From: Phycisphaeraceae bacterium
GTDB lineage: Bacteria; Planctomycetota; Phycisphaerae; Phycisphaerales; UBA1924
Assembly: GCA_019636555.1 (NCBI GenBank)
Contig: JAHBXH010000001.1
Coordinates: 2,080,928-2,144,927, forward strand
Direction: 5' to 3'
Length of the DNA stretch: 64,000 nt
The notes below the pieces were generated by a model. That model was not told the DNA's origin and ran no database searches. It worked only from the letters and a program-made list of their open reading frames with translations. Positions 1 through 64,000 of this stretch are shown piece by piece; position 1 is the stretch's first letter, and every line of letters begins with the position of its first letter. The position numbers and the translations under genes were made by a program.

Positions 1-432
1 ATATGCGTACGACCGGAAATTGTTTTCCGGGCACTGCATCGAATTCAACGTCCCGTACCACTCGAAGCGGCGTCCGCGCTCGATATCCCCGGCGTCCTTC
101 TTCGAATAACCATCGCCGGGGCCTCTCAGACCCATCGAAACCGTCAGCGGACCCATGAAGTCATAGCTCGAAGCGGCTACGCCGTTGAACACTCCGTTTT
201 TTGCGGCGTCGTAACCGGAGGTTGTTGGCGCCCCGGGCAGCCAATCCTTGTTGTCGTCGCAGTAAGAAGTCGTCGCGATCACCATTTGACGCAGATTGGA
301 TTGACAGATCACGTTCCTCGCGATTCGTCTCGCCGCGCCGAGTGACGGCAGCAGGATCGAGATGAGCAGCGCGATGATCGCGATGACGATGAGGAGTTCG
401 ATGAGGGTGAAACCCGGGCGGCGCTGTTTCAT
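1..432 (-). CDS. prepilin-type N-terminal cleavage/methylation protein (5' part; C-terminus off window)
   Basis: The frame opens with ATG at 432 and stays open to base 1, so about 144 N-terminal residues are seen and the C-terminus lies outside. It starts [20 protein letters not shown], the classic type IV pilin/pseudopilin leader: a short basic leader, G|F cleavage site, Glu at +5 and a hydrophobic helix. A conserved-looking region with NLRQM follows (residues about 46-50), as in the planctomycetal DUF1559 proteins that carry this leader. By family knowledge the leader is cut and methylated by a prepilin peptidase, and the helix anchors the protein in the inner membrane or a pseudopilus. The specific role of DUF1559-like proteins is unknown. 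Confidence 0.85.
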
Positions 433-1088
433 GACTGCGACCTTTCTGGAGCCGAATCCTTGCTGACTCCTGCCGCGCTTCCGCGGCCCCTTCCTCGTGA
501 ACTTTTTGGTGAACTCGAACAGGAACAGAAGCCGGAACCGAACGACATGAAGCTCGACAAATCTGACCAAGACCCGATCACCCCACCACCCCCACCACCC
601 CCACCACCCCCACCACACACCAGACGTTCGGTAAAGACGCCCGGAGCATACCAGAATTCGGGCCTGCGTGGGGCGAGAACCACGTTCGAACACTCAAAAG
701 CGACATGCCTGACGTGAACCGAACCCAGAGGAGAAGTCGGGTACGCTCAAGGCTATGCGGGAGGTGCGGGCGTCGGTGTCCACCCGAATCAAAATACCGA
801 CTCGAACTTGAAACTTTGCGGAATCTTCGCAGTTGGCTCGTGGGGCCGGGAGCCTCCGAAAGGCATAACCGAGGATCGGACTTGGGAGTTTTGCGGGGTG
901 GATGTGCTTGGGACGTCCGAAGCGCGAACAGACGTTTCCCCCGAAATCCCGGATGAGGGCTTGTCGAGAACGGCAACCGGATGCAAGCGAGGGGCGGGAA
1001 CATGGGGCACACTCAAACTGGTGGCTCTGCGCGCGGTGGATGTGTGCCGCGTGGGAGCGGCCCGGGATTCGTGGGCATGGAGAGAGTG
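433..1088. other. divergent intergenic region without a credible gene
   Basis: This lies between the minus-strand prepilin-like gene and the plus-strand NHL gene. Frames are open in several registers, but none has a recognisable protein, a ribosome site or plausible composition; I read them as high-GC shadows. It must hold the promoters of both flanking genes, though no confident -35/-10 pair stands out. The one clear structure is a 4 x 9-bp tandem repeat at 581-616. Confidence 0.6.
581..616. repeat. perfect 4 x 9-bp tandem repeat CCCCACCAC (G4-capable on the minus strand)
   Basis: Four perfect copies of CCCCACCAC occupy 581-616. The minus strand therefore reads (GTGGTGGGG)x4, with four GGGG tracts separated by 5 bases, which fits the G-quadruplex pattern. 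It lies about 150 bp upstream of the prepilin-like start codon at 432. Copy number of such perfect short repeats is usually unstable. Any role on the neighbouring promoters is inference. Confidence 0.9.
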
Positions 1089-2021
1089 ATGTTCAAGCAA
1101 ATCGGTGTGATGCTGGCGGCGATGAGCGGTGTGCTTGCGGGAACGGCGATGGCGCCCGCGAAAGAGATGCTGGTGTGCGGGTTCGGGTCGAACAGCGTCG
1201 CGCGCTATGACATGAGCGGCAATTTTCTCGGGAACCTCGACGCGGCGGGAAACCTGCAGGGTCCGCTGGCAGCGCGATTGGGGCCCGACGGGAAGATCTA
1301 CGTTGTGAGCGAGGGGAACAACCGGATCGTGCGGTATAGCACGACGGGCGCGTTTCTCGACACATTCGTCGCCGACGCGGGCATGAACTCCCCCACGGGT
1401 GTGACGTGGGACAAGAACGGCGACATGTATGTTTCGAGCTTCAACGGAAGCAAGGTGCGGAAGTACAACGGCGCGACGGGCGCGTATCTGAGTGACTTCG
1501 TCACGGCCGGCAGCGGCGGATTGAGCGGCGCGGATAACGGGATGATGTTCGGGCCGGATGGGAATCTGTATGTGCCGAGCTACAACAACAATCGCGTGAT
1601 CAAGTACAACGGAACGACGGGCGCCTCGATGGGGAATTTCATCGCGAGCGTGAATCGGCCGCGGCAGTTTGAGTGGTTCAACGGCGTGTTCTACGTCGCG
1701 AGCGAGGGCGCGAACCAGGTGAGGCGGTTCAACGGGACGACGGGCGCGGGGCTGGGCAACTGGATGACGACGGGCGCGGGAGGCTTGAGCACGCCGATCG
1801 GGATGGCGTTCGGAGGCGACGGGTTCTTGTATGTGAGTTCGAGCGGGTCGAATCAGATTCTGAAGTATGACGAAGGGACCGGCGCGTTCGTTGGCGTGTT
1901 CGCGACGGGGAGCGCGGAGAGTTTTCAATTGCCGGCGTTCATCACGATCATTCCGGGCCCGGGAGGGATTGCGGTGTTGGGAATGGGTGTCGTGATTGCG
2001 GGGAGGAGAAGGCGGATGTGA
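1089..2021 (+). CDS. secreted NHL-repeat beta-propeller protein with PEP-CTERM-like sorting tail
   Basis: 310 residues from the ATG at 1089, chosen because a purine-rich GAGAGAG lies just upstream and the protein then starts with a clean signal peptide (MFKQIGVMLA..., predicted cut near AMA-PAKE). The frame is open further upstream, but that sequence does not look like protein. The body repeats units of the type G-DGKIYV...N-I-RY-TTGAFL, i.e. NHL/SMP-30-like propeller blades. The C-terminus has a PGPGG motif, a hydrophobic helix and RRRRM, as in PEP-CTERM substrates handled by an exosortase. It is likely exported and anchored or sorted at the envelope; ligand unknown. No exosortase is visible in the window. 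Confidence 0.8.
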   Translation: MFKQIGVMLAAMSGVLAGTAMAPAKEMLVCGFGSNSVARYDMSGNFLGNLDAAGNLQGPLAARLGPDGKIYVVSEGNNRIVRYSTTGAFLDTFVADAGMNSPTGVTWDKNGDMYVSSFNGSKVRKYNGATGAYLSDFVTAGSGGLSGADNGMMFGPDGNLYVPSYNNNRVIKYNGTTGASMGNFIASVNRPRQFEWFNGVFYVASEGANQVRRFNGTTGAGLGNWMTTGAGGLSTPIGMAFGGDGFLYVSSSGSNQILKYDEGTGAFVGVFATGSAESFQLPAFITIIPGPGGIAVLGMGVVIAGRRRRM

Positions 2022-2212
2022 AGGCAAAGCCGAAGAGAGACATTCACCACAGAGAGCACAGAGGGCGCAGAGACTGAAGGAAGAAGCTGGGAATGCTTTT
2101 TTGGCGGCGAAGTCAGACCGCGACGAACTTCGACGCCGGAGTTGTTGGTGGCGATGGCGGGAACTTGCCGCGCGGGGGCGACTCAGCAGCAGCGCCCACC
2201 CCCCCCCCCCCA

Positions 2213-2298
2213 CCCCCTCCCTCCGGGAGGGGGCAAAAAAAAAGATCAGAGCGCCACACAAGCACTCCCTTCCCCCAATCCCTTCCCTGAGGGAAGGG
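2213..2298. repeat. pair of GC-rich intergenic palindromes between convergent genes
   Basis: Two hairpins sit between the stop of the NHL gene (2021) and the stop of the Tricorn gene (2314). The first is CCCCCTCCC, TCC loop, GGGAGGGGG at 2213-2233, followed by C and nine A. The second is CCCTTCCC, TGA loop, GGGAAGGG at 2280-2298. A related palindromic block is at about 5811-5837 at the other end of the Tricorn gene. They resemble dispersed intergenic palindromes more than classic terminators, because no T tract follows on the plus strand. A GAG-rich degenerate stretch at 2038-2080 is the only other structure in this gap. Confidence 0.7.
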
Positions 2299-2313
2299 GC
2301 TTCGGAGGACGCG

Positions 2314-5300
2314 CTACTTGGACGGTGTGAAACTCTTGTTGGGAAGTGCGGGCGGCTGAGGCGGAAGCACGGGCTTCTCTTTGATGAGCTGCTGAAGGTG
2401 TGCGATGGCGGCATCGAGCTGCGCGTCTTTGCCTTCGAAGGTTGCGTGCGGCAGGTTGTCGACTTCGATGTCGGGGACGACGCCTTTGCCTTCGATGAGC
2501 CAGATGCCGTCGGGGCCGAAGACGCCGGTTTCGCCTGCACTCGCGACGCCTCCGTCGGAGAGGCGGTTCTGCATGCTGAGCCAGACCTCGCCGCCCCATG
2601 TGCGCGTGCCGATGACTTTGCCAAGACCCAGGCGCTTGAAACCCTCGGAGAAGGCTTCGCCATCGGAAGCGGTGAACGCGTCGCAGAGGACGACCATGTG
2701 GCCGCGGAATGCGTACTGCATGTTCCAGGAGTCGGGCTGGCCGATGCGGGCATTCCAGAACATCCAGGCTTTACGGATGAGCGCGCCGAGAATCCAGGAG
2801 TCGATGTTGCCTCCGGTGTTGCGGCGGACGTCGATGATGAGGCCGGCGCGGTTGTAGACGGGGAAGAAGTTTTTCGCCCAGCGGCCGATTTCGCCGCCGC
2901 TCATGTTGCGGAGGTGGACGTAGCCGATCTGGGCGTTGCCCTTCTTCTCGACTTCGAGGCGCCGGGTGTATTCCCAGGATGAATAGCGGAGATCGGCGGC
3001 TTCGCCTCCGGAAAGCGGCGTGACGATGACGTCGCGCGCATCGGCTCCCGAGGCGGGTTTGACGCGGAGAAGGACTTGCTGACCGGCCTTGCCGCGGAGA
3101 AGGGAGGCGGGATCGGCGACGTTGGCGAGCGAGATGCCGTTGATCTGCTCGATGAGGTCGCCGCTGGCGATATCGACGCCGGGGCGAGCGAGGGGCGGGA
3201 TCGAGCCCGGTTCGTCGGGATCGAAATCGTAGATGTGCGTGACGCGCCAGCCCCCGCTCTCGCGCGACATGTCGGCGCCGAGGAAGGCGTTGGCGATGTC
3301 GTCGGAGGAGTCGCGGATGTCGCCTCCGCGAACGAAGTGGTGCAGCGTTGAGAGTTCGCCGGAGAGCTGGGCGAGGATGTCGTTGAGCTCGGCGCGGGTG
3401 CGGACGCGCTCGACGAGCGGCGCGTACTTGGCTTTCATCGCGGGCCAATCGACGCCGTGCATGTTCGTTGCGTAGAAGTAATCGCGGAGCAGACGCCACG
3501 CGTCCACGTACATCTGCTTCCACTCGATCGCGGGGACGAGGCTGAACTTCCACTTGGAGAGATCGACGGATTTGCCGTCGAGATCGGCGGGCGCCGCGGC
3601 GGCATCGACGATGAAGAGAGAGGCGCTGCCGCCGGGGCCGGACTTCTGGATGAAGAGCTTCTTGCGATCGTGCGAGAGTTCGTAGCGCCGGATGTCGGCG
3701 GAGATGGTTTTGTTTTCGATCTTTTCGTTGCCGATGTTGACGCCGTGGAGGCTGGTTTTGGGTTCGCCCCGCGTGAAATCGGTGAAGAAGAGTGACTTGT
3801 CGGTGATGCTGAGGTTGCCGTAATTGCTGGGTGGGAGAGGAACTTCTTCAAGGCGGGACTGGATGCCGTCGAGATCGATGACGACTTCGGTCGCGGGCTT
3901 TTTGTCGTCTTTCTTCGCGTCGGCCTTATCGTCTTTCGCGCCGTCGGCCTTCGGGTCGGACTTGGCTTCGTCCTTCTTGTCTTCTTTCTTGGCGTCGTCT
4001 TTCTTTTCGTCCTTCTTATCGGCATTGAGCTCATCGTTCGGTTGCCACGGAGAGCGCTGGCCTTTTTTGAGCGAGACGAGATAGATCTTCGTGCGCTTGT
4101 CGAAGTGAGGCTGAGGCGCGAGCGGGCCCCACGGGCTTTGGACGGTCGATTGGAAGTTGCGGTCGCTGAGGAGATAGAGCCACTTGCCATCCGGGCTGAA
4201 GGCGGGGCTGGCGCTGTCGAAGCGATCGGTGGTGACGGGCGTGGTCTGGCCGGTCGCGACGGAGTAGAGATTGATCACGCTGTTGGAATTGGGCGCGGGC
4301 GCGGCAAAGACGAGCCATTTGGAGTCCGCCGACCAAGACACATCTCCGATATCGCCGGTCTTGTTCTGGACGATGGTCTTGGTGGATTCGGCGTCGAGAT
4401 CGGTGATGTAGAGTTTCTGGTTTTTGTCGGTGTGCGCGACAAGTTTGCCGTCGGGGCTCGGCACGATCGCAAATCGGAGAATCTCGCTGTCGTTCGTGAT
4501 CTGAGTCGGTTCGCCGACACCGTTGGCGGGGAGTTTCCAGAGTTCGACTTCGCCCGATGCGTCGCTAAAGGCAAGGAGCGACTTGCCGTCGGGTAGGAAC
4601 GTGGCATCGCGGAATCGCGTTCCGGATTTTTGCGTGACATCGACGAAGCGGCCCTGCTTGGCGGGCGCGACGAAGACCTGGCCTCGGGCTGTGAGCGCGA
4701 CGCGGTCGCCGTTTGGCGACACAGAGGTCGATGCGATCGCCTTCGCGGGCTCCTTGATCCAATCCTCGCGCATCTGGTCGAAATCGCTCGAGATCTGGAT
4801 CGGGACGTGAGAATCCTTGCCGCTGGCGAGATCGAGGAGCCAGATGTCGGCGCCGTGCTGATAAGTGATGCGGCCGTTGTTCTGGCTGGGAGAGGCGACG
4901 TCGTATTCCGTGTGTTTGGTGTGCTGCTTGAGGTCCTTGCCGCTCTGGTCCATGGACCAGATGTTCATGACGCCGTCGCGATCGGAAGCGAAGTAGATGC
5001 GCCCCTGCCACCACATCGCGTCCTTGCTTGTGCCGTCGTAGTCGGTGGTGAGCGGAGTGGCTTCGGCATCGCCCGCGCCGAACTTCCAGAGCTGCTGGAT
5101 GAAGCCGCCCTGATAGCGCTTGGTGTTGCTGCCCTGGAAGGGAAGACGAGTGAAGAAGAGGGTTTTGCCGTCGTCGGAGTAGACACCTTGATCCGCCTCA
5201 TAGAGCGGAACGCGATCGACTGCCGCGGCTTCGATCGGATCGGCTTCGCGAGCACGCGGCGTGAACGCGACGAGCTGGCTTGAAGGCAGCGTCGCGAACT

Positions 5301-5697
5301 CGCGGGTGGAATAGAGGACTTTGCCGGAAGGCGTCCAATCGACGAAGCTCACACGCGAGGCGCCGTAGGTCTGGCGGACAGGGAGGCCGCCGTCGATCGG
5401 CATGGTGTAGATCTCGCCTGGTCCCTCGTACGTGCCGACGAAGGCGATGGTCTTTCCGTCGGGGGAGATGGCGGGACGAGCTTCTTCGCCCGTGCCGGTG
5501 GTGAGGCGGGTGGCCGTGCCGCCGGAGGCGGGCACGCGCCAGAGATCGCCCTCGCTGACGAAGACGATGGTGTCGCCGTGGATCGAAGGCTGGCGGTAGT
5601 AGCCGTGGGTTTGCGGGTTGGGGTTGGGGCCAGAAGCGGGCTGTGCGAGGGCGAGTTGGCTAAGGGCGAGTGTTGCGGAAACGAAGAAAAGTCGCAT
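2314..5697 (-). CDS. Tricorn-like protease (S41 family), periplasmic/exported
   Basis: 1127 residues from the ATG at 5697; the start was chosen because it gives a signal peptide (MRLFFVSATLALSQLALAQP). Domains in order: a WD40/PD40-type propeller (about 30-330), a second propeller (about 340-570), a Lys/Asp/Glu-rich linker (about 570-610), the C1 helical domain, a PDZ domain (about 820-890), and the S41 catalytic core. The core shows STLHHF (catalytic His region, about residue 785) and TASDGEAFSEGF (nucleophile Ser in SDGE, about residue 1010), then GTRTWGGEVW. Tricorn peptidases degrade oligopeptides; in archaea they act downstream of the proteasome. Here the signal peptide suggests action outside the cytoplasm. 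Monocistronic between palindrome-containing gaps. Confidence 0.9.
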   Translation of the reverse strand: MRLFFVSATLALSQLALAQPASGPNPNPQTHGYYRQPSIHGDTIVFVSEGDLWRVPASGGTATRLTTGTGEEARPAISPDGKTIAFVGTYEGPGEIYTMPIDGGLPVRQTYGASRVSFVDWTPSGKVLYSTREFATLPSSQLVAFTPRAREADPIEAAAVDRVPLYEADQGVYSDDGKTLFFTRLPFQGSNTKRYQGGFIQQLWKFGAGDAEATPLTTDYDGTSKDAMWWQGRIYFASDRDGVMNIWSMDQSGKDLKQHTKHTEYDVASPSQNNGRITYQHGADIWLLDLASGKDSHVPIQISSDFDQMREDWIKEPAKAIASTSVSPNGDRVALTARGQVFVAPAKQGRFVDVTQKSGTRFRDATFLPDGKSLLAFSDASGEVELWKLPANGVGEPTQITNDSEILRFAIVPSPDGKLVAHTDKNQKLYITDLDAESTKTIVQNKTGDIGDVSWSADSKWLVFAAPAPNSNSVINLYSVATGQTTPVTTDRFDSASPAFSPDGKWLYLLSDRNFQSTVQSPWGPLAPQPHFDKRTKIYLVSLKKGQRSPWQPNDELNADKKDEKKDDAKKEDKKDEAKSDPKADGAKDDKADAKKDDKKPATEVVIDLDGIQSRLEEVPLPPSNYGNLSITDKSLFFTDFTRGEPKTSLHGVNIGNEKIENKTISADIRRYELSHDRKKLFIQKSGPGGSASLFIVDAAAAPADLDGKSVDLSKWKFSLVPAIEWKQMYVDAWRLLRDYFYATNMHGVDWPAMKAKYAPLVERVRTRAELNDILAQLSGELSTLHHFVRGGDIRDSSDDIANAFLGADMSRESGGWRVTHIYDFDPDEPGSIPPLARPGVDIASGDLIEQINGISLANVADPASLLRGKAGQQVLLRVKPASGADARDVIVTPLSGGEAADLRYSSWEYTRRLEVEKKGNAQIGYVHLRNMSGGEIGRWAKNFFPVYNRAGLIIDVRRNTGGNIDSWILGALIRKAWMFWNARIGQPDSWNMQYAFRGHMVVLCDAFTASDGEAFSEGFKRLGLGKVIGTRTWGGEVWLSMQNRLSDGGVASAGETGVFGPDGIWLIEGKGVVPDIEVDNLPHATFEGKDAQLDAAIAHLQQLIKEKPVLPPQPPALPNKSFTPSK

Positions 5698-5850
5698 GGG
5701 TGCGGAGTCTCCGGGGTGAGTGTGGAAGAGTACCGGATTGGCGGGACGAGGTTGCCGCGAACTCAAGTGAGCGGCTCCGGCATGAACAGCGGAATCGCGA
5801 AGCGGACGCACCCTCACCCCCTGCCTCGGGGAGGGGCATTGGGAATTCGA

Positions 5851-6246
5851 CTATGAGCGCGAAACTGCGCGATGGACGAGCGCAGTGTCGGTGTATTGGC
5901 GGAAGCGAGTGATTCGGCCTTCTTTCACGTCGTAGATGTGGGCGAATGCAGCGGAGAGTTGCTTTCCCGTCGCCTTGTTCGTCCCTTCGTAGATGCCGAT
6001 CGCGATGACGGTGTTACCGGCATCGTGCCACTCGGTCACGCGGGCGCGCCAACTGTCCCAATCGCGGCGGAACTGCGAGAGGACATCATCGAGGACGTGA
6101 GCGGCGCCTTTGTGCATGCCGCCACCGGGGAAGCCGTCGTTCTGGATCCATTCGATGTCTGGATGGAAGATCGAGAGAATGCGCTCGCGATCGCGCGAAG
6201 CGAAAGCGGAATAGAGGGATTGAACCAGGGAAAGGTTGGCGGTCAT
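5851..6246 (-). CDS. SnoaL-like / NTF2-fold protein
   Basis: 131 residues, starting at the ATG at 6246. The pattern LVQSLYSAFASRDRERILSI, then HPDIEW and a C-terminal ITRFRQYTDT is typical of the SnoaL-like subgroup of the NTF2 fold: a small cone-shaped alpha+beta protein that may bind or convert a small hydrophobic molecule. No signal peptide. It lies 79 bases downstream of the AMP nucleosidase gene on the same strand and may be cotranscribed. The substrate cannot be inferred, because members of this fold range from polyketide cyclases to proteins without known activity. Confidence 0.75.
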   Translation of the reverse strand: MTANLSLVQSLYSAFASRDRERILSIFHPDIEWIQNDGFPGGGMHKGAAHVLDDVLSQFRRDWDSWRARVTEWHDAGNTVIAIGIYEGTNKATGKQLSAAFAHIYDVKEGRITRFRQYTDTALVHRAVSRS

Positions 6247-6325
6247 TGAATTGCTGGCGGTAACGTTCGAAGGTTCGATAGTTCACCGGTCTGAAGGACC
6301 GGTATTACTAAAGCTGGTTGTCTCG

Positions 6326-7114
6326 CTACTCATACCTCAAGTGCTTCACGCTCTCCCCGCTATCGCGCAGGTCGATAAGTGCATCGATGCCGATTTCGAG
6401 GTGGTTCTTGACGAAATTCTTGCTGACGTGCAGATCGCTCTCGCCGGTTTTCACGCCTTCGGGGCTCATCGGGTTGTCGCTGACGAGGAGCAACGCGCCC
6501 TTGGGGATTGAATTCACGAAGCCGACCATGAAGAGCGTCGCGGTCTCCATGTCGATCCCGATCGCGCGGATCTGCCGCAGGTAATCCTTGAATTTCTCAT
6601 CGTGTTCCCAGACACGCCGGTTGGTCGTATAGACCGTGCCGGTCCAGTAGTCGCATTTGTGCTCGACGATCGCGGTGGAGACGGCGCGCTGCAGGCGGAA
6701 CGACGGCAGCGCGGGCACTTCGGGTGGCATGTACTCGTTGCTGGTTCCCTCGCCGCGGATCGCGGCGATGGGGAGAACGAAATCACCGAGCTTGGTCTTT
6801 TTGAGGCCGCCGCATTTGCCAAGGAAGAGCACGGCATCGGGCTCGACAGCGCTGAGCAGGTCCATCGTGGTCGCGGCCATCGCGGAGCCCATGCCGAAAT
6901 TCACGATCGAAATGCTCTCGGCGGGCGAACCCGGTGCGCCGGTGGCTGACTGCATCGGGCGGTCGCGACCGAGAACCTCCACGCCGAAACGGGTCGCGAA
7001 CGCTTCGACATAACTCTGAAAGTTGGTCAGCAAGATGTACTTGCCCCACTGATCGAGCGGGCGGCCGGTGTAGCGGACGAGCCAGTCGCGGACGATGTCG
7101 GCTTTGGTTTTCAT
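6326..7114 (-). CDS. amn: AMP nucleosidase (short, Bacteroidetes-like type)
   Basis: 262 residues from the ATG at 7114; the frame is open further upstream but homology starts at MKTKADIV. It belongs to the nucleoside phosphorylase fold. Diagnostic stretches are NFGMGSAMAATTMDLL (about 95-110), LFLGKCGGLKKTKLGD, IRGEGTSNEY and, near the C-terminus, DMETATLFM, the Met-Glu ribose-binding signature of this superfamily. The length fits the short AMP nucleosidases of about 260 residues rather than the longer E. coli Amn. Expected reaction: AMP + water to adenine + ribose 5-phosphate, in the cytoplasm, in purine salvage or adenylate balance. The EGTSNEY box separates it from plain purine nucleoside phosphorylases. 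Confidence 0.88.
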   Translation of the reverse strand: MKTKADIVRDWLVRYTGRPLDQWGKYILLTNFQSYVEAFATRFGVEVLGRDRPMQSATGAPGSPAESISIVNFGMGSAMAATTMDLLSAVEPDAVLFLGKCGGLKKTKLGDFVLPIAAIRGEGTSNEYMPPEVPALPSFRLQRAVSTAIVEHKCDYWTGTVYTTNRRVWEHDEKFKDYLRQIRAIGIDMETATLFMVGFVNSIPKGALLLVSDNPMSPEGVKTGESDLHVSKNFVKNHLEIGIDALIDLRDSGESVKHLRYE

Positions 7115-7334
7115 GCCTGGGTTACAGGATACGGGAAGCGTGGAGAGAACGCGGAGATACGGAGAGAGCGGAGTTTCGCGGAGAGAGAGCAAAGAGCCCT
7201 AGGAAAGCAAGCCGGAGGCATTCAACGCGGAGAGCCAAAGAGATGACCGGGAGGAGGGCGGCGTTCGAGGCAGAAGAAGGCATCGAGGCAAGAGGCACTG
7301 GGGCATCAAGTGCCGATCTTGATAGGCTCGCGGC

Positions 7335-8174
7335 ATGCAAACACTGCTCTGGTTCTTCGGCGCGTGTGTGGTCGGGCTTTTGTTCTCTGCGCTCGTGTTT
7401 CATGCGCTGGCGCGGATGGGCAAGTTCGGAAACGCGATCTGTGATGCGTGCGCGAAGGGGTACCTGCTCGACATCACGGTGTTCTACTTCGTCCATGGGC
7501 CGTGGGTGGCGGCGGCGGCATTTGCGTTGGGTCGCCCTTGCGTCACGTGCTTTACCTTCTGGGACTGTTTCTGGCCCCTCCTCGCCACCGCCATCCTCGC
7601 GCAGATGGTCACGCTCGTTCTCTGGGGCTGGATGCACGAGGCGATGCATCCGGGCATCCGCAAGGGGCCGCGGATTGTCAGCACATTGAACCGCAAGGTC
7701 GGGCGGTTCCGGAATCACGCGGCGGTCTGGTGGACTGCTTGGGCTGTGCCGCTCTTCACGATCGTGCGCATCGCGGAAATTCTGTTGTACCCGCCCCTTC
7801 ACTGGCTCGTGCGGTTGCCCAAGTACAACGTGAATGAGTGGATCAACGTGAGCCGGCAGAAGTTTTCCGGTTTGGTCGGGCACGATCTGATCTGGTGCCT
7901 GTATTGCGATTGGATGACGGGGGTTTGGAGTCTCGGCAGCGAGATGCTGCGGAACGTCGAGAGTTTCTGGTGCCCGATTCGGTACACCTCGCCGGAGAAG
8001 TGCGAGAAGTGCTGCGTGGATTTCCCCGACATTAACGGCGGCTGGGTCGATGCGAATGGAAACATCGCGGATGTCGCCGCGGTGCTCGATCAGAAGTATC
8101 CGGGGCCGGGGGGCGTGAACGGCTGGTTCGGTCACCCAACTCGGGTCGAGCTGACGGTTCGGAAGACGGATTGA
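7335..8174 (+). CDS. integral membrane protein of unknown function
   Basis: 279 residues from ATG at 7335. Four or so hydrophobic segments fill the N-terminal two thirds (about 1-25, 45-70, 80-105, 130-155). They are followed by a soluble C-terminal region with CLYCDW (CxxC) and CEKCC, which may bind a metal or form disulfides; DACAKG and CVTCF in the membrane part add more cysteines. I do not recognise the family. It stands alone between a GAG-rich spacer (about 7135-7250) and the MFS gene, both possibly on one transcript. The Cys pattern is the only functional hint. Confidence 0.7.
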   Translation: MQTLLWFFGACVVGLLFSALVFHALARMGKFGNAICDACAKGYLLDITVFYFVHGPWVAAAAFALGRPCVTCFTFWDCFWPLLATAILAQMVTLVLWGWMHEAMHPGIRKGPRIVSTLNRKVGRFRNHAAVWWTAWAVPLFTIVRIAEILLYPPLHWLVRLPKYNVNEWINVSRQKFSGLVGHDLIWCLYCDWMTGVWSLGSEMLRNVESFWCPIRYTSPEKCEKCCVDFPDINGGWVDANGNIADVAAVLDQKYPGPGGVNGWFGHPTRVELTVRKTD

Positions 8175-8314
8175 ATTCAACGAGATGAGATTCGGTACAT
8201 GGCCAATTCGTGGAGCATCGTCGCGGCGCCGAGGGGTGCCGCGGTTTGCTCTTCGGGGCGTACCGGGATTGAAACTCCGACAGCGGTTCTCGCGCTCCGC
8301 TACGCTGGCGGGCC

Positions 8315-9586
8315 GTGCGCGCGAAACACACCCCAGCCATCGGGTTCATCTTTCTGACATTGCTGCTCGACGTGCTCGGGTTCGGCGTCTTGATTCCTGT
8401 GGGTCCGAAGCTTGTTCAGAGTTTGCTGAATCACGGTGCAGGGGGAACAGACGAGCAGGCGGCGTACGCCGTCGGCTGGCTGGCGGCGACGTACGCGATC
8501 ATGCAGTTTCTTTTTTCGCCCCTGCTCGGCGCGCTCTCCGATCGCGTGGGGCGGCGGCCGATTCTCCTGATCGCGATCCTCGGATCGGGCCTTGACTACT
8601 TCGCGATGGCGTTTGCGCCGACGCTCGCGATTTTCTTTGTTACACGCGCGATCAACGGGTTGTCGGGCGCGAGCATGACGGTGTGCAACGCGTACATCGC
8701 GGATATCACGCCACCGGAGAAGCGTGCCGCGGCATTCGGCATGATCGGCGCGGCGTTCGGGCTCGGATTCATCCTGGGCCCACTGGCGGGGGGTGTCCTG
8801 GGCGATTACGACATCCGGCTCCCGTTCTACGTGGCGGGCGGGCTGTCGATCGCGAACTGGTTGTACGGGCTCGTCGTGCTCCCGGAATCGCTGCCGCGCG
8901 AGCGGCGATCGCATTTGAGGCTTTCACGGGCGAATCCGATCGCCGCGTTCCACGGGTTGGGAAGGTACCCAGTTGTTGCCGGGCTCGCCGCGGCGATGTT
9001 CCTCCTCAACCTCGCGATGTTCGGTCTGCACATGACATGGGTTCTCTACACATCGCACCGGTACGAGTGGAAACCGTGGCAGGTGGGGCTTTCGCTCTTT
9101 TGCGTGGGGCTGGGCGCGGTGATCGTGCAGGCCGGGCTGGTGCGCAAGATCGTTCCCAAATTGGGAGAGCGGCGATCGCTCCTGATCGGTCTTTGCATCG
9201 GCGTTCTCGCCTACATCGGCTACGGCTCGGCGACGCAGGGTTGGATGATCTACGGGATCATCGCGTTCGCATCGCTCGGGGGAATCGCGCAGCCTTCGGC
9301 GCAGGCGATTATCACCAAGACCGTGCGACCCTACGAGCAGGGCGAGGTGCAGGGCGCGCTGACATCGCTGCAGTGTATCGCGCAGATCTTCGGTCCGATC
9401 ATCGCGACGCAGGTCTTTGGTTTGTTCATTTCGGATCGCGCGCCGATCTATATGCCGGGGGCATCGTTCTATCTCGGCGCGATTTTCTCGGCGTTTGGGA
9501 CGATCGCTGCGGCCTGGGCGACGCGAGGCTATCCGGTCGCGAGCCCGCACACGATGGAACCGGCGGTTGAGGGCGCCAAGGCCTGA
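8315..9586 (+). CDS. MFS drug exporter, tetracycline-resistance (TetA) type
   Basis: 423 residues from a GTG at 8315. The first helix (FIFLTLLLDVLGFGVLIPV) and the loop 2-3 motif GALSDRVGRRPILL are the DHA1/TetA signatures, and GASMTVCNAYIADITPPEKR is the helix 5 antiporter region seen in TetA-like proteins. Twelve membrane helices fit the length. Expected to work as a proton-coupled drug exporter in the inner membrane; the drug cannot be told from sequence, and many chromosomal relatives do not confer tetracycline resistance. No TetR-type regulator is nearby. Its last codons and stop lie inside an inverted repeat shared with the convergent zinc-ribbon gene. Confidence 0.85.
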   Translation: MRAKHTPAIGFIFLTLLLDVLGFGVLIPVGPKLVQSLLNHGAGGTDEQAAYAVGWLAATYAIMQFLFSPLLGALSDRVGRRPILLIAILGSGLDYFAMAFAPTLAIFFVTRAINGLSGASMTVCNAYIADITPPEKRAAAFGMIGAAFGLGFILGPLAGGVLGDYDIRLPFYVAGGLSIANWLYGLVVLPESLPRERRSHLRLSRANPIAAFHGLGRYPVVAGLAAAMFLLNLAMFGLHMTWVLYTSHRYEWKPWQVGLSLFCVGLGAVIVQAGLVRKIVPKLGERRSLLIGLCIGVLAYIGYGSATQGWMIYGIIAFASLGGIAQPSAQAIITKTVRPYEQGEVQGALTSLQCIAQIFGPIIATQVFGLFISDRAPIYMPGASFYLGAIFSAFGTIAAAWATRGYPVASPHTMEPAVEGAKA

Positions 9587-9619
9587 CAATCTCGCGATTC
9601 TTGCAAGCTGTCAGGCCTT
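9578..9619. terminator. hairpin spanning both convergent stop codons
   Basis: Perfect 11-bp arms AAGGCCTGACA (9578-9588) and TGTCAGGCCTT (9609-9619), with a 20-base loop. The left arm carries the last Lys-Ala codons and TGA of the MFS gene; the right arm, read on the minus strand, carries the last Lys-Ala codons and TGA of the zinc-ribbon gene. No long T tract follows on either side, so bidirectional termination is likely but not certain. Confidence 0.65.
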
Positions 9620-10033
9620 CTTGCTCCGGAAGATGCCGCGCACGCGCTCGGCGAGGGTGAACTCGCTGAGATCCTTGAGCTCGCCGGCGTCGAGGAGGAC
9701 GCCGCCGCACTCGCGGCACAGATCGATGATGACGTGCGGCTGGCGGGGATCGGGAACCTGCAAGAGTTTGGAGTGATCGCGCGGGCACTCGAGGAAGTCG
9801 TCGCGTAGCACCTTGTATTCGTAGTTGTTTCTTGCGGTGCCGTAGTCGATCTCGTCGAGATCGACCCCCTGCTGCTTCGCCCGGATCACGCGTTCGAGTT
9901 CGTACGCATCGAACCAGATCGCACCGCATCTGCCGCAGTGATCGACAACGAGATCGCTGCTGCCGACAGTCAGTTTCTCCATGATGGTGGCGTCTTTGGG
10001 ACAGCGGATCTTGCCGGGGGGTGTGAGGTGCAT
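9611..10033 (-). CDS. double zinc-ribbon (zf-TFIIB type) protein
   Basis: 140 residues from ATG at 10033. Two TFIIB-type zinc ribbons are visible: CPKDATIMEKL...DHCGRCGAIWFDAYELE near the N-terminus and CPRDHSKLLQV...DLCRECGGVLLDAGEL in the second half. Each has CPxD and CxxCGGxWLD-like knuckles, with four cysteines in each ribbon, and the two are linked by a charged spacer. Such bacterial proteins are common but mostly uncharacterised; a nucleic-acid or protein-binding role is the usual guess. The gene starts 13 bases after the stop of top6A on the same strand and looks like the last gene of that operon. Confidence 0.8.
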   Translation of the reverse strand: MHLTPPGKIRCPKDATIMEKLTVGSSDLVVDHCGRCGAIWFDAYELERVIRAKQQGVDLDEIDYGTARNNYEYKVLRDDFLECPRDHSKLLQVPDPRQPHVIIDLCRECGGVLLDAGELKDLSEFTLAERVRGIFRSKKA

Positions 10034-10046
10034 GGCGTTCCTTGAT

Positions 10047-11177
10047 TCAGTCGAGCCAGTCACGAGCCTTGAGCCGCTCGGGCACATATTCCTCGGTGAC
10101 GTAACTGATTCCCTTGTTGATCATTGCTTCGACTTCCATCTTGAAGCCGTTCTCGAGGAGTTTCTGGATTTCCTTCTGCCAGCCCTTGTGGTGTTCGAAC
10201 CACGGATAGGCCGCGATCTCCTTGGCGCGCTTGATGTCGTTGTCTGTAAGATCGATCTTCACGGCATCGCCGAGATCGCACTCGTCGTAGTCCTTGGCGC
10301 GGATACCGAGAAACTTGGCATCCGGGATCGCGAGTCGCGAAGATTCGAACGCGAGCGAGATCGAACCTTGCTTGATGACGCTGTAGATGTAGTGCCCCCA
10401 CGGATCGCAATCGAGTACGCAAATGATCGGCAGCTTGAGTTCCTGGTTGAGGCGCTGCAGCAATCGACGGCAACCGCGCGGCGGCTGGCCGGCGCCGTGA
10501 GTCAGGATGCAGTTGTTTTCTTCCCAGAACCGGTCTTCGTTGAAGCGATTCCAGACCGTGCCCTTTTCGACGTGGAGCACGAACTTGGCTTCGCACTTCT
10601 TGAACTGGATGACGTCGGGCTCAACGATCGAGGGGATTCCCCAACCACCCGAGCCCATTCTGCGGGCGTCGATTTCATCGCCCTTGTCGACGATCGTGAT
10701 GTTGCCGACGAGCGTGCCTCGGTTTTCGGCGAAGATGTGGAGCTCTTCGCGGAGCGCGCCGAGCGTCACCTCGAGGTCTTCAAGGATCGGATCGGATTCA
10801 TCCTGCGTGTCGAACGTGTTTTCCTTCGTGCCGGCGACAGTGTGCTTGGCTTTGTAAAAGACACCGCGGAGGCTGGAGGTTTTTCCGGAGTCGATCAGAT
10901 CCTTGATCGTGCTCCCGTGCAGCATCGTTTGCATGAACTGCTTTGCGGTTTTGAGGTCGAAGAGCGGGCGGTCGGCTTTGCCGTCGCCCATCTCGAGGAT
11001 GCCGCGCTTCTTGTTCCAGATCGTGTTGGACTTCGCGCGAGTCGGGATATGGAAAATGGGTTCCTTGCCGCCGAGCGTCTTTTTCGAAACGTCGTCGGCG
11101 AGGTGGACGATCTTTTCAAGCGTTTTTTTGTCGCGCTCTTTGGTTTTGGGGGAAACGGTTTGCTTGGCCTTTGCCAT
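10047..11177 (-). CDS. top6A: DNA topoisomerase VI subunit A (Spo11-like)
   Basis: 376 residues, ATG at 11177. The winged-helix 5Y-CAP domain carries SLRGVFYKAK, where Tyr108 fits the catalytic tyrosine of Top6A/Spo11, followed by DTQDESDPILEDLEV and LREELHI, all typical of the family. The Toprim domain shows Glu204 (HVEKGTVW) and DCDPWGHYIYS with Asp256 and Asp258 as metal ligands, then GSISLAFES and LAIPDAKFLGI. Top6A cuts both strands, forming covalent 5' links, and works as a heterotetramer with Top6B, which is coded in the same cluster at 14454-16754. Type IIB enzymes relax and decatenate DNA with ATP. Rare in bacteria, standard in archaea and plants. Confidence 0.93.
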   Translation of the reverse strand: MAKAKQTVSPKTKERDKKTLEKIVHLADDVSKKTLGGKEPIFHIPTRAKSNTIWNKKRGILEMGDGKADRPLFDLKTAKQFMQTMLHGSTIKDLIDSGKTSSLRGVFYKAKHTVAGTKENTFDTQDESDPILEDLEVTLGALREELHIFAENRGTLVGNITIVDKGDEIDARRMGSGGWGIPSIVEPDVIQFKKCEAKFVLHVEKGTVWNRFNEDRFWEENNCILTHGAGQPPRGCRRLLQRLNQELKLPIICVLDCDPWGHYIYSVIKQGSISLAFESSRLAIPDAKFLGIRAKDYDECDLGDAVKIDLTDNDIKRAKEIAAYPWFEHHKGWQKEIQKLLENGFKMEVEAMINKGISYVTEEYVPERLKARDWLD

Positions 11178-11257
11178 CGGATCATCCTTGATGCGAGCTT
11201 GATGCGGTCCTGCGTTCTAATCTGCAGAATCGGCTTCTTGGCGCCGAGCACAGCAAC

Positions 11258-12058
11258 TCAGGGCTTGGATGAGCCGAGTTTCTCGGCGAACACTTCTTTC
11301 ATCATGGCCCACGACCGAACATCGGCGTTCTTGTTGTATTTGACGCCCGGGACGTGATAGCCGTCCGCGTTCGGATTGGTAAATGCGTGCACAGCCCCGC
11401 TGAATTCGGCGAAAACGAAATCAACACCGGCATCCTTCATTTGCTTTTCAAACTTCGCCTGCTCGCCTTCGGGCACAAAGGTGTCGTCGGCTCCCTGGCA
11501 GATCACGACGGTGCCTTGGATCTTCTTGTTGTCGTCGGGATTCTGCGCAGAGTACGTCGAAGCGTGGAACGCAACGACCGCGTCCAAATCGGCGCCCGTT
11601 CGCGCCAACTCCATCGCGACAGTGCCACCCATGCAGTAACCGATCGCGGCGAGGCGGGACGCATTGACGATTTTTTGGTCCGTGAGCACTTTCAGCCCTG
11701 CCGCGGCACGCGCGCGACGAGCCTGCTGATCCTTCATGATCTCGCCCGACCACTGCGCCGCCTGCTTCGGATCGGTCGTGGTTTTGCCTTTACCGTACAT
11801 GTCGATCGCGAAGGCGACGTACCCGAGTTCGGCAAGCTGCTTGGCGCGGTTCTGCGAATACTCATTCATCCCCCACCACTCGGGGCACAACACAACTCCA
11901 GGAGCCGGCTTGTCGGAACTGACCTTCGCGTCATCCCACGCGAGAAACCCTTCCAGTACCGTGTCGCCGTCTTTGTATTCGATTCGTTTCGTTTGCACTG
12001 CTCCGAGGGTAGCGTGGGCGAGGAAACACATCACAATCAGAGACCAAAACGCTCTCAT
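11258..12058 (-). CDS. dienelactone hydrolase family protein, exported
   Basis: 266 residues from ATG at 12058, chosen because AAGGAG lies 6 bases upstream and a signal peptide follows (MRAFWSLIVMCFLAHATLGA). The alpha/beta hydrolase core has CPEWWGMN (oxyanion region), GYCMGGT with the nucleophile Cys used by dienelactone hydrolases instead of Ser, GADDTFVP with the acid Asp, and AVHAFTNP with the His. All triad members are present. The signal peptide suggests action in the periplasm; substrate unknown. The gene sits inside the topoisomerase VI cluster, 20 bases after the UbiA-like gene and 80 before top6A. Confidence 0.85.
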   Translation of the reverse strand: MRAFWSLIVMCFLAHATLGAVQTKRIEYKDGDTVLEGFLAWDDAKVSSDKPAPGVVLCPEWWGMNEYSQNRAKQLAELGYVAFAIDMYGKGKTTTDPKQAAQWSGEIMKDQQARRARAAAGLKVLTDQKIVNASRLAAIGYCMGGTVAMELARTGADLDAVVAFHASTYSAQNPDDNKKIQGTVVICQGADDTFVPEGEQAKFEKQMKDAGVDFVFAEFSGAVHAFTNPNADGYHVPGVKYNKNADVRSWAMMKEVFAEKLGSSKP

Positions 12059-12078
12059 ACCTGCTCCTTTTCGAGAGT

Positions 12079-12969
12079 CTATGAGCTTCTTTTCCAGAAG
12101 AAGAGAATAACAGTGACGAACACCGCTTCGGGAAGGAATCGAAAGTCCACGGTATCGCGGATGCGGGTCGGGTGACGCCATCGCAGCGCGATCATTCCCA
12201 GAATCATCGCGATGCTCCAGGAAACCCGCGTCACGAAGGGAAGCGGACGGGCGAGGAAAAGTCCTGCCGCAATAGCGATCCGTCCGATTCCAGCCCAGTT
12301 CCATACCCGGAGCGTCCCGAGGCTAGTAGCGAACGTTTCAGTGCGGAAACGGCGATCGGTCGGTTCGTCGTCGATGTCGCAGAGGGCGGCGTCGAACAGG
12401 ATTCGAAGAGTCACTGTGATGAATGAAGTGAGGATTGCGGCTCTTTCGGTCCACGCGGACTGCGCCATCTGTTCGAGGGTTCCGGGATACGCCGCGGCGA
12501 TTGCGATCAGCGCGGAAAACGCGGTCATTCCGATCGCCACGTACGCGTTTTTCAGCCAGAGTCGATCTTTCACCCGCGCGAACCGGCGGCGGGGCTTGGG
12601 TGCATAGACCACGGTGCTTGCCGCCGCGATAACGACGAGAATCGGCAAGAACGAGTGGATCCGTGCCCCCGCGATCGCGGCGGCGATGAGCAGCGCAACC
12701 GCGAAGCTGCGAACCCGTACCGGCTGCCGCGACAAAAACTTGTACCGCTCGGGCTGGGCCTCGATATCCGCGGGATCAAGCCAGGCGGAAAACATCTTGA
12801 CGCGGTCGATGGAATAGACGGCGGTCGCGGTGAGGAGCACGCAAGCCATTGCTTCCCACTGCGGCAGTAGCCCGGCCCGGGTAAGCCCGGCGAGTTGGCT
12901 GAAGCAGATGAATGCCGCGAGTGCGTACAGGCCGGCCCAAAGCCCAAGATGCCCCAAAGCTTTCAACAC
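12079..12969 (-). CDS. UbiA-like prenyltransferase family membrane protein
   Basis: 296 residues from a GTG at 12969. Seven to nine hydrophobic segments are spread through the protein. The first polar motif region of UbiA enzymes is weak (YSIDRVKMFSAWLDPAD, about residues 52-68), but the second is clear: CDIDDEPTDRRFRTETFATS (about 198-217), which fits the second Asp-rich box, followed by a Thr...Leu-Gly pattern. UbiA enzymes move prenyl groups to aromatic or other acceptors in the membrane, using Mg2+ held by the Asp boxes. No quinone-pathway gene is near, so the acceptor cannot be named, and with one degenerate box activity is not certain. Confidence 0.6.
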   Translation of the reverse strand: MLKALGHLGLWAGLYALAAFICFSQLAGLTRAGLLPQWEAMACVLLTATAVYSIDRVKMFSAWLDPADIEAQPERYKFLSRQPVRVRSFAVALLIAAAIAGARIHSFLPILVVIAAASTVVYAPKPRRRFARVKDRLWLKNAYVAIGMTAFSALIAIAAAYPGTLEQMAQSAWTERAAILTSFITVTLRILFDAALCDIDDEPTDRRFRTETFATSLGTLRVWNWAGIGRIAIAAGLFLARPLPFVTRVSWSIAMILGMIALRWRHPTRIRDTVDFRFLPEAVFVTVILFFWKRSS

Positions 12970-13010
12970 GTCCGACCCCTGGAATCAGGGACGCAGGTTC
13001 TGCGGCCGGT

Positions 13011-14444
13011 TCAACGGGGCGCCAGCCGGGGCGCGATCACTTTGTAGGCGCAAGCCAGCGTGAACGCGAGAATGAGCAGAATGACACCCTTCCAGAACGC
13101 CCGGTCGATCACTCCGTTGGTGCTTTCCGAAATCGCCGCGACCTTCGCATCGGCCATGCGCGAGAGATCGGCAATTGATTGGCCGGCATCGTTCGAAGAA
13201 ATCAGCGTCTGAAGGTTGAGGACCGCGGAATTGAATCGCTCCGCGGCAAGTGCGAGATCGGCAGTTGGTCGAGAGCGAATATCGGGTGCACCGCCTGCCT
13301 CGGGCGGAAAATATCGCTCCGCCATGGAATTGAGAGTCGCGAGAGCTTCTTGAAGATTCTTTGAGGCCGTGGCGGCCGCCTCGGCGGCTTCGCTTCGCTC
13401 GGATGACAGTTTGCGTGCTTCACGAATGACGCCGTCCACACGATCGACGATCTCCCCGACTTGACGCAACACCGGCTGGATCGAATCGTGCGCTGACTCG
13501 AAAGACGCGGTGATTTCGTGCCGCTGACGATCGATGTTTGCCGCGGCGTCTCGGATCTGCGAAGCGAGTTGATCAACGGCGACGGGTAAGGCGCGAGACG
13601 AGTTCAGTACATCCTGGACCTGAGGCGTGTCGAACGCCGTGACCACGCTCGCTTCGGCGGTCATGCGAACGAGGATCGGCGCCCGAGACGCGAGCCACAA
13701 CGATCGCTCACCGAGCATGCGGAGTTCTTCGGCGGATTGCATCGCCTCGTCGAGTACTTCCATCAATCCCTGGGACTTTGCAACTTCGGCCTCGAGCCGG
13801 GCATCGAATCCGGCATCGATATCGCTGAGGCGCGCAAAGGAAACAGACTTGATGTCCGGCGATTCCGCGATCCATCGATCGATGCGGTCTTCCAGTTGTT
13901 TGCGCTCGGAGGCGCTCAGAAGAGCGCCCCCGGTCTTCCAAATCTTGCTTTCGGCGACGTTCACGCCCCGACTGACCTGTGGACCAAACGTCCCGAAGCT
14001 TTCGAACGCGGCGGTTCCCGGAGCCCACGATCGCGCGAGCAAGCGAGAGAGAACCATCATGTCGAGCACGCCGCTGACGGGATCGGAGGTCACGGCAATG
14101 GTGTAACCGGAGACGATCGATCGCAGTTTCTGCTCGACGAGGGCGGAGCGAACACTCGAATCTGTCGCCTCGTCGATCGGCGGTTCGAAAACACTGCGCA
14201 TCGAACTCGCCCAGAGATCGCACAAATCAAAGAGCTGGTTTTGTAGTTGCGGCTTTGTCAACTCTTGAACGATCTCGCCTGATTCCGGATCCCGCATGGT
14301 GACGTGAGGCCGCGGGCGTGCCTGATGCGATAATGCTGCGTCGGGCGAAATGCATCCGGACAAAGGGATCGCAGCGCACGAGACGGCGCAGATCATGCGA
14401 GCGAGCAATATCCGCTTCCTGGAATCATTTACGATCACACGCAC
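13011..14444 (-). CDS. lipoprotein with long coiled-coil region and C-terminal membrane helix, unknown function
   Basis: 477 residues from a GTG at 14444, only 9 bases after the stop of top6B. The N-terminus has a basic stretch (RKR), a hydrophobic core and the lipobox LSGC (Cys about 31), so it should be lipidated. Residues about 180-400 are Ala/Glu/Arg/Ser-rich with heptad-like spacing (for example IREARKLSSERSEAAEAAAT). A hydrophobic helix follows near the C-terminus (FWKGVILLILAFTLACAYKV) with a short basic tail. A protein with a lipid anchor at one end and a membrane helix at the other could span part of the envelope. I do not recognise the family; the link to the topoisomerase genes may be only positional. 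Confidence 0.7.
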   Translation of the reverse strand: MRVIVNDSRKRILLARMICAVSCAAIPLSGCISPDAALSHQARPRPHVTMRDPESGEIVQELTKPQLQNQLFDLCDLWASSMRSVFEPPIDEATDSSVRSALVEQKLRSIVSGYTIAVTSDPVSGVLDMMVLSRLLARSWAPGTAAFESFGTFGPQVSRGVNVAESKIWKTGGALLSASERKQLEDRIDRWIAESPDIKSVSFARLSDIDAGFDARLEAEVAKSQGLMEVLDEAMQSAEELRMLGERSLWLASRAPILVRMTAEASVVTAFDTPQVQDVLNSSRALPVAVDQLASQIRDAAANIDRQRHEITASFESAHDSIQPVLRQVGEIVDRVDGVIREARKLSSERSEAAEAAATASKNLQEALATLNSMAERYFPPEAGGAPDIRSRPTADLALAAERFNSAVLNLQTLISSNDAGQSIADLSRMADAKVAAISESTNGVIDRAFWKGVILLILAFTLACAYKVIAPRLAPR

Positions 14445-14453
14445 CCCGATTCG

Positions 14454-16754
14454 TTAGAACAGTCCGGGCTGGTCGGCGGGCACCAGCTTACCGTTCACGA
14501 GGCGCATTTTGGGCTTGGCTTTCGCAGGGGCCGGGGCGGGCTTCTTGTCGGCAAGCGCTGCCGGCTTCGGTGCGGAAGTAGAGGCTTTTTTCTGGGTGGG
14601 TTTGGGCTCGGAAGCCTTTTTCGAACGCGACTTCGAGGGCGCGGGCTCCTGATCGATCAGCTTGGGCTCGGCATCGTCCCTTGCCCGCTTGCTCCGCGCC
14701 GCGACTTCCATCCTCGCCCTCTCGGTTTTCGATTGCTTGGCTGCGGGAGGCAAGTCTGACCCGGCGTTTGAGTCGCTTGACGGCGTCATCGCGCTCTCGA
14801 CGATGATGACTCCTTCTTGATCCGCGGGGTCTGATTCCTTGACTTTCTTGCCCTCTTCGTCCAGTTGCAGATCGGCGATGGCGGTCCGCTTCTTGGCCTG
14901 CGCGAGCATCGCGTCGTAAAGCTTCTTGGCGTCGGCCCCATTGATCGCGTTGCAAGCGTTGGCGATTTCGCCGATGTAACGCTCGAAAACGTCGCGGCGT
15001 TCCGATTCGCGCTTCATCTTCAGTCGCTTGTTGAGATAAGAGCCGAGCTTTCGTCCGCACTCCATCAGGGCGAGCTTCATCTCTTTGCGGATTTCGTCGT
15101 AGTCCGCGATCGCTTCTTTGCTCTCGCTGGTGAACGGCACCCACACGCTCGCCATGTGGATCATGATCACGAGCGCACCGACCGGGACTGCGCCGCGTGG
15201 CTGCTGCAGGTCGTAGTTTCGCCAGTTCGTTTCAATCACGGCCTTGAAACTGGAGCACGCGCTCTGCTGAAAGAGCAACGGCACTCGATTGGCGAATCGG
15301 ATCACGCGGCAAGGCTCGTCCGCGGGCAGCTCTCCTCCGAAAGCAATCGCGGCTTCAATGAGAAAGGGACGGCCGCGGTAGATTGCCGGTTCGCGGCTGC
15401 TCGCAGCGTAGAACTCCGCGCGGACTCCCTTGAACATTCCCTTCAGGAGTTGCTGCACGCCGATCGGCGCGAGGCAATCCGTCGGCGGTGGCGGAAGCTT
15501 GGACTCCTCGAGCTCGCGGAAGAGTTTCTCCGCCGTATCGTGATCGATGTCAACAACCTTTGTGCGGCTTGTGACGTCGATCTTTTCGCAAAAGCTGCTC
15601 GCTGTCGCGGCGCTCACGCGGCTGAACTTGTCCTGAAGGAAGTTGTAAAGCGTGTAACCGGATTTCTCGATCTCGGCTTCCTTCAGCATCTGAAGCAGAA
15701 TTCCGAGCTCGATCCCCTTCGGGTGCGGCTGAATTTCCTTGGTTTCCGGCGGCAGATCTTCGACCGCGCGCGGAAAAACCATGACACCGCCGGTCTCGGT
15801 TGTCACCGCGGGTTCGATCGGCTTGGGCGGCTCGGGAGCAGGAATCGGCTCGGTCTTCGTATCTTCGTCTTTTGTTTTGATCTTGCCGCCGCGCGGCTTG
15901 AGCAGAGGAGTGTCATCTTTCTCTTCTTCGCTGACCTTGCTCGGCGGCACAAAGGTGAAGCGGGCGTGCGGGTTGGCGATCGCCGTCAGCTCAAGAAATT
16001 CATCGACGCTGCCGCGGCCCTTCTGATAGCGGCCGTCGAGTTCGATACTGACGCTCGTTCCGGTGACATACACACTTGGCGAGAGGAAATTCCCGCTCTC
16101 GCCGAGTTCGCGGGTGCCTTGAGTGAGTTGCGAAAACCTCGCTGGGGGGAAATCTTTGGTTTCGGTGTCTTCAGTAACTTCCGCCCGGTTGGTCTTGGTG
16201 TTCATCGCCAGCTCGATGTGATGAGCGGGCTGCCTCGCGCTGGGCTTGGTGTGGATCACCATCGGCTTGCCGGTAGTGATGAGTCCGTACATGCCCGCGG
16301 CGGAAATGCCGATCCCCTGCTGCCCTCGGCTCATCTTGAGCCTGTGAAACTTCGAGCCATAGAGCAAGCGGCCGAAAATGTTCTCGACCTGCTTTCGCAC
16401 AATGCCCGGTCCATTGTCCACGACCGAAACGCGATATCGCGCCGACTTCGCGCTCGCCGGTCGATCCGGCTGCAAATCCTCAATGACAACAGTGATGTCC
16501 GGAAGAATTCCGGCTTCCTCGCACGCATCAAGCGAATTGTCCACCGCTTCCTTGACGGTCGTCAGCAGCGCTTTGCGGGGATTATCGAATCCGAGCAGGT
16601 GTCTGTTCTTGGCAAAGAACTCGGATACGGAAATATCGCGTTGCTTCGACGCCATCGACTCGGCGGTGGCACGCGGTGCGGATTTGCTTTTCATGGGTCG
16701 TGAAATGTTTGAGGAAGCTGTATCTGCTTCCTCCAAAAGCGCTGATTGCGACAT
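14454..16754 (-). CDS. top6B: DNA topoisomerase VI subunit B, with internal insert and basic C-terminal tail
   Basis: 766 residues from ATG at 16754, fixed by a strong AAGGAGG 6 bases upstream. GHKL ATPase motifs are in order: KEAVDNSLDACEEAG (N box, Mg2+/ATP), VVDNGPGI (G1), RGQQGIGISAAGMYG (G2). The H2TH and transducer domains follow, with PRGAVPVGALVIMIH and VPFTSESKEAIADYDEI, the latter holding the ATP-sensing switch lysine region. Between them lies a low-complexity Pro/Glu/Lys insert (about residues 265-345). The C-terminal ~125 residues are Lys/Ala/Pro/Ser-rich and end in a short VNGKLVPADQPGLF motif. Archaeal Top6B is about 530 residues, so both additions are extra. It drives strand passage with Top6A (10047-11177). 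Confidence 0.93.
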   Translation of the reverse strand: MSQSALLEEADTASSNISRPMKSKSAPRATAESMASKQRDISVSEFFAKNRHLLGFDNPRKALLTTVKEAVDNSLDACEEAGILPDITVVIEDLQPDRPASAKSARYRVSVVDNGPGIVRKQVENIFGRLLYGSKFHRLKMSRGQQGIGISAAGMYGLITTGKPMVIHTKPSARQPAHHIELAMNTKTNRAEVTEDTETKDFPPARFSQLTQGTRELGESGNFLSPSVYVTGTSVSIELDGRYQKGRGSVDEFLELTAIANPHARFTFVPPSKVSEEEKDDTPLLKPRGGKIKTKDEDTKTEPIPAPEPPKPIEPAVTTETGGVMVFPRAVEDLPPETKEIQPHPKGIELGILLQMLKEAEIEKSGYTLYNFLQDKFSRVSAATASSFCEKIDVTSRTKVVDIDHDTAEKLFRELEESKLPPPPTDCLAPIGVQQLLKGMFKGVRAEFYAASSREPAIYRGRPFLIEAAIAFGGELPADEPCRVIRFANRVPLLFQQSACSSFKAVIETNWRNYDLQQPRGAVPVGALVIMIHMASVWVPFTSESKEAIADYDEIRKEMKLALMECGRKLGSYLNKRLKMKRESERRDVFERYIGEIANACNAINGADAKKLYDAMLAQAKKRTAIADLQLDEEGKKVKESDPADQEGVIIVESAMTPSSDSNAGSDLPPAAKQSKTERARMEVAARSKRARDDAEPKLIDQEPAPSKSRSKKASEPKPTQKKASTSAPKPAALADKKPAPAPAKAKPKMRLVNGKLVPADQPGLF

Positions 16755-16831
16755 CGCGGCCCTCCTTGGCTGCGGAACAGACGTTCCATTCTACATCGGT
16801 AGAGTCCCGATTCTCCTGATAATCTTGCGTC

Positions 16832-17146
16832 ATGGCAGAAGTCCGGGGTTGGAGCCTTCACGACAGATTCTCGAGCGCCGCGGGACTTTTGGTCATCGCC
16901 ACTTTTTTCGCTGCCGCCGCATGGTGGCTCGGCACGGCAACCCTTTCGGCGAAAGCGGATTCGGACCGTCTTTCCCGATTCCGCGATCTTCAGAGCGGAA
17001 TGGTGTACCGAACCAAAGACGGGGGCGCGGGATCCGCCATGATCTTTCTCGGCGCCGGGACGTTACTGACCGGGGGAATCTCGGGGCTGAGCATTTTGGG
17101 GGCGGTGGTCGTGCTGCTCATGAGGCCGCCCAAAGAAGAGGAGTAG
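16832..17146 (+). CDS. small two-helix membrane protein, unknown
   Basis: 104 residues from ATG at 16832. Two hydrophobic helices (about 15-38 and 70-92) flank a polar loop with SRFRDLQSGMVYRTKDGG, and the protein ends PPKEEE. No known domain is recognised. It is divergent from top6B (77 bases apart) and convergent with the M48 gene, 12 bases away stop to stop. It looks like a real gene by its helix pattern and compact fit between neighbours, but nothing shows function. Confidence 0.6.
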   Translation: MAEVRGWSLHDRFSSAAGLLVIATFFAAAAWWLGTATLSAKADSDRLSRFRDLQSGMVYRTKDGGAGSAMIFLGAGTLLTGGISGLSILGAVVVLLMRPPKEEE

Positions 17147-17158
17147 CGCGACATTGGA

Positions 17159-17992
17159 CTATTTCTTGAGCGAATCCGGAACGCCCTCCGGGAAGGAGCG
17201 TTGAATCCACGCTTCGATGTGCTGGATTCGATTGCCGGGATCAGGGTGCGTGCTCATGAACTGTGGCTGACCCGATCCGCCCGACGCTTGCCGAAGAATT
17301 TCCATGACGCGGTTCATCGACCTCGGGTCGTAGTCGCTCGCAACCATGAATTGGAGACCGAGCCGGTCCGCCTCGAGTTCATCGTCGCGGCCGTATTTCA
17401 GCTGAATGAAGTTGCCGACAAGCTGAGCGATTTGTGCCGCATTCTGCGCCCCTTGCGCCGTATCGGAACCCGCGACTCCGACCGCCTGGATCAATCCCTG
17501 GGTGAGCTGGTTCTTTGCCATTTGTGCCGCGGAGTGCCGCGCGAGCACGTGTCCGGTTTCATGGCCCAAGACTCCGGCAAGCTGGCCTTCGGTTTCGAGG
17601 CGCGAGAACAGTGCCTCGGTAATGAAGATTTGGCCACCGGGCAGCGCGAACGCGTTCACAGTTGTTGAATCGGCGAGCAGGTGATACTCGAACGGATAAG
17701 GTGTGGCTTCCGGCGGCAGTCTTGCAACGAGTTGCTCACCGACCCGCTTAACGTGCGCCGCCGCAGCATGGTCGCTGCTCAAGCCCCCAAACTCGCGAGC
17801 CATCTCGGGAGCGGATTGCAGTCCGAGCACGACTTCCTGCTGCGGCGTCAACGAGATGTGCTGCGTCCGCCCCGTCACCGGGTTTTTGCTGGAATTCGCG
17901 AAGTAGCCAAGAACGGCGAGCAGCGCGATGATGCCGCCGATGATGAGGCGGGGCGGAACTCGTATTCGGCGACGATTGTCCGAGTATTCCAT
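17159..17992 (-). CDS. M48-family metalloprotease, membrane-anchored
   Basis: 277 residues from the ATG at 17992. It opens with a basic segment and an uncleaved-looking helix (LIIGGIIALLAVLGYFA), so it is probably anchored with the catalytic part outside the cytoplasm. The zinc site is HETGHVLARH (HExxH, about residues 150-160) with the downstream ELEADRLGLQFM supplying the third ligand Glu. FALPGGQIFITEAL just before is typical of the BepA/YfgC- and Oma1-like group. Such proteases act in envelope quality control. The gene follows the aquaporin gene by 44 bases on the same strand. Confidence 0.88.
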   Translation of the reverse strand: MEYSDNRRRIRVPPRLIIGGIIALLAVLGYFANSSKNPVTGRTQHISLTPQQEVVLGLQSAPEMAREFGGLSSDHAAAAHVKRVGEQLVARLPPEATPYPFEYHLLADSTTVNAFALPGGQIFITEALFSRLETEGQLAGVLGHETGHVLARHSAAQMAKNQLTQGLIQAVGVAGSDTAQGAQNAAQIAQLVGNFIQLKYGRDDELEADRLGLQFMVASDYDPRSMNRVMEILRQASGGSGQPQFMSTHPDPGNRIQHIEAWIQRSFPEGVPDSLKK

Positions 17993-18036
17993 GCGGAGCG
18001 CTCCGAGATACGAGCGTACTCCGACACGCAAAAGGA

Positions 18037-18666
18037 CTACTTCAAGTCTTCTTTTTGCACCAATCGAAAGACCAATGCTGCCGCCGCCGCGCCGCCGATC
18101 TGTGTCAGGATGTAGTACACGATGTGAATCGGAAAGATCTCGGAACTCGCGCAACCCCCAAGCGCAACCGCGGGATTGAACGCCCCGCCGCATATCGGCC
18201 CGGCGACATACGCCCCGGCAGCAACGGTCATCCCGATCGCGATCCCGTAATAGGAATTGCCCTGCACCTTCTTCACTGTTGCGACGTTGATGACCACGAG
18301 CGCAAGCAGAAACGTGAAAAGTGCTTCTGCCGCGAGCGCGACGGGGAGAGTCACTCCGGCACCCGGGGCAGGAAGAAAGTGCTTCTGGAAGATCCGCGCG
18401 CCAATCAGTGCTCCGAGGGTCCCGCCGGCGATTTGTGAAAGAACGTATGGAACGAGCTGCACCGCGGATAGTGAGCCCCGGATCATCAGCGCAACGCTCA
18501 CGGCCGGGTTGTAGTGTGCGCCGGAGACCCAGCCGCCCATGTACACGAGCGAGGCCAAACCGATTCCGATGAAGAGCGGGGCGACCGGATTGTCCAGGTT
18601 CACAGCAATCGCGATCAGAAGCACAAGAAAGAAAGTTCCGACAAACTCGATCAACAGTTTGGGCAT
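18037..18666 (-). CDS. aquaporin (MIP family channel)
   Basis: 209 residues from ATG at 18666. Six helices and the two half-helices of the MIP fold are visible, with both pore motifs: HYNPAVS (about 51-57) and AFNPAVALG (about 160-168). The length is a little short for the family (about 230), but nothing essential is missing. It conducts water, or small neutral solutes in some members, through the inner membrane. The residues around the second motif (CGGAFNP, with no Asp five residues after NPA) point to a water-type rather than glycerol-type pore; this is inference. Confidence 0.88.
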   Translation of the reverse strand: MPKLLIEFVGTFFLVLLIAIAVNLDNPVAPLFIGIGLASLVYMGGWVSGAHYNPAVSVALMIRGSLSAVQLVPYVLSQIAGGTLGALIGARIFQKHFLPAPGAGVTLPVALAAEALFTFLLALVVINVATVKKVQGNSYYGIAIGMTVAAGAYVAGPICGGAFNPAVALGGCASSEIFPIHIVYYILTQIGGAAAAALVFRLVQKEDLK

Positions 18667-18772
18667 GAGCCGTTATTCCTCTATTTCAGCGATACGACGA
18701 ATGGCGCGCCGTTCCAAGGCCGGCTTGTCCAATTCGCTTCTGGCGAGAAGCGAACTTTCCTGCCGAGAGCGA

Positions 18773-20407
18773 TCAATCCACGTTCGGCCTCATAAGTTTC
18801 TTGAGGAGTGGCGTAAGAATCAGAATCAGCACGCCGGCGCCGATACTGGAGACGACGAAGAGCATGAAGAAATCTGCTTGGCCGCCAAAGTTCCACGGCA
18901 AACGGATTTCTCCCTTTTCTACGCGCTCGACCTGGGCCGCGATCAGGCCGCCGCCCAAGTTGGCGATAAATGAAGAAACAAACCAGATGCCCATGAGCAG
19001 AGAAACGAACCGCACCGGGGCGGCCTTGGTCACATAGGAGAGGCCAGTCGGCGAAAGACAGAGTTCTCCCACCGTGTGAAGGAAATACGTCAGAAGGATG
19101 AAGAGCATTGAAGCCTTCACGACGGTCTCGGCGCCCGGCACCCCGGCCTTCGCAATGACCGCGCCCCAGACCATGAACGCAAAGCCCGCTCCAAGGAATA
19201 TCAGGCCGAGCGCGATCTTGATCGGCTGAGACGGATTGAGTCCTCGTCGCCCAAGCCCGACCCAGATCATTCCGAAGATCGGCGCCAGCGTAATGACAAA
19301 GAAAGCGTTGACCGACTGAAACAGCGGCGTATCGATGGTCGGTTTCCACCCGAAGATATCCAGTTGGCGCTGGGTGTACTGCTCGGTAAAGAGATTGATC
19401 GATGAGCCCGCCTGCTCGAACGCAAGCCAGAAAAACGCGTTGAAGAACATGAAAATGAAGATTGTGGCGACCGGACCACGATCGCCACGAGGCATGCTTC
19501 GACTGAACCACGCCGCCGCCACCACGGTCGCAACGAACAGACCAACGGCAATTGCTGAAGCCACGGTTGGCTGCGACGAGGTGAAATCGCCGATCATCCG
19601 TCGAATCGTTCCGAACACCCCGGCGTGGAAAAGTACTCCGGCAAGGCCCGCGAGCAGCACACCCGCGACCAGGAACATACCAGACCAATTCCGCCAGGCC
19701 CCCGCGGGCGCCTCTCCGATGGAGCCAAGATATCGCGGGCGCCCCCACAGGTAGAGAAGCAGCCCCGCGATCATCCCGACTGCCGCCGCGCCGAATCCCC
19801 AGTGCCAGCCATATCGATAAGCGAGGATTCCGCAGACAATATTGCAAAGGAAGGCGCCGAGATTGATGCCCATGTAGAAGATCGAGAAAGCACCGTCTCT
19901 ACGCGGATCACCGGGCTGGTACAGCTGTCCGACCATGACCGATACCGACGGTTTGAAGTGCCCGGTCCCGAAGACGATGATCGCCATTCCGAAGATGAAC
20001 ACCGACATTCCGGTTGCCGAACGGTCCAATTCGCCCAATCCGGAAGCCCCGAGCGCGATGTGGCCCGCGGCGATTAGGATTCCGCCGACCACCATCGATC
20101 GATGGGTTCCGATCAATTTGTCCGCGATCATCCCGCCGAACACCGGAAACAAGTAAGCCAAACCGGTGTAAAGGCCATACAAGGTCGAGGCATCTGACGC
20201 GCTCCACCCGCGCCCCGGGTTGTACCCGTCCGGTCGTCCCGGGGGCGGCTCGGTCATTCCCGTAGTCGGGCAAACCAGATACAGCACGAGCAGGCCGCGC
20301 ATGCCGTAGTAACTGAACCGTTCCCACATCTCAACCAGGAACAGCAGGAATAGGCCGACCGGATGTCCGAGAAGGGTTCTATCTGAGCGGGGTGCGGGGC
20401 GTTCCAT
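18773..20407 (-). CDS. proton-dependent oligopeptide transporter (POT/PTR2 family, MFS)
   Basis: 544 residues from ATG at 20407 (a TTG six codons upstream is also possible). The N-terminal helix has FLVEMWERFSYYGMRGLLVLYL, the ExxERFxYYG motif that couples protons in peptide transporters. IFYMGINLGAF in helix 5 and the later GELCLSPTGLSYVTK in the C-terminal half are also diagnostic. Up to 14 helices fit the length. It imports di- and tripeptides with protons. An insert near residues 60-75 (PPGRPDGYNPGRGW) is a loop seen in longer relatives. The gene is the first of a same-strand run with aquaporin and M48. Confidence 0.9.
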   Translation of the reverse strand: MERPAPRSDRTLLGHPVGLFLLFLVEMWERFSYYGMRGLLVLYLVCPTTGMTEPPPGRPDGYNPGRGWSASDASTLYGLYTGLAYLFPVFGGMIADKLIGTHRSMVVGGILIAAGHIALGASGLGELDRSATGMSVFIFGMAIIVFGTGHFKPSVSVMVGQLYQPGDPRRDGAFSIFYMGINLGAFLCNIVCGILAYRYGWHWGFGAAAVGMIAGLLLYLWGRPRYLGSIGEAPAGAWRNWSGMFLVAGVLLAGLAGVLFHAGVFGTIRRMIGDFTSSQPTVASAIAVGLFVATVVAAAWFSRSMPRGDRGPVATIFIFMFFNAFFWLAFEQAGSSINLFTEQYTQRQLDIFGWKPTIDTPLFQSVNAFFVITLAPIFGMIWVGLGRRGLNPSQPIKIALGLIFLGAGFAFMVWGAVIAKAGVPGAETVVKASMLFILLTYFLHTVGELCLSPTGLSYVTKAAPVRFVSLLMGIWFVSSFIANLGGGLIAAQVERVEKGEIRLPWNFGGQADFFMLFVVSSIGAGVLILILTPLLKKLMRPNVD

Positions 20408-20729
20408 GTGCGTTGAATGTAGCAAATCTCTGACGAAGGCGAATTCGCCGGCGACCCACTACTCAGCGGTCCCGCCGTCGCTTCGGCTGATCCGGTTGAT
20501 CACGTTCGCAATCAGGATCGTGCACGTTGCTGAGTCCAGGCGGCCGCAGGTCAAGCGCTTGTGCGTCGGCCGGCCGGTGGCATGTGAAGGGTGAACAACA
20601 CACGAGTGATCCGTTTCTCGTTTGGAGTGAGGCTTCGCGATTCGCTGCTCGCCTCGCCTGCGGCCCACCGTCGCCCTTGCGGGCTGGGTGGACGTAGGAA
20701 GGTCTCGGCTTCTTCTCTCAAGGAGCGAT
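20408..20729. other. intergenic stretch with no gene seen
   Basis: 322 bases between the start of the POT gene and the stop of the GT2 gene, both on the minus strand. I see no credible protein, RNA gene or strong repeat; it presumably carries the POT promoter and the 3' end of the GT2 transcript. Confidence 0.5.
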
Positions 20730-21773
20730 TCAAGGCGATGTCGGTCGGTTCACAGTCTGCCGGATATTTCTCGCGAATTGCCTCCTCTCCCGCGCTTTTG
20801 GCAAGATGCCGGAAGTAGGCGGAGGGCATTGTCGGGCGAGCGATTTCAGATCGGTCAGCAGCAAATCCGACGCGAATCGCTTTGGAAACTGAGCAATCGT
20901 CCGTCCCAAATCCCACCAACGACGAATTCGGCGGACAAGCCAGCCGAGTGTCCAAGCAACGTCGGCCTTTACCAACCCCCATTTTCCCGAGTGTTTCAGA
21001 AAATAGCGGCACCGCGATTCAAAGAAGTAGCCGGGCCACCGGCCGATGAGCGGAATCTGAGTCGACTTGCCGACGGAATGAACGACACGCGCCGCCGGCT
21101 CATGGATGACTCTCCAACCGGTATTGCGCACCCGGCGACAAAGATCCAAATCCTCGTAATAAAGAAAAAACCCTTCGTCGAATCCAATCACCTGCTCGAG
21201 CGCCCGAGCTCGCAACAGCATGTTGGCGCCGCAAACCCAATCCGCGGAACACTGTTGTTCGGGAATCCCGCGCGAATACCGGTCCATGAGCGACGGCACT
21301 TGCGAGGTGACGACGAGTTCGACGAGAGCCGTCGGATCTTGGCCGCAGGCGGCCATTGCTCGCCCGGACCAGTCGATCAAGCCTCCGCCGACTATCCCCG
21401 CCGCGGGGTTCTTGTTCATGACGCTCAGAAGGGAGTCGAGACAGCCGGGGACGGCGTGGGCGTCGGGATTGATGAGCCACCAGAAATCCGGGGCCTGCCC
21501 TCCGTTCAGCGCATCGGCGAATCCCGCGTTGCAGCCGGCGCCGAAACCCCTGTTCTCTTGAGCATCGATCCAGCGGATGTCGCCGCTTCTGCACGGCGGT
21601 CCCAGGAGCACGTTCAGAACTTCTCGCGAGTCGTCCGTCGACCCGTTTTCGACGATTGTCACCGCAATCGCACCGCCGTTCGAAGAGCATTTCAGGACGC
21701 TGCGGGCGCAGTCCATCGCCAACCTGGCGCAGTTGTAATTCACGATGATCACGCGGACAATCGGCAAGCACAT
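20730..21773 (-). CDS. family 2 glycosyltransferase (rhamnosyltransferase-like)
   Basis: 347 residues from ATG at 21773. The GT-A fold is shown by VRVIIVNYNCARLAMD, VTIVENGSTDDS, FGAGCNAGFADAL and WLINPDAHA, where the DxD-like site is PDA. VCGANMLLRARALEQV and GFFLYYEDLDLCRRVRNTGW follow, the latter containing the catalytic ED motif of this subgroup. The C-terminal ~100 residues are basic and amphipathic (WLVRRIRRWWDLGR), fitting peripheral membrane contact. These enzymes add sugars such as rhamnose to surface polysaccharides from nucleotide donors. No other polysaccharide gene is in the window, so the product is unknown. Confidence 0.85.
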   Translation of the reverse strand: MCLPIVRVIIVNYNCARLAMDCARSVLKCSSNGGAIAVTIVENGSTDDSREVLNVLLGPPCRSGDIRWIDAQENRGFGAGCNAGFADALNGGQAPDFWWLINPDAHAVPGCLDSLLSVMNKNPAAGIVGGGLIDWSGRAMAACGQDPTALVELVVTSQVPSLMDRYSRGIPEQQCSADWVCGANMLLRARALEQVIGFDEGFFLYYEDLDLCRRVRNTGWRVIHEPAARVVHSVGKSTQIPLIGRWPGYFFESRCRYFLKHSGKWGLVKADVAWTLGWLVRRIRRWWDLGRTIAQFPKRFASDLLLTDLKSLARQCPPPTSGILPKARERRQFARNIRQTVNRPTSP

Positions 21774-22037
21774 CCTTTCAGCGCGGCTGGCTCGCGTGCC
21801 GCGGCTCTTTCCCCGCTCCACCAGAACGACGATCCACTGAGCTGATTGCCGTAGAAGCGGCATCGGCCGCGACTCGATCGCATCATGTACGAGCCATTGT
21901 GACAACGAACCGTGAATCGAATTTCATCTCGATCGCACAAACACGCGGCGCATGACGCGACCTCGGCCTGATTTGCGGATATACATAGATGTCGGTCGCG
22001 GCACATCGCGCCGGCGGAGAATCAACGGAGGAACTCG

Positions 22038-23408
22038 TTGCCCAAACCCCGACCGATTGTCATTGTGGCCAATCGCCTTCCCGTTCATCGATCGGGAGAT
22101 CGGTTTGTTGAGAATGCCGGCGGACTGGTGACGGCGCTTGTTCCTGCGCTGAAGGCGCGCGGCGGCGCGTGGGTGGGCTGGTCGGGTTCGGCGCGTGCCT
22201 CCACGCGCTCATTCAAATATGAGAACTTCCGAATCCAGCCCGTCCAGATTTCCGAGGCGGAAATCGAAGGGTTCTACAACCAGCTTTCGAATCGAACGCT
22301 CTGGCCGCTCTATCACGACGCGATCCGAACGCCGGAATTCGATCACAGTTGGTGGCGTCCGTATGTCGTGGTGAACCACCGGTTTGCCAAGGCCGCGGCA
22401 TCTGTCGCGGCACGTAACGGCCTGGTCTGGGTGCATGATTATCACCTTCAGCTGGTCCCAGCCATGCTTCGCGCGATGCGTCCGGACCTGAGAATCGGCT
22501 TCTTTCTGCACGTCCCGTTTCCGCCCGAAGAGCTCTTTGCCTGGCTCCCCTGGCGAGAGAGAATCCTGGAGGGTCTGCTCGGCGCCGACGTCGTCGGTTT
22601 TCAAACTCAGGCCGCGGCACGGAATTTTTCACGCGCAGCCCGCGAGTATTGCCCGGCCGAAGGAACCGACTCGGAACTCATCTTTCAGCGCCGCAAGATC
22701 AAGGTCGCTTCATTTCCAATCTCGATCGATTTCAACTGGTTCGCCGAGGCCGCTTCGACACCGGAAGCAATCCGTGAGGCGACGCAGCTTCGCCGAAAGG
22801 TGGGCGCGGGCCGAAAGATCTTGCTGAGCGTCGACCGACTGGACTACACAAAGGGCATCGATCTCCGATTGCTGGCGTACGAAGCGATGCTGAAGCGCAA
22901 GCGTGCCCGCGTGCATGAATGCGTGTTTATCCAGATCGCTTCGCCCAGCCGAGAACCGGTGCACGAGTACGCGCAGATGCGCGTTCGAATCGAGCAGCTC
23001 GTGGGCCGAATCAACGGCGAGTTCAGCGAGCCGGGGAAAGTTGCGGTTCATTATTTCCGTCGCGGATTCACGCGCGAGCAACTCGCGTCGTACTACCGCG
23101 CGGCGGACGTCATGGTCGTCACTCCCCTGCGCGACGGCATGAATCTCGTGGCGAAGGAGTTCGTCGCGACGCGCACGGACTATTCGGGCGTGCTCGTGCT
23201 CAGCGAATTCGCGGGGGCCGCTCGCGAGTTGCGCCAGGCGACCATAGTGAACCCGAGGAACATCGAGGGAATGGCGGACGCGTTCGAGACCGCATTGGCG
23301 ATGCCCAAGAGCGACGCCCGCCATCGCATGGCTGTTCTTCGCACGGTCGTTCGCCGTCACGACGTCTTCGAATGGGCCGATGAATTCCTCAGGGCGCTCG
23401 CCGGATGA
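22038..23408 (+). CDS. otsA: alpha,alpha-trehalose-6-phosphate synthase
   Basis: 456 residues from a TTG at 22038; the start is fixed by ACGGAGGA 5 bases upstream and by homology beginning at IVIVANRLPVH. GT20 family motifs: ENAGGLVTAL (glycine-rich loop), VWVHDYHLQLVP, GFFLHVPFPPEEL, SVDRLDYTKGID and TPLRDGMNLVAKEFVATR. Reaction: UDP- or other NDP-glucose + glucose 6-phosphate to trehalose 6-phosphate, in the cytoplasm. It overlaps otsB by 4 bases (ATGA), so the pair should be translationally coupled. Trehalose protects against osmotic and drying stress. Confidence 0.95.
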   Translation: MPKPRPIVIVANRLPVHRSGDRFVENAGGLVTALVPALKARGGAWVGWSGSARASTRSFKYENFRIQPVQISEAEIEGFYNQLSNRTLWPLYHDAIRTPEFDHSWWRPYVVVNHRFAKAAASVAARNGLVWVHDYHLQLVPAMLRAMRPDLRIGFFLHVPFPPEELFAWLPWRERILEGLLGADVVGFQTQAAARNFSRAAREYCPAEGTDSELIFQRRKIKVASFPISIDFNWFAEAASTPEAIREATQLRRKVGAGRKILLSVDRLDYTKGIDLRLLAYEAMLKRKRARVHECVFIQIASPSREPVHEYAQMRVRIEQLVGRINGEFSEPGKVAVHYFRRGFTREQLASYYRAADVMVVTPLRDGMNLVAKEFVATRTDYSGVLVLSEFAGAARELRQATIVNPRNIEGMADAFETALAMPKSDARHRMAVLRTVVRRHDVFEWADEFLRALAG

Positions 23409-24181
23409 ACGACGCCACACGCGACATCGAGATGCTGGCTTCGGCGCCGGTCCTGCTTGTCGCCAGCGACTTTGACGGAACTTTGGCCGAGCTGGCGCCG
23501 AGACCCGACGCCGTGCGTCCGAATCTCGAGGCGCTCGACTCATTGCGCGAGCTGGGCGAGCTGCCTCGCACCTTTACCGCCGTCATCAGCGGAAGGGCGC
23601 TCTCCGATCTTTCCCTCCATTTGCCCGATGAGAAGGATCTCAAGCTGTTCGGAAGCCACGGCGGTGAGGGTTCTTGGCGCCTCACCGCGATGACGCCAGA
23701 ACAGAAATCAACCCTCGTTTCGCTCACCCAGGGCAGCCACAGTCTCGCGGCGAGATTTGCAGGCTCACTGGTCGAGGAAAAGCCGTTCGGAGTCGCTTTC
23801 CACTATCGCAGCGTTGACCGAGTGGTATTGCCGCGCCTGCTGATGGAGATTCAGAAACTCGGAGAGCAGTTTCCGAACGCCACCAGGCTACGAGGGATCG
23901 AGGTGGTTGAGTTTCTTGCGCTGGAGGCCAACAAAGGACGTTGCTTGGAGTGGCTGACGTCCCATGTGGGCGCGTCACGCACGGTTTTTCTCGGCGATGA
24001 CACCACCGACGAGTCTGCTTTCGCGGTGCTGCGAGCCCAAGACATCGGGATCAAGGTCGGATCCGGAGAAACCGTGGCAAACAGGCGAATTGCTGATCCG
24101 GCGGCTGTCGGAGTCTTCCTGAGAGCTCTCGCTGATGCACGCAAGATCGCCATCGAACGCGGAACGGCAGATCAGGCCTAG
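23405..24181 (+). CDS. otsB: trehalose-6-phosphate phosphatase
   Basis: 258 residues, ATG at 23405 overlapping the otsA stop. HAD-superfamily motifs are SDFDGTLAEL (nucleophile Asp and acid/base Asp, about residues 19-28), VISGRALSDL, SHGGEGSW and FLGDDTTDESAF (Mg2+ ligands). FLALEANKGRCLEWL supplies the Lys-containing motif. It removes phosphate from trehalose 6-phosphate made by OtsA. Length and order fit the OtsB family well. The downstream ndk start is 104 bases away, possibly a separate unit. Confidence 0.94.
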   Translation: MNDATRDIEMLASAPVLLVASDFDGTLAELAPRPDAVRPNLEALDSLRELGELPRTFTAVISGRALSDLSLHLPDEKDLKLFGSHGGEGSWRLTAMTPEQKSTLVSLTQGSHSLAARFAGSLVEEKPFGVAFHYRSVDRVVLPRLLMEIQKLGEQFPNATRLRGIEVVEFLALEANKGRCLEWLTSHVGASRTVFLGDDTTDESAFAVLRAQDIGIKVGSGETVANRRIADPAAVGVFLRALADARKIAIERGTADQA

Positions 24182-24285
24182 TTTGACCGGTGCCACAACC
24201 TCATTGTGAGTGCCAGCGCGATTTCCCAGCGCTTGGTCTTCGGACGTCCGGGCTAGTATTGCCCCCAATTTTCCCGGAGCCAGCC

Positions 24286-24756
24286 ATGGAAACCACGCTC
24301 ATTATCCTGAAGCCCGACGCCGTCCAACGGGGTCTTTGCGGCAGAATCATCAGCCGATTTGAAGAAAAGGGCCTCCAAGTCGTCGGCATGAAACTCATGC
24401 AGATCAGCCAGCAGCTCGCGGCGACCCACTACGAAGCGCACCAATCCAAACCCTTCTACGCAGGGCTGGTTCGCTTCATGACCAGCTCGCCCGTCGTCGT
24501 TCTCGCAGTTCGCGGCAACGGCGCCATCGGAATTGCCCGAAACATGATGGGCGCTACCTTTGGAAGCAAGGCCAATCCGGGCACGATCCGGGGCGATTTC
24601 GGCGTGAGCAATTCGTTCAACCTCATCCACGGTTCCGACAGCCCGGAAGCCGCGGAGCGCGAGCTGAAACTGTTCTTCCAGCCCGGCGAGGTGCTCAACT
24701 GGAATCGCGCGAGTGAGACCTGGGTCTACGACATGTCGGGCGGCAAACCGGAGTGA
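24286..24756 (+). CDS. ndk: nucleoside diphosphate kinase
   Basis: 156 residues from ATG at 24286; homology starts exactly at METTLIILKPDAVQRGL. The catalytic His is in NLIHGSDSPEAA, with RNMMGATFGSKANPGTIRGD before it, all standard. It balances NTP pools by moving the gamma phosphate through a phospho-His. The protein is slightly longer than the usual 140 because of a C-terminal tail (NWNRASETWVYDMSGGKPE), which is like the longer planctomycete and eukaryote-type sequences. RidA follows 3 bases after its stop. Confidence 0.95.
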   Translation: METTLIILKPDAVQRGLCGRIISRFEEKGLQVVGMKLMQISQQLAATHYEAHQSKPFYAGLVRFMTSSPVVVLAVRGNGAIGIARNMMGATFGSKANPGTIRGDFGVSNSFNLIHGSDSPEAAERELKLFFQPGEVLNWNRASETWVYDMSGGKPE

Positions 24757-24759
24757 GGC

Positions 24760-25185
24760 GTGGCCTCACAGCCAGAGACTCGGAAGATCCTGTTTTCCTC
24801 AGGTTCCATCTTTGAATCCGAAATCGGATATTCACGCGCCGTCGCCGTCGGCGATCAGGTTTTCGTCTCGGGAACAACGGGTTTCGACTATTCGACAATG
24901 TCGATCGCTTCCCAAATCGAGCAGCAGGCCGAGCATTGCCTGTTGAACATTTCCGCGGCTCTCAACAAAGCCGGAGCGACGATCTCCGAGGTCGTGCGCG
25001 TTCACTACATTCTGCCGGACGCTTCGGAGTTTCCGCGAGTGTGGCCGATTCTTCGAAAGCATTTCGGTGAATCACGACCGGCGGCAACGATGTTTCAAGC
25101 CGGGCTGGCGGATTCGCGAATGCGAATCGAGATCGAAGTTACATCGCTGCGCGGCTGCGGACAGCCCGCGAAGCAGAGAAAATAA
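24760..25185 (+). CDS. RidA/YjgF family deaminase-like protein
   Basis: 141 residues from a GTG at 24760, 3 bases after the ndk stop. The pattern GYSRAVAVGDQVFVSGTTGFD, LLNISAALNKAGATISEVVR and RPAATMFQAGLADSRMRIEIEVTS fits the Rid family, including the Arg that in RidA binds the imine carboxylate (MRIEIE region is I-E-I-E with preceding R). RidA hydrolyses reactive enamine/imine intermediates from PLP enzymes; other Rid subgroups differ in substrate. FDYSTMSI and PRVWPILRKHF point to one of the Rid subgroups beyond archetypal RidA. Likely cotranscribed with ndk. Confidence 0.85.
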   Translation: MASQPETRKILFSSGSIFESEIGYSRAVAVGDQVFVSGTTGFDYSTMSIASQIEQQAEHCLLNISAALNKAGATISEVVRVHYILPDASEFPRVWPILRKHFGESRPAATMFQAGLADSRMRIEIEVTSLRGCGQPAKQRK

Positions 25186-25203
25186 CGTTGCTGGCTCTCG
25201 AAC

Positions 25204-25422
25204 TCAGGCGGGCGACGCCGGCCGAATAGTCCCCACCACCGCCGGTTCCTGCGTCGCGATCTGATCCGCGATTTCGCGGCGATGGATCTCGACATGTCGC
25301 GGAAAATCGAAGGCGACGCGCACGCGCTCCCCCTTGATCGAAGCGATCCGGACCACGCCGATTGGATTGCGCGGATCGCCGATGACGATTTCTTCTCCTT
25401 CGCGACGCGTAATGACCAACAT
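25204..25422 (-). CDS. csrA: carbon storage regulator CsrA
   Basis: 72 residues from ATG at 25422. MLVITRREGEEIVIGD is the hallmark N-terminus, with Arg6-Arg7 close to the usual RNA-binding Arg44 partner region; VRIASIKGERVRVAFDFPRHVEIHRREI completes the family pattern, with Arg at the VHR-like position before EI. CsrA dimers bind GGA motifs in mRNA leaders and block or stabilise messages. The C-terminal extension (TQEPAVVGTIRPASPA) is variable in the family. It is downstream of the NFU gene on the same strand, 217 bases apart. Confidence 0.95.
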   Translation of the reverse strand: MLVITRREGEEIVIGDPRNPIGVVRIASIKGERVRVAFDFPRHVEIHRREIADQIATQEPAVVGTIRPASPA

Positions 25423-25639
25423 GAGACCACTCCCTGGCTCGTGCCCCCGGCTCGGGCAAAGTCCTTTTCACGGGAACCCGATCCCGTATGTCGAAACGGC
25501 CTTCACCACAGGCCTTAACCACCGAGGAGATGGTATACCACATCGAGCCGGTGTTTTGGAAGGAGAATCCGATGGATTCCGCACCTCTGGCTCGTGTAAA
25601 CAATGCCGATTCAATGACTTGGGAGCGAATATCCTGTCG

Positions 25640-25897
25640 CTAGACCACCGCCCGCACACCATGGACCTCGGGAACGTGTGCCTTCAGATTCCGCTCGATA
25701 CCCAATTGCAGGGTCAGGCGGCTCGAAGGGCATCCCACGCACGCACCATGGAGGCGTACCTCGACCGTGCCGTCCGGCGTGATCCCGACAAGTTCAACGT
25801 CTCCACCGTCGGACTGCACGGCGGGTCTGATAAGACTGATGACCTTCGCGACGCGCTCTTTGATCGGATCCGAGATTTCGGCGGCCCCGCTGTTCAC
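25640..25897 (-). CDS. NifU C-terminal domain (NFU-type) Fe-S scaffold/carrier
   Basis: 85 residues from ATG at 25897. The one-domain NFU protein has VISLIRPAVQSDGGDVELV and the CVGCPSS motif whose CxxC binds a bridging [4Fe-4S] cluster in a dimer. The C-terminus (IERNLKAHVPEVHGVRAVV) is standard. NFU proteins carry Fe-S clusters to target enzymes. It is divergent from the lipoprotein gene at 25967, with 69 bases between for both promoters. No other isc/suf gene is near. Confidence 0.92.
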   Translation of the reverse strand: MNSGAAEISDPIKERVAKVISLIRPAVQSDGGDVELVGITPDGTVEVRLHGACVGCPSSRLTLQLGIERNLKAHVPEVHGVRAVV

Positions 25898-25966
25898 TTT
25901 CTCATTCTAGGTGCGAACTTTCGAGGCGGGGGGACGTTCGCACCAGCACTTCGTAGACTCCCGCCC

Positions 25967-27511
25967 ATGAAGATTCTGGCTTGGCGGCTTCCGGTCGCCT
26001 GCATTTTGTTGTCGCTCGGTCTCGCGATCTGCGGCTGCGCATCCAACGCTCAAAAACAGCTTGAGCACGAGCCTCTCACTGTGCTGAGAAATCCGCAGCG
26101 ACCGCTGCGCGAACGCGAGATCGCCGCAGACGCTGCTTGGAAGCAAGCTCAGCGATCTCCGGAAGATAAAGCAGCGGTTCGGGCGACGTTCAAGGAAATG
26201 ATCTGGTCGGCGTCCCTCGCGCCATCGCTGCGCGTTCAGCTTTACCGCTGTCTCGCCGAGGATTCGGACCCGGAATCGATCGAAGACATCCGGCGTCAGA
26301 CGCGGCTGATGATCCCGCGCGAACCCAGTCGAGAAATGGAATTGATTCTCTGCCAGACCGCCGCGGCCAAGGGCTGGACGGACTGCGTTCCCGCTCTGAT
26401 CCGAAGTTATTCCAGACGTGTGCCGCTGGTGAAAGATCAGGATCGTGCGGAGCGGATCGCGCTGATTCAACTCAGCGGTGGAACGCCATTGGTCGAGACG
26501 GTTTTCGCGATTTTTCTCAATCCGCCGGACGAGGATCCCGATTCACCCGCTGAATTCCGCGAGCGCACCCGCGCCGATGCGTACGACGTACTCGGAAAGC
26601 TCGACACTTCCGGCGCGTATCGCAAGCGGCTGCTCGAAGATCCGTCGCTCGCTTCAGACGACGACTCGATCGTTCAATTGCTTCGACGCGGAGTGACGCA
26701 ACTCAAGGTAATCCCGATCAGCGGCGAAGAACTGCGCTGGCTGGAGAGGCTCGCCGATCCGAAGAACGCTCGCGACTCCGCATGGTGGACCGAGGTGCAA
26801 GGGATCGTCGCGACGATGCCGCCGGAGAAACTCGACGGTTTGCAGATGCGCCACCTCGAATCCGTTCGCGTTGCTTCTGTGTACCACCCCGATCTCTTTG
26901 CAAAGGACCGGGCCGGACTGCTTTCCGACATGAAAACCGCGATCGGCGGTCGCAAGACGGTGCAGCGTTCGAACGAGGCGCAGGGGCTTGTGAAAGCTGC
27001 GAAGGAACAAGTGGAAGTCTGGGAGAACGGCTTGTCGTGGGGCGATTTGCTCTCGATCGCGATCCTGGACAGAGCGGTCCGTCAGAAAGACTTCATCGAG
27101 AGAATCTTCGTCTACGTCGGACTCGATCGCGAGGATCGCACCACCGAGTACGGTGGACTGATCCTGACCACGCAGAATGTCGGCGACGGGCGGGCCGTGA
27201 TCGAAAACCCGGGCAAGATCGTGGCGTGGCTGTTTCCGCCGCGCCCGGGCCAGCGACCGAACGACACCGAGTTCGTGGCCCCGGAGGAAATGATTCTCTC
27301 AAGCGACCGGGCGCTCGCCCACTTCCATTTCCACGTGCATCGCGCCCGAAACAGTGAAGTCGCGGGCCCTTCGGCCGGAGACCTCGAGTACGCGGCGCGG
27401 TGCGGGCGCAACTGCCTCGTCTTCACCAGCCTGGGCACGGACGAGCTCGACGTGGACTACTACCAGCCAAACGGCGTCGTGGTCGATCTCGGCACGATCG
27501 AACAGAAATAG
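25967..27511 (+). CDS. lipoprotein of unknown function
   Basis: 514 residues from ATG at 25967, chosen because it gives a signal peptide with lipobox (MKILAWRLPVACILLSLGLA then ICGC, Cys about 24). The middle is helical with HEAT-like spacing (LREREIAADAAWKQ, then repeats about ENMTRP-free helices), and the C-terminal part (about 340-510) has FVYVGLDREDRTTEYGG, a possible small-molecule or JAB-like fold with HFHFHVHRAR (about 455-465), a His-rich strand. I do not recognise the family with confidence. hrpA starts 8 bases after its stop, so the two are probably cotranscribed. Confidence 0.65.
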   Translation: MKILAWRLPVACILLSLGLAICGCASNAQKQLEHEPLTVLRNPQRPLREREIAADAAWKQAQRSPEDKAAVRATFKEMIWSASLAPSLRVQLYRCLAEDSDPESIEDIRRQTRLMIPREPSREMELILCQTAAAKGWTDCVPALIRSYSRRVPLVKDQDRAERIALIQLSGGTPLVETVFAIFLNPPDEDPDSPAEFRERTRADAYDVLGKLDTSGAYRKRLLEDPSLASDDDSIVQLLRRGVTQLKVIPISGEELRWLERLADPKNARDSAWWTEVQGIVATMPPEKLDGLQMRHLESVRVASVYHPDLFAKDRAGLLSDMKTAIGGRKTVQRSNEAQGLVKAAKEQVEVWENGLSWGDLLSIAILDRAVRQKDFIERIFVYVGLDREDRTTEYGGLILTTQNVGDGRAVIENPGKIVAWLFPPRPGQRPNDTEFVAPEEMILSSDRALAHFHFHVHRARNSEVAGPSAGDLEYAARCGRNCLVFTSLGTDELDVDYYQPNGVVVDLGTIEQK

Positions 27512-27519
27512 ACTTGTGT

Positions 27520-30500
27520 GTGCCCGGCGAGAACGCGCTCAACGACAACTCGGTACGCACCGACGATTCGCTTCCAACTTATGAAGGGCTGCGCCGTCGC
27601 GTTGATGATTGTATCAATGTCGATCGGAACCATTTGCTTTCGCGATTGAATTCGATCCGCGACCGGAGCGATCCGAGGCTGCCGGTGCTCCAGGATGAAA
27701 TCGAGCGAGCCGTCGCAAAGTACGAGGCCCGGGTCGCTCGAAAGCCGGTTCCGACGTTCGACGATTCGCTCCCTGTTGTGCAACGCCGCGCGGAAATCCT
27801 CGAGGCCATCCGGCGGAACCAGGTGCTTGTCCTGTGCGGCGAAACGGGGTCCGGAAAGACCACGCAGATTCCAAAGATCTGCCTGGAATTGGGGCGCGGC
27901 ACTCGCGGACTCATCGGACACACCCAGCCCCGGCGCGTTGCCGCTCGATCGGTCGCTGCACGCATCGCGGAGGAATTGGGTGTGAAAACGGGCGGCGCCG
28001 TCGGCTTCAAGATGCGGTTCGCCGATGCGACATCACCGGACACCTACATCAAGCTCATGACCGACGGCATACTGCTCGCCGAGACACAGCACGATCGCCT
28101 GCTCGATCAGTACGACACGCTCATCATCGATGAGGCGCACGAGCGCTCTCTGAACATCGACTTCTTGCTCGGATACATCAAGCGCCTGATCCCGCAACGG
28201 CCCGATCTCAAGGTCATCATCACGTCGGCCACGATCGACCCGGAGCGCTTCGCGAAGCATTTTTCCACCGGAGGCAAGCCAGCCGAAATCATCGAGGTCT
28301 CCGGGCGCACCTACCCGGTCGTAGTCCGATACCGGCCGCTGTCCGCTCCATCGGGCGACGAAGACGGGCCGGATCTCGACCTGACGGAGGAAGAAGCCAT
28401 CGTCGCCGCGGCAAAGGAGGCGGTCGCGACCGGCCCCGGCGATATTCTCGTTTTTCTTCCCGGAGAGCGCGAGATCCGCGACGTCGCCGATACCTTGCGC
28501 CGCACGTTGCCGCACGATACGGAGATCCTCCCGCTGTATGCGCGACTCTCCACCGACGAGCAGATGAGGGTCTTTCGCTCAGGAAATGCTCGCCGCCGAG
28601 TCGTACTCGCAACAAACGTCGCCGAGACCTCGATCACCGTTCCCGGAATCCGGTACGTCATCGACCCGGGCCTCGCACGTGTTAGCCGGTATTCCACGCG
28701 CACGCGGGTGCAGCGCCTCCCGATCGAACCGATTTCGCAGGCATCCGCGAGTCAACGCGCAGGGCGCTGCGGACGCGTCGGACCGGGAGTTTGTTTCCGA
28801 CTGTACGAAGAACAGGATCTTCTCAAGAGAGACCAGTTCACCGAGCCGGAAATCCTGCGCACGAATCTCGCGAGCGTTCTCCTGCAGATGAAGGCGCTGC
28901 GGCTCGGCGCGCCCGAAGACTTTCCATTCGTCGAGCCCCCGGACAATCGCGCCATCCGCGACGGCGTCGAAACGCTGCACGAGCTCGGAGCTTTCGACTC
29001 TAGCGGCGACCTCACCGAAATCGGGCGCAAACTCGCGAAGCTCCCGATCGATCCACGCCTGGGCCGCATGATTCTCGCGGCGGATCATGAGGACTGTGTG
29101 CACGAAGCGCTCGTCATCGCCTCGGCGCTTTCGATTCAGGATCCACGAGAACGTCCGCTCGACAAGCGCGAGCAGGCCGACCAGATGCACGCCCGCTTCA
29201 AGGACGCCTCTTCCGATTTCAAATCGCTGCTGAATCTCTGGAAGCATTATCACGAATTGAACGACAAGCTGACCAGCAGCCGCCTGCGCACCGCGTGCCG
29301 CCAGAGCTTCCTGTCGTTCCTTCGACTGCGTGAGTGGAGCGAGATCTATCGGCAGCTCCGCTCGCTCGCCTCAGAATTGAAACTGCGGTTCTCGAAGTCC
29401 CCCGCCTCCGGAGATCAGGTGCACCGCGCCGTGCTCGCCGGGCTGCTCACGAGCGTCGGGACAAAAGGCGACAACGCGGAGTACACCGGATGCCGCAACA
29501 TCAAGTTCTTTCTCCATCCCGGATCGGCACTTTCCCTATCCAAGCCCCAATGGATCATGGCGGCCGAGCTCGTCCGGACAACCAAGCTCTACGCGCGGTG
29601 CGCCGCGAAAATCGATCCGGCGTGGATAGAGCAATTCGGGGCTCACCTCGTCAAACGGACATACAACGAACCACGGTGGAAGCGCGAGTCCGGCCGGGTC
29701 ATCGCGAACGAACGGGTGCTCCTGCACGGGCTCGAGATCGTCGCGAAGCGACCGGTTCATTTCGGACCCATCGACCCCAAGACCAGCCGCGAGATCTTCA
29801 TTGAAAACGCTCTCGTGCAGGGCGACATGGACACAATGGCGCCCTTTCTTGCCCACAACCTCGCGCTCATCGAGGAAATCCGGGAACTCGAGGCGAAGAT
29901 GCGCCGGCGCGATCTTCTTGCGGGAGATCGCGCGGTCTTCGATTTCTACGACAAACGGCTGCCCTCAACCGTCTGCACCACGCATCTTTTCGAGGCGTGG
30001 CGAAAAGAGATGGATCGGCGCGAGCCGCGTCTGCTCTATCTCTCGCGCAAAGACGTGATCGCGTCAGACATCGAGGCGGATCCGCGGCAATACCCCTCCG
30101 AAATGCCTGTTTTCGGCAGCCGCCTTCCCCTCAAGTACACGATGGATCCTGGTGCTGCGCGCGACGGGATCACTGTCGATGTTCCGCTGGAAGCGCTCCA
30201 TCAGATCGATGAGGATCGCTCGTTGTGGCTCGTGCCCGGTTTGCTGAAGGAACTCGTTGCCGAGTTGCTGCGTTCGTTGCCCAAGGCGTATCGGCATCAC
30301 ATCGTGAACATCCCCTCGTTCGCAGAATCGCTCGCAGAGCGCCTGACATTCGGACAAGGGTCGCTGCTCGACACACTCGGCGGCGAAGTGCGCCTGTACA
30401 CCAAGGGACTGAGCGGCGACATCGCCCGAAGCGCATGGCGGCTTGATGCGATTCCCGCCCATCTGCGGTTCAACTACCGCGTGATCGACGACTCGGGAAA

Positions 30501-31476
30501 AGAACTCGCGCAGAGCCGCGATCTCGCGGCACTCAAATCCAAGTTTGCACCGGTGGGAACGCGAAGACTCCCCAAGGGAGGCGGCGATCGGTTCAGTCGC
30601 GACGGGATACGCAGCTGGGACTTTGGAGAACTTCCTGCGGTGGTTCAGATCGATCGCGCCGGCATCAACATCACGGCGTATCCGGCGCTCGTCGATCTCA
30701 CGACTTCGTGCGGCTTGCGTCTGGCCGACTCTCCCGCCCGCGCGGCGCAATTGCACCGCGCCGGGCTGTGCCGCCTGTACATCCTCACCGCCTCTCACGA
30801 ATTCGGCCGTCTCCGCCGCGGCATTCCGGATCTTGAACGATTGCGATTGATGTCGGCTCCGCTTGCGAAGTGGGAGGAGTTCCTGAACGATCTGATGCTG
30901 CTCGCGGCAGATCAGACGCTCTTCGAGAGCGGATACGAAGACGTCCGCGACGAGGTCTCGTTCGACCGATCGGTTGCCCGCGCCGAGCCGAAGCTCTGGA
31001 ACGCGGGGAGCGCCGTCCGCAAAGTGGTCGGCGAGATCGTCGAAGCCCACCAATTGCTCGCCGCCAAGTTGTCAACGACAAAGAGTCCCACTTTTGCAAA
31101 CGTGCTTGCGGATGAACTCGACCACGCGCCGCGCCTCGTCGAGCCCGGCTTTTTGTTGAGCACGCCGCGCGAGTGGCTCCCTCACACCGCACGCTATTTG
31201 ACAGCGTCCCGGTTACGTCTCGAACGTCTTCCCGGGGGCGGGATCACACGCGATGAAAAGCTGCTCGCGGAATTGAAGCCGTGGTGGCAACTCTTTACGG
31301 GGAACCTGCACGTGCTCGCACAAGACGGTCCACGCCGCGACGCGTTTGTGCAATTCCGGTGGATGCTCGAAGAGTTGCGCGTTTCGCTGTTCGCACAGAG
31401 TTTGCGCACCGCCATGCCGATTTCGTACAAGCGCATCGCGCAACAGTGGGAAGAAGTGATGAAATCGGGGTCCTAG
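27520..31476 (+). CDS. hrpA: ATP-dependent helicase HrpA (DEAH/RHA type)
   Basis: 1318 residues from a GTG at 27520 (TTG at 27514 is also possible); the frame is open upstream into the preceding gene but homology starts later. Motif I GETGSGKTTQIPK, motif Ia TQPRRVAARS, motif II DEAH in IIDEAHERSLN, motif III SATI, motif V TNVAETSITVPGI and motif VI QRAGRCGR are all present. The ratchet and OB-fold domains and the long HrpA-specific C-terminal domain (DUF3418) follow. Length matches E. coli HrpA (1300). HrpA acts on RNA, including resolving stalled ribosomes in E. coli. Motifs are complete, so the enzyme should be active. Confidence 0.95.
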   Translation: MPGENALNDNSVRTDDSLPTYEGLRRRVDDCINVDRNHLLSRLNSIRDRSDPRLPVLQDEIERAVAKYEARVARKPVPTFDDSLPVVQRRAEILEAIRRNQVLVLCGETGSGKTTQIPKICLELGRGTRGLIGHTQPRRVAARSVAARIAEELGVKTGGAVGFKMRFADATSPDTYIKLMTDGILLAETQHDRLLDQYDTLIIDEAHERSLNIDFLLGYIKRLIPQRPDLKVIITSATIDPERFAKHFSTGGKPAEIIEVSGRTYPVVVRYRPLSAPSGDEDGPDLDLTEEEAIVAAAKEAVATGPGDILVFLPGEREIRDVADTLRRTLPHDTEILPLYARLSTDEQMRVFRSGNARRRVVLATNVAETSITVPGIRYVIDPGLARVSRYSTRTRVQRLPIEPISQASASQRAGRCGRVGPGVCFRLYEEQDLLKRDQFTEPEILRTNLASVLLQMKALRLGAPEDFPFVEPPDNRAIRDGVETLHELGAFDSSGDLTEIGRKLAKLPIDPRLGRMILAADHEDCVHEALVIASALSIQDPRERPLDKREQADQMHARFKDASSDFKSLLNLWKHYHELNDKLTSSRLRTACRQSFLSFLRLREWSEIYRQLRSLASELKLRFSKSPASGDQVHRAVLAGLLTSVGTKGDNAEYTGCRNIKFFLHPGSALSLSKPQWIMAAELVRTTKLYARCAAKIDPAWIEQFGAHLVKRTYNEPRWKRESGRVIANERVLLHGLEIVAKRPVHFGPIDPKTSREIFIENALVQGDMDTMAPFLAHNLALIEEIRELEAKMRRRDLLAGDRAVFDFYDKRLPSTVCTTHLFEAWRKEMDRREPRLLYLSRKDVIASDIEADPRQYPSEMPVFGSRLPLKYTMDPGAARDGITVDVPLEALHQIDEDRSLWLVPGLLKELVAELLRSLPKAYRHHIVNIPSFAESLAERLTFGQGSLLDTLGGEVRLYTKGLSGDIARSAWRLDAIPAHLRFNYRVIDDSGKELAQSRDLAALKSKFAPVGTRRLPKGGGDRFSRDGIRSWDFGELPAVVQIDRAGINITAYPALVDLTTSCGLRLADSPARAAQLHRAGLCRLYILTASHEFGRLRRGIPDLERLRLMSAPLAKWEEFLNDLMLLAADQTLFESGYEDVRDEVSFDRSVARAEPKLWNAGSAVRKVVGEIVEAHQLLAAKLSTTKSPTFANVLADELDHAPRLVEPGFLLSTPREWLPHTARYLTASRLRLERLPGGGITRDEKLLAELKPWWQLFTGNLHVLAQDGPRRDAFVQFRWMLEELRVSLFAQSLRTAMPISYKRIAQQWEEVMKSGS

Positions 31477-31603
31477 CCGCGACCGAAAGCGCTTACAACG
31501 GGCCCGACCGCAGATTCAGACTTTTGCTGGGTCCTTGCATCTGCAGTTGATTCGTTCGGACGTCGCTGTTATAAGCGGTCCAAGCTCACAAACGGAGGTG
31601 CCT

Positions 31604-33472
31604 ATGCGACTCGCCGCGACGTTCATGACCGTCTCGCTGTTCGCCATCTCTTCAAACGCACTCGGCCAGATCACCGTTAGCCCAAATGTTTTCTATGACG
31701 CGCCGGACTTTGACGTGACCGACGGACAGATCGACGCCGACCCGATCGCTGCCGGGAACCAGATGACGTTGCGTGCGATCCTGATGCACGCCAACTTCAA
31801 CGGAGGCAACTGGAAGATCATTCTTCCATCAGGCAACTTCAACCTCACCGTGCCGGGGGCGGGAGAGAATTCCGCGGCAGCGGGTGATCTCGACATCAAC
31901 GGAATCACCGTCGAAATCATCGGCGCTCCCCCGCTTCCCGGCCCACCGACTGTCGTCGGGGGTTCAATGACCGGCGATCGAGTCTTTCATGTGCTTGGAG
32001 GCGGTCGGGCGACGTTTCGAAATCTGTTCATCGAATCCGCCAACAGCGTCGGAGGAGGAGGGCTGCGCCAGGAAAGCGGCACTGTCGTCACCATGGAAGG
32101 CGTCGAAGTCGGATTCTGCAGTGCGGTTGGTGCCGCAGGCGCCGACGGGGGCGGGATCCTGAGCTTTGGAGATCTCACCCTCACCGATACCAACGTGATC
32201 TTCAACAACTGCCAAGGCTCCGGCGGCGGAATCGAGTTTCAAGGAACCCGGCTCACCATGACCGGATGCAATATCAGCTCGAATACCTCGGGAGGCCGCG
32301 GCGGCGGACTCAACATCGGGACCCCGGGCCCGTTTGTCACGGCCTTCAAGACGTCGTTCATGGACAATCGCTCGGGTAACGCTGTCGGCGGCGGATCGGG
32401 TGGAGGAATCGCCAACCGCAGCGACCTTACCCTGACGGATTGTGTGATCGAGAACAACATGACCAGTCCCGGAGCATCTGGTGGAGGGATTGAGAACCGC
32501 GGGACGGTCAAGCTTCTCAACAGCACCGTGCGGCTGAACGGCGCGTTTCTGGGCGCAGGGATGCTCGTGGCGGGGCTTTCGTCCGCTTACGTGCAAGATT
32601 CCTTGATTGAATCGAACTTCTCCGACTCCGGCGGAGGCTTCTACAACGCCGGAACTCTCGAAGTCCGACATTCAACAATCTCGGGAAACCACGCCGTCGG
32701 ACCGGTCCCGGGTTCGGGTGGCGGCGGCATTTATTCGTTCGCCACGCTCTATCTGGTCGACTCGACGATTTCGGGCAATATGGCCCCCGCTCAGACCGGC
32801 GGCGGGCTCCACAACGCTTCGAATGGTTTCGCTGAAATCAGTTCGTGCACCTTCCATCAGAACATCGCGAACGCCGGCGACAGCATCTCCAGCGGCGACA
32901 TCGGATTCCTCCCGGTTGTGGTTGTCCGGAATTCGCTTCTGTCGAATTACCCGGCCGCTCCCGCCTCATCCAACTACACAGCGCCTTCCGGGCAAACGGT
33001 TCTTTCGCAGGGCTACAACCTCGATACGCAGGGAGCGTTCAGCCTTTCTCAACCATCTGACATTCATCCGACCGCTGGGGGAATGTTTATCAATCCGTAC
33101 CTCGGCGCGCTTCAGAACAACGGCGGCCCCACACCGACGCATCGCCTGTATTTCAAGAGTGTCGCGATCGGTGCCGCCGATCCAAACGGGGTCGTCGACC
33201 ACACCGGTTTGATTCTTCCGCTTGATCAGCGCTATTTCGTGCGGCCGAATGTGAACGTCGCCGACATCGGAGCGTATGAGGCCGGCTGCGACGCCGATCT
33301 ATACCCGCCGGGGGGTGGCGACGGCGTTGTTGACGACTTCGACTTCGTCGAGTTCGCCAAGTACTACAACATTCTCGTCACCGCCGCTGCCGATTTCGAC
33401 GGCGACGGAGATACGGACGACGATGACTTTGTCGCGTTCGCCGCGGCGTACAACCTGCTCATTTGCGAGTAG
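31604..33472 (+). CDS. exported right-handed beta-helix protein with dockerin-like C-terminus
   Basis: 622 residues from ATG at 31604, fixed by ACGGAGGT 4 bases upstream, with a signal peptide (MRLAATFMTVSLFAISSNAL-GQ). Residues about 100-450 are Gly/Asn/Thr-rich coils with repeats such as GGGIENRGTVKLLNST, STISGN and GGGIYSFATL, as in polymorphic-outer-membrane-protein/beta-helix families. The C-terminus (about 560-622) holds two Asp-rich loops, DGVVDDFDFVEFAKYYN and DFDGDGDTDDDDFVAFAAAY, like type I dockerin/EF-hand calcium loops, after the Gly-Cys-Asp marker seen in planctomycetal proteins. Probably a large cell-surface or secreted protein. Its 3' end overlaps the convergent GNAT gene by 14 bases. 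Confidence 0.8.
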   Translation: MRLAATFMTVSLFAISSNALGQITVSPNVFYDAPDFDVTDGQIDADPIAAGNQMTLRAILMHANFNGGNWKIILPSGNFNLTVPGAGENSAAAGDLDINGITVEIIGAPPLPGPPTVVGGSMTGDRVFHVLGGGRATFRNLFIESANSVGGGGLRQESGTVVTMEGVEVGFCSAVGAAGADGGGILSFGDLTLTDTNVIFNNCQGSGGGIEFQGTRLTMTGCNISSNTSGGRGGGLNIGTPGPFVTAFKTSFMDNRSGNAVGGGSGGGIANRSDLTLTDCVIENNMTSPGASGGGIENRGTVKLLNSTVRLNGAFLGAGMLVAGLSSAYVQDSLIESNFSDSGGGFYNAGTLEVRHSTISGNHAVGPVPGSGGGGIYSFATLYLVDSTISGNMAPAQTGGGLHNASNGFAEISSCTFHQNIANAGDSISSGDIGFLPVVVVRNSLLSNYPAAPASSNYTAPSGQTVLSQGYNLDTQGAFSLSQPSDIHPTAGGMFINPYLGALQNNGGPTPTHRLYFKSVAIGAADPNGVVDHTGLILPLDQRYFVRPNVNVADIGAYEAGCDADLYPPGGGDGVVDDFDFVEFAKYYNILVTAAADFDGDGDTDDDDFVAFAAAYNLLICE

Positions 33473-33929
33473 ACGATTGTCCGGAGTTGTCGATCGGCTT
33501 GAAGAATCGAACGCTGGTTCGTCTGTATCCAAGATGTTCGTAAAAGGAGTGCGCGTCCTCGAGCGAATCGTTGCAGGTGATCTCGATGAGTCCGCAGCCC
33601 GCACCGGAGAGCCGGCGCTCCGCTTCTTCGACAAGCGAGCGCCCGATTCCGTGACCGCGCATTGTTTCGGAAACCACGAGCATGGTGACGCGTCCGACAG
33701 GCTTGGAACGGTGCAGCACGGGGGTGATGTGCGTTGTGGCGACTCCGGCGACCTTCGATTGAGATTCCGCGACGAGGCACGCGTTGGCAAAGCAAGAGTC
33801 CGCGAGCTTTGCCGAAAGCTGGGGCAGGCCGATCTGGAACCCAAGCTCGCCAATGAGTTCCGCAATGGACGGAGCATCCCCCGCTGTCCCGTTTCGGATG
33901 CTGAAACTTAATCTCGGCCTGGGCTCCAT
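33459..33929 (-). CDS. GNAT-family N-acetyltransferase
   Basis: 156 residues from ATG at 33929. The GNAT core is seen as IRNGTAGDAPSIAELIGELG, VAGVATTHITPVLH, then the acetyl-CoA loop in MLVVSETMRGHGIGRSLVEEA (RGxGxG as RGHGIG) and SFYEHLGYRRTSVRFFKPI. Substrate cannot be told; many such single-domain proteins acetylate small amines or protein N-termini. It overlaps the dockerin-like gene by 14 bases at the 3' ends and stands alone otherwise. Confidence 0.85.
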   Translation of the reverse strand: MEPRPRLSFSIRNGTAGDAPSIAELIGELGFQIGLPQLSAKLADSCFANACLVAESQSKVAGVATTHITPVLHRSKPVGRVTMLVVSETMRGHGIGRSLVEEAERRLSGAGCGLIEITCNDSLEDAHSFYEHLGYRRTSVRFFKPIDNSGQSSTRK

Positions 33930-34139
33930 TCTGCTTTTAGCCTAGCGGCGGAGCAATCTCGTTGCTGTCGGACGAGTGCCGGTCCTTTCGACATGAATTG
34001 GAACTTCTTTGGCATGACGACACGAGCGGCCTGACCTTCAACGGCGCCCGGAAACGCCGTTCACGAAAGAACACTGGACCGCAAGCTCGGCGAACACTTC
34101 GCCTTCGAAGCCGCCGACGAGAATTGAACATCCATGGGT

Positions 34140-34745
34140 CTACTTCTTTTTTCGGGCCAGCACTTGAACGACCGACGCTTCGCCGGAGTGAAATTGCCCT
34201 TCGGTCACGTCTCGCACGATTGCGACCTGGCGTTCGATATTCATCCCCGAGAGTTCGTTCAAAATGGTGTCGAGAGGCGCGAGCAAGGAAGGGTCCTTCG
34301 GTCCTCCCGTGTTCCGCTGGATCTGATCGGGCGCGTACGCCTCGAGAATGAACACGCCTCCGGGCTTGAGCCAGCGCTGCGCGCGAGCGTGAACCTTTGC
34401 GCGAAGCGCGGCGGGCAAGTGAACGAAGATCGAACTGACCACGTCGAGCGAATTCGCTTCAACATCGAAGTCCTGCAGATCAATTGCCCGCGTGCGGAGA
34501 TGCAGCCCCTTCTCTTTTGCGCGTCGCGCCGCTTTCTGCATTCCGACCTCGCTCTGGTCGACGGCCAGAACATCAAGGCCGAGCGAAGCAAGAAAGAGGG
34601 CGTTGCGTCCTTCCCCCGCGCCGATGTCGAGGGCCCGCCCCTTTCGAGGGAGCAAAGCGCCCATCTCACGGAGAAAAGAGTTCGCTTCCTCGCCGTAGAC
34701 CAACTCGCTGGCGGCGTATCGCTCGTTCCAGAAAGCACTTGACAT
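34140..34745 (-). CDS. class I SAM-dependent methyltransferase (TehB/thiopurine-like)
   Basis: 201 residues from ATG at 34745; the frame is open upstream (ATG at 34787 or 34802), but homologs begin near the WNERYAASELVYG motif, which supports this start. SAM motif I is LDIGAGEGRNALFLAS, motif II VLAVDQSEVG, and VVSSIFVHLP and LKPGGVFILEAYAPDQ follow. This arrangement is like TehB-type enzymes that methylate small thiols, oxyanions or metabolites. C-terminus ends in LARKKK. Upstream of its start lies a divergent promoter at 34842-34869. Confidence 0.82.
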   Translation of the reverse strand: MSSAFWNERYAASELVYGEEANSFLREMGALLPRKGRALDIGAGEGRNALFLASLGLDVLAVDQSEVGMQKAARRAKEKGLHLRTRAIDLQDFDVEANSLDVVSSIFVHLPAALRAKVHARAQRWLKPGGVFILEAYAPDQIQRNTGGPKDPSLLAPLDTILNELSGMNIERQVAIVRDVTEGQFHSGEASVVQVLARKKK

Positions 34746-34841
34746 GGGCAAGCGTACCCCAGAGGAGGCGGGAACCAATTCTGCCATTCCCGACGAATCC
34801 ACGCCGAGAGCATGATTTTCAAAGGGAACGGGAATTCGAAC

Positions 34842-34869
34842 TTGACATATACTCGTATCGGAATATATT
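34842..34869 (+). promoter_or_regulatory. strong sigma70-type promoter with operator-like dyad
   Basis: TTGACA at 34842-34847 and TATATT at 34864-34869, with 16 bases between. Overlapping it is an imperfect dyad with outer arms ATATA (34847-34851) and TATAT (34864-34868), and TC/GA inner matches. An AT-rich dyad over spacer and -10 is where ArsR-type repressors commonly bind. It reads toward the SRPBCC-DUF899 genes. Confidence 0.75.
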
Positions 34870-34974
34870 TGTGACGCGGCGGGTGTCTGCCGCAGACGGC
34901 GTCAGGCCTGCACCCGGTTTCTCGCCCGTCTCCGTCCGCTTCACGCCAGCCGCTCCGATCGAAGAGAATCAATT

Positions 34975-35142
34975 GTGAATCGGCTGAATGGCAGCACAAT
35001 CGGTTTGGCGGCCGCGTGGCGAGAGGCTTACAGGATTTTCTGGCTTCACCAAGTCCAGAGAATCAAGGAACGCTCCGAAAAGTCCGCCGCTCAAGCGAAA
35101 CAGATCCGCCCGATCAAACCCGGCAAATCACGAAAGGAATGA
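34975..35142 (+). pseudogene. possible C-terminal remnant of an ArsR-type regulator
   Basis: A 55-codon frame from GTG at 34975 to TGA at 35140-35142, ending 2 bases before the SRPBCC start at 35145. Its middle reads AAAWREAYRIFWLHQVQRIK, close to the C-terminal helix pattern (W-x-x-x-YRxFW) of ArsR-family repressors that usually stand at this position next to SRPBCC genes. No winged-helix part is present; the frame is open upstream to about 34861 but shows no HTH. Alternatively it is a short leader peptide or chance frame. Function is probably lost. Confidence 0.35.
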
Positions 35143-35144
35143 CC

Positions 35145-35651
35145 ATGCCGACCGCACCCGCGCAACTGTCCGATTCCATCGTCTCATCGAGCGACAATCA
35201 GCCCGTTCAATCTCTGGAAATCCGCAAGGAGACCTTCATTGAGGCGTCCCCGGAAATCACTTTCGGAACGATCCTGGAAGAACTCGGTCCGGGGAGCCAA
35301 CTCCCGGATGGAACTCCATTCCCGATGAAGATCGAACCGTGGCCGGGCGGCCGCCTCTATCGGGACTTGGGAGAGACTGGCGGTCATAAGTACGGCCACC
35401 TCTGGGCGCACGTTCAGGTGATCAAGGCGCCCCTACTTCTCGAACTCATCGGGCCGATGCCCATGTCCTACCCGGCGATCAATCACGTCCAGTATCGGCT
35501 GAAGGCGGAGAACGGAGGGACGCGGTTGTCCTTTGTGCACCGCGCGATGGGATTGATCACGCCCGAGCACAAGAGCGGCATGCCGGAAGGCTGGCAAATG
35601 GCGATCGGGCGCATCAAGCAGGTTGCCGAACGCAAAGCCAAGTCCCGCTGA
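35145..35651 (+). CDS. SRPBCC (START/AHSA1-like) domain protein
   Basis: 168 residues from ATG at 35145 (ATG at 35139 is in frame too); AAAGGA lies about 8 bases before 35145. The helix-grip pattern starts at LEIRKETFIEASPEITFGTI, followed by PMKIEPWPGGRLYRDL, HKYGHLWAHVQVIKAPLLLEL and GTRLSFVHRAMGLI, as in AHSA1-like proteins. The C-terminal GWQMAIGRIKQVAER is the long closing helix. These bind hydrophobic ligands or act as co-chaperone-like proteins; no assigned role. It is followed by a DUF899 gene 47 bases later, a pairing known from many bacteria, often under an ArsR repressor. Confidence 0.85.
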   Translation: MPTAPAQLSDSIVSSSDNQPVQSLEIRKETFIEASPEITFGTILEELGPGSQLPDGTPFPMKIEPWPGGRLYRDLGETGGHKYGHLWAHVQVIKAPLLLELIGPMPMSYPAINHVQYRLKAENGGTRLSFVHRAMGLITPEHKSGMPEGWQMAIGRIKQVAERKAKSR

Positions 35652-35698
35652 TCCGTCACGGTCCCTGAACCTCTGCGCACAAGTAAGAAAGGAAACAC

Positions 35699-36499
35699 AT
35701 GAGCCCGCAAACTGCACAATCCGCCGCGGCCGATCCCTTCACCGGTCGTCGCATCGTCTCGCGCGACGAATGGCTCCGCGAGCGCATCACGCTACTGGCG
35801 GAAGAAAAAGAACTCACTCATCGTCGCGATGCCGTCGCTGACAAGGTCCGCAATCTGCCATGGGTGAAGGTGGACAAGTCGTATGTGTTTGATTCGCCAC
35901 GCGGCAAGCGATCGCTCGCCGATCTTTTCGGTGACAAGCCCCAGCTCGTCGTCTACCACTTCATGTTCGACCCGACATGGACGCAGGGTTGTAAATCATG
36001 TTCATTCATCGCAGACCATTACAACGGGATCGTCGTGCACCTTGCACAGCGCGACATCTCATTCCTCACCGTTTCGAAAGCCCCGATCGACAAGATCGAG
36101 CAATTCCGAAAGCGAATGGGATGGACATTTCCATGGGTCTCCGGCGCGGACAACGACTTCGGCCGCGACTTCGGTGTGTCATTCACCGATGATGAGCTGA
36201 CCGGCGGCAAGGCGACGTACAACTTCACCGACAAGCCCTATCCGATCCGCGAACTGCCCGGCTTGTCCGTTTTCATCAAGAACGATCGGAACGAAGTCTT
36301 CCACACGTATTCGTCGTTTGCTCGCGGCTTGGAAAATTTCCTGACCGCGTACCGGTTCATCGACGTCACTCCAAAGGGCCGTGACGAAGCACAGACCGGC
36401 GGCATGGGCTGGCTGCGTCATCACGATCGCTATGACGACACGGCCTTTGTCGATCCTTGGCTCGAGAGGCCCGGCATCACGTCTCCGCTCCCGCGCTGA
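35699..36499 (+). CDS. DUF899 thioredoxin-fold protein
   Basis: 266 residues from ATG at 35699, with AAAGGAAA 5 bases upstream. The DUF899 pattern is clear: RDEWLRERITLLAEEKELT, LPWVKVDKSYVFD, LVVYHFMFDPTWTQGCKSCSF with its CxxC, then ISFLTVSKAPIDKIEQFRKR, WVSGADNDFGRDFGV and the C-terminal DVTPKGRDEA. It is a predicted thioredoxin-like oxidoreductase, cytoplasmic by lack of a signal peptide; no verified substrate. It lies between the SRPBCC and small membrane-protein genes, likely one operon. Confidence 0.88.
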   Translation: MSPQTAQSAAADPFTGRRIVSRDEWLRERITLLAEEKELTHRRDAVADKVRNLPWVKVDKSYVFDSPRGKRSLADLFGDKPQLVVYHFMFDPTWTQGCKSCSFIADHYNGIVVHLAQRDISFLTVSKAPIDKIEQFRKRMGWTFPWVSGADNDFGRDFGVSFTDDELTGGKATYNFTDKPYPIRELPGLSVFIKNDRNEVFHTYSSFARGLENFLTAYRFIDVTPKGRDEAQTGGMGWLRHHDRYDDTAFVDPWLERPGITSPLPR

Positions 36500-36528
36500 C
36501 CGATCCGCAATTTCACAAAGGGCAACGC

Positions 36529-36849
36529 ATGAATTGCTGCACCAACGAAGCGCCCGTGGCGCCGGGTAACCCTGCGCGGGCGACGCACGTCGATCAGAGT
36601 TTTCCGCTGACGCGTACCTATTTCCGGCGCGCTCTGCGCACGATCGAATGGGTCGTTCCGGTCGCAACGCTTGCGCTGATCCCGAAGTGCCCGGGTTGTA
36701 TCGCGGGATACGTGCTGCTGATTTCGGGAATCGGCCTTTCTCTTTCTGCCGCGACGGCGATTCGGTTCGGGTTGATCGGTTTCTGCATCGCGGCACTTGC
36801 GTACCTCACCTTTCGGACCCTACGCGGCGTATTGGCCGTGCGAGTTTGA
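36529..36849 (+). CDS. small membrane protein with CxxC motif
   Basis: 106 residues from ATG at 36529, with AAAGGG 6 bases before. It begins MNCCTNEAP, then has a helix pair: WVVPVATLALIPKCPGCIAGYVLLIS (about 42-68) and IRFGLIGFCIAALAYL (about 82-98). The sequence PKCPGC is a CxxC placed in a membrane helix, like MerC-type or MauE-like small thiol proteins, but I cannot assign it. It follows DUF899 by 29 bases and is probably the last gene of this operon. Confidence 0.65.
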   Translation: MNCCTNEAPVAPGNPARATHVDQSFPLTRTYFRRALRTIEWVVPVATLALIPKCPGCIAGYVLLISGIGLSLSAATAIRFGLIGFCIAALAYLTFRTLRGVLAVRV

Positions 36850-36917
36850 CCGATCGGTGCCAAAAACGACGATCCGAAGATGCAGGAATTTCGCTGGCGG
36901 CGATCGCAGCTATGAAG

Positions 36918-37250
36918 TCACTTCCGGCGTTTTCGTTTGGTGGCGGTTTTCCGACGCGGCACAGGGGGCTCCCACAATTCGACTCGATTACCTTCGCAAT
37001 CTTTGATCTAGCCGAACTTTCCAAATTCGGAATCCTGGGTTTGCGGATCGACCCACACGCCTTCTTTCTTCAGCTGTGACAGCATCTTCCTTAAGTCGGC
37101 GACCCGGTAGTTGATCATGTGCCCCTGCTTGCCTGCCCCGAAGTACTTCGTGTCAGCTTTGAAAGCGCTCCAAACCGTCGCGCCGGTTTTTTTCGGGTTC
37201 TTCAATTCGCGCCACTCGAACTGGCACCCGTTCCACTGCCCGTCCCCGCA
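36918..37250 (-). pseudogene. VOC/glyoxalase-family pseudogene (nonsense codon, N-terminus lost)
   Basis: Read on the minus strand from about 37250: WNGCQFEWRELKNPKKTGAT, VWSAF, MINYRVADLRKMLSQLKKEG and SEFGKFG, then a TAG stop at 37008-37010, and the same frame continues with NRVELWEPPVP and a basic tail to TGA at 36918. Glyoxalase/VOC relatives read FGKFGW at this point and DPEGNRxELWEP after it, so the TAG replaces TGG (Trp). DPEG has also become DCEG. The N-terminal half with the first metal ligands is missing. Intact relatives often sit beside SRPBCC and DUF899 genes, as here. Confidence 0.8.
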
Positions 37251-37256
37251 CCGGCG

Positions 37257-37968
37257 CGGTCCTATTCAAGCATTGCAATATCGCCGGACGGTGAGCGATT
37301 GATTGCCACCCAGGAAAGCACCAGCCCGGACGATTTGGGTACTCAAGTGTGGATACAAGATTTGAAACGCAGACCACGACACGGCTCCCGGTCGAGGGCA
37401 TGACGGACGGCATGATGTGGAGCAACGACGGGCGGCAGATCGCGTACAGCACTTTTACGAACAAAGAATTTTCGATCTGGGAGCGACCGGCGGTCCCGTC
37501 GGGCGGAGCCGCGAAGATGTTTGCGACCCCGATCGCTCAACAGCTGTTTGTGGCTCCGAGTGCGTGGTCACCCGACGGCAAGATCCTGGCGATCGTCCAG
37601 TCCGACATCAAGACCAACAAGAGTGATGTGCTGATGCTGGAGCAGGAACCGGACAGCACGGAGTGGAAATGCACACCATATTTGAACTCGCCGGTCGATG
37701 AACACGCGCTGCGGTTTTCGCCCGACGGCAAGTGGGTGGTGTTCTGCTCGGTTGAGTCCGGGCGTCACGAGCTATACGCGCAGCGCTTCACCGGCGCAGG
37801 GTCTGGCGCGAAGGACGCCGCGAGCGGGCGCGTGCAGATCTCGACGAGCGGACATGATGGCGGCGTCTGATGGTCATCTTGGAAGGGGAGAACGAGCGGG
37901 TAAGCCGCATCGACCTGATCGTCAACTTCCTGGAAGAGATTCGAGCGAAGATGGGCACGGCGAAGTAG
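37257..37968 (+). pseudogene. TolB/PD40-type beta-propeller pseudogene (frameshift and internal deletion)
   Basis: Three frames join into one protein. From about 37257, RSYSSIAISPDGERLIATQE and TQVWIQDLKR; a -1 shift near 37368 leads to QTTTRLPVEGMTDGMMWSND, WSPDGKILAIV and RFSPDGKWVVFCS up to TGA at 37868-37870; another -1 shift gives ERVSRIDLIVNFLEEIRAKM to TAG at 37966-37968. SPDGK repeats are PD40 blades. The final part matches the usual C-terminus of such proteins (V-x-NF-x-EL), but the blades between GHDGG and this end are missing. Typical parents are C-terminal parts of planctomycetal Ser/Thr kinases or TolB-like proteins. The N-terminal part is absent too. Confidence 0.75.
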
Positions 37969-38063
37969 CCGCAAAGCCGGACATGGTGGTGGCTCTCATG
38001 CCGGCGACCAGGATGCGAGTCGAGCCTCAAAATGGCGCGGGCGGTTGAGAAAGTTCAAACTTC

Positions 38064-38104
38064 CAAAAACAAAAGCCCCGCAAGTCCTTGGCCTGCGGGG
38101 CTTT
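38064..38104 (-). terminator. rho-independent terminator of tRNA-Pro
   Basis: On the minus strand, 11-bp arms AAAGCCCCGCA and TGCGGGGCTTT (plus-strand 38072-38082 and 38094-38104) flank an 11-base loop, and the transcript then reads TTTTGTTTTT. It starts 10 bases after the tRNA 3' end. Confidence 0.9.
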
Positions 38105-38113
38105 ATGCGTGAA

Positions 38114-38187
38114 TCGGGGTGGCGGGATTTGAACCCACGACCTTTTGACCCCCAGTCAAACGCGCTACCAAGCTGCGCTACACCCCG
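38114..38187 (-). tRNA. tRNA-Pro (anticodon GGG)
   Basis: 74 nt. Acceptor arms CGGGGTG and CACCCCG close the cloverleaf, with A as discriminator and no encoded CCA. The D arm has AGC...GGTAGCGC, the anticodon stem TTTGA/TCAAA holds the loop CTGGGGG with anticodon GGG, and the T arm is GTGGG-TTCAAAT-CCCGC. It reads codons CCC and CCU. It borders a pseudogene-rich stretch on its 3' side (lower coordinates). Confidence 0.95.
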
Positions 38188-38365
38188 CAATCTGCGGAGA
38201 CGAGCATAGGCCGCGAACTGTCTGCGCGGCGACCTCGCGACAATGCTGCGCGAAACCCGCCATTTCTTGTGGAATCGGGAATAGTCGCACTCTCTGGGCA
38301 GCTGGCGATTTCGCGTTTTCTCCTCTGCTGCGCGCCCTCCTTTCAGTCTGTATCCTCACCACCGG

Positions 38366-39760
38366 ATGCCGCCACAAACCGTCACGACAACCACGATCAA
38401 GAGTCGCCAGGACGCTCCCAAGAACACCGTCGCGCTCCGAGCCATGCCGGCCCAGCGATGTCTACTCATTCGCGGTGGCCGCGTCGTCGATCCCGCTTCG
38501 AAGACCGACAAAGTGTGCGATGTGCTTGTCGAAGGCGGCGTGATCCGCGCGATCGGGAAGAACCTCGATGCGCCATCGGGCGGGCTCGCGATCAATGCGA
38601 CCGGTTTGCTCGTGACTCCGGGCCTGATCGATCCGCACGTTCACTTGCGAGAGCCGGGGCACGAGCACAAAGAAACCATTCAGAGCGGCACGAGCGCCGC
38701 GGTCGTTGGCGGATTCACAAGTGTCTGCTGCATGCCGAACACGAGCCCGGCGATCGACACGCCCGAACTTGTGCGATTTGTCTACGACCGCGCGAATCTG
38801 ACGGCGCAGTGTCGCGTGTTTCCGGTCGCGGCCGGTACCAAGGGACGCAAAGGACTCGAAATCGCGGAGATTCTGCTCCTGCATCGCGCCGGGGCGGTCG
38901 CATTCAGCGACGACGGCGATTGCATCGCGTCGGCGCAGGTCATGTCGCGCGTCTTCGCCGCCATTAGCCAGACCGGCTCGACGTTCATGCAGCACTGCCA
39001 GGAACCGACCCTGACGCAGGGCGCGTCGATGCACGCCGGAACGGTTTCGGCTCGGCTCGGTTTGACGGGATGGCCGCGCATGGCCGAAGAGATCATCATC
39101 GAGCGAGATGTGCGCTTGCTGCGCCATTTGCGCTCCCCCTGCCGCTACCACGCGCAGCACATTTCAAGCGCCGGTTCGATCGACATCATCCGCCAGGCGC
39201 GTCGCGACGGTCTGCCGGTGACGGGCGAAGCATCGCCCCACCACTTGCTCCTGACCGACGACTTGTGCGACGGGTACAACACGCTCGCCAAGGTCAATCC
39301 GCCGCTTCGCGAAGCAATCGACGTCAACGCGCTGGTCGAGGGCGTTGCCGACGGAACAATCACGATTCTCGGCACGGATCACGCACCTCACTCCGCGGAA
39401 GAAAAGTCTCTTCCGTTTGAAGATGCGCCGATGGGAATCGTCGGGCTCGAGTGCGCGCTCCCGCTTTACGCGGAAGCTCTCGTGCATTCGGGCGCGATCT
39501 CCTGGCCGCGGCTGATCGCTCTTCTCACGGTCGAACCCGCAAGACTCTGCGGACTTGATGCGCTCGGCCTTGGTTCTCTGCAAAAGGACGCGCCCGCGGA
39601 TATCACGATCATCGACCCGACCGCGAAATGGTCGATCGATCCGGCCAAGATGGTCGGCAAGAGCAAGAACACGCCGCTCGCGGGACGCAAACTCGTCGGC
39701 CGCGCTGTGGCGACGATCGTCGGCGGCGTGCTTGTTCACGAATGCGGCATCGACGCCTGA
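38366..39760 (+). CDS. pyrC: dihydroorotase (PyrC class I)
   Basis: 464 residues if started at ATG 38366; ATG at 38444 (438 residues) fits the family start (RCLLIRGGRVVDP) better, and neither has a clear ribosome site. Amidohydrolase motifs: PGLIDPHVHLREPGHEHKET with the HxH metal site, GFTSVCCMPNTSP, the His in QHCQEP, YHAQHISSAGS, and the final metal Asp in GTDHAPHSAEEK. It closes carbamoyl aspartate to dihydroorotate in pyrimidine synthesis. All zinc ligands are present, so this is the active form and not the inactive PyrX-type partner. Convergent with cinA. Confidence 0.93.
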   Translation: MPPQTVTTTTIKSRQDAPKNTVALRAMPAQRCLLIRGGRVVDPASKTDKVCDVLVEGGVIRAIGKNLDAPSGGLAINATGLLVTPGLIDPHVHLREPGHEHKETIQSGTSAAVVGGFTSVCCMPNTSPAIDTPELVRFVYDRANLTAQCRVFPVAAGTKGRKGLEIAEILLLHRAGAVAFSDDGDCIASAQVMSRVFAAISQTGSTFMQHCQEPTLTQGASMHAGTVSARLGLTGWPRMAEEIIIERDVRLLRHLRSPCRYHAQHISSAGSIDIIRQARRDGLPVTGEASPHHLLLTDDLCDGYNTLAKVNPPLREAIDVNALVEGVADGTITILGTDHAPHSAEEKSLPFEDAPMGIVGLECALPLYAEALVHSGAISWPRLIALLTVEPARLCGLDALGLGSLQKDAPADITIIDPTAKWSIDPAKMVGKSKNTPLAGRKLVGRAVATIVGGVLVHECGIDA

Positions 39761-39769
39761 CCAACGGCA

Positions 39770-41077
39770 TCACTCCTGCCTGAGCAGGCGGACACCGCGC
39801 CGACCGCTGAGCGAGAGCCAGATCATCGCGAGTGCCGCGCGAGCCGACCACTCTCGGATGGCGGCACGATCGCCGGTAAACGCAAATCGCCTGATGTCCG
39901 GCTCCGCCTCGCGCGACGCGAGCGCGATGAACACCGTGCCGACCGGCTTTTGTTCCGTGCCCCCGGAGGGCCCCGCGACCCCGGTGATCGCAACCGCGTA
40001 GTCGGCGTTCGCTTCCGTCATGCCGCCGGTCGCCATCGCCAAAGCGACTTCGGCGCTCACTGCTCCCGGTGCGGGGGAATTGCCGGAATCCTTGAAGAGA
40101 TTCGCCGATACCCCAACTTCACGGGTCTTGGTTTCGTTTGAATAGGTCACCCAACCGGCGCGAAACACGTCCGACGCCCCGGCGACGTCCGTGAGCTGCG
40201 ACGCGACAAGGCCCCCGGTGCAACTCTCAACGATCGCAATTGTCTGGCCGCGCTCGCGCAGCGCTTGCACGATCACCGAAGCCAAAGTGTCGTCATCCGT
40301 ACCGAAGACGGCCTCGCCGATTAGGGCCCGAATCGTGGCCTCGTCGCGCGCGACGAGTTTCTTGGCTTCGGCGTTCGACACGGGCCCCTCGTATCGGATT
40401 CGGCAGGACACAACGCTGTTGCTCGCGGTTGTGCCGACGAGCGGAATCCGATCGCGCGACATCAAATCTCCGCCCGGCGCATCGCGGAAGCGCAGCGCAA
40501 TGTCCGACTCGCCAAGTCCGATCGTGTGAAGGACACGCACCAGAACAGTTCGCGACGGATCCGGTTTCAGTCTTGGAATCACCAGTCGCTCGAACATCGC
40601 CGCAAGCTCTCGGGGCGGGCCGGGAAGGCAGAACACATCGCATCTTCCGATACGCGAGCGGATTCCCGGGGCGGTCCCGAACAGATTGGGAAGAAACTCG
40701 GCCCGCGTCGGCCGCAGCGCCTGGACGCGGTTCAGTTCGTTCATCTGCCGCCCACGTGCGGAAAACCACGCCGCAATCTGCGCGAGCGCATCCGAATCTT
40801 CGAGGAGCGCGTCGCTCGATGCGTCCGCGAGGGCAAATCGCGTGAGATCGTCTTCCGTCGGTCCCAATCCGCCGGTACAGACAATCAGGTCCACACTCTC
40901 CGCGAGCCGCGCGAACGCCGCGGCAATTGCGTTGCGATCATCCGGCAGCGAGGCGTGTTCGACCGGCACGATCCCAAGATCGAGAAGCCTTGCCGCGATC
41001 CACTTGCTGTTGGTGTCGAGCGTCTGCCCGATGACTATTTCGTCGCCCTGAGAAATGATCGCAGCCTTCCGATGCAT
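39770..41077 (-). CDS. cinA: CinA-like nicotinamide-nucleotide amidohydrolase
   Basis: 435 residues from ATG at 41077 (a TTG two codons upstream is also in frame). The N-terminal MoaB/COG1058 domain begins KAAIISQGDEIVIGQTLDTN and has CTGGLGPTEDDLTR. The C-terminal amidase domain starts near residue 265 with VESCTGGLVASQLTDVAGAS (nucleophile Ser), then GWVTYSNETK, NADYAVAITGVAGPSGGTE and KPVGTVFIAL. Full-length two-domain CinA recycles NMN to nicotinate mononucleotide and, in the COG1058 domain, can hydrolyse ADP-ribose. The gene precedes nothing on its strand closely; pyk ends 17... bases upstream of its start (41094), so pyk-cinA may be one transcript. Confidence 0.92.
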   Translation of the reverse strand: MHRKAAIISQGDEIVIGQTLDTNSKWIAARLLDLGIVPVEHASLPDDRNAIAAAFARLAESVDLIVCTGGLGPTEDDLTRFALADASSDALLEDSDALAQIAAWFSARGRQMNELNRVQALRPTRAEFLPNLFGTAPGIRSRIGRCDVFCLPGPPRELAAMFERLVIPRLKPDPSRTVLVRVLHTIGLGESDIALRFRDAPGGDLMSRDRIPLVGTTASNSVVSCRIRYEGPVSNAEAKKLVARDEATIRALIGEAVFGTDDDTLASVIVQALRERGQTIAIVESCTGGLVASQLTDVAGASDVFRAGWVTYSNETKTREVGVSANLFKDSGNSPAPGAVSAEVALAMATGGMTEANADYAVAITGVAGPSGGTEQKPVGTVFIALASREAEPDIRRFAFTGDRAAIREWSARAALAMIWLSLSGRRGVRLLRQE

Positions 41078-41093
41078 GTGCAAACTCTATCAA

Positions 41094-42653
41094 TCACACG
41101 TGCTTGTGCGATCGAAGCCCCGCCTCGTCATCCCCCACCTTGTGCACGGCAACGAGATTGACCGACTTCGCGACGCCGAGAGGTCTGCCGCAGACGATGA
41201 CGATCGAGTCTCCCTGGCGGGCAATTCCTCGCGACACGAGGAATCGATCGATTTGCTCGTTCCACTGCGCCAAGGGCGAAGGCGCGTCTGGCGTCTTCAG
41301 GCAGACCGCGGTGACCGATCGAAGGATGGCCATCCGGCGGCACGCGCGGTGCGAAGACGAGTACGCGATGATCGGAATATCGAAATCGTTCTGCGAGAGA
41401 TAACGCGCCGTTCCGCCGGCTTGCGACCAGCAAACAACGGCCTTCGCGCCGACGTCGCGAGCAATCTGCCACGCACCGTGTGCCAGCGCCGCGGTCTGAT
41501 ACTTGCTCTGAATGAGGTGATGCGGGGCGTCGTGATGCTGGATCGCAAACGACATCCGCGTTTCGGCGGCGGAGGCGATCCGACGCATTGTCTCCACCAC
41601 AACAACCGGCCACTTTCCAGTCGCCGTCTCGGCTGAGAGCATCACGGCGTCCGCCCCGTCGAAGACCGCGTTCGCCACGTCGCTTGCTTCCGCTCGCGTC
41701 GGGGAAGGGCTCTCGATCATCGACTCGAGCATCTGCGTCGCGACGATGACCGGCTTTCCCCACGCGTGCGCTTCCGCGATGAGCTGCTTCTGAACGACGG
41801 GCACCTGGGCGATATCCATCTCGACGCCGAGGTCGCCACGCGCCGCCATGATCCCGTCGGCTGCCTCAACGATCGCCCGAATGTTCTCGACCGCCTGCGG
41901 CTTTTCGATCTTGGCGATTACCGGAATACTGGCCGACTCACCTTTCAGGTCCGCGTATCGCGTGACGGGGCAGATGCTCTGCAGGCGCTCCTTCAATTCC
42001 AGCACTTCCGCGGCTGTGCGCACGAAGCTGAGCGCGAGGAAATCGAGTTGATTCTCGACCGCCCACGAAACACACTCCCAATCCCGGTCGGTGATCGCGG
42101 GCGCCGAGACCGCGCTCTGCGGCAGATTGATGCCCTTGCCGCTTGTGATCAGCCCGCCGCCGCCGAGTGTGACCGTGCAGCGCAGCTCGCCGTCGCGTTC
42201 GCGCGGAAGCGCGAGCAAGCGGATCGCACCGTCGTTGATCAGCACCTTGTGACCGGGCTCGACCTCACGCACAATTGCCGGGTAGGTGGTCGGGAAAGCC
42301 GCGATCGGTTCGCCCGCCCCGGATTTCTCAACCCTCGCGATCTCAAGATCGTTTCGAAAAACCACCGTTTGACCGGGTTCGACGGAAATCCCGGGCGGCT
42401 CGACTTTGCCGACGCGGATCTTGGGTCCCTGCAAATCCCCGAGGCACGCGATGGGCCGATCGAGTTCCGCCGAAGTTTGGCGCACGGTGTCGAGCCGGCG
42501 CTCGTGTGCCGCGAAATCACCGTGCGAGAAGTTGAAGCGGAAGATCGCGACTCCGGCTTCGATCAGCTTGCGCACCACGGGAGGAGAATCGCTTCCCGGC
42601 CCGATCGTTGCGACAATCTTGGTGAATGCGGTTGGAGTAGTTGGCGGAATCAT
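41094..42653 (-). CDS. pyk: pyruvate kinase
   Basis: 519 residues from ATG at 42653; the frame is open much further upstream, but homology begins at KIVATIGPGSDSP. The TIM barrel has FRFNFSHGD, DLQGPKIRVG, a beta-barrel B domain about 95-190, VIAKIEKPQAVENI, IMAARGDLGVEM, VATQMLESMI and SAETATGKWPV. The C-terminal domain (KAVVCWSQAGGTARYLSQND, then SVTAVCL) is complete. It converts PEP + ADP to pyruvate + ATP in glycolysis. The K+-related position reads SHGD, standard. It starts 73 bases downstream of the stop of the substrate-binding protein gene and 16 bases before cinA. Confidence 0.95.
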   Translation of the reverse strand: MIPPTTPTAFTKIVATIGPGSDSPPVVRKLIEAGVAIFRFNFSHGDFAAHERRLDTVRQTSAELDRPIACLGDLQGPKIRVGKVEPPGISVEPGQTVVFRNDLEIARVEKSGAGEPIAAFPTTYPAIVREVEPGHKVLINDGAIRLLALPRERDGELRCTVTLGGGGLITSGKGINLPQSAVSAPAITDRDWECVSWAVENQLDFLALSFVRTAAEVLELKERLQSICPVTRYADLKGESASIPVIAKIEKPQAVENIRAIVEAADGIMAARGDLGVEMDIAQVPVVQKQLIAEAHAWGKPVIVATQMLESMIESPSPTRAEASDVANAVFDGADAVMLSAETATGKWPVVVVETMRRIASAAETRMSFAIQHHDAPHHLIQSKYQTAALAHGAWQIARDVGAKAVVCWSQAGGTARYLSQNDFDIPIIAYSSSHRACRRMAILRSVTAVCLKTPDAPSPLAQWNEQIDRFLVSRGIARQGDSIVIVCGRPLGVAKSVNLVAVHKVGDDEAGLRSHKHV

Positions 42654-42726
42654 CGGCCGGAATTGAACGATCAACGGAGCATGATTTTCGGGCGAGGCGC
42701 CACAAGTTTCACATGAATAGAGCCGC

Positions 42727-44292
42727 TCACAACTGTTCCTTCGCGCGAGCCTGTTCGAAGAGCCGCACGACTTCGAGATACCGCTGTTGGAAAAACTTGG
42801 TGTAGGCGATTTCCGCGCGCCTCTGGGCTCCTGGGCCCTTCCACGTATTCCGCACGGCCTGGAATGTCTCAGGAGTAAATGGGATCTCCTTGCCGTCCGC
42901 TCCCAGCGTGGTAGGCCATGCGTAGAAAGTCTTCTCCATCTCCGCGAGCACGGTCTTTGGGAAGGAAGAATCACCGCGAGCTTCGTTGATCGCTTTCCAC
43001 GCGGCTCGTTGCTCTTCGGAATTGTCGATCGCAAACGCACCCATCATCACGCCGATCGCAGATCGCCAGCCTGCTGGTTTCACCGAAGACGCCAACTCGT
43101 ACGGATTGACTTGATCGATCAGATACTTCCAGTATTTCTCGTACATGATCCGCCGGATCGGCATGCGACGAAGCTCGTAGTGCTTCGGCCCGAGCTTGAC
43201 ACCGTCCAGAACAGGTGAGTCCGCATTCTGCGTCCGGAAATTCCAGAGAGACTGCCCTTCGATCGAGAGCACAAATTCGACGAATCGCTTCGCCATTTCC
43301 GGATTGGGTCCGCCGCGCAGAATCGAAACCGGATCAGCATCAATGGATGCCGTTCCTTTCGGATCGATGTATCCGACACGGACCTGCGACGGATCTTCTC
43401 CCGATCGCGCGATCGCCTGCGCTTGGCTGCGTCCGTAAAAATCGATGGCGAGGCCGATCGCGCCCTCTCCGAGGCTGATGTCAATCGGCGGCTTCGTCGA
43501 CGAATTGGTGAAATAGCGGGCGTTCGCGCACATCTCCCGCAGGAGGCGCCAACCCTTTTCCCAACCGTAGTTGCTCAGAACAGCATCAAATGCGGTCGAG
43601 ATTGATCCTGATTGCCGCGGGTCCGCGAGCGCGACCATTCCCTGAAGCTTTGGATTCGCGAGATCTTCGAACGATGTCGGATCTTTCAACCCGAATCGCG
43701 AAAGCAGATCGCGGTTAAACACGATTCCGAATCCCGAAAGGGCGTTCCCGATCCAGTATTGATCCGGGTCGTAGAGAAGCGCCGAGCCGATCTCGTTCCT
43801 GCCGAACCACTCGTCGAGCTGCGCCTGCGTGAACCCCGCAGGCACCGACATCGGGATGTTCTTGGAAACCTGTTTCCCGTCCTTCTCAACCTTCACGATC
43901 ACGCCTTCGCCGGATTTCAGGCGCCCGTGGTCGAACGAGCCGCCACCGAACACGAGGTCGTAGTCGATCGTCCCCGGTTTGCACGATCCGTCCGGCGCGA
44001 TCGCGCCGCTATTGATTGCCGCGGTGTACTGACTTTGCAGCAGCTTGATGATCTCGCTTGTCCCGAGCGGTCCGCGCCAGTCGATCGAGACCGGCGTTCC
44101 GTACTTTCGCTGGTGCCACGCCTCGAATGCGGGGCCAAACTCCGCCGAGATCTGGGTCACGTGCGGCGTGATGATGATCAGCCGCGGCCCATCCTTCGCC
44201 GGCACCGACGAGCCGCCGGCCGGTCGCAGCAAAAACGGCACGCCGATGATCAGCAGGAACGCGGCAAGTAGTGGCACAATTCGGAGACTCAC
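42727..44292 (-). CDS. ABC-transporter extracellular substrate-binding protein (iron/polyamine type), orphan
   Basis: 521 residues from a GTG at 44292, with a signal-anchor-like N-terminus (VPLLAAFLLIIGVPFLL). The type II periplasmic binding fold is shown by RLIIITPHVTQISAEFGPAF, DLVFGGGSFDHGRL, YWIGNALSGFGIVFNRDLL, KLQGMVALADPRQSGSIS, EGAIGLAIDFYGRS, and GGPNPEMAKRFVEFVLSIEG. This order is typical of Fe3+/spermidine-type binders (SBP_bac family). It is longer than usual (about 340), with an extra C-terminal helical part (about 400-521). No permease or ATPase is adjacent, so partners must be elsewhere or it works differently. Confidence 0.8.
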   Translation of the reverse strand: MSLRIVPLLAAFLLIIGVPFLLRPAGGSSVPAKDGPRLIIITPHVTQISAEFGPAFEAWHQRKYGTPVSIDWRGPLGTSEIIKLLQSQYTAAINSGAIAPDGSCKPGTIDYDLVFGGGSFDHGRLKSGEGVIVKVEKDGKQVSKNIPMSVPAGFTQAQLDEWFGRNEIGSALLYDPDQYWIGNALSGFGIVFNRDLLSRFGLKDPTSFEDLANPKLQGMVALADPRQSGSISTAFDAVLSNYGWEKGWRLLREMCANARYFTNSSTKPPIDISLGEGAIGLAIDFYGRSQAQAIARSGEDPSQVRVGYIDPKGTASIDADPVSILRGGPNPEMAKRFVEFVLSIEGQSLWNFRTQNADSPVLDGVKLGPKHYELRRMPIRRIMYEKYWKYLIDQVNPYELASSVKPAGWRSAIGVMMGAFAIDNSEEQRAAWKAINEARGDSSFPKTVLAEMEKTFYAWPTTLGADGKEIPFTPETFQAVRNTWKGPGAQRRAEIAYTKFFQQRYLEVVRLFEQARAKEQL

Positions 44293-44355
44293 GGAGGAAG
44301 TCTACCGTGATTCGACTCGACCAAGGAGGATCGGTCCTCTTCCGGAGGCAGTTGC

Positions 44356-45060
44356 ATGAGCGAGCATGGCAAGAAAGTCGCGATCTTGACCGGGGCGGGC
44401 TCCGGAATCGGCCTGGAAACAGCTCGAATTCTGCACGCAGCGGGATTCCGGCTCATGCTGGTGGGCCGCGATCGAAGAAAGCTCGAAGCAACGGCAGAAG
44501 AGTGTCCCGACGCCGCGATTCATTCGGCCGACATGGCGAATAGCAATGCCGTCGAGGGAATGATCGCCGACGCGGCGACCCGGTTTGGGCGGATCGATGT
44601 TCTCATCAACAACGCCGGCTGGACACTTTTGAAACCCATCTCCGAACACTCTGCAGAGGACATTGATCACATCTTTCGGCTCAACGCCATCGGTCCGTGC
44701 GTCGCGATCGCTCGCGCAATCCCGCACATCGTCGCCTCGGGAGGGGGCTGCATCGTCAACGTCGCGTCAATGGCCGTGGTCAACCCATTCCCGGGCTTGT
44801 TCGCCTACGCCGCGGCAAAGGCGAGCATGTCGCTCATGGTCAAGTCCATCGTGAACGAAGAAGGCAGACACGGAGTTCGCGCGTTCGCGATCGCGCCCGG
44901 CGCCGTTGAGACTCCCCTTCTCCGGAGTCTCTTCGCCGAGCACACCCTGCCTCGTCGTCGCGCGCTCGCGCCGGAAACGGTAGCCAATGTGATTCTCGAA
45001 TGCATTCAAGGAAAGCGGGACGCCGAGAATGGCGGGACCATTCTCTTGCCCAGCCCTTGA
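44356..45060 (+). CDS. short-chain dehydrogenase/reductase
   Basis: 234 residues from ATG at 44356. The Rossmann motif is LTGAGSGIGLE (TGxxxGxG), NNAG occurs at about 87-90, Ser of the catalytic set in NVASMAVVNP, and YAAAK supplies Tyr and Lys. The C-terminal APGAVETPLL is typical of the family. NAD(P)H-linked, cytoplasmic; substrate unknown. It is divergent from the substrate-binding protein (63 bases) and convergent with aspS (13 bases between stops). Confidence 0.85.
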   Translation: MSEHGKKVAILTGAGSGIGLETARILHAAGFRLMLVGRDRRKLEATAEECPDAAIHSADMANSNAVEGMIADAATRFGRIDVLINNAGWTLLKPISEHSAEDIDHIFRLNAIGPCVAIARAIPHIVASGGGCIVNVASMAVVNPFPGLFAYAAAKASMSLMVKSIVNEEGRHGVRAFAIAPGAVETPLLRSLFAEHTLPRRRALAPETVANVILECIQGKRDAENGGTILLPSP

Positions 45061-45073
45061 TTCGCCGGTGAAA

Positions 45074-46927
45074 TCAGCCGGGCTTCACAAAGGTGCTGGC
45101 GACATGCAAGTCCTTGAGCTGCTGAGGCGTCACGGCCGACGGCGTCTTGGTCATGAGGTCGGCGCCGGTCTGCGTTTTGGGGAACGCGATGACATCGCGG
45201 ATGTTGTCCGTGCCGACAAAGTTCATGATGAGCCGATCGAATCCGAACGCGATTCCGGCGTGAGGCGGTGCACCGAACTGAAGCGCCTTGAGCAGGAAAG
45301 AGAATTTTTCCTGCGCCTGCGCGGGCGACATGCCCAGCAGTTGGAAAACCTTGCTCTGCACTGCGCCATCATGAATGCGCACGCTGCCGCCCGCGATCTC
45401 CTGGCCGTTCAGCACGATGTCATAACCCGCCGACACGATCGACTCGATCGTGACCTCGTCGTCCACATCCGCCTTGACGAATGCCTCGGCCTGGTCGTCG
45501 CGCGGTCCCGTGAACGGGTGGTGCATCGCGATCCACTTCCCCGTTTCCTTGTTCTTCTCGAACATCGGGAAGTCGATGACGATGAGGAAATTCCACGGAC
45601 CGCCCTCGGCGCCCGGCTTGGGCACCATGCCCATATCCCGAGCGACCTTCTGACGAAGTTCGCCGATCGCCTTCGTCGCCACCGCATACGTATCGGCAAG
45701 GAAGAACACGGTGTCGCCGGGCTGCATGCCCAGTGCCGCGACGAGTTCGGCCTTGATCGGCTCGACGAACTTGGCAATGCCGGTTTCAAGCGCGCCCTGC
45801 GCGTTCATCTTGACCACGGCAGCGCCGCCGGCACCGAACCCCTTGACGAACTCGGTGTAGCCGTCGGTGATTTTGCGCGTCAGTTTCTCCGCGCCGCCGG
45901 GCACGCGCAACGCCTTGACAACACCTCTGCCGCTGTTGAACTTCGGGCGGTCCGCGCCCTTCGCGAGTGCATCCTTGAAGACGCCGAAGTCGGCCTTTGC
46001 CGCGACCTCGGAAATGTCCTTGATCTTGAGGTCGTAGCGCGTGTCCGGCCGATCGATCCCATAGTCCTCCATCGCCTCGCGATAGGGCATGCGACGGATC
46101 GGCGGCACGTCGTAATTGCACATCTCTTTCCAGAGACGCCGCACAAAACCTTCCATCATCTCCATCACGTGCTCGCGCCGAACAAACGACATCTCGAGGT
46201 CGATCTGCGTGAACTCGGCTTGACGGTCGGCGCGCGGGTCCTCGTCGCGGAAGCAGCGGCAGATCTGCAAATAGCGATCCGCTCCCGCCACCATCAGGAT
46301 CTGCTTGAAGAGCTGCGGGCTCTGCGGCAGCGCGTACCACTCGCCCGGCTGGTGCCGGCTCGGCACGAGGAATTCGCGCGCGCCCTCCGGCGTGCTCTTG
46401 TACAGAATCGGCGTCTCGATTTCGAGAAACCCGTTTTCGTAGAAGTAGTCGCGCGTGACTTTGAGAGCCTTGGCGCGCGTGCCGAGGATGTGCTGCATCT
46501 TCGGACGCCGCAGATCGATGTAGCGATGCTCGAGGCGAAGTTCCTCGTTCGGCAGCTTGCCGCCCTGCGGGTTGTCGTCGGGAAGAAAAGGGGGCGTCTC
46601 GGCTTTGTTCAGAACCTCGAGCTCGTCGACGACGACCTCGATTTTGCCGGTGGCGAGCTTCGGGTTCTCGCCGCCCGTGCGGATGCGCACCTTGCCCTTC
46701 GCGGCAACCACGTACTCGTGGCGCAGCTTGTCCGCCGCGTCCAGGATCGCTTTGTGCGAATCCTCGCCATCGAAGACGAGCTGAGTGAGACCGAAGCGGT
46801 CGCGAAGATCGACGAAGACTAGCCCGGTGCCGTGGCCCCGGTACGAATGAACCCAGCCGTTCAGTGTGACGGTCTGACCGACATCAGAATCGCGGAGTTG
46901 GCCGCATGTGTGCGTGCGACGGAGCAT
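45074..46927 (-). CDS. aspS: aspartyl-tRNA synthetase
   Basis: 617 residues from ATG at 46927 with AAAGGGA about 6 bases upstream. The N-terminal OB fold starts RTHTCGQLRDSDVGQTVTLN; motif 2 is CFRDEDPRADRQAEFTQIDL, motif 3 GIAFGFDRLIMNFVGTDNIR; between them lies the bacterial GAD insert domain (about 300-420). QPGEWYALPQSPQLFKQ and DVIAFPKTQTG are class II AspRS hallmarks. It charges tRNA-Asp with Asp. Whether it also charges tRNA-Asn cannot be told. Divergent from the fluoride riboswitch-crcB operon. Confidence 0.96.
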   Translation of the reverse strand: MLRRTHTCGQLRDSDVGQTVTLNGWVHSYRGHGTGLVFVDLRDRFGLTQLVFDGEDSHKAILDAADKLRHEYVVAAKGKVRIRTGGENPKLATGKIEVVVDELEVLNKAETPPFLPDDNPQGGKLPNEELRLEHRYIDLRRPKMQHILGTRAKALKVTRDYFYENGFLEIETPILYKSTPEGAREFLVPSRHQPGEWYALPQSPQLFKQILMVAGADRYLQICRCFRDEDPRADRQAEFTQIDLEMSFVRREHVMEMMEGFVRRLWKEMCNYDVPPIRRMPYREAMEDYGIDRPDTRYDLKIKDISEVAAKADFGVFKDALAKGADRPKFNSGRGVVKALRVPGGAEKLTRKITDGYTEFVKGFGAGGAAVVKMNAQGALETGIAKFVEPIKAELVAALGMQPGDTVFFLADTYAVATKAIGELRQKVARDMGMVPKPGAEGGPWNFLIVIDFPMFEKNKETGKWIAMHHPFTGPRDDQAEAFVKADVDDEVTIESIVSAGYDIVLNGQEIAGGSVRIHDGAVQSKVFQLLGMSPAQAQEKFSFLLKALQFGAPPHAGIAFGFDRLIMNFVGTDNIRDVIAFPKTQTGADLMTKTPSAVTPQQLKDLHVASTFVKPG

Positions 46928-47038
46928 GAGATCCCTTTTCAAAAATGGACGGCGACTATAGGAAAGTCCGGCGCGCGGAATCGCCTCTCGAGATGATCTC
47001 ACGCCACTCGATCGCCGATTGGTTGTCTAACATCTGAT

Positions 47039-47107
47039 GGCGATGGAGTCCGCCGCTCGCTCCGCGAGAAACCGGCGCCCGCGAAGGGCCGACCTGATGA
47101 CTCCTAC
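47039..47107 (+). promoter_or_regulatory. fluoride riboswitch (crcB motif)
   Basis: The 5' conserved block GGCGATGGAGTCCGCC is at 47039-47054, AAAC at about 47068-47071, a GCCC/GGGC stem at about 47076-47089, and the 3' conserved block CTGATGACTCCTAC at 47094-47107. GGAGT (47045-47049) can pair with ACTCC (47100-47104), the diagnostic pseudoknot. CTCCTAC (47101-47107) is also a perfect complement of GTAGGAG (47142-47148), the ribosome site of crcB, giving a translational ON switch when fluoride binds. Confidence 0.9.
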
Positions 47108-47153
47108 TCAACTGGTTGCGGGCTTTCCGCACGCGGTTTGCGTAGGAGTTTTC

Positions 47154-47552
47154 GTGGCCGTCAATGTTCTTCTCAATTCCTCGCTCGTCTTCCTCGGCGC
47201 TGGCGCAGGAGGGTTGCTCCGCTACTGGATCGGCGCTGCCGTTCAGAACTGGTGGGGATCGACTTTTCCGATCGGCACCCTCCTCGTCAATGTTTCAGGG
47301 TGTCTCGCGATGGGGTTTTTCGCGACAGCGTGGATGGGGCCGGTGCTCGTGCGCGAGGAATGCCGGATCGCGATTCTGATCGGAGTGCTCGGCGGCTACA
47401 CCACATTCTCGACCTTCGGCCGCGAGACGCTCGAACTCATCTCCCGGGGCGAGTGGATTCGCGCCGGCGCGTATGTACTGGCGAGCGTGTTTGTGAGTCT
47501 TGTCGCGGTTTGGGCGGGCGCCGTCGCGGCGCACAAGATCTATGGAGCCTGA
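47154..47552 (+). CDS. crcB: CrcB/Fluc fluoride channel
   Basis: 132 residues from a GTG at 47154; ATGs at 47037 and 47097 lie inside the riboswitch and are rejected, while AGGAG at 47144-47148 fits this GTG. Four membrane helices carry LGAGAGGLLRYWIG, TLLVNVSGCLAMGFF with the Fluc Asn/Ser-Gly motif, LIGVLGGYTTFSTFGRETL with the conserved Gly-Gly-Tyr-Thr-Thr-Phe-Ser-Thr-Phe string. Fluc dimers let F- leave the cell selectively. Length is standard. DUF190 follows 2 bases after the stop. Confidence 0.93.
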   Translation: MAVNVLLNSSLVFLGAGAGGLLRYWIGAAVQNWWGSTFPIGTLLVNVSGCLAMGFFATAWMGPVLVREECRIAILIGVLGGYTTFSTFGRETLELISRGEWIRAGAYVLASVFVSLVAVWAGAVAAHKIYGA

Positions 47553-47554
47553 GA

Positions 47555-47935
47555 ATGGGAACTCCCCTCGCACACGGAATCTTTCATCCGCCGGCTCCTG
47601 CCCGGCGGCTCACGATCTACATCGGCGAGTCCGATCGGTGGCACGGGAAACCCCTGTACGAGGAGATCGTTCTCAAGGCGAGAGAATTGCACCTCGCCGG
47701 CGCAACAGTTCTGCGGGGGCCGATGGGATTCGGAGCGGACAGCCGCATCCACACAACAAAGATTCTGCGCTTGAGCGAAGATCTTCCGATTGTCGTGCAG
47801 ATCGTCGACAGCGCCGCAAACGTGTCGCTCCTGCTCGCGGAGCTTGAGGGCATGGTCAGCGGGGGGCTTGTGACGGTGGAGGACGTGGGCGTCGCAATCT
47901 ACAGCCCATCCGCAAAGTCTTCCGGCCGGGTTTGA
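47555..47935 (+). CDS. DUF190 family protein, partner of crcB
   Basis: 126 residues from ATG at 47555, immediately after the crcB stop. The DUF190 (PF02641-type) pattern is seen: RRLTIYIGESDRWHGKPLYE, EIVLKARELHLAGATVLRG and MGFGADSRIHTTKILRLSED, then LPIVVQIVDSA. It forms a GlnB-like ferredoxin fold in known members. DUF190 genes are often next to crcB in bacteria, so a supporting role in fluoride tolerance is likely; the biochemical function is not known. The SpoIIE gene ends 1 base after its stop on the other strand. Confidence 0.88.
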   Translation: MGTPLAHGIFHPPAPARRLTIYIGESDRWHGKPLYEEIVLKARELHLAGATVLRGPMGFGADSRIHTTKILRLSEDLPIVVQIVDSAANVSLLLAELEGMVSGGLVTVEDVGVAIYSPSAKSSGRV

Positions 47936-47936
47936 C

Positions 47937-49232
47937 TTACTTCGTTCGGCGGATCGCGACAAGAGTCTGATCGTCCGTCGGTGCGGTTCCGGCACGGAAT
48001 CTGGTGACTTCTTCTTGAATTCGTGCGACGCATTCTTCCGCGGAGTCCTTCGCGTGGCGGATCAGCAACTCATCAAGCCGCGCTTCGCCGAAGAGCTCTC
48101 TCGCACCTTCCCGATTCGGCGGCGCCATTGCTTCGGTGATTCCGTCGGTGTACAGAAGCAGCAAATCGCCCGGCTTGATCATCGCGGTTGCTTCCGGATA
48201 CGACTGATCTTCCAGAATGCCCAGCGGCAGACCGCCCGCTTCATTCAACTCCAGAATCCGGCCGTCGCGCAGCAGCCGCGGCGGATTGTGCCCGGCCGAG
48301 GAATACACAAACTTTCCGCTCGCCGGATCGAGTGTCGCGTAGAAACCGGTCACGAACGAACCCAGCGGCGTGTACGACTTCGCGAGATGTGAATTCAGAT
48401 GGCCCAGCACTTCCGTCACCGGCTTCGGCGAGCCCGGTCGAGTGTGCGCGATCGCGTGCGTGATCGCCATCAGAACCGCCGCCGGAGTTCCGTGTCCCGA
48501 GACGTCGGCGATGAAGACTCCCCACTCCTTCTCACCGATGGGGAAAAAGTCGTAGTAATCGCCGCCCGCGCGGGCGCTCGTCTGGTACCACGCCGCGATG
48601 TCGAAGCCGTCGATCCGAGGGAGCTCCTTCGGGAGCAGCGACCGCTGGATTTCGCCGACTGCCTGCAACTCTCGATCCAGATTCGCAAGCGCAAGCGCGA
48701 GCTGATTGCGGAGCACGAGATTCTGCGTGCCGCGCCCGAACAAGCCCGCCTGCCAGTGCATCATCGGCAGCATCGATTCATCGAATTCCTCACCCGGCGC
48801 GAGCAGCGAAATCCCGATGTTCAATCCCTTCCCGTCTTCATACTGCGGCAGCGCGATCAGCGTGTGAAATCCCTCGAGATAGAACCAGGCCGGATCGTCC
48901 TTCGCAAGCCGCTTGTCCAAGTCCGTGATGACAAGCGGCTTGTCCGCATAGGCCACTTCGCCGAGAATGCCGCCCGACAACACCGGCAACTTCTCGCGCT
49001 GCGTCCACGGATTGAAGTGCTCGGTAAACCGCGATGACCGGGTAATCAGGTACTTCGGAGGATCGACGCCGCGCCGAGAGAGCGAGAGGTAATGGTCCAT
49101 CGGCCAGAGTTCACCGACGCCGTCCCAATAGACCTCCACCATCTGATTCGGGTCGGTGATGCCCGAAACAGACTTCATGGTCTTGTCGATGATCTCGAGT
49201 TCTTCGCGCCACGGACGCCGACGTTGAAGCAT
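47937..49232 (-). CDS. SpoIIE/RsbU-type PP2C Ser/Thr phosphatase with N-terminal GAF-like sensor
   Basis: 431 residues from ATG at 49232. Residues about 25-175 look like a GAF domain (ITDPNQMVEVYWDGVGELW, then FYLEGFHTLIALPQY). The C-terminal SpoIIE domain (about 185-431) starts EIQRSLLPKELPRIDGFDIA and has RAGGDYYDFF, VFIADVSGHGTPAAVLMA, YSSAGHNPPRLLRDG, LPLGI, LLLYTDGITEA and a final TDDQTLVAIR, so the metal-binding Asp residues (GGDY, DVSGHG, DGITEA, DDQT) are all there. Such proteins dephosphorylate anti-anti-sigma factors in partner-switching stress pathways. No anti-sigma partner is adjacent. Confidence 0.9.
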   Translation of the reverse strand: MLQRRRPWREELEIIDKTMKSVSGITDPNQMVEVYWDGVGELWPMDHYLSLSRRGVDPPKYLITRSSRFTEHFNPWTQREKLPVLSGGILGEVAYADKPLVITDLDKRLAKDDPAWFYLEGFHTLIALPQYEDGKGLNIGISLLAPGEEFDESMLPMMHWQAGLFGRGTQNLVLRNQLALALANLDRELQAVGEIQRSLLPKELPRIDGFDIAAWYQTSARAGGDYYDFFPIGEKEWGVFIADVSGHGTPAAVLMAITHAIAHTRPGSPKPVTEVLGHLNSHLAKSYTPLGSFVTGFYATLDPASGKFVYSSAGHNPPRLLRDGRILELNEAGGLPLGILEDQSYPEATAMIKPGDLLLLYTDGITEAMAPPNREGARELFGEARLDELLIRHAKDSAEECVARIQEEVTRFRAGTAPTDDQTLVAIRRTK

Positions 49233-49268
49233 GGCCAATGGTATCGGCGAGGGCCCCGGCGCTGTCCG

Positions 49269-50309
49269 CTACGCCGGCTCCGTCAGCGCGAGCATCGCGA
49301 ACGTCGCGAGCCAGTGCTCACCCATGTAGTCGCCGGTGACGTGCGGCAGCGCGGCATCGAGGTGAGTCTGGTACGCCTTGGTCGCAAGTTCCCGCCGCGG
49401 ATCGCCTTCGGGAAGCGTCTCGCCGATTGCCCGCCAGCACCACGCGCGGCTGAGGTTGAGCCCGTCGAGGTGCGTGATCTGGCCATCGGTCCTGTCGCTG
49501 ACAAACGCGGGAGTGAAGAGCGTTCGAGGTTCCTCATTGCGGAGATCGGGCAAAAAGCGAGCGAACCAAGGGAGAAACTCTTCCCGGGGCAGCACGCGGC
49601 GCATGCACTCGGCTTCGACCAAACACGGCGAAAGAAAGTCCGAACCGTCCGGCTCCCATGCCGGATAGTGTGCGTCCGCGCCGTACCACTGTCGCGCCTT
49701 CCCGATGAACGCATCCGCCAACTCGTGATTTTTCGCGGCGCGAGCATAATCGAGGCTGATCGCCAAGGCGAATGCTGTGTTCGTGTGTGTGCCGACCCGA
49801 ATCGGGTAGGTCGCCTTCGGCAGAAACGCGAGGAATCGCTGAACAAATGCCTCAGTCAGCGGCGCAAGTGCTTGACTCCACCTCAATAGACATTCCGAAG
49901 TGCTCGGATCAATACCGGGCGCCGCAGGCGACTTCAGTTCTGCCGCCAGCTTGAGGAGCCATCCCCAGCCGTACGGACGCTCGAATGTGGCGCGGAGCGG
50001 CTGCGAGAGATACTCGGCCTCCTTCGCAACATTGTCGGTGGAGAAGCGCTCATCAAGCAAGCCGCGCAGCTCGCGCGCCTGCGAGAGCCCTGGATACAGC
50101 CGCAGCGCGCGGATCAACAGCCAGTGCCCGTGCACGCAGGAGTGCCAGTCGAAAGAGCCGTAGAAAATCGGGTGAAGCTCGCGCGGACCCTTGACCTCCG
50201 CGGCGTTGTTCATCACGTGGTCGAGCTTGTTCGGATACTCGCGCCCGATGTGATTCAAGACGACGGCGACAAAGTGATCGATCACGTCCTCGGCGCTTCG
50301 TGTTCTCAT
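49269..50309 (-). CDS. DUF2891 family protein
   Basis: 346 residues from ATG at 50309. The conserved string FYGSFDWHSCVHGHWLLIRA (about 49-68), RPYGWGWLLKLAAEL, GTHTNTAFALAISLDYARA, PSGSDFLSP-like WEPDGSDFLSPCLVEAECM and GLNLSRAWCWRAIGETL identify DUF2891, an all-helical (alpha/alpha toroid-like) family. His and Asp residues in these motifs could form an active site of glycosidase or lyase type; that is inference. No signal peptide. It precedes the SpoIIE gene by 36 bases on the same strand and may be cotranscribed. Confidence 0.85.
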   Translation of the reverse strand: MRTRSAEDVIDHFVAVVLNHIGREYPNKLDHVMNNAAEVKGPRELHPIFYGSFDWHSCVHGHWLLIRALRLYPGLSQARELRGLLDERFSTDNVAKEAEYLSQPLRATFERPYGWGWLLKLAAELKSPAAPGIDPSTSECLLRWSQALAPLTEAFVQRFLAFLPKATYPIRVGTHTNTAFALAISLDYARAAKNHELADAFIGKARQWYGADAHYPAWEPDGSDFLSPCLVEAECMRRVLPREEFLPWFARFLPDLRNEEPRTLFTPAFVSDRTDGQITHLDGLNLSRAWCWRAIGETLPEGDPRRELATKAYQTHLDAALPHVTGDYMGEHWLATFAMLALTEPA

Positions 50310-50468
50310 CTGCGCATGCTATCCGCAGATGAAACCGGCCCAATCCTTTGTTTTTTTGGCCGAATCGCGAGTTTCGGGGCAGACCCGAACACTTGTTGTA
50401 CACTGAATCAAGTGTCACGCATTCCGCCTCGGGTGGCGGATCGGCGTGACCTTTTCAGGAGTCGACCA

Positions 50469-51128
50469 ATGAGCAAACAAACGGTCATCGTGGCAATGGG
50501 AATCTCAGTCGTCGGGCTTCTCGCGGCGGTCGGCTCGATCGCCATGGGAGATCCTTCCAAGGACATGAAGCCCGCCGGTCAGCCAATGGACATGCAGCTC
50601 CCGCCGGGCTGGACGCCGCAGGACATGCAGGCATGCATGGAAGCCGGTACTCCGGGCGAACAGCACAAGGTCTTGGCGTCGGGCGCCGGAAAGTGGAACG
50701 GAAAGAACCAGATGTGGATGGCGCCCGACACGCCGCCGATGGCGAGCGAGTGCGTGGCCACGATCACGCCCATCATGGACGGTCGCTACACCAAGTGTGA
50801 AATCACCGGCGATATGCCCGGCATGGGACCTTTCACAGGCTTCGGCATCTACGGCTTCGACAACGTGAGCAAGCAGTATGTTTCTTCGTGGATCGACAAC
50901 ATGAGCACGGGCATGCTCCAGGGAACGGGCGAACTCTCTGAGAACGGGAAGGTCCTGACCTGGAACTACACGTACAACTGCCCCATCACCAAGAAGCAGA
51001 CGCCGATGCGCGAAGTCGAGACCATCACGGGACCGAATTCCAAGACACTCGAAATGTGGGGGATCGATCCCAAGAGCGGCAAGGAATTCAAAATGATGAA
51101 GATCGATTTCACTCGTCAGTCGTCGTAA
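50469..51128 (+). CDS. exported DUF1579 family protein
   Basis: 219 residues from ATG at 50469 with AGGAG 8 bases upstream. A signal peptide or anchor (VIVAMGISVVGLLAAVGSIA) is followed by a Met/Pro-rich stretch (MKPAGQPMDMQLPPGW). The DUF1579 part begins near residue 65: GEQHKVLASGAGKWNGKNQM, then DGRYTKCEITGDMPGMGPFT, GFGIYGFDNVSKQYVSSWID and GTGELSENGKVLTW. It is a beta-barrel-like family common in planctomycetes, without known function. A terminator at 51182 ends the unit, so it is probably a single-gene transcript. Confidence 0.85.
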   Translation: MSKQTVIVAMGISVVGLLAAVGSIAMGDPSKDMKPAGQPMDMQLPPGWTPQDMQACMEAGTPGEQHKVLASGAGKWNGKNQMWMAPDTPPMASECVATITPIMDGRYTKCEITGDMPGMGPFTGFGIYGFDNVSKQYVSSWIDNMSTGMLQGTGELSENGKVLTWNYTYNCPITKKQTPMREVETITGPNSKTLEMWGIDPKSGKEFKMMKIDFTRQSS

Positions 51129-51181
51129 ACATTTTACCGGCAAACGTAGCGATCGCGCACAGAGTGATCGCGTGAAACCAG

Positions 51182-51207
51182 CCCGCGCCCGAGCGCGGGT
51201 TTTCTTT
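51182..51207 (+). terminator. rho-independent terminator after the DUF1579 gene
   Basis: CCCGCGC (51182-51188), loop CCGA, GCGCGGG (51193-51199), then TTTTCTTT. It is 53 bases after the DUF1579 stop and could also shield the convergent beta-helix gene ending at 51236. Confidence 0.85.
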
Positions 51208-51235
51208 GCTGTCGTCTCGCTCGCGCAAGTGTTCG

Positions 51236-52969
51236 CTAGTCGATCACGGCTTTTCTATCGTACACAACCGGCTCGCCTTGATCATTGATCACATGGCAGA
51301 TGCCGCTGTCGGCATGCCCGTTCAAGCGGATCGTGACCAAGTGGCGCATCTTGATTCCCGGGCCGGTCGGTGTTTCGATCGCGGTGTCCGCAATGATCGG
51401 CGCCCGCCAGAATACGCAGTAGACCCCGAGCCCCCACGCCTCGTGCGTGGTCACATGATCCGCAACTTTGTACGAAGCAAAGCCGTTCACGCCATCGTGC
51501 ATCCATGCTTCCTGATACGGCGGGTCGTACGGCATCTCGGATTGATAGAAGAAAACGCGTCCTCCGTTTCCGTTCCACACCGTCTGGTATTCCTGGCAGT
51601 GTTCGACGAACAGACCGTACATCGTCACATCATCACCGCGGACGATGAGGCCGTTCTGATTCTCGTTGACGTTCCACTTCGCGCCCGCGCCATGGTCGGC
51701 GCGCCACAGCCACAAGTTGTCCCCCACCACGTTGTGGCTATTGATCGTGACAAAACTCCACGCCGAGCCGATTGAAGCGCCGCCGGCGCGGCAGAAGACA
51801 TCAAACAAAAACACCGGGTCCGCGGCATGGTAAAGAGACGAATCGGGATCACCGACCTCAAGCAGTGTTGGCGAAGGCGCTTCCCCCGCGTCGATCAGGA
51901 TGCCGGATATCAGAACTCCGTTGACGTCGGCCACCGTCATCGCCGGTTGAGCGCGCTCCGGGATTAGGGTGGGATATCCCAGACCCAGCACCACCGTCCC
52001 CGGCGAGGAGACGCGGATCGGGGTATCGATTCTGTAAATGCCCGGTGTGAGAAGCAGATGCTTGCCCGAAGCAAGCGCCACGTTGATCGAGCTTGAGTTG
52101 TCTCGATCGGATTTCGCGATGTAAAAGTGCTCGATCGCAATCGGGGTGCCGCGCGGCGAATCTGATTCCCACGTCGTTCCGACAGTTTCGTGCCGAAGCG
52201 GCGGGACCATGACGAAATAGCGGCTGCCTTCAACAAATAGGTACGGCTTCTCGCGCTCGATCGGCGCTCGGTCAATCACCGTGAATGGCTTTTCGGGCCA
52301 CTCGCCGGCCGGCGGATTTTCGCAGCCGACGAAAACCATGTTCCAATTGCCGCCGGACCATTGTCCCCAATTGCAGTTGCGCGAAGACCACTGCTGCTGA
52401 GAACCGGAAGTGACCTCGCCGTCGATCTTGCAATCGGCAAGGACGCCGCCGCTCGACCAGCCGTGATCGGCAAGAACCAGGTCGCCTTTCACGTGCACGC
52501 GGCGCATGGACGCGCCCTGCGATACGGCCCACATATTCGGAGTTTCAATCTGGGTCGGTGCGATCGCGAGATTCTCGACGCACCGCCAGAAATTGCAGGT
52601 CGCGTTGCCCTTCATCCACTTCGCATTCGTTCGCACCGCGCCGTTGATCTCGACATCGTCGGGCGTCGCGCCCAGACCTGCGACATGCGTATAGAAACCC
52701 ACCTGCATGTCGAGGTCGTATTTCCCCGGCTTGAAGAGAAGCGCGTAGCGATCTGTTCCGAACTGACTCTTCTCCTGGCGCGCAAAGACCGCATCGACGT
52801 GCTTCTGCACATCCGGCATCGATGGATCGAAGACAAAGACATTGGGACCGAAGTCCGGATGGGCGCTTGTCGGACCTTCGAGCGGCGCTCGATGCGTCTG
52901 GCACCCGGCCAGCGCGCCGAGCCCGACGATCAGAATTGGCGGCAATATGTTCGAAATGCGAATCTGCAT
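51236..52969 (-). CDS. right-handed beta-helix lipoprotein (pectate-lyase/GH55-like fold)
   Basis: 577 residues from ATG at 52969. A lipobox LAGC (Cys about 23) follows the hydrophobic segment, so it should be lipid-anchored. Motifs: FKPGKYDLDMQVGFYTHVAG, GLGATPDDVEINGAV, NATCNFWRCVENLAI, WAVSQGASMRRVHVKGDL, WSSGGVLADCKIDG and SGSQQQWSSRN; the second half has LTPGIYRIDTPIRVSSPGTV and beta-helix coils to ADSGICHVIN. The pattern recalls a family I associate with actinobacterial secreted proteins of the two-helix GH55-like type. Role is probably binding or cutting a polysaccharide; catalytic residues cannot be named. Confidence 0.75.
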   Translation of the reverse strand: MQIRISNILPPILIVGLGALAGCQTHRAPLEGPTSAHPDFGPNVFVFDPSMPDVQKHVDAVFARQEKSQFGTDRYALLFKPGKYDLDMQVGFYTHVAGLGATPDDVEINGAVRTNAKWMKGNATCNFWRCVENLAIAPTQIETPNMWAVSQGASMRRVHVKGDLVLADHGWSSGGVLADCKIDGEVTSGSQQQWSSRNCNWGQWSGGNWNMVFVGCENPPAGEWPEKPFTVIDRAPIEREKPYLFVEGSRYFVMVPPLRHETVGTTWESDSPRGTPIAIEHFYIAKSDRDNSSSINVALASGKHLLLTPGIYRIDTPIRVSSPGTVVLGLGYPTLIPERAQPAMTVADVNGVLISGILIDAGEAPSPTLLEVGDPDSSLYHAADPVFLFDVFCRAGGASIGSAWSFVTINSHNVVGDNLWLWRADHGAGAKWNVNENQNGLIVRGDDVTMYGLFVEHCQEYQTVWNGNGGRVFFYQSEMPYDPPYQEAWMHDGVNGFASYKVADHVTTHEAWGLGVYCVFWRAPIIADTAIETPTGPGIKMRHLVTIRLNGHADSGICHVINDQGEPVVYDRKAVID

Positions 52970-53099
52970 GAGTCGGCGCTCTGCCTTGCTGCCAGAGTAA
53001 GGCAGAAACCGCCGGCTGTTTTGACGCGATCAATAGAATCTGCTCCGTTACAAATCCGGCGTGCAGTTTCATGGCACAAGCAATCTGTAGAATCGGTCC

Positions 53100-54323
53100 A
53101 TGCGAGATCCGCTTCTCGACAAGCTCGCGCGCGTGCTTGTGCATCACTGCGCACGAGTAGAGCCCAACGACCTCGTCACGATCGTCGGCGACACCGGATG
53201 CTCGGAAGCCGTCGAAGCTGTGTTCGAAGAAGCATTGCGTGCCGGCGCGCACCCGAGCTTTCATGTTCGGAGCGATGCGCTTCACGAACTCCTTTTGAGA
53301 TACGGCACCGAGGTACAACTGCGACACATCTGCCCGTTCGAGGATTTCAGACTCGAGCACTGCGACGTGCTCATTTTTCTCAAACAGCCGCGGAACACGC
53401 GATCACCGGGTCGGATCGATGCCGCAAACGCGGTGCTCGCCCAAGCGGCCCGCCGCGGTCTCATCGCCAAATCGCTGAGACGTGCCGCGGAAGATCGTAT
53501 GCGGTACGTGCTCACCGAGATTCCCGGCCATGCCGCGGCACAAGACGCGGAAATGTCGCTCGAGCAATACGCCGATCGCGTGTATCGCGCCGGATTTCTT
53601 CATTTGCCCGATCCGCTTCAGGAGTGGCGCCGTTTGCACGCATGCCAGCAATCACTCTGCGATTTTCTGTCCAAGAAGAGTCACCTCCGCTTTCGCGTCC
53701 CAGCTTCGGCGATTGGCGGCCGATTGGAAGGAACCGATCTGACGGTCGATGTTTCGAGCCGCGCGTGGGTCAATTGCGCCGGGGGCGAGAATTTTCCCGA
53801 CGGGGAAGTCTTCAGCGGTCCACGCGATGTGAATGGCGTTGTGACTTTCAATTTTCCGGCGGTGCACCGTGGCAAAGAAATGGACGGCATTCGCCTGCGC
53901 TTCAGGGACGGCCGAGTGGTCGAGGCAAGCGCCACGACGAGCCAAGACCACTTGCTCAAATTGCTCGACATGGACGAAGGATCTCGCAACGCGGGCGAAA
54001 TCGGAATCGGCACCAATTATCAATTGACCGAGATCTGGAAGAACGCGTTCTTCGACGAAAAGATCGGCGGCACTTTTCACATCGCGCTCGGCGCCGGCTA
54101 CCCAGAAACCGGCAATACAAACCAGTCCGGCCTGCACTGGGATCTGGTCTGCGATCTCCGAAACGGCGGAACGATCGAAGCCGACGGCGAAGTCATTCAG
54201 CGCGACGGCAGATTTCTCAATCCTGGTTTTCCGCGTGCCGACGGACCAGCGCGACACAGCAACTTGGGAAGCGACTCGATTGGCGGCATATTTTTGCGGT
54301 TGACTCACGGGAGACTTTCATGA
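53100..54323 (+). CDS. M29-family aminopeptidase
   Basis: 407 residues from ATG at 53100. N-terminal domain: DKLARVLVHHCARVEPNDLV and a Rossmann-like part. The metal site region is in the C-terminal half: GGENFPDGEVFSGPRDVNGV (Glu ligand in NFPDGEVF), EIGIGTNYQL, the motif EKIGGTFHIALGAGYPETGN with His, and GLHWDLVCDLR with His and Asp ligands. These fit aminopeptidase T/PepS, which use two metal ions to remove N-terminal residues. It overlaps the nitroreductase gene by 4 bases (ATGA), so the two are translationally coupled. Confidence 0.9.
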   Translation: MRDPLLDKLARVLVHHCARVEPNDLVTIVGDTGCSEAVEAVFEEALRAGAHPSFHVRSDALHELLLRYGTEVQLRHICPFEDFRLEHCDVLIFLKQPRNTRSPGRIDAANAVLAQAARRGLIAKSLRRAAEDRMRYVLTEIPGHAAAQDAEMSLEQYADRVYRAGFLHLPDPLQEWRRLHACQQSLCDFLSKKSHLRFRVPASAIGGRLEGTDLTVDVSSRAWVNCAGGENFPDGEVFSGPRDVNGVVTFNFPAVHRGKEMDGIRLRFRDGRVVEASATTSQDHLLKLLDMDEGSRNAGEIGIGTNYQLTEIWKNAFFDEKIGGTFHIALGAGYPETGNTNQSGLHWDLVCDLRNGGTIEADGEVIQRDGRFLNPGFPRADGPARHSNLGSDSIGGIFLRLTHGRLS

Positions 54324-54910
54324 GCACGCTGAACGAGGAAGGACTCGATCTCATCTTTCGCAAAGCCCGCACGCACAACGGGTGGCAGCAGCGCGCCGTG
54401 GACGACGAGTTGCTGAAGCGGGTTTACGACCTCGCGAAAATGGGGCCGACGTCCGCCAACATGTCTCCGATGCGGATCATCTTCGTCAAGACCAAGGAAG
54501 GAAAAGAACGGCTGCGCCCGGCGCTCGATGCGGGCAACGTTGAGAAGACGATGGCGGCGCCGGCGACCGCGATCATCGGAATGGATATCCACTTCTATCA
54601 GCACCTGCCGCGGCTGTTCAAAGCGAAGGACCTTTCGTCGGTTTTTCAGGCAATGCCGGAGCCGTCGCTCGAATCGATCGCGCTGCGGAACTCCTCGCTT
54701 CAGGGCGCGTATTTCATTCTTGCGGCGCGTTCACTCGGGCTCGATTGCGGCCCGATGTCCGGATTTGATCCCGCGAAGGTGGACGCGGAGTTCTTCAAGG
54801 GCACCGCGGTGAAATCGAACTTTCTGTGCAATCTCGGATACGGTGATCCATCAAAGCTCTATCCGCGCGGTGATCGGCTGGCATTCAACGAAGCATGCAC
54901 GATTGTCTAG
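54320..54910 (+). CDS. nitroreductase family protein, malonic semialdehyde reductase (RutE-like)
   Basis: 196 residues from ATG at 54320, overlapping the M29 stop. It has DLIFRKARTHNGWQQRAVDD, MGPTSANMSPMRIIFV with FMN-binding residues, and LESIALRNSSLQGAYFILAA, LGLDCGPMSGFDPAKVDAEF, NLGYGDPSKLYPRGDRL, the RutE/HadB group pattern. RutE reduces malonic semialdehyde to 3-hydroxypropionate in uracil degradation, but no other rut gene is near, so the natural substrate is uncertain. The stop TAG lies within the CTAG target of a MITE-like element. Confidence 0.85.
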   Translation: MSTLNEEGLDLIFRKARTHNGWQQRAVDDELLKRVYDLAKMGPTSANMSPMRIIFVKTKEGKERLRPALDAGNVEKTMAAPATAIIGMDIHFYQHLPRLFKAKDLSSVFQAMPEPSLESIALRNSSLQGAYFILAARSLGLDCGPMSGFDPAKVDAEFFKGTAVKSNFLCNLGYGDPSKLYPRGDRLAFNEACTIV

Positions 54911-55044
54911 CAGGCTGTTGAAATTCTGATTGTGCCTACTGCGCCGACGCATTGCAGACAACTTTCTGGCCCTCAGACCCGGGTCGCGAGGGTAGATGGC
55001 GGTTCGAAATTGCGACTGGTTGGAGTTTTTCAACAGCCTGCTAG
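54907..55044. mobile_element. 130-bp MITE-like element with CTAG target duplications
   Basis: Left end CTAGCAGGCTGTTGAAA (54907-54923) and right end TTTCAACAGCCTGCTAG (55028-55044) are perfect 17-bp inverted copies. The outer CTAG occurs on both sides and can be read as a 4-bp target duplication, leaving 13-bp inverted repeats CAGGCTGTTGAAA around a 130-bp unit with no coding frame. The duplicated CTAG contains the TAG stop of the nitroreductase gene, so insertion kept the stop. CTAG duplication is known for IS5-group elements (YTAR target); the parent IS is not in the window. Confidence 0.75.
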
Positions 55045-55181
55045 CCGTGCTTGGAGGTCGCAACGCCCGGCGAGCGCAAGGTGTTTCGCACTCGGGATTG
55101 CGGGCAGAAATCTCCCCTTCTTTCGCAAAGAGAACTTTCGGAGGCGATTGACACACGCAAATCGGACTCTTAGCGTGTCGC

Positions 55182-55664
55182 ATGCCCAAGATCAGTACAT
55201 TCCTGACGTTCAACAATCAGGCTGAAGAAGCCGCACGCTTCTACACCTCGATCTTCCCGAACTCGAAAATCGAGCGCATCACTCGCTATCCAGACCTTGG
55301 ACCGCAATCACCGTTCAAGACCGGAAGCGTCATGACAGTTGAGTTCACGCTCGATGGGCGCACATTTACGGCACTCAACGGCGGGCCGCAGTTCACCTTC
55401 ACCCAGGGCTTTTCGATTTCCGTGATCTGCGACACGCAGCAGCAGGTGGATGAATACTGGGACAAGTTCGTCGCCGCGGGCGGGAAACCCGTCGCGTGCG
55501 GCTGGATCACCGATCACTTCGGAGTTTCGTGGCAGATCGATCCGAAGTTGCTCATTGATCTCATATCTGATCCCGACAACGCGAAAGCGTCGAAGGCCAT
55601 GCAGGCCATGATGGGCATGGTCAAGATCGACAGCGAAGCGCTCAAGCTCGCGATGGCGAAGTAA
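55182..55664 (+). CDS. VOC-fold protein of the PhnB/3-dmu-9-3-mt type
   Basis: 160 residues from ATG at 55182. It opens PKISTFLTFNNQAEEAARFY and TSIFPNSKIERITRY, then VEFTLDGRTFTALNGGPQFT, FSISVICDTQQQVDEYWDKF and GWITDHFGVSWQIDP, all diagnostic for the 3-demethylubiquinone-9 3-methyltransferase-like VOC group. The C-terminus has the usual AMQAMMGMVKIDSEALKLA helix. Despite the family name these are not proven methyltransferases. Its 3' end overlaps the convergent membrane-protein gene by 23 bases. Confidence 0.88.
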   Translation: MPKISTFLTFNNQAEEAARFYTSIFPNSKIERITRYPDLGPQSPFKTGSVMTVEFTLDGRTFTALNGGPQFTFTQGFSISVICDTQQQVDEYWDKFVAAGGKPVACGWITDHFGVSWQIDPKLLIDLISDPDNAKASKAMQAMMGMVKIDSEALKLAMAK

Positions 55665-56061
55665 GGCTCACGGCCAACAGGTATCCGCCGACGACGACAT
55701 CGTAAATCGCGCAAAACGGCGGCCACCACCGCCCCACAGTTCCTTTTCGTATCGCGTGATGAACCCAATCCCAGACCGCGTGCGCGAGAAAACCGGCGCC
55801 GATAATCCACAAAGGCCCTCGGAGCCCGGCGACTGCGAAACCAACACACACCAGCGCACCGAGCGCCGTGATCGCGATGTCGCGATTTGTCCCGGCCTTG
55901 AGCGCCCCGCCGAGATACACACCTCCGAGAGAGCCGAGCACCACCGCGAACAACTCGCGGCTGACATCGCGCGGAATCAGAGCGTGGAGCAGGATTGAAA
56001 GCCCCGAAAGCGCGAGAGCTACCCATACCTCGGATCGCACGAATCGTCCTCGCTTTCGCAT
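55642..56061 (-). CDS. small membrane protein, DUF6010-like
   Basis: 139 residues from ATG at 56061. Four hydrophobic helices are seen (about 12-28, 37-53, 62-80, 83-98), with the polar string GFLAHAVWDWVHHAIRKGT at about 88-106 and FCAIYDVVVGGYLLAV near the end. The HAxWDxxHH motif resembles DUF6010. His and Asp at a membrane interface could hold a metal; function unknown. It ends inside the last codons of the convergent VOC gene. Confidence 0.6.
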   Translation of the reverse strand: MRKRGRFVRSEVWVALALSGLSILLHALIPRDVSRELFAVVLGSLGGVYLGGALKAGTNRDIAITALGALVCVGFAVAGLRGPLWIIGAGFLAHAVWDWVHHAIRKGTVGRWWPPFCAIYDVVVGGYLLAVSLTSPSRA

Positions 56062-56193
56062 GCACTGCTCTTTGCTTTGCCGCTCATCGAGTATTTGCAA
56101 CCCCCTTGTCGGCTGGGCAGCAAGTCGTCGATTCGCCGCCCGTCGCGGATTTCCGAAGCGCTTCTTGGCCTGACCTCGATCTGACGTATCGAA

Positions 56194-56973
56194 TTACTGA
56201 ACCAGCAGCGACGCAAACGACGTCCACACATCGGTTCTGGCGATCGCCATGGTCGAGAAAGCGATGGCGATAAGCAGTGTCACACCGAGCGCGAGCCACC
56301 GGTCGAAGCTGCGAGTGATGGCGCATCGCACTCCCAGCAGAACCAAAGCGAGGACGACGGTCATGAAGAATGGCCCGAACGCGCGTTCCCACACCGTGCC
56401 GATGTAAAGATTGCTGAGAACATCGATTCGGCTGATCGCTGCGCCCATGACCGCGAGTGTGCCGCAGAGCATCATGGGCTTGTGAATGGCAGGCTGCCGC
56501 CGTTTCAGAATCGCCACCGTCACGAACGCGGCAAACGCAACAACGGAGAAAAGCGGAACAGCCATGAACTGCGTCCGATTCAAATCCCAGAGAATGAAAT
56601 CGGGCGGAGCGACACGCGCGGACGAAACCCCGACCATCATTCCCAGCCCGAAGACCGCCGCGGCGACCGCGATCCCAAGTTGCCCGAGCATCATGTGAAG
56701 CTTCTTTCGGCGCAGGGCAGCGAGCCAAGGTTGAAGGGTGAACAGGATGATCCAGACCGACATCGCGCAGCCGTGCACGATGATGAGCGTGCGGATTGGG
56801 GGAGTGATCGGCCGCCCCGGATGCGATTGGCCATGGAAGAAGAAATGTCTGAAACCCCAAACCGTGAGGACGAGCAAGACAAGCCCGGCAGTCGGGTAAA
56901 ACCAACGCGTGAGGTCGGACCGAGGAATGTCGCGAGCCATGATGTTTGTCGAATTCGCTGCAACGTTTGTCAT
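56194..56973 (-). CDS. multi-pass membrane protein of unknown function
   Basis: 259 residues from ATG at 56973 (ATG at 56940 also possible). Seven hydrophobic helices are spaced through the protein. Polar features in or near membranes are HFFFHGQSHPGRP, LIIVHGCAMSVWIILFTLQP, KKLHMMLGQLG, DLNRTQFMAVP and HKPMMLCG; the regular His placing recalls heme-binding membrane proteins such as the DUF2306-like and DUF420-like groups, but I cannot assign it. It ends 132 bases before the start of the DUF6010-like gene on the same strand, so they may be cotranscribed. Confidence 0.6.
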   Translation of the reverse strand: MTNVAANSTNIMARDIPRSDLTRWFYPTAGLVLLVLTVWGFRHFFFHGQSHPGRPITPPIRTLIIVHGCAMSVWIILFTLQPWLAALRRKKLHMMLGQLGIAVAAAVFGLGMMVGVSSARVAPPDFILWDLNRTQFMAVPLFSVVAFAAFVTVAILKRRQPAIHKPMMLCGTLAVMGAAISRIDVLSNLYIGTVWERAFGPFFMTVVLALVLLGVRCAITRSFDRWLALGVTLLIAIAFSTMAIARTDVWTSFASLLVQ

Positions 56974-57369
56974 TTGGGGAGCGTAATCGAAAGCTCTCTG
57001 GGCTGCACGCGGGATCTCACGCTACCACCAGCTATTGTCGTGTCACACGGTTGAGGGCACCGCCCGCGCGCCAACACATCGAAGTCATGGCAAAGCGCAG
57101 GATCGGCATGTGGCATCAGCGCAAGCGTCAAGCACTCTGTCGAGTTGATTCCGCAGGGAGCGCGAGGGAAGAACCATTCGATTGACTGATTCGACGCCTA
57201 CAGCACGTGCGGCTGAAGCCGTCCCGAATTGAATCCGTGTTCGCAAAGTCAGAAATATGTATTCGATTCAAAGCGGCGTATTGTCGATGCGGATGACGTC
57301 CTGCGACTTCGCTGCGTTCCCGCGCTCGCGGGGCGACCGGAGCAGACCCAGAATTCACTGGAGCGACCT
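56974..57369. other. divergent intergenic region, no gene seen
   Basis: 396 bases between the membrane-protein gene (minus) and an SDR gene (plus). Open frames here lack family resemblance or ribosome sites. It should hold two divergent promoters; I see no confident pair of boxes, no hairpin with a T tract and no repeat shared with other parts of the window. Confidence 0.5.
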
Positions 57370-58110
57370 GTGGCAAACCTGATTGGCAAAGCGGCGCTTG
57401 TCACCGGAGGCTCGCGCGGCATCGGCGCAGCCATCGCCAGGCGGCTCTCGGCCGATGGAGCGAATGTCGCGATTACGTACGCGAAAAGCGCTGACGCCGC
57501 GGCCTCGGTGATCAAGGACATCGAGAGTGCCGGCAGGAAAGCCATCGCTCTTCAAGCGGATGCGCGCGATGCGAAAGCGGTCAAAGCGGCTATTGAGAAG
57601 ACTGTTGCGACCTTCGGCGGACTCGATGTGCTCGTGAATAACGCCGGGACCGCGGTCGCAAAGCCCTTCGAGGAGGCCGCTCTCGACGAGATAGATCTGA
57701 TGATCGACATCAACTTACGGGGCGTAATCATCGCGACACAGGCGGCGCTCGCGCATATGAAAGAAGGCGGCCGCATTGTCATGATCGGTTCTTGCGCCGG
57801 AGAACGGATGCCCACTCCGCGTATGGCGGTGTATTCGGCCACCAAGGGCGCGATCAAAATGTTCACCCAGGGGCTGTCCAGAGAAATAGGGGTCAAGGGA
57901 ATCACGGTCAACAACGTTCAACCGGGTCTGATCGACACCGATCTGAATCCTGCCACCCAAAAGAACGCGCCGGCTAAAATCGCCAACACCGCATTGAAGC
58001 GATACGGACATGTTGAAGAAGTGGCGGCGATTGTCGCGTTCCTCGCCGGCCCGGAGTCCTCATACATCACCGGAGCGAGCTTCACGATTGACGGCGGCAC
58101 CAACGCTTAA
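57370..58110 (+). CDS. SDR-family oxidoreductase (FabG-like)
   Basis: 246 residues from a GTG at 57370, supported by GGAG about 8 bases upstream and by homology starting at ANLIGKAALVTGG. The SDR set is complete: TGGSRGIGAAIA, NNAGTAVAKPF, Ser in IGSCAGERM, YSATK, and PGLIDTDLNP; it ends with the FabG-like VAFLAGPESSYITGASFTID. A 3-oxoacyl-ACP reductase or related alcohol dehydrogenase; the substrate cannot be named. Alone on its strand. Confidence 0.87.
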   Translation: MANLIGKAALVTGGSRGIGAAIARRLSADGANVAITYAKSADAAASVIKDIESAGRKAIALQADARDAKAVKAAIEKTVATFGGLDVLVNNAGTAVAKPFEEAALDEIDLMIDINLRGVIIATQAALAHMKEGGRIVMIGSCAGERMPTPRMAVYSATKGAIKMFTQGLSREIGVKGITVNNVQPGLIDTDLNPATQKNAPAKIANTALKRYGHVEEVAAIVAFLAGPESSYITGASFTIDGGTNA

Positions 58111-58339
58111 ACCGCGGCGACAGAATCGAACCCAAAAAGCAGCGCCGAACGAACTCTCATCGCCACGGCGGCAACGAGTTCATGCCTGGACGTAGAAGCA
58201 GCGCGATCGGCGACGGACGCCGTGCCGTATCCGAATCGCTCCTTCTGTCCAGCATCTGTCGGATGATTCTGGAGCCTGAGCCCGCACGGTTTGTGATCTC
58301 GACGCACGCGATCGCTGAGCGATCGAAGAAAAAAGCAAT

Positions 58340-58858
58340 TCAGAGTCGCTTCGCCTGCTCGAGTAACTCAAGAAAGCCGGCCTTATTCATTCCCCCGGTC
58401 TGTTGCCCCAAGACATTCCCTTGAGGATCGGTGATGATCGTGTTCGGGGTGGCGCCGACACGGTAGCGAGTGATTACATCAGCCGCGTCTGGATCGTCCA
58501 CGTCAACTGATACGGGGACGAATGCGGTATTGACCTTCTCCGCCACCTGTTCATCAGCCCAGACGTTGCGCTTCATGATCCGACATGGAACGCACCATTC
58601 GCCCGAGAAGAAAAGAATGATGGGCTTGCCGGATTGCGCGGCGAGCTGCTGAGCGGCCGTGTAGTCGTCGGCCCAATCGATGTTGTTGCTGGGGACGTAG
58701 AAGCAGTACCAGGCGTAGCCGAGCGAAACCACAAGGAAAGTCAGCCAGAAGCAGCGCCAGAATCTGAAGAATCTTGGTCGATCGGGTTGTCGTGAATGAT
58801 CGACCGGCAGTTGATCGGCGGGCAGTGATGATTGGGACGGTGCTTCGTGAGTGTTCAT
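58340..58858 (-). CDS. membrane-anchored thioredoxin-like protein
   Basis: 172 residues from ATG at 58858. A cytoplasmic N-terminal stretch of about 30 residues precedes a helix (CFWLTFLVVSLGYAWYCFYV), so the thioredoxin part faces the periplasm. The domain has KPIILFFSGEWCVPCRIMKR, with active-site CVPC, VPVSVDVDDPDAADVI and VGATPNTIITDPQGNVLGQQ with the cis-Pro in TPNT. The end is GGMNKAGFLELLEQAKRL. Similar proteins reduce disulfides for cytochrome assembly or act like DsbD C-terminal domains. Partner unknown. Confidence 0.88.
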   Translation of the reverse strand: MNTHEAPSQSSLPADQLPVDHSRQPDRPRFFRFWRCFWLTFLVVSLGYAWYCFYVPSNNIDWADDYTAAQQLAAQSGKPIILFFSGEWCVPCRIMKRNVWADEQVAEKVNTAFVPVSVDVDDPDAADVITRYRVGATPNTIITDPQGNVLGQQTGGMNKAGFLELLEQAKRL

Positions 58859-58949
58859 CTCGCCGATGCTAGAAACAAGATCTCTCCGCGCCAACCGCTC
58901 AAAGACCGAAGATCACGTCCCTCTTGCGATGAGCTTCCATGAACCAGAC

Positions 58950-59038
58950 GGCCTCGGCAGTGCCGAGGCCATCATGAATCCAAAATCGGGGTGACAGTAC
59001 ACCAATAGAACTTTTCTTGGAAGGCGTTAGGGTCTGGG
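58950..59038. repeat. copy 1 of a ~90-bp direct repeat flanking the PLP-enzyme gene
   Basis: The unit starts with a hairpin (GGCCTCGG...CCGAGGCC), continues with a 33-bp core at 58984-59016 that is identical to copy 2 (60369-60401), and ends with a similar TAGGGT-TGGG tail. Copy 2 lies 1.38 kb downstream in the same orientation. Confidence 0.85.
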
Positions 59039-59103
59039 CCTCGCTCCTGAAGCCGTTTTGTGGGTAGGCGGCCAATCCCGGTTGCCGTCAGTACCCTTAC
59101 CGC

Positions 59104-60243
59104 ATGAATCAACTGGAAAGCATTGGCCGCTCAGACCCCTGCATTTCGCCCTCGACTTGGCTCATTGCCGGGGGCCGTCCTACGGACGTCGGAGAGCCTC
59201 TCAACGCACCGCTTGTGCCGGCGTCGAACTTCATTCTGGGTTCGGCCCGGGCCTATGCCCGCGACGACGCGACCCCCGCTTGGGAAGCGTTGGAGACCGT
59301 GGTCGGAGGTCTTGAAGGCGGCACGGCGGTGGCTTTCGCCTCCGGAATGGCCGCCGCAGCGTCATTGATCGGGACACTCGGCGTGGGAGCGTCGATCGTG
59401 TTGCCGACCGACTGCTACGCCGGAGTCGGGGGCTTGGTAGAGCAGGGCGTTGCAAGGCGCGGTTGGAAGTGTGTCCGGTTGCCAGTCATCGATACCCAGG
59501 CGTGGCTCGCTCAATTGCAAACAGCAGATCTGATCTGGCTCGAGTCGCCCACCAATCCCTTGCTCGATGTCGCTGATTTGCCCCGTATCTGCGGATCGCA
59601 GCGTAAGCCGGGGTCGCTTCTGGTCGTGGACAACACCATCGCGACGCCGCTCAACCAACAACCTCTCGCAATGGGCGCTGACGCGGTCATGCACTCGGCC
59701 ACCAAGTACATGGGCGGGCACTCAGACCTCTTAGCGGGGGTTGCGGTTGCGAAAACTCCGGCGCTGGCGCATGAACTGCGAAAGGCACGAGAACTGTCCG
59801 GCGGGACGCCCGGCACGTTGGAGATGTTCCTCGCTCTTCGCGGGCTCCGCACAATGTCGCTCCGGGTTGCGGCGAGTCAGGCAAACGCGTTGACGATTGC
59901 GAGGAGATTGAGCGAGCATCGCCGCGTGCACTCGGTTCGTTATCCCGGGTTGCCGTCGCATCCAGCACACAAGCTCGCTTCAACGTTCATGCGAGGCTTC
60001 AGCGGCGTGGTGACTTTCGAGGTCCACGGTGACGCGGCTCGGGCTGATGCCGCGTGCCGATCGCTGAAGATCATCCGACACGCCACGAGTCTTGGCGCGG
60101 TGGAATCAACGATCGAACGGCGTGCTGCGGTGCCTGGTCAAGAGCATCTTCCGGCCGGGCTGTTGAGGATGAGCGTTGGCTGCGAAGAGGTGGAAGATCT
60201 CTGGCGCGATTTAGAGCAAGCGCTCAACGAATCGCGTGCCTAA
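59104..60243 (+). CDS. Cys/Met metabolism PLP-dependent enzyme (cystathionine gamma-synthase-like)
   Basis: 379 residues from ATG at 59104. The family fold is shown by VVGGLEGGTAVAFASGMAAA, LPTDCYAGVGGLVEQG, the phosphate-binding and substrate region LESPTNPLLDVADLP, VVDNTIATPLNQQPL with the PLP-stacking Asp, and MHSATKYMGGHSDLLAGVAV where Lys of ATKYMGGHSD binds PLP. VESTIERRA and RMSVGCEEVEDL close the protein. The normal family role is cystathionine synthesis or breakdown, or related sulfur amino-acid steps. It is flanked by two ~90-bp direct repeats, which suggests a mobile or duplicated module. Confidence 0.88.
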   Translation: MNQLESIGRSDPCISPSTWLIAGGRPTDVGEPLNAPLVPASNFILGSARAYARDDATPAWEALETVVGGLEGGTAVAFASGMAAAASLIGTLGVGASIVLPTDCYAGVGGLVEQGVARRGWKCVRLPVIDTQAWLAQLQTADLIWLESPTNPLLDVADLPRICGSQRKPGSLLVVDNTIATPLNQQPLAMGADAVMHSATKYMGGHSDLLAGVAVAKTPALAHELRKARELSGGTPGTLEMFLALRGLRTMSLRVAASQANALTIARRLSEHRRVHSVRYPGLPSHPAHKLASTFMRGFSGVVTFEVHGDAARADAACRSLKIIRHATSLGAVESTIERRAAVPGQEHLPAGLLRMSVGCEEVEDLWRDLEQALNESRA

Positions 60244-60333
60244 GTTCCGCGGATCACTCGACCGAAAAGTTCAAATTCAGCCCATCGGTCCCAGGATGAC
60301 AGGACGCAGTTGAACTATCCCGTAAACACCGAT

Positions 60334-60423
60334 GGCCCCGGCACTTGCCGGGGCCATCAAGCCTGCTGAATCGGGGTGACAGTACACCAATAGAACTTTT
60401 CCTGGCGGGTGCTAGGGTATGGG
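60334..60423. repeat. copy 2 of the ~90-bp direct repeat
   Basis: Hairpin GGCCCCGG...CCGGGGCC, a 33-bp core (60369-60401) identical to copy 1, and a TAGGGTATGGG tail. The SDR gene on the minus strand ends 22 bases further on. Hairpin stems differ between copies (CTCGG versus CCCGG) but pairing is kept in both, which suggests selection on the structure. Confidence 0.85.
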
Positions 60424-60445
60424 AGCCTTGGGATACGCCGATTGC

Positions 60446-61333
60446 TCAGCGCCAAGGCGGTTTCGGGAGATTGATCGGCATCCTCTGCCGCAGAGGTACT
60501 CGGGGCGTATGCCTGTTGCCCGGTGCTCGCGACCGCGTCATTCCGCGCATGACGATACCCATCATGCGGACTCGGCCCCACCGCGGCAACGGCTTGAGCG
60601 ACCACTCAAGCGCCTTGGACAACCACCCCGGTCGCACTGTCGAGCGGCGGCCGAGGGCGGTGAGCGTCGCCGCGGCAACGTCTTGCGGATGCAAAGCCAT
60701 ACCCATCTGCATGTTCGCGCGGCCAGCAAAGCCACTGTGGACCGGTCCGGGTGCGGAGGCAAGGACGTGAACGCCGAGGGGCTTGAGTTCGTAGTGCAAC
60801 CCCTCGGCGAGGCTCTGCACGTAAGCCTTGGTCGCCGCGTAGTTCGCCGCAGTGGGCACGCCTTGGAAGGCGACGAGCGAACTCATGAGCACGATCCCGC
60901 CGCGACGCCGATCGGCGAACTGCTTTCCAAAGTGCCAAGTCAGAGCCATCAGTGATCGGCAGTTGACATCGACCATGGCGCATTCGTCGGCAAGGTTGCC
61001 GTCGATGAACGCGCCCGAGGTGCCGAAACCAGCGGAGCAGATCAGGAGCCCGACATCCATCTTGCGGGCCGTGGTCACCACGGTGTCCGTGGAGCCGGGA
61101 TCGGCCAGATCGGCCGCGAGCACATGCACCGAGACGCCGTGCTTGCCGCGAAGCTCCTCCGCGAGTTGCTGGAGCAGCTCGCTTCGGCGAGCGACAAGGA
61201 GCAGATCGAACCCCTCCGCTGCCAAGCCGCGTGCGAACTGCTCCCCGATCCCGGAACTCGCCCCAGTGACAACGGCCGCCGGGCCGTAGCGGTCTCGGAG
61301 ACGAGATGAACGAGCGGGCTGTTGCAACGTCAT
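60446..61333 (-). CDS. SDR-family oxidoreductase with extended C-terminus
   Basis: 295 residues from ATG at 61333, with TAGGAGT 6 bases upstream. The SDR set is VTGASSGIGEQFARG, ICSAGFGTSG (in place of NNAG), Ser in MSSLVAFQG and YAATK; PGPVHSGFAGR follows. A classical dehydrogenase of the DltE/YqjQ-like group. The last ~27 residues (Arg/Pro-rich, after MRGMTRS) have no match in the fold and run up to the direct repeat, so they may be a read-out created by rearrangement. It begins 9 bases after the stop of the outer-membrane factor gene, in one operon. Confidence 0.82.
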   Translation of the reverse strand: MTLQQPARSSRLRDRYGPAAVVTGASSGIGEQFARGLAAEGFDLLLVARRSELLQQLAEELRGKHGVSVHVLAADLADPGSTDTVVTTARKMDVGLLICSAGFGTSGAFIDGNLADECAMVDVNCRSLMALTWHFGKQFADRRRGGIVLMSSLVAFQGVPTAANYAATKAYVQSLAEGLHYELKPLGVHVLASAPGPVHSGFAGRANMQMGMALHPQDVAAATLTALGRRSTVRPGWLSKALEWSLKPLPRWGRVRMMGIVMRGMTRSRAPGNRHTPRVPLRQRMPINLPKPPWR

Positions 61334-61342
61334 GTGCTACTC

Positions 61343-62803
61343 CTACTTGACCGCGATCTCGGAATCGAGGGCTCCAAGGGAATGCTGCCAGCCGCCGCCG
61401 AGTGCGCGGTATAGACGGATAGCCTGCCTCGTCACCTCTACTTCTGATCGCACCAGGTCAATATCGCTATCAAGCGCCCGACGCTCGGCGTCGAGCACAT
61501 CGAGGAACCGCACGATGCCGCGATCGTAATTCCGCCGGGTAAGGGTCGCGGCGCTCACGGCGGCGTCGCGTGACTCCACCAGCTGACGCCGGCGTAGCTC
61601 CTGCTGACCGTATTCGACAAGTGACCGCTCAACGTCTTCCACCGCCAGGAGAATCGACTGCTGATACCGGGCGTACTGCGCGTCGGCTCTTGCTTCGGCG
61701 GCGACGACCTGTGCCCGCAGCGCTCCGCCACGGAATACCGGCCACTGGATGGTCGGGCCAATCGCAAAGAAGCCGCTCTGGCTATTGAAGAGATCACCGA
61801 AGCTCACGCTTTCAAAGCCGGTGGCTCCGGTCAGGAAGAACCGAGGGTAGAGTTCGGCCACGGCGACGCCGACGTCCGCCGTGGCCGCGTGCAGGCCTCG
61901 TTCTGCGGCCCTGACATCCGGGCGACGCAGAAGCAGCTCGGACGGAAGCCCGACTGGAACCAAGTCACCGCGGACGACCAACGCGGCCGAGCCCTTCAGC
62001 GCGTCGGTGAGTTCACCCGGCATCCTGCCGGTGAGGACGGCGAGTCGATAGGTCGCAATGTCGATGGCGGCTTGGAGCAGCGGCTCCTGCGCCCTGGTGC
62101 GAGCGAGCTGCGACCGGGCCTGGTCAGAATCGATCTCGGAGGCGATGCCGGTCTTGAACTGACTCTGGACCAGCGTCGCCGTCTGGGACTGCACCTCGAT
62201 GTTGCGCCTGAGCACCGCGAGTTCCCGTTCGGTGCCGCGCAGGTCGGTGTACGCCAGGCCGACCTCGGCCGCGACCGCGACGAGAGCATCCGCGAGGCGC
62301 TCGTGGGCCTCTTGGACCCGTGCGGTCGCGGCTTCGTTCTCGCGGCGCACCGAACCAAAGACATCGATCTCCCAACTCGCTTCAAGGCCGGTCTGGTACA
62401 AGTCCGTCTCAACACTCGCGAGGCCGGCCTGCGAGAGGGGGCCGAGGAGCACTCCATTCTCGCTCGCACGCAGCCGCCGATAGCTCGCATTCGCGTCGAT
62501 GGACGGCATCCCACGTGAATCAGCGATGCCACGCGCCGCTCGCGCCTCACGAACGGCTGCGACGGCGATCCGAAGGTCCTGGTTGCGATGGACGGCGTCC
62601 TCGATGAGTCCCGTGAGGACCGGGTCCTGGAACGTCTCCCACCAGCGATCGGATGCGTGGGTGCCGGACGCGTGGAACGCCGGGTTCCGAAACGCCAGAG
62701 ACACCTCAGCGTCGGGGCGGATGTAGTCCGGACCGACCGCGCTGCACGACGCGAGAATTGCGGACGACATGAGCATCAGCAAGTGTCGTAGTGAGCGTGT
62801 CAT
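61343..62803 (-). CDS. outer-membrane efflux lipoprotein (NodT/OprM family)
   Basis: 486 residues from ATG at 62803, overlapping the RND stop by 4 bases. A signal peptide with lipobox LASC (Cys about 20) is followed by VGPDYIRPDAEV, the OprM/NodT N-terminal marker. The two repeats of the trimeric channel are seen in WWETFQDPVLTGLIEDAVHR, ASWEIDVFGSVRRENEAATA, LRRPDVRAAERGLHAATADV and GPTIQWPVFRGGALRAQV. It forms the outer-membrane exit duct of the pump coded upstream. A periplasmic adaptor gene would be expected in the same operon, probably beyond the right edge. Confidence 0.92.
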   Translation of the reverse strand: MTRSLRHLLMLMSSAILASCSAVGPDYIRPDAEVSLAFRNPAFHASGTHASDRWWETFQDPVLTGLIEDAVHRNQDLRIAVAAVREARAARGIADSRGMPSIDANASYRRLRASENGVLLGPLSQAGLASVETDLYQTGLEASWEIDVFGSVRRENEAATARVQEAHERLADALVAVAAEVGLAYTDLRGTERELAVLRRNIEVQSQTATLVQSQFKTGIASEIDSDQARSQLARTRAQEPLLQAAIDIATYRLAVLTGRMPGELTDALKGSAALVVRGDLVPVGLPSELLLRRPDVRAAERGLHAATADVGVAVAELYPRFFLTGATGFESVSFGDLFNSQSGFFAIGPTIQWPVFRGGALRAQVVAAEARADAQYARYQQSILLAVEDVERSLVEYGQQELRRRQLVESRDAAVSAATLTRRNYDRGIVRFLDVLDAERRALDSDIDLVRSEVEVTRQAIRLYRALGGGWQHSLGALDSEIAVK

Positions 62804-64000
62804 GCGAGGGTCTCCGCGAGCTGGGACGCTGGAGGGGTCGTGTGCACTGGTTGATTCCCCTCGGTATGCCTCACGCGGAACCAAATGGCGTAAAGCGCGG
62901 GAAGGAAGACAAGCGTCAGCACGGTGCCAACGGCGGTACCTCCGATCAGCACGTAGGCCATCGATCCCCAGAACACCGAATGCGTGAGAGGAATGAAGGC
63001 GAGGACGGCGGCGAGCGCGGTCAGGATGACCGGACGCGAGCGTTGGACGGTGGCCTCAATGACCGCGTGATAGGGATCGAGACCATCCGCTTGATTGGTG
63101 TGGATCTGGCCGATCAGGATGAGCGTGTTCCGCATCAGGATGCCCGATAGACCGATCAGACCGAGAATGGCGTTGAAGCCAAACGGTTGATGGAAGATGA
63201 GCAGGACCGGCACCGCGCCGATGAGCCCGAGCGGACCGGTCAGCATCACCAGCCACATGGCCGAGAACGAGCGCACCTGGACGATGATGACGCCCAGCAT
63301 GAGCAGCAGCATGATCGGGAAGAGCGGCGCGAGTGCAGAGTTTGCCTTCTGCGCCTCCTCGATTGATCCCGCCATCTCGATGCGATACCCATCCGGAAGC
63401 GATTCTCGAAGAGGAGCAAGGCTGGCCCATATCCGGGATGAGACATCCGGTGGCTGGGTTGCTTCAACGTTGTCGCCGCGCACGGTGATGGTGGGAGTGC
63501 GATCCCGCCGCTTGATGAGCGGGTCCTCTGGTTGGATGTCCACCCGTCCGATCTGGCTGAGCGGAATCGGCTTGCCGTGCCTTGTCGTAAGGGTGAAGTT
63601 CTCAAGCTGCGCCGGGTCCAATCGCTCAGAACCGGCACTTCTCACGACGACGTTCACCGCCCGAATGTCCTCGCGAACCTGGGTGATGGTTTGGCCGCTC
63701 AGGAGAAACTGCAACTGCTGCGCCGCCTCCTGGGGTGAAAGCCCGATCAACTGCAGTCGTTCCTGATCCAGCACGAAGTGCAACTTGGGTACGCGTTCGC
63801 CCCAATCCACATTCACCGTGCGCATGCTCGGATCTGCGCGCATGACTTCCGCGACACCACGAGCGATCTCACGAAGTTTGACGGGTTCCGATCCCATCAC
63901 GCGGAACGCAACGGGGAAGGGTGAGTAGGGCCCAAAGACCAGCTGCGTGGCGCGGATTCGCGCTGCCGGCGCTAGACCATCGGTCGCCGCCTGTCGCAGT
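62800..64000 (-). CDS. RND-family efflux pump, AcrB-like (C-terminal ~400 residues; N-terminus off window)
   Basis: The frame is open from the right edge to TGA at 62800, about 399 residues. It begins in the porter domain (TQLVFGPYSPFPVAFRVMG), continues with PKLHFVLDQERLQLIGLSPQ and FTLTTRHGKPIPLSQIG, and ends with helices 8-12: FPIMLLLMLGVIIVQVRSFS, FGFNAILGLIGLSGILMRNT, SRPVILTALAAVLAFIPLT and WGSMAYVLIGGTAVGTVLTL. The pattern is that of hydrophobe/amphiphile exporters (HAE1/HAE2-like). Proton-relay Asp residues of helix 4 lie outside the window. First gene visible of the RND, outer-membrane factor, SDR operon. Confidence 0.93.
   Translation of the reverse strand, partial: LRQAATDGLAPAARIRATQLVFGPYSPFPVAFRVMGSEPVKLREIARGVAEVMRADPSMRTVNVDWGERVPKLHFVLDQERLQLIGLSPQEAAQQLQFLLSGQTITQVREDIRAVNVVVRSAGSERLDPAQLENFTLTTRHGKPIPLSQIGRVDIQPEDPLIKRRDRTPTITVRGDNVEATQPPDVSSRIWASLAPLRESLPDGYRIEMAGSIEEAQKANSALAPLFPIMLLLMLGVIIVQVRSFSAMWLVMLTGPLGLIGAVPVLLIFHQPFGFNAILGLIGLSGILMRNTLILIGQIHTNQADGLDPYHAVIEATVQRSRPVILTALAAVLAFIPLTHSVFWGSMAYVLIGGTAVGTVLTLVFLPALYAIWFRVRHTEGNQPVHTTPPASQLAETLA

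Follow-up and report, generated by a model that had tools for sequence, protein, structure and literature searches.

The crcB gene of this Phycisphaeraceae bacterium is very probably controlled by a translational fluoride riboswitch, whose control probably extends to a coupled DUF190 gene; fluoride binding and the ON direction of the switch are those expected from the class to which the RNA belongs. The match of the aptamer to its family model, the mutually exclusive complements formed by the end of the aptamer, the conservation and covariation of this arrangement among relatives, and the placement of the Shine-Dalgarno (SD) site and start codon were established directly.

Fluoride riboswitch aptamer upstream of crcB

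The aptamer is located at 47030-47113 (+) of the window, i.e., the whole stretch of 64,000 nucleotides that was analysed. This region, which includes the flanks of the model, matches Rfam RF01734 over the full model (positions 1-64) with a cmscan score of 39.3 bits (E 2.3e-07 for the window). The gathering score of RF01734, which is its curated cut-off, is 34 bits, and the covariance-model search that had been suggested as a check on the presence of a crcB RNA is thus positive. A whole-genome covariance-model scan found a single copy of RF01734 in the 3.8 Mb genome.

Both ends of the crcB motif named in the sequence-only reading were located. The P1 stem-loop GGCGATGGAGTCCGCC at 47039-47054 (+), identified from the sequence and the Rfam alignment, contains in its loop GGAGT (47045-47049), the 5' strand of the pseudoknot, while the conserved 3' end of the aptamer, CTGATGACTCCTAC at 47094-47107 (+), contains ACTCC (47100-47104), the 3' strand of the pseudoknot, and also includes the anti-SD strand ACTCCTAC. 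GGAGT and ACTCC are complementary, as had been claimed, and follow the GGNGU and ACNCC patterns of the RF01734 pseudoknot strands. In one relative (L004), both strands are altered to GGTGT and ACGCC, and the pairing is kept via one T-G wobble. The aptamer core, the pseudoknot strands and a fluoride-related gene downstream, here crcB, are all shared with the known crcB-motif fluoride riboswitches of RF01734. As judged from its sequence, the sensor before crcB is an ordinary fluoride riboswitch in a Planctomycetota bacterium, for which fluoride binding would follow from its class. At least two fluoride riboswitches, on opposite strands and separated by a few hundred bases, are found in each of several genomes from the same class of Planctomycetota (G333:C31, G236:C57, G267:C2 and G235:C103), and one genome has up to six.

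Unlike the RF01734 consensus, the aptamer of the window carries a 13-nt hairpin, CUCGC-UCC-GCGAG, at 47056-47068 (+) in the junction after P1, part of which is a 12-nt insert in the Rfam alignment. The riboswitch is present in four of the eight genomes of the genus, and the other three that possess it (L005, L006 and L007) have a similar insert at the same place, near 1525-1540. The helix shows one compensatory change, in which G-C of L001 and L005 is A-U in L007, and is weaker in L006. Similar junction hairpins were found in L045, L046, L047, L099, L112, L120, L257 and L258 among the 178 aptamers examined, and their carriers are scattered archaea and bacteria. A narrow literature search, outside whose scope the original motif papers lay, found no description of an extra hairpin in a fluoride aptamer. 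It is conceivable, if somewhat doubtful, that the aptamers of this genus, together with those of a few unrelated archaea and bacteria, make up a sub-variant, in which a short helix projecting from the two-stem junction may tune the speed of folding or the affinity for fluoride.

The crcB gene, its start codon and its neighbours

The gene directly after the aptamer is the only crcB of the genome. It is located at 47154-47552 (+), has a GTG start and encodes a Fluc fluoride channel of 132 aa, which is recognized by Pfam CRCB (97.5 bits) and TIGR00494 (96.3 bits; cut-off 80.45) and matches CrcB structures in the PDB. A gene encoding a DUF190 protein (PF02641/COG1993; Pfam DUF190, 130.1 bits) starts 2 nt past crcB, at 47555-47935 (+), and is probably in one operon with crcB; this neighbour was likewise read directly in L003 and L005. 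A second DUF190 gene, found elsewhere in the genome (L269, 1369-1815), has no adjoining crcB. Upstream of the riboswitch, aspS is located on the opposite strand.

In the sequence-only reading, the position of the riboswitch was also taken to show that the upstream ATGs at 47037 and 47097 are not starts. The conclusion holds, but the argument from the window does not, because no stop interrupts the crcB frame over the 126 nt that precede GTG 47154, and either ATG is therefore eligible on the sequence of the window alone. What decides against these two starts is that an in-frame stop is found 12 nt before the corresponding crcB start in L005, L006 and L007 (48 nt in L004), so that the upstream ATGs are unused in the first three of these relatives, and that the CrcB family models align from about residue 11 of the short form onwards. 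ATG 47097, in addition, belongs to the conserved aptamer sequence CTGATGAC. On this comparison of sequences, the short form that begins at GTG 47154 is very probably the actual CrcB protein.

Predicted pairing of the aptamer end with the Shine-Dalgarno site

The anti-SD strand ACTCCTAC (47100-47107) is a perfect 8-nt complement of GTAGGAGT at 47142-47149 (+). The 7-nt complement previously noticed between CTCCTAC (47101-47107) and GTAGGAG (47142-47148) is correct and grows to 8 nt. All seven bases of CTCCTAC had also been assigned to both the ligand-bound aptamer and the SD pairing, which is right for CTCC, found in the pseudoknot together with A47100, but not for TAC, which is conserved in the aptamer and lies outside GGAGT/ACTCC. 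GTG 47154 follows the AGGAG ribosome site of GTAGGAGT at a distance of 5 nt. In the 16S rRNA locus of the genome, CCTCCT is found within GGATCACCTCCT.

By folding, ACTCCTAC and GTAGGAGT are predicted to form the two arms of an alternative (OFF) hairpin at 47100-47149 (+), with GTAGGAGT as the 3' arm and an inner stem formed within 47109-47140. The hairpin calculated for 47098-47153 has a free energy of -28.5 kcal/mol, with z = -5.4 against dinucleotide shuffles, none of which was as stable, and each SD base is unpaired with a probability of about 0.02 or less in the fold of 47030-47185; all these folds were calculated without pseudoknots. With the anti-SD strand masked, the SD site is still only partly open in the predicted ON fold (mean unpaired 0.32), owing to a possible pairing of AGGAGUU with AAUUCCU at 47175-47181 in the coding region. 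In the minimum-energy fold, ACAUCUGAUGGC (47030-47041) also pairs at long range with the start region, a feature noted in the fold of the window only. In the models of the window, about 6 to 10 kcal/mol are needed to release the anti-SD strand.

We propose that, when fluoride is absent, ACUCCUAC, the eight bases that end the aptamer (47100-47107), would pair with GUAGGAGU (47142-47149), by which the AGGAG ribosome site would be hidden and crcB kept off. When fluoride is present, ACUCC would be held in the pseudoknot by GGAGU (47045-47049), the anti-SD arm would be occupied and the ribosome could start at GUG 47154. Folding predicts a much higher stability for the OFF hairpin, so that fluoride would need to fix the aptamer before 47142-47149 has been transcribed, and the calculated cost of release suggests that the decision is made during transcription. 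The switch would thus be a fluoride-dependent ON switch, by analogy with its class. The 8-nt complement, the fold and the covariation described below agree with an SD-sequestering platform, in which a strand of the aptamer complements the SD in a pairing that excludes the ligand-bound fold.

Comparative evidence and alternative explanations

All six relatives of the same family that have an aptamer above the cut-off have the SD opposite the aptamer end in an anti-SD hairpin of the same layout; their spacers and the bases beside the SD core differ. The hairpins of five of the six are as exceptional as that of the window in that no shuffle was as good (z -3.5 to -5.3), and that of L002 is weaker (z -2.1). 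In a wider survey of 136 aptamers, taken from public genomes and from Planctomycetota relatives, a downstream arm that matches at least 7 of the 8 aptamer-end bases was found for 61%, vs 3.6% in shuffles. A T-run comes next after 47 of these strong arms and 24 lie just before a start codon, which indicates that the aptamer end is a switching strand shared by terminator and SD hairpins.

The pairing in the window could, in principle, be a by-product: GTAGGAG would be an SD for ordinary reasons, its match to the aptamer fortuitous, and any control would operate via another platform. AGGAG is indeed both the SD core and a complement of the conserved aptamer end, whose CUCCU complements any AGGAG, and five of the eight pairs come free in any such riboswitch. 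GTAGGAGT has three matches on both strands of the window vs 0.32 expected; two are the arms of the hairpin, and the third, at 61339-61346 (-), is placed as the SD of a 295-aa ORF that is unrelated and has no riboswitch. SD-like motifs near a possible start are found in only 6 of the 42 long ORFs in the window. Given the free pairs and the unrelated SD, a test needs bases outside the core. We therefore took 51 riboswitches of many lineages in which the SD was found by GGAG and a start codon only, with complementarity unused, and scored six positions beyond the SD core, counting the pairs by register. Watson-Crick pairs were found at 148 of the 306 flanking positions, compared with 118.6 +/- 6.3 in block shuffles, which keep column composition but do not correct for relatedness; none of 10,000 shuffles was as high (maximum, 142). 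With the family of the window left out, 117 flanking pairs remained vs 97.3 +/- 5.8, a level reached in 4 of 10,000 shuffles. The pair next to the core is G-C in L005-L007 and C-G in L002, L003, L004, L069 and L071. Covariation thus extends to bases that belong to neither the aptamer core nor the SD core, including those after the aptamer end, and this bears out the anti-SD reading of translational control and makes a fortuitous match very improbable.

Control could instead be transcriptional, with the hairpin at 47100-47149 and the TTTT that follows serving as an intrinsic terminator that fluoride prevents from acting. The stem does end in four T (47149-47152), and in 52 of the 136 surveyed riboswitches a terminator-like arm pairs with the equivalent strand of the aptamer. 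The run, however, is only four T followed by CGTG, the spacing between the stem arm and the start codon is that of an SD, a terminator scan found no intrinsic terminator, and L002-L007 have no T-run at the corresponding place. An intrinsic terminator after the aptamer was rejected on these grounds, the lack of a conserved U-tract past the stem making it unlikely, and we regard a transcriptional switch as scarcely credible. Rho, on the other hand, could act in addition to sequestration of the SD more than as an alternative to it: the message left untranslated would be terminated inside crcB, and both translation and message level would respond. This fits all the sequence evidence, and Rho-linked termination is reported for other translational riboswitches, to judge from the title of Bastet et al. 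(2017), cited in PMC13273304. We consider it unlikely here, and SD sequestration remains the preferred explanation.

Relation to known fluoride riboswitches

The fluoride riboswitches of Pseudomonas syringae and Burkholderia pseudomallei are translational controls (PMC13273304). Like the riboswitch of the window, they have no intrinsic terminator and act at translation; they belong to a different lineage, and the likeness considered here is in the mode of control. In the same 2026 study, 1901 fluoride riboswitches were measured and covariation models of the aptamer and the hairpin were built (PMC13273304). Translational fluoride riboswitches are therefore already known, and the arrangement in the window is known ground.

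The crcB riboswitch of Bacillus cereus, in contrast, is transcriptional (PMC11077080, PMC8752731). In the transcriptional types surveyed here, those of Bacillus and Paenibacillus included, the partner of the corresponding aptamer strand is a downstream arm GTAGGAGT that is part of a terminator, whereas GTAGGAGT of the window is the SD. In the aptamers of L144, L199 and L210, ACCTC replaces ACTCC, the P1 loop has GAGGT and the terminator arm has GTAGAGGT, so that a single strand covaries with both of its partners.

The findings fix the start of crcB, which an ORF caller could set 117 nt too early, within the aptamer, and extend a well-known class of RNA sensor to another lineage, leaving the understanding of the class unchanged. 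The covariation indicates that both forms of the switch, translational and transcriptional, rely on a single strand of the aptamer, whose sequence happens to be suited as the complement of both an SD and a terminator arm.
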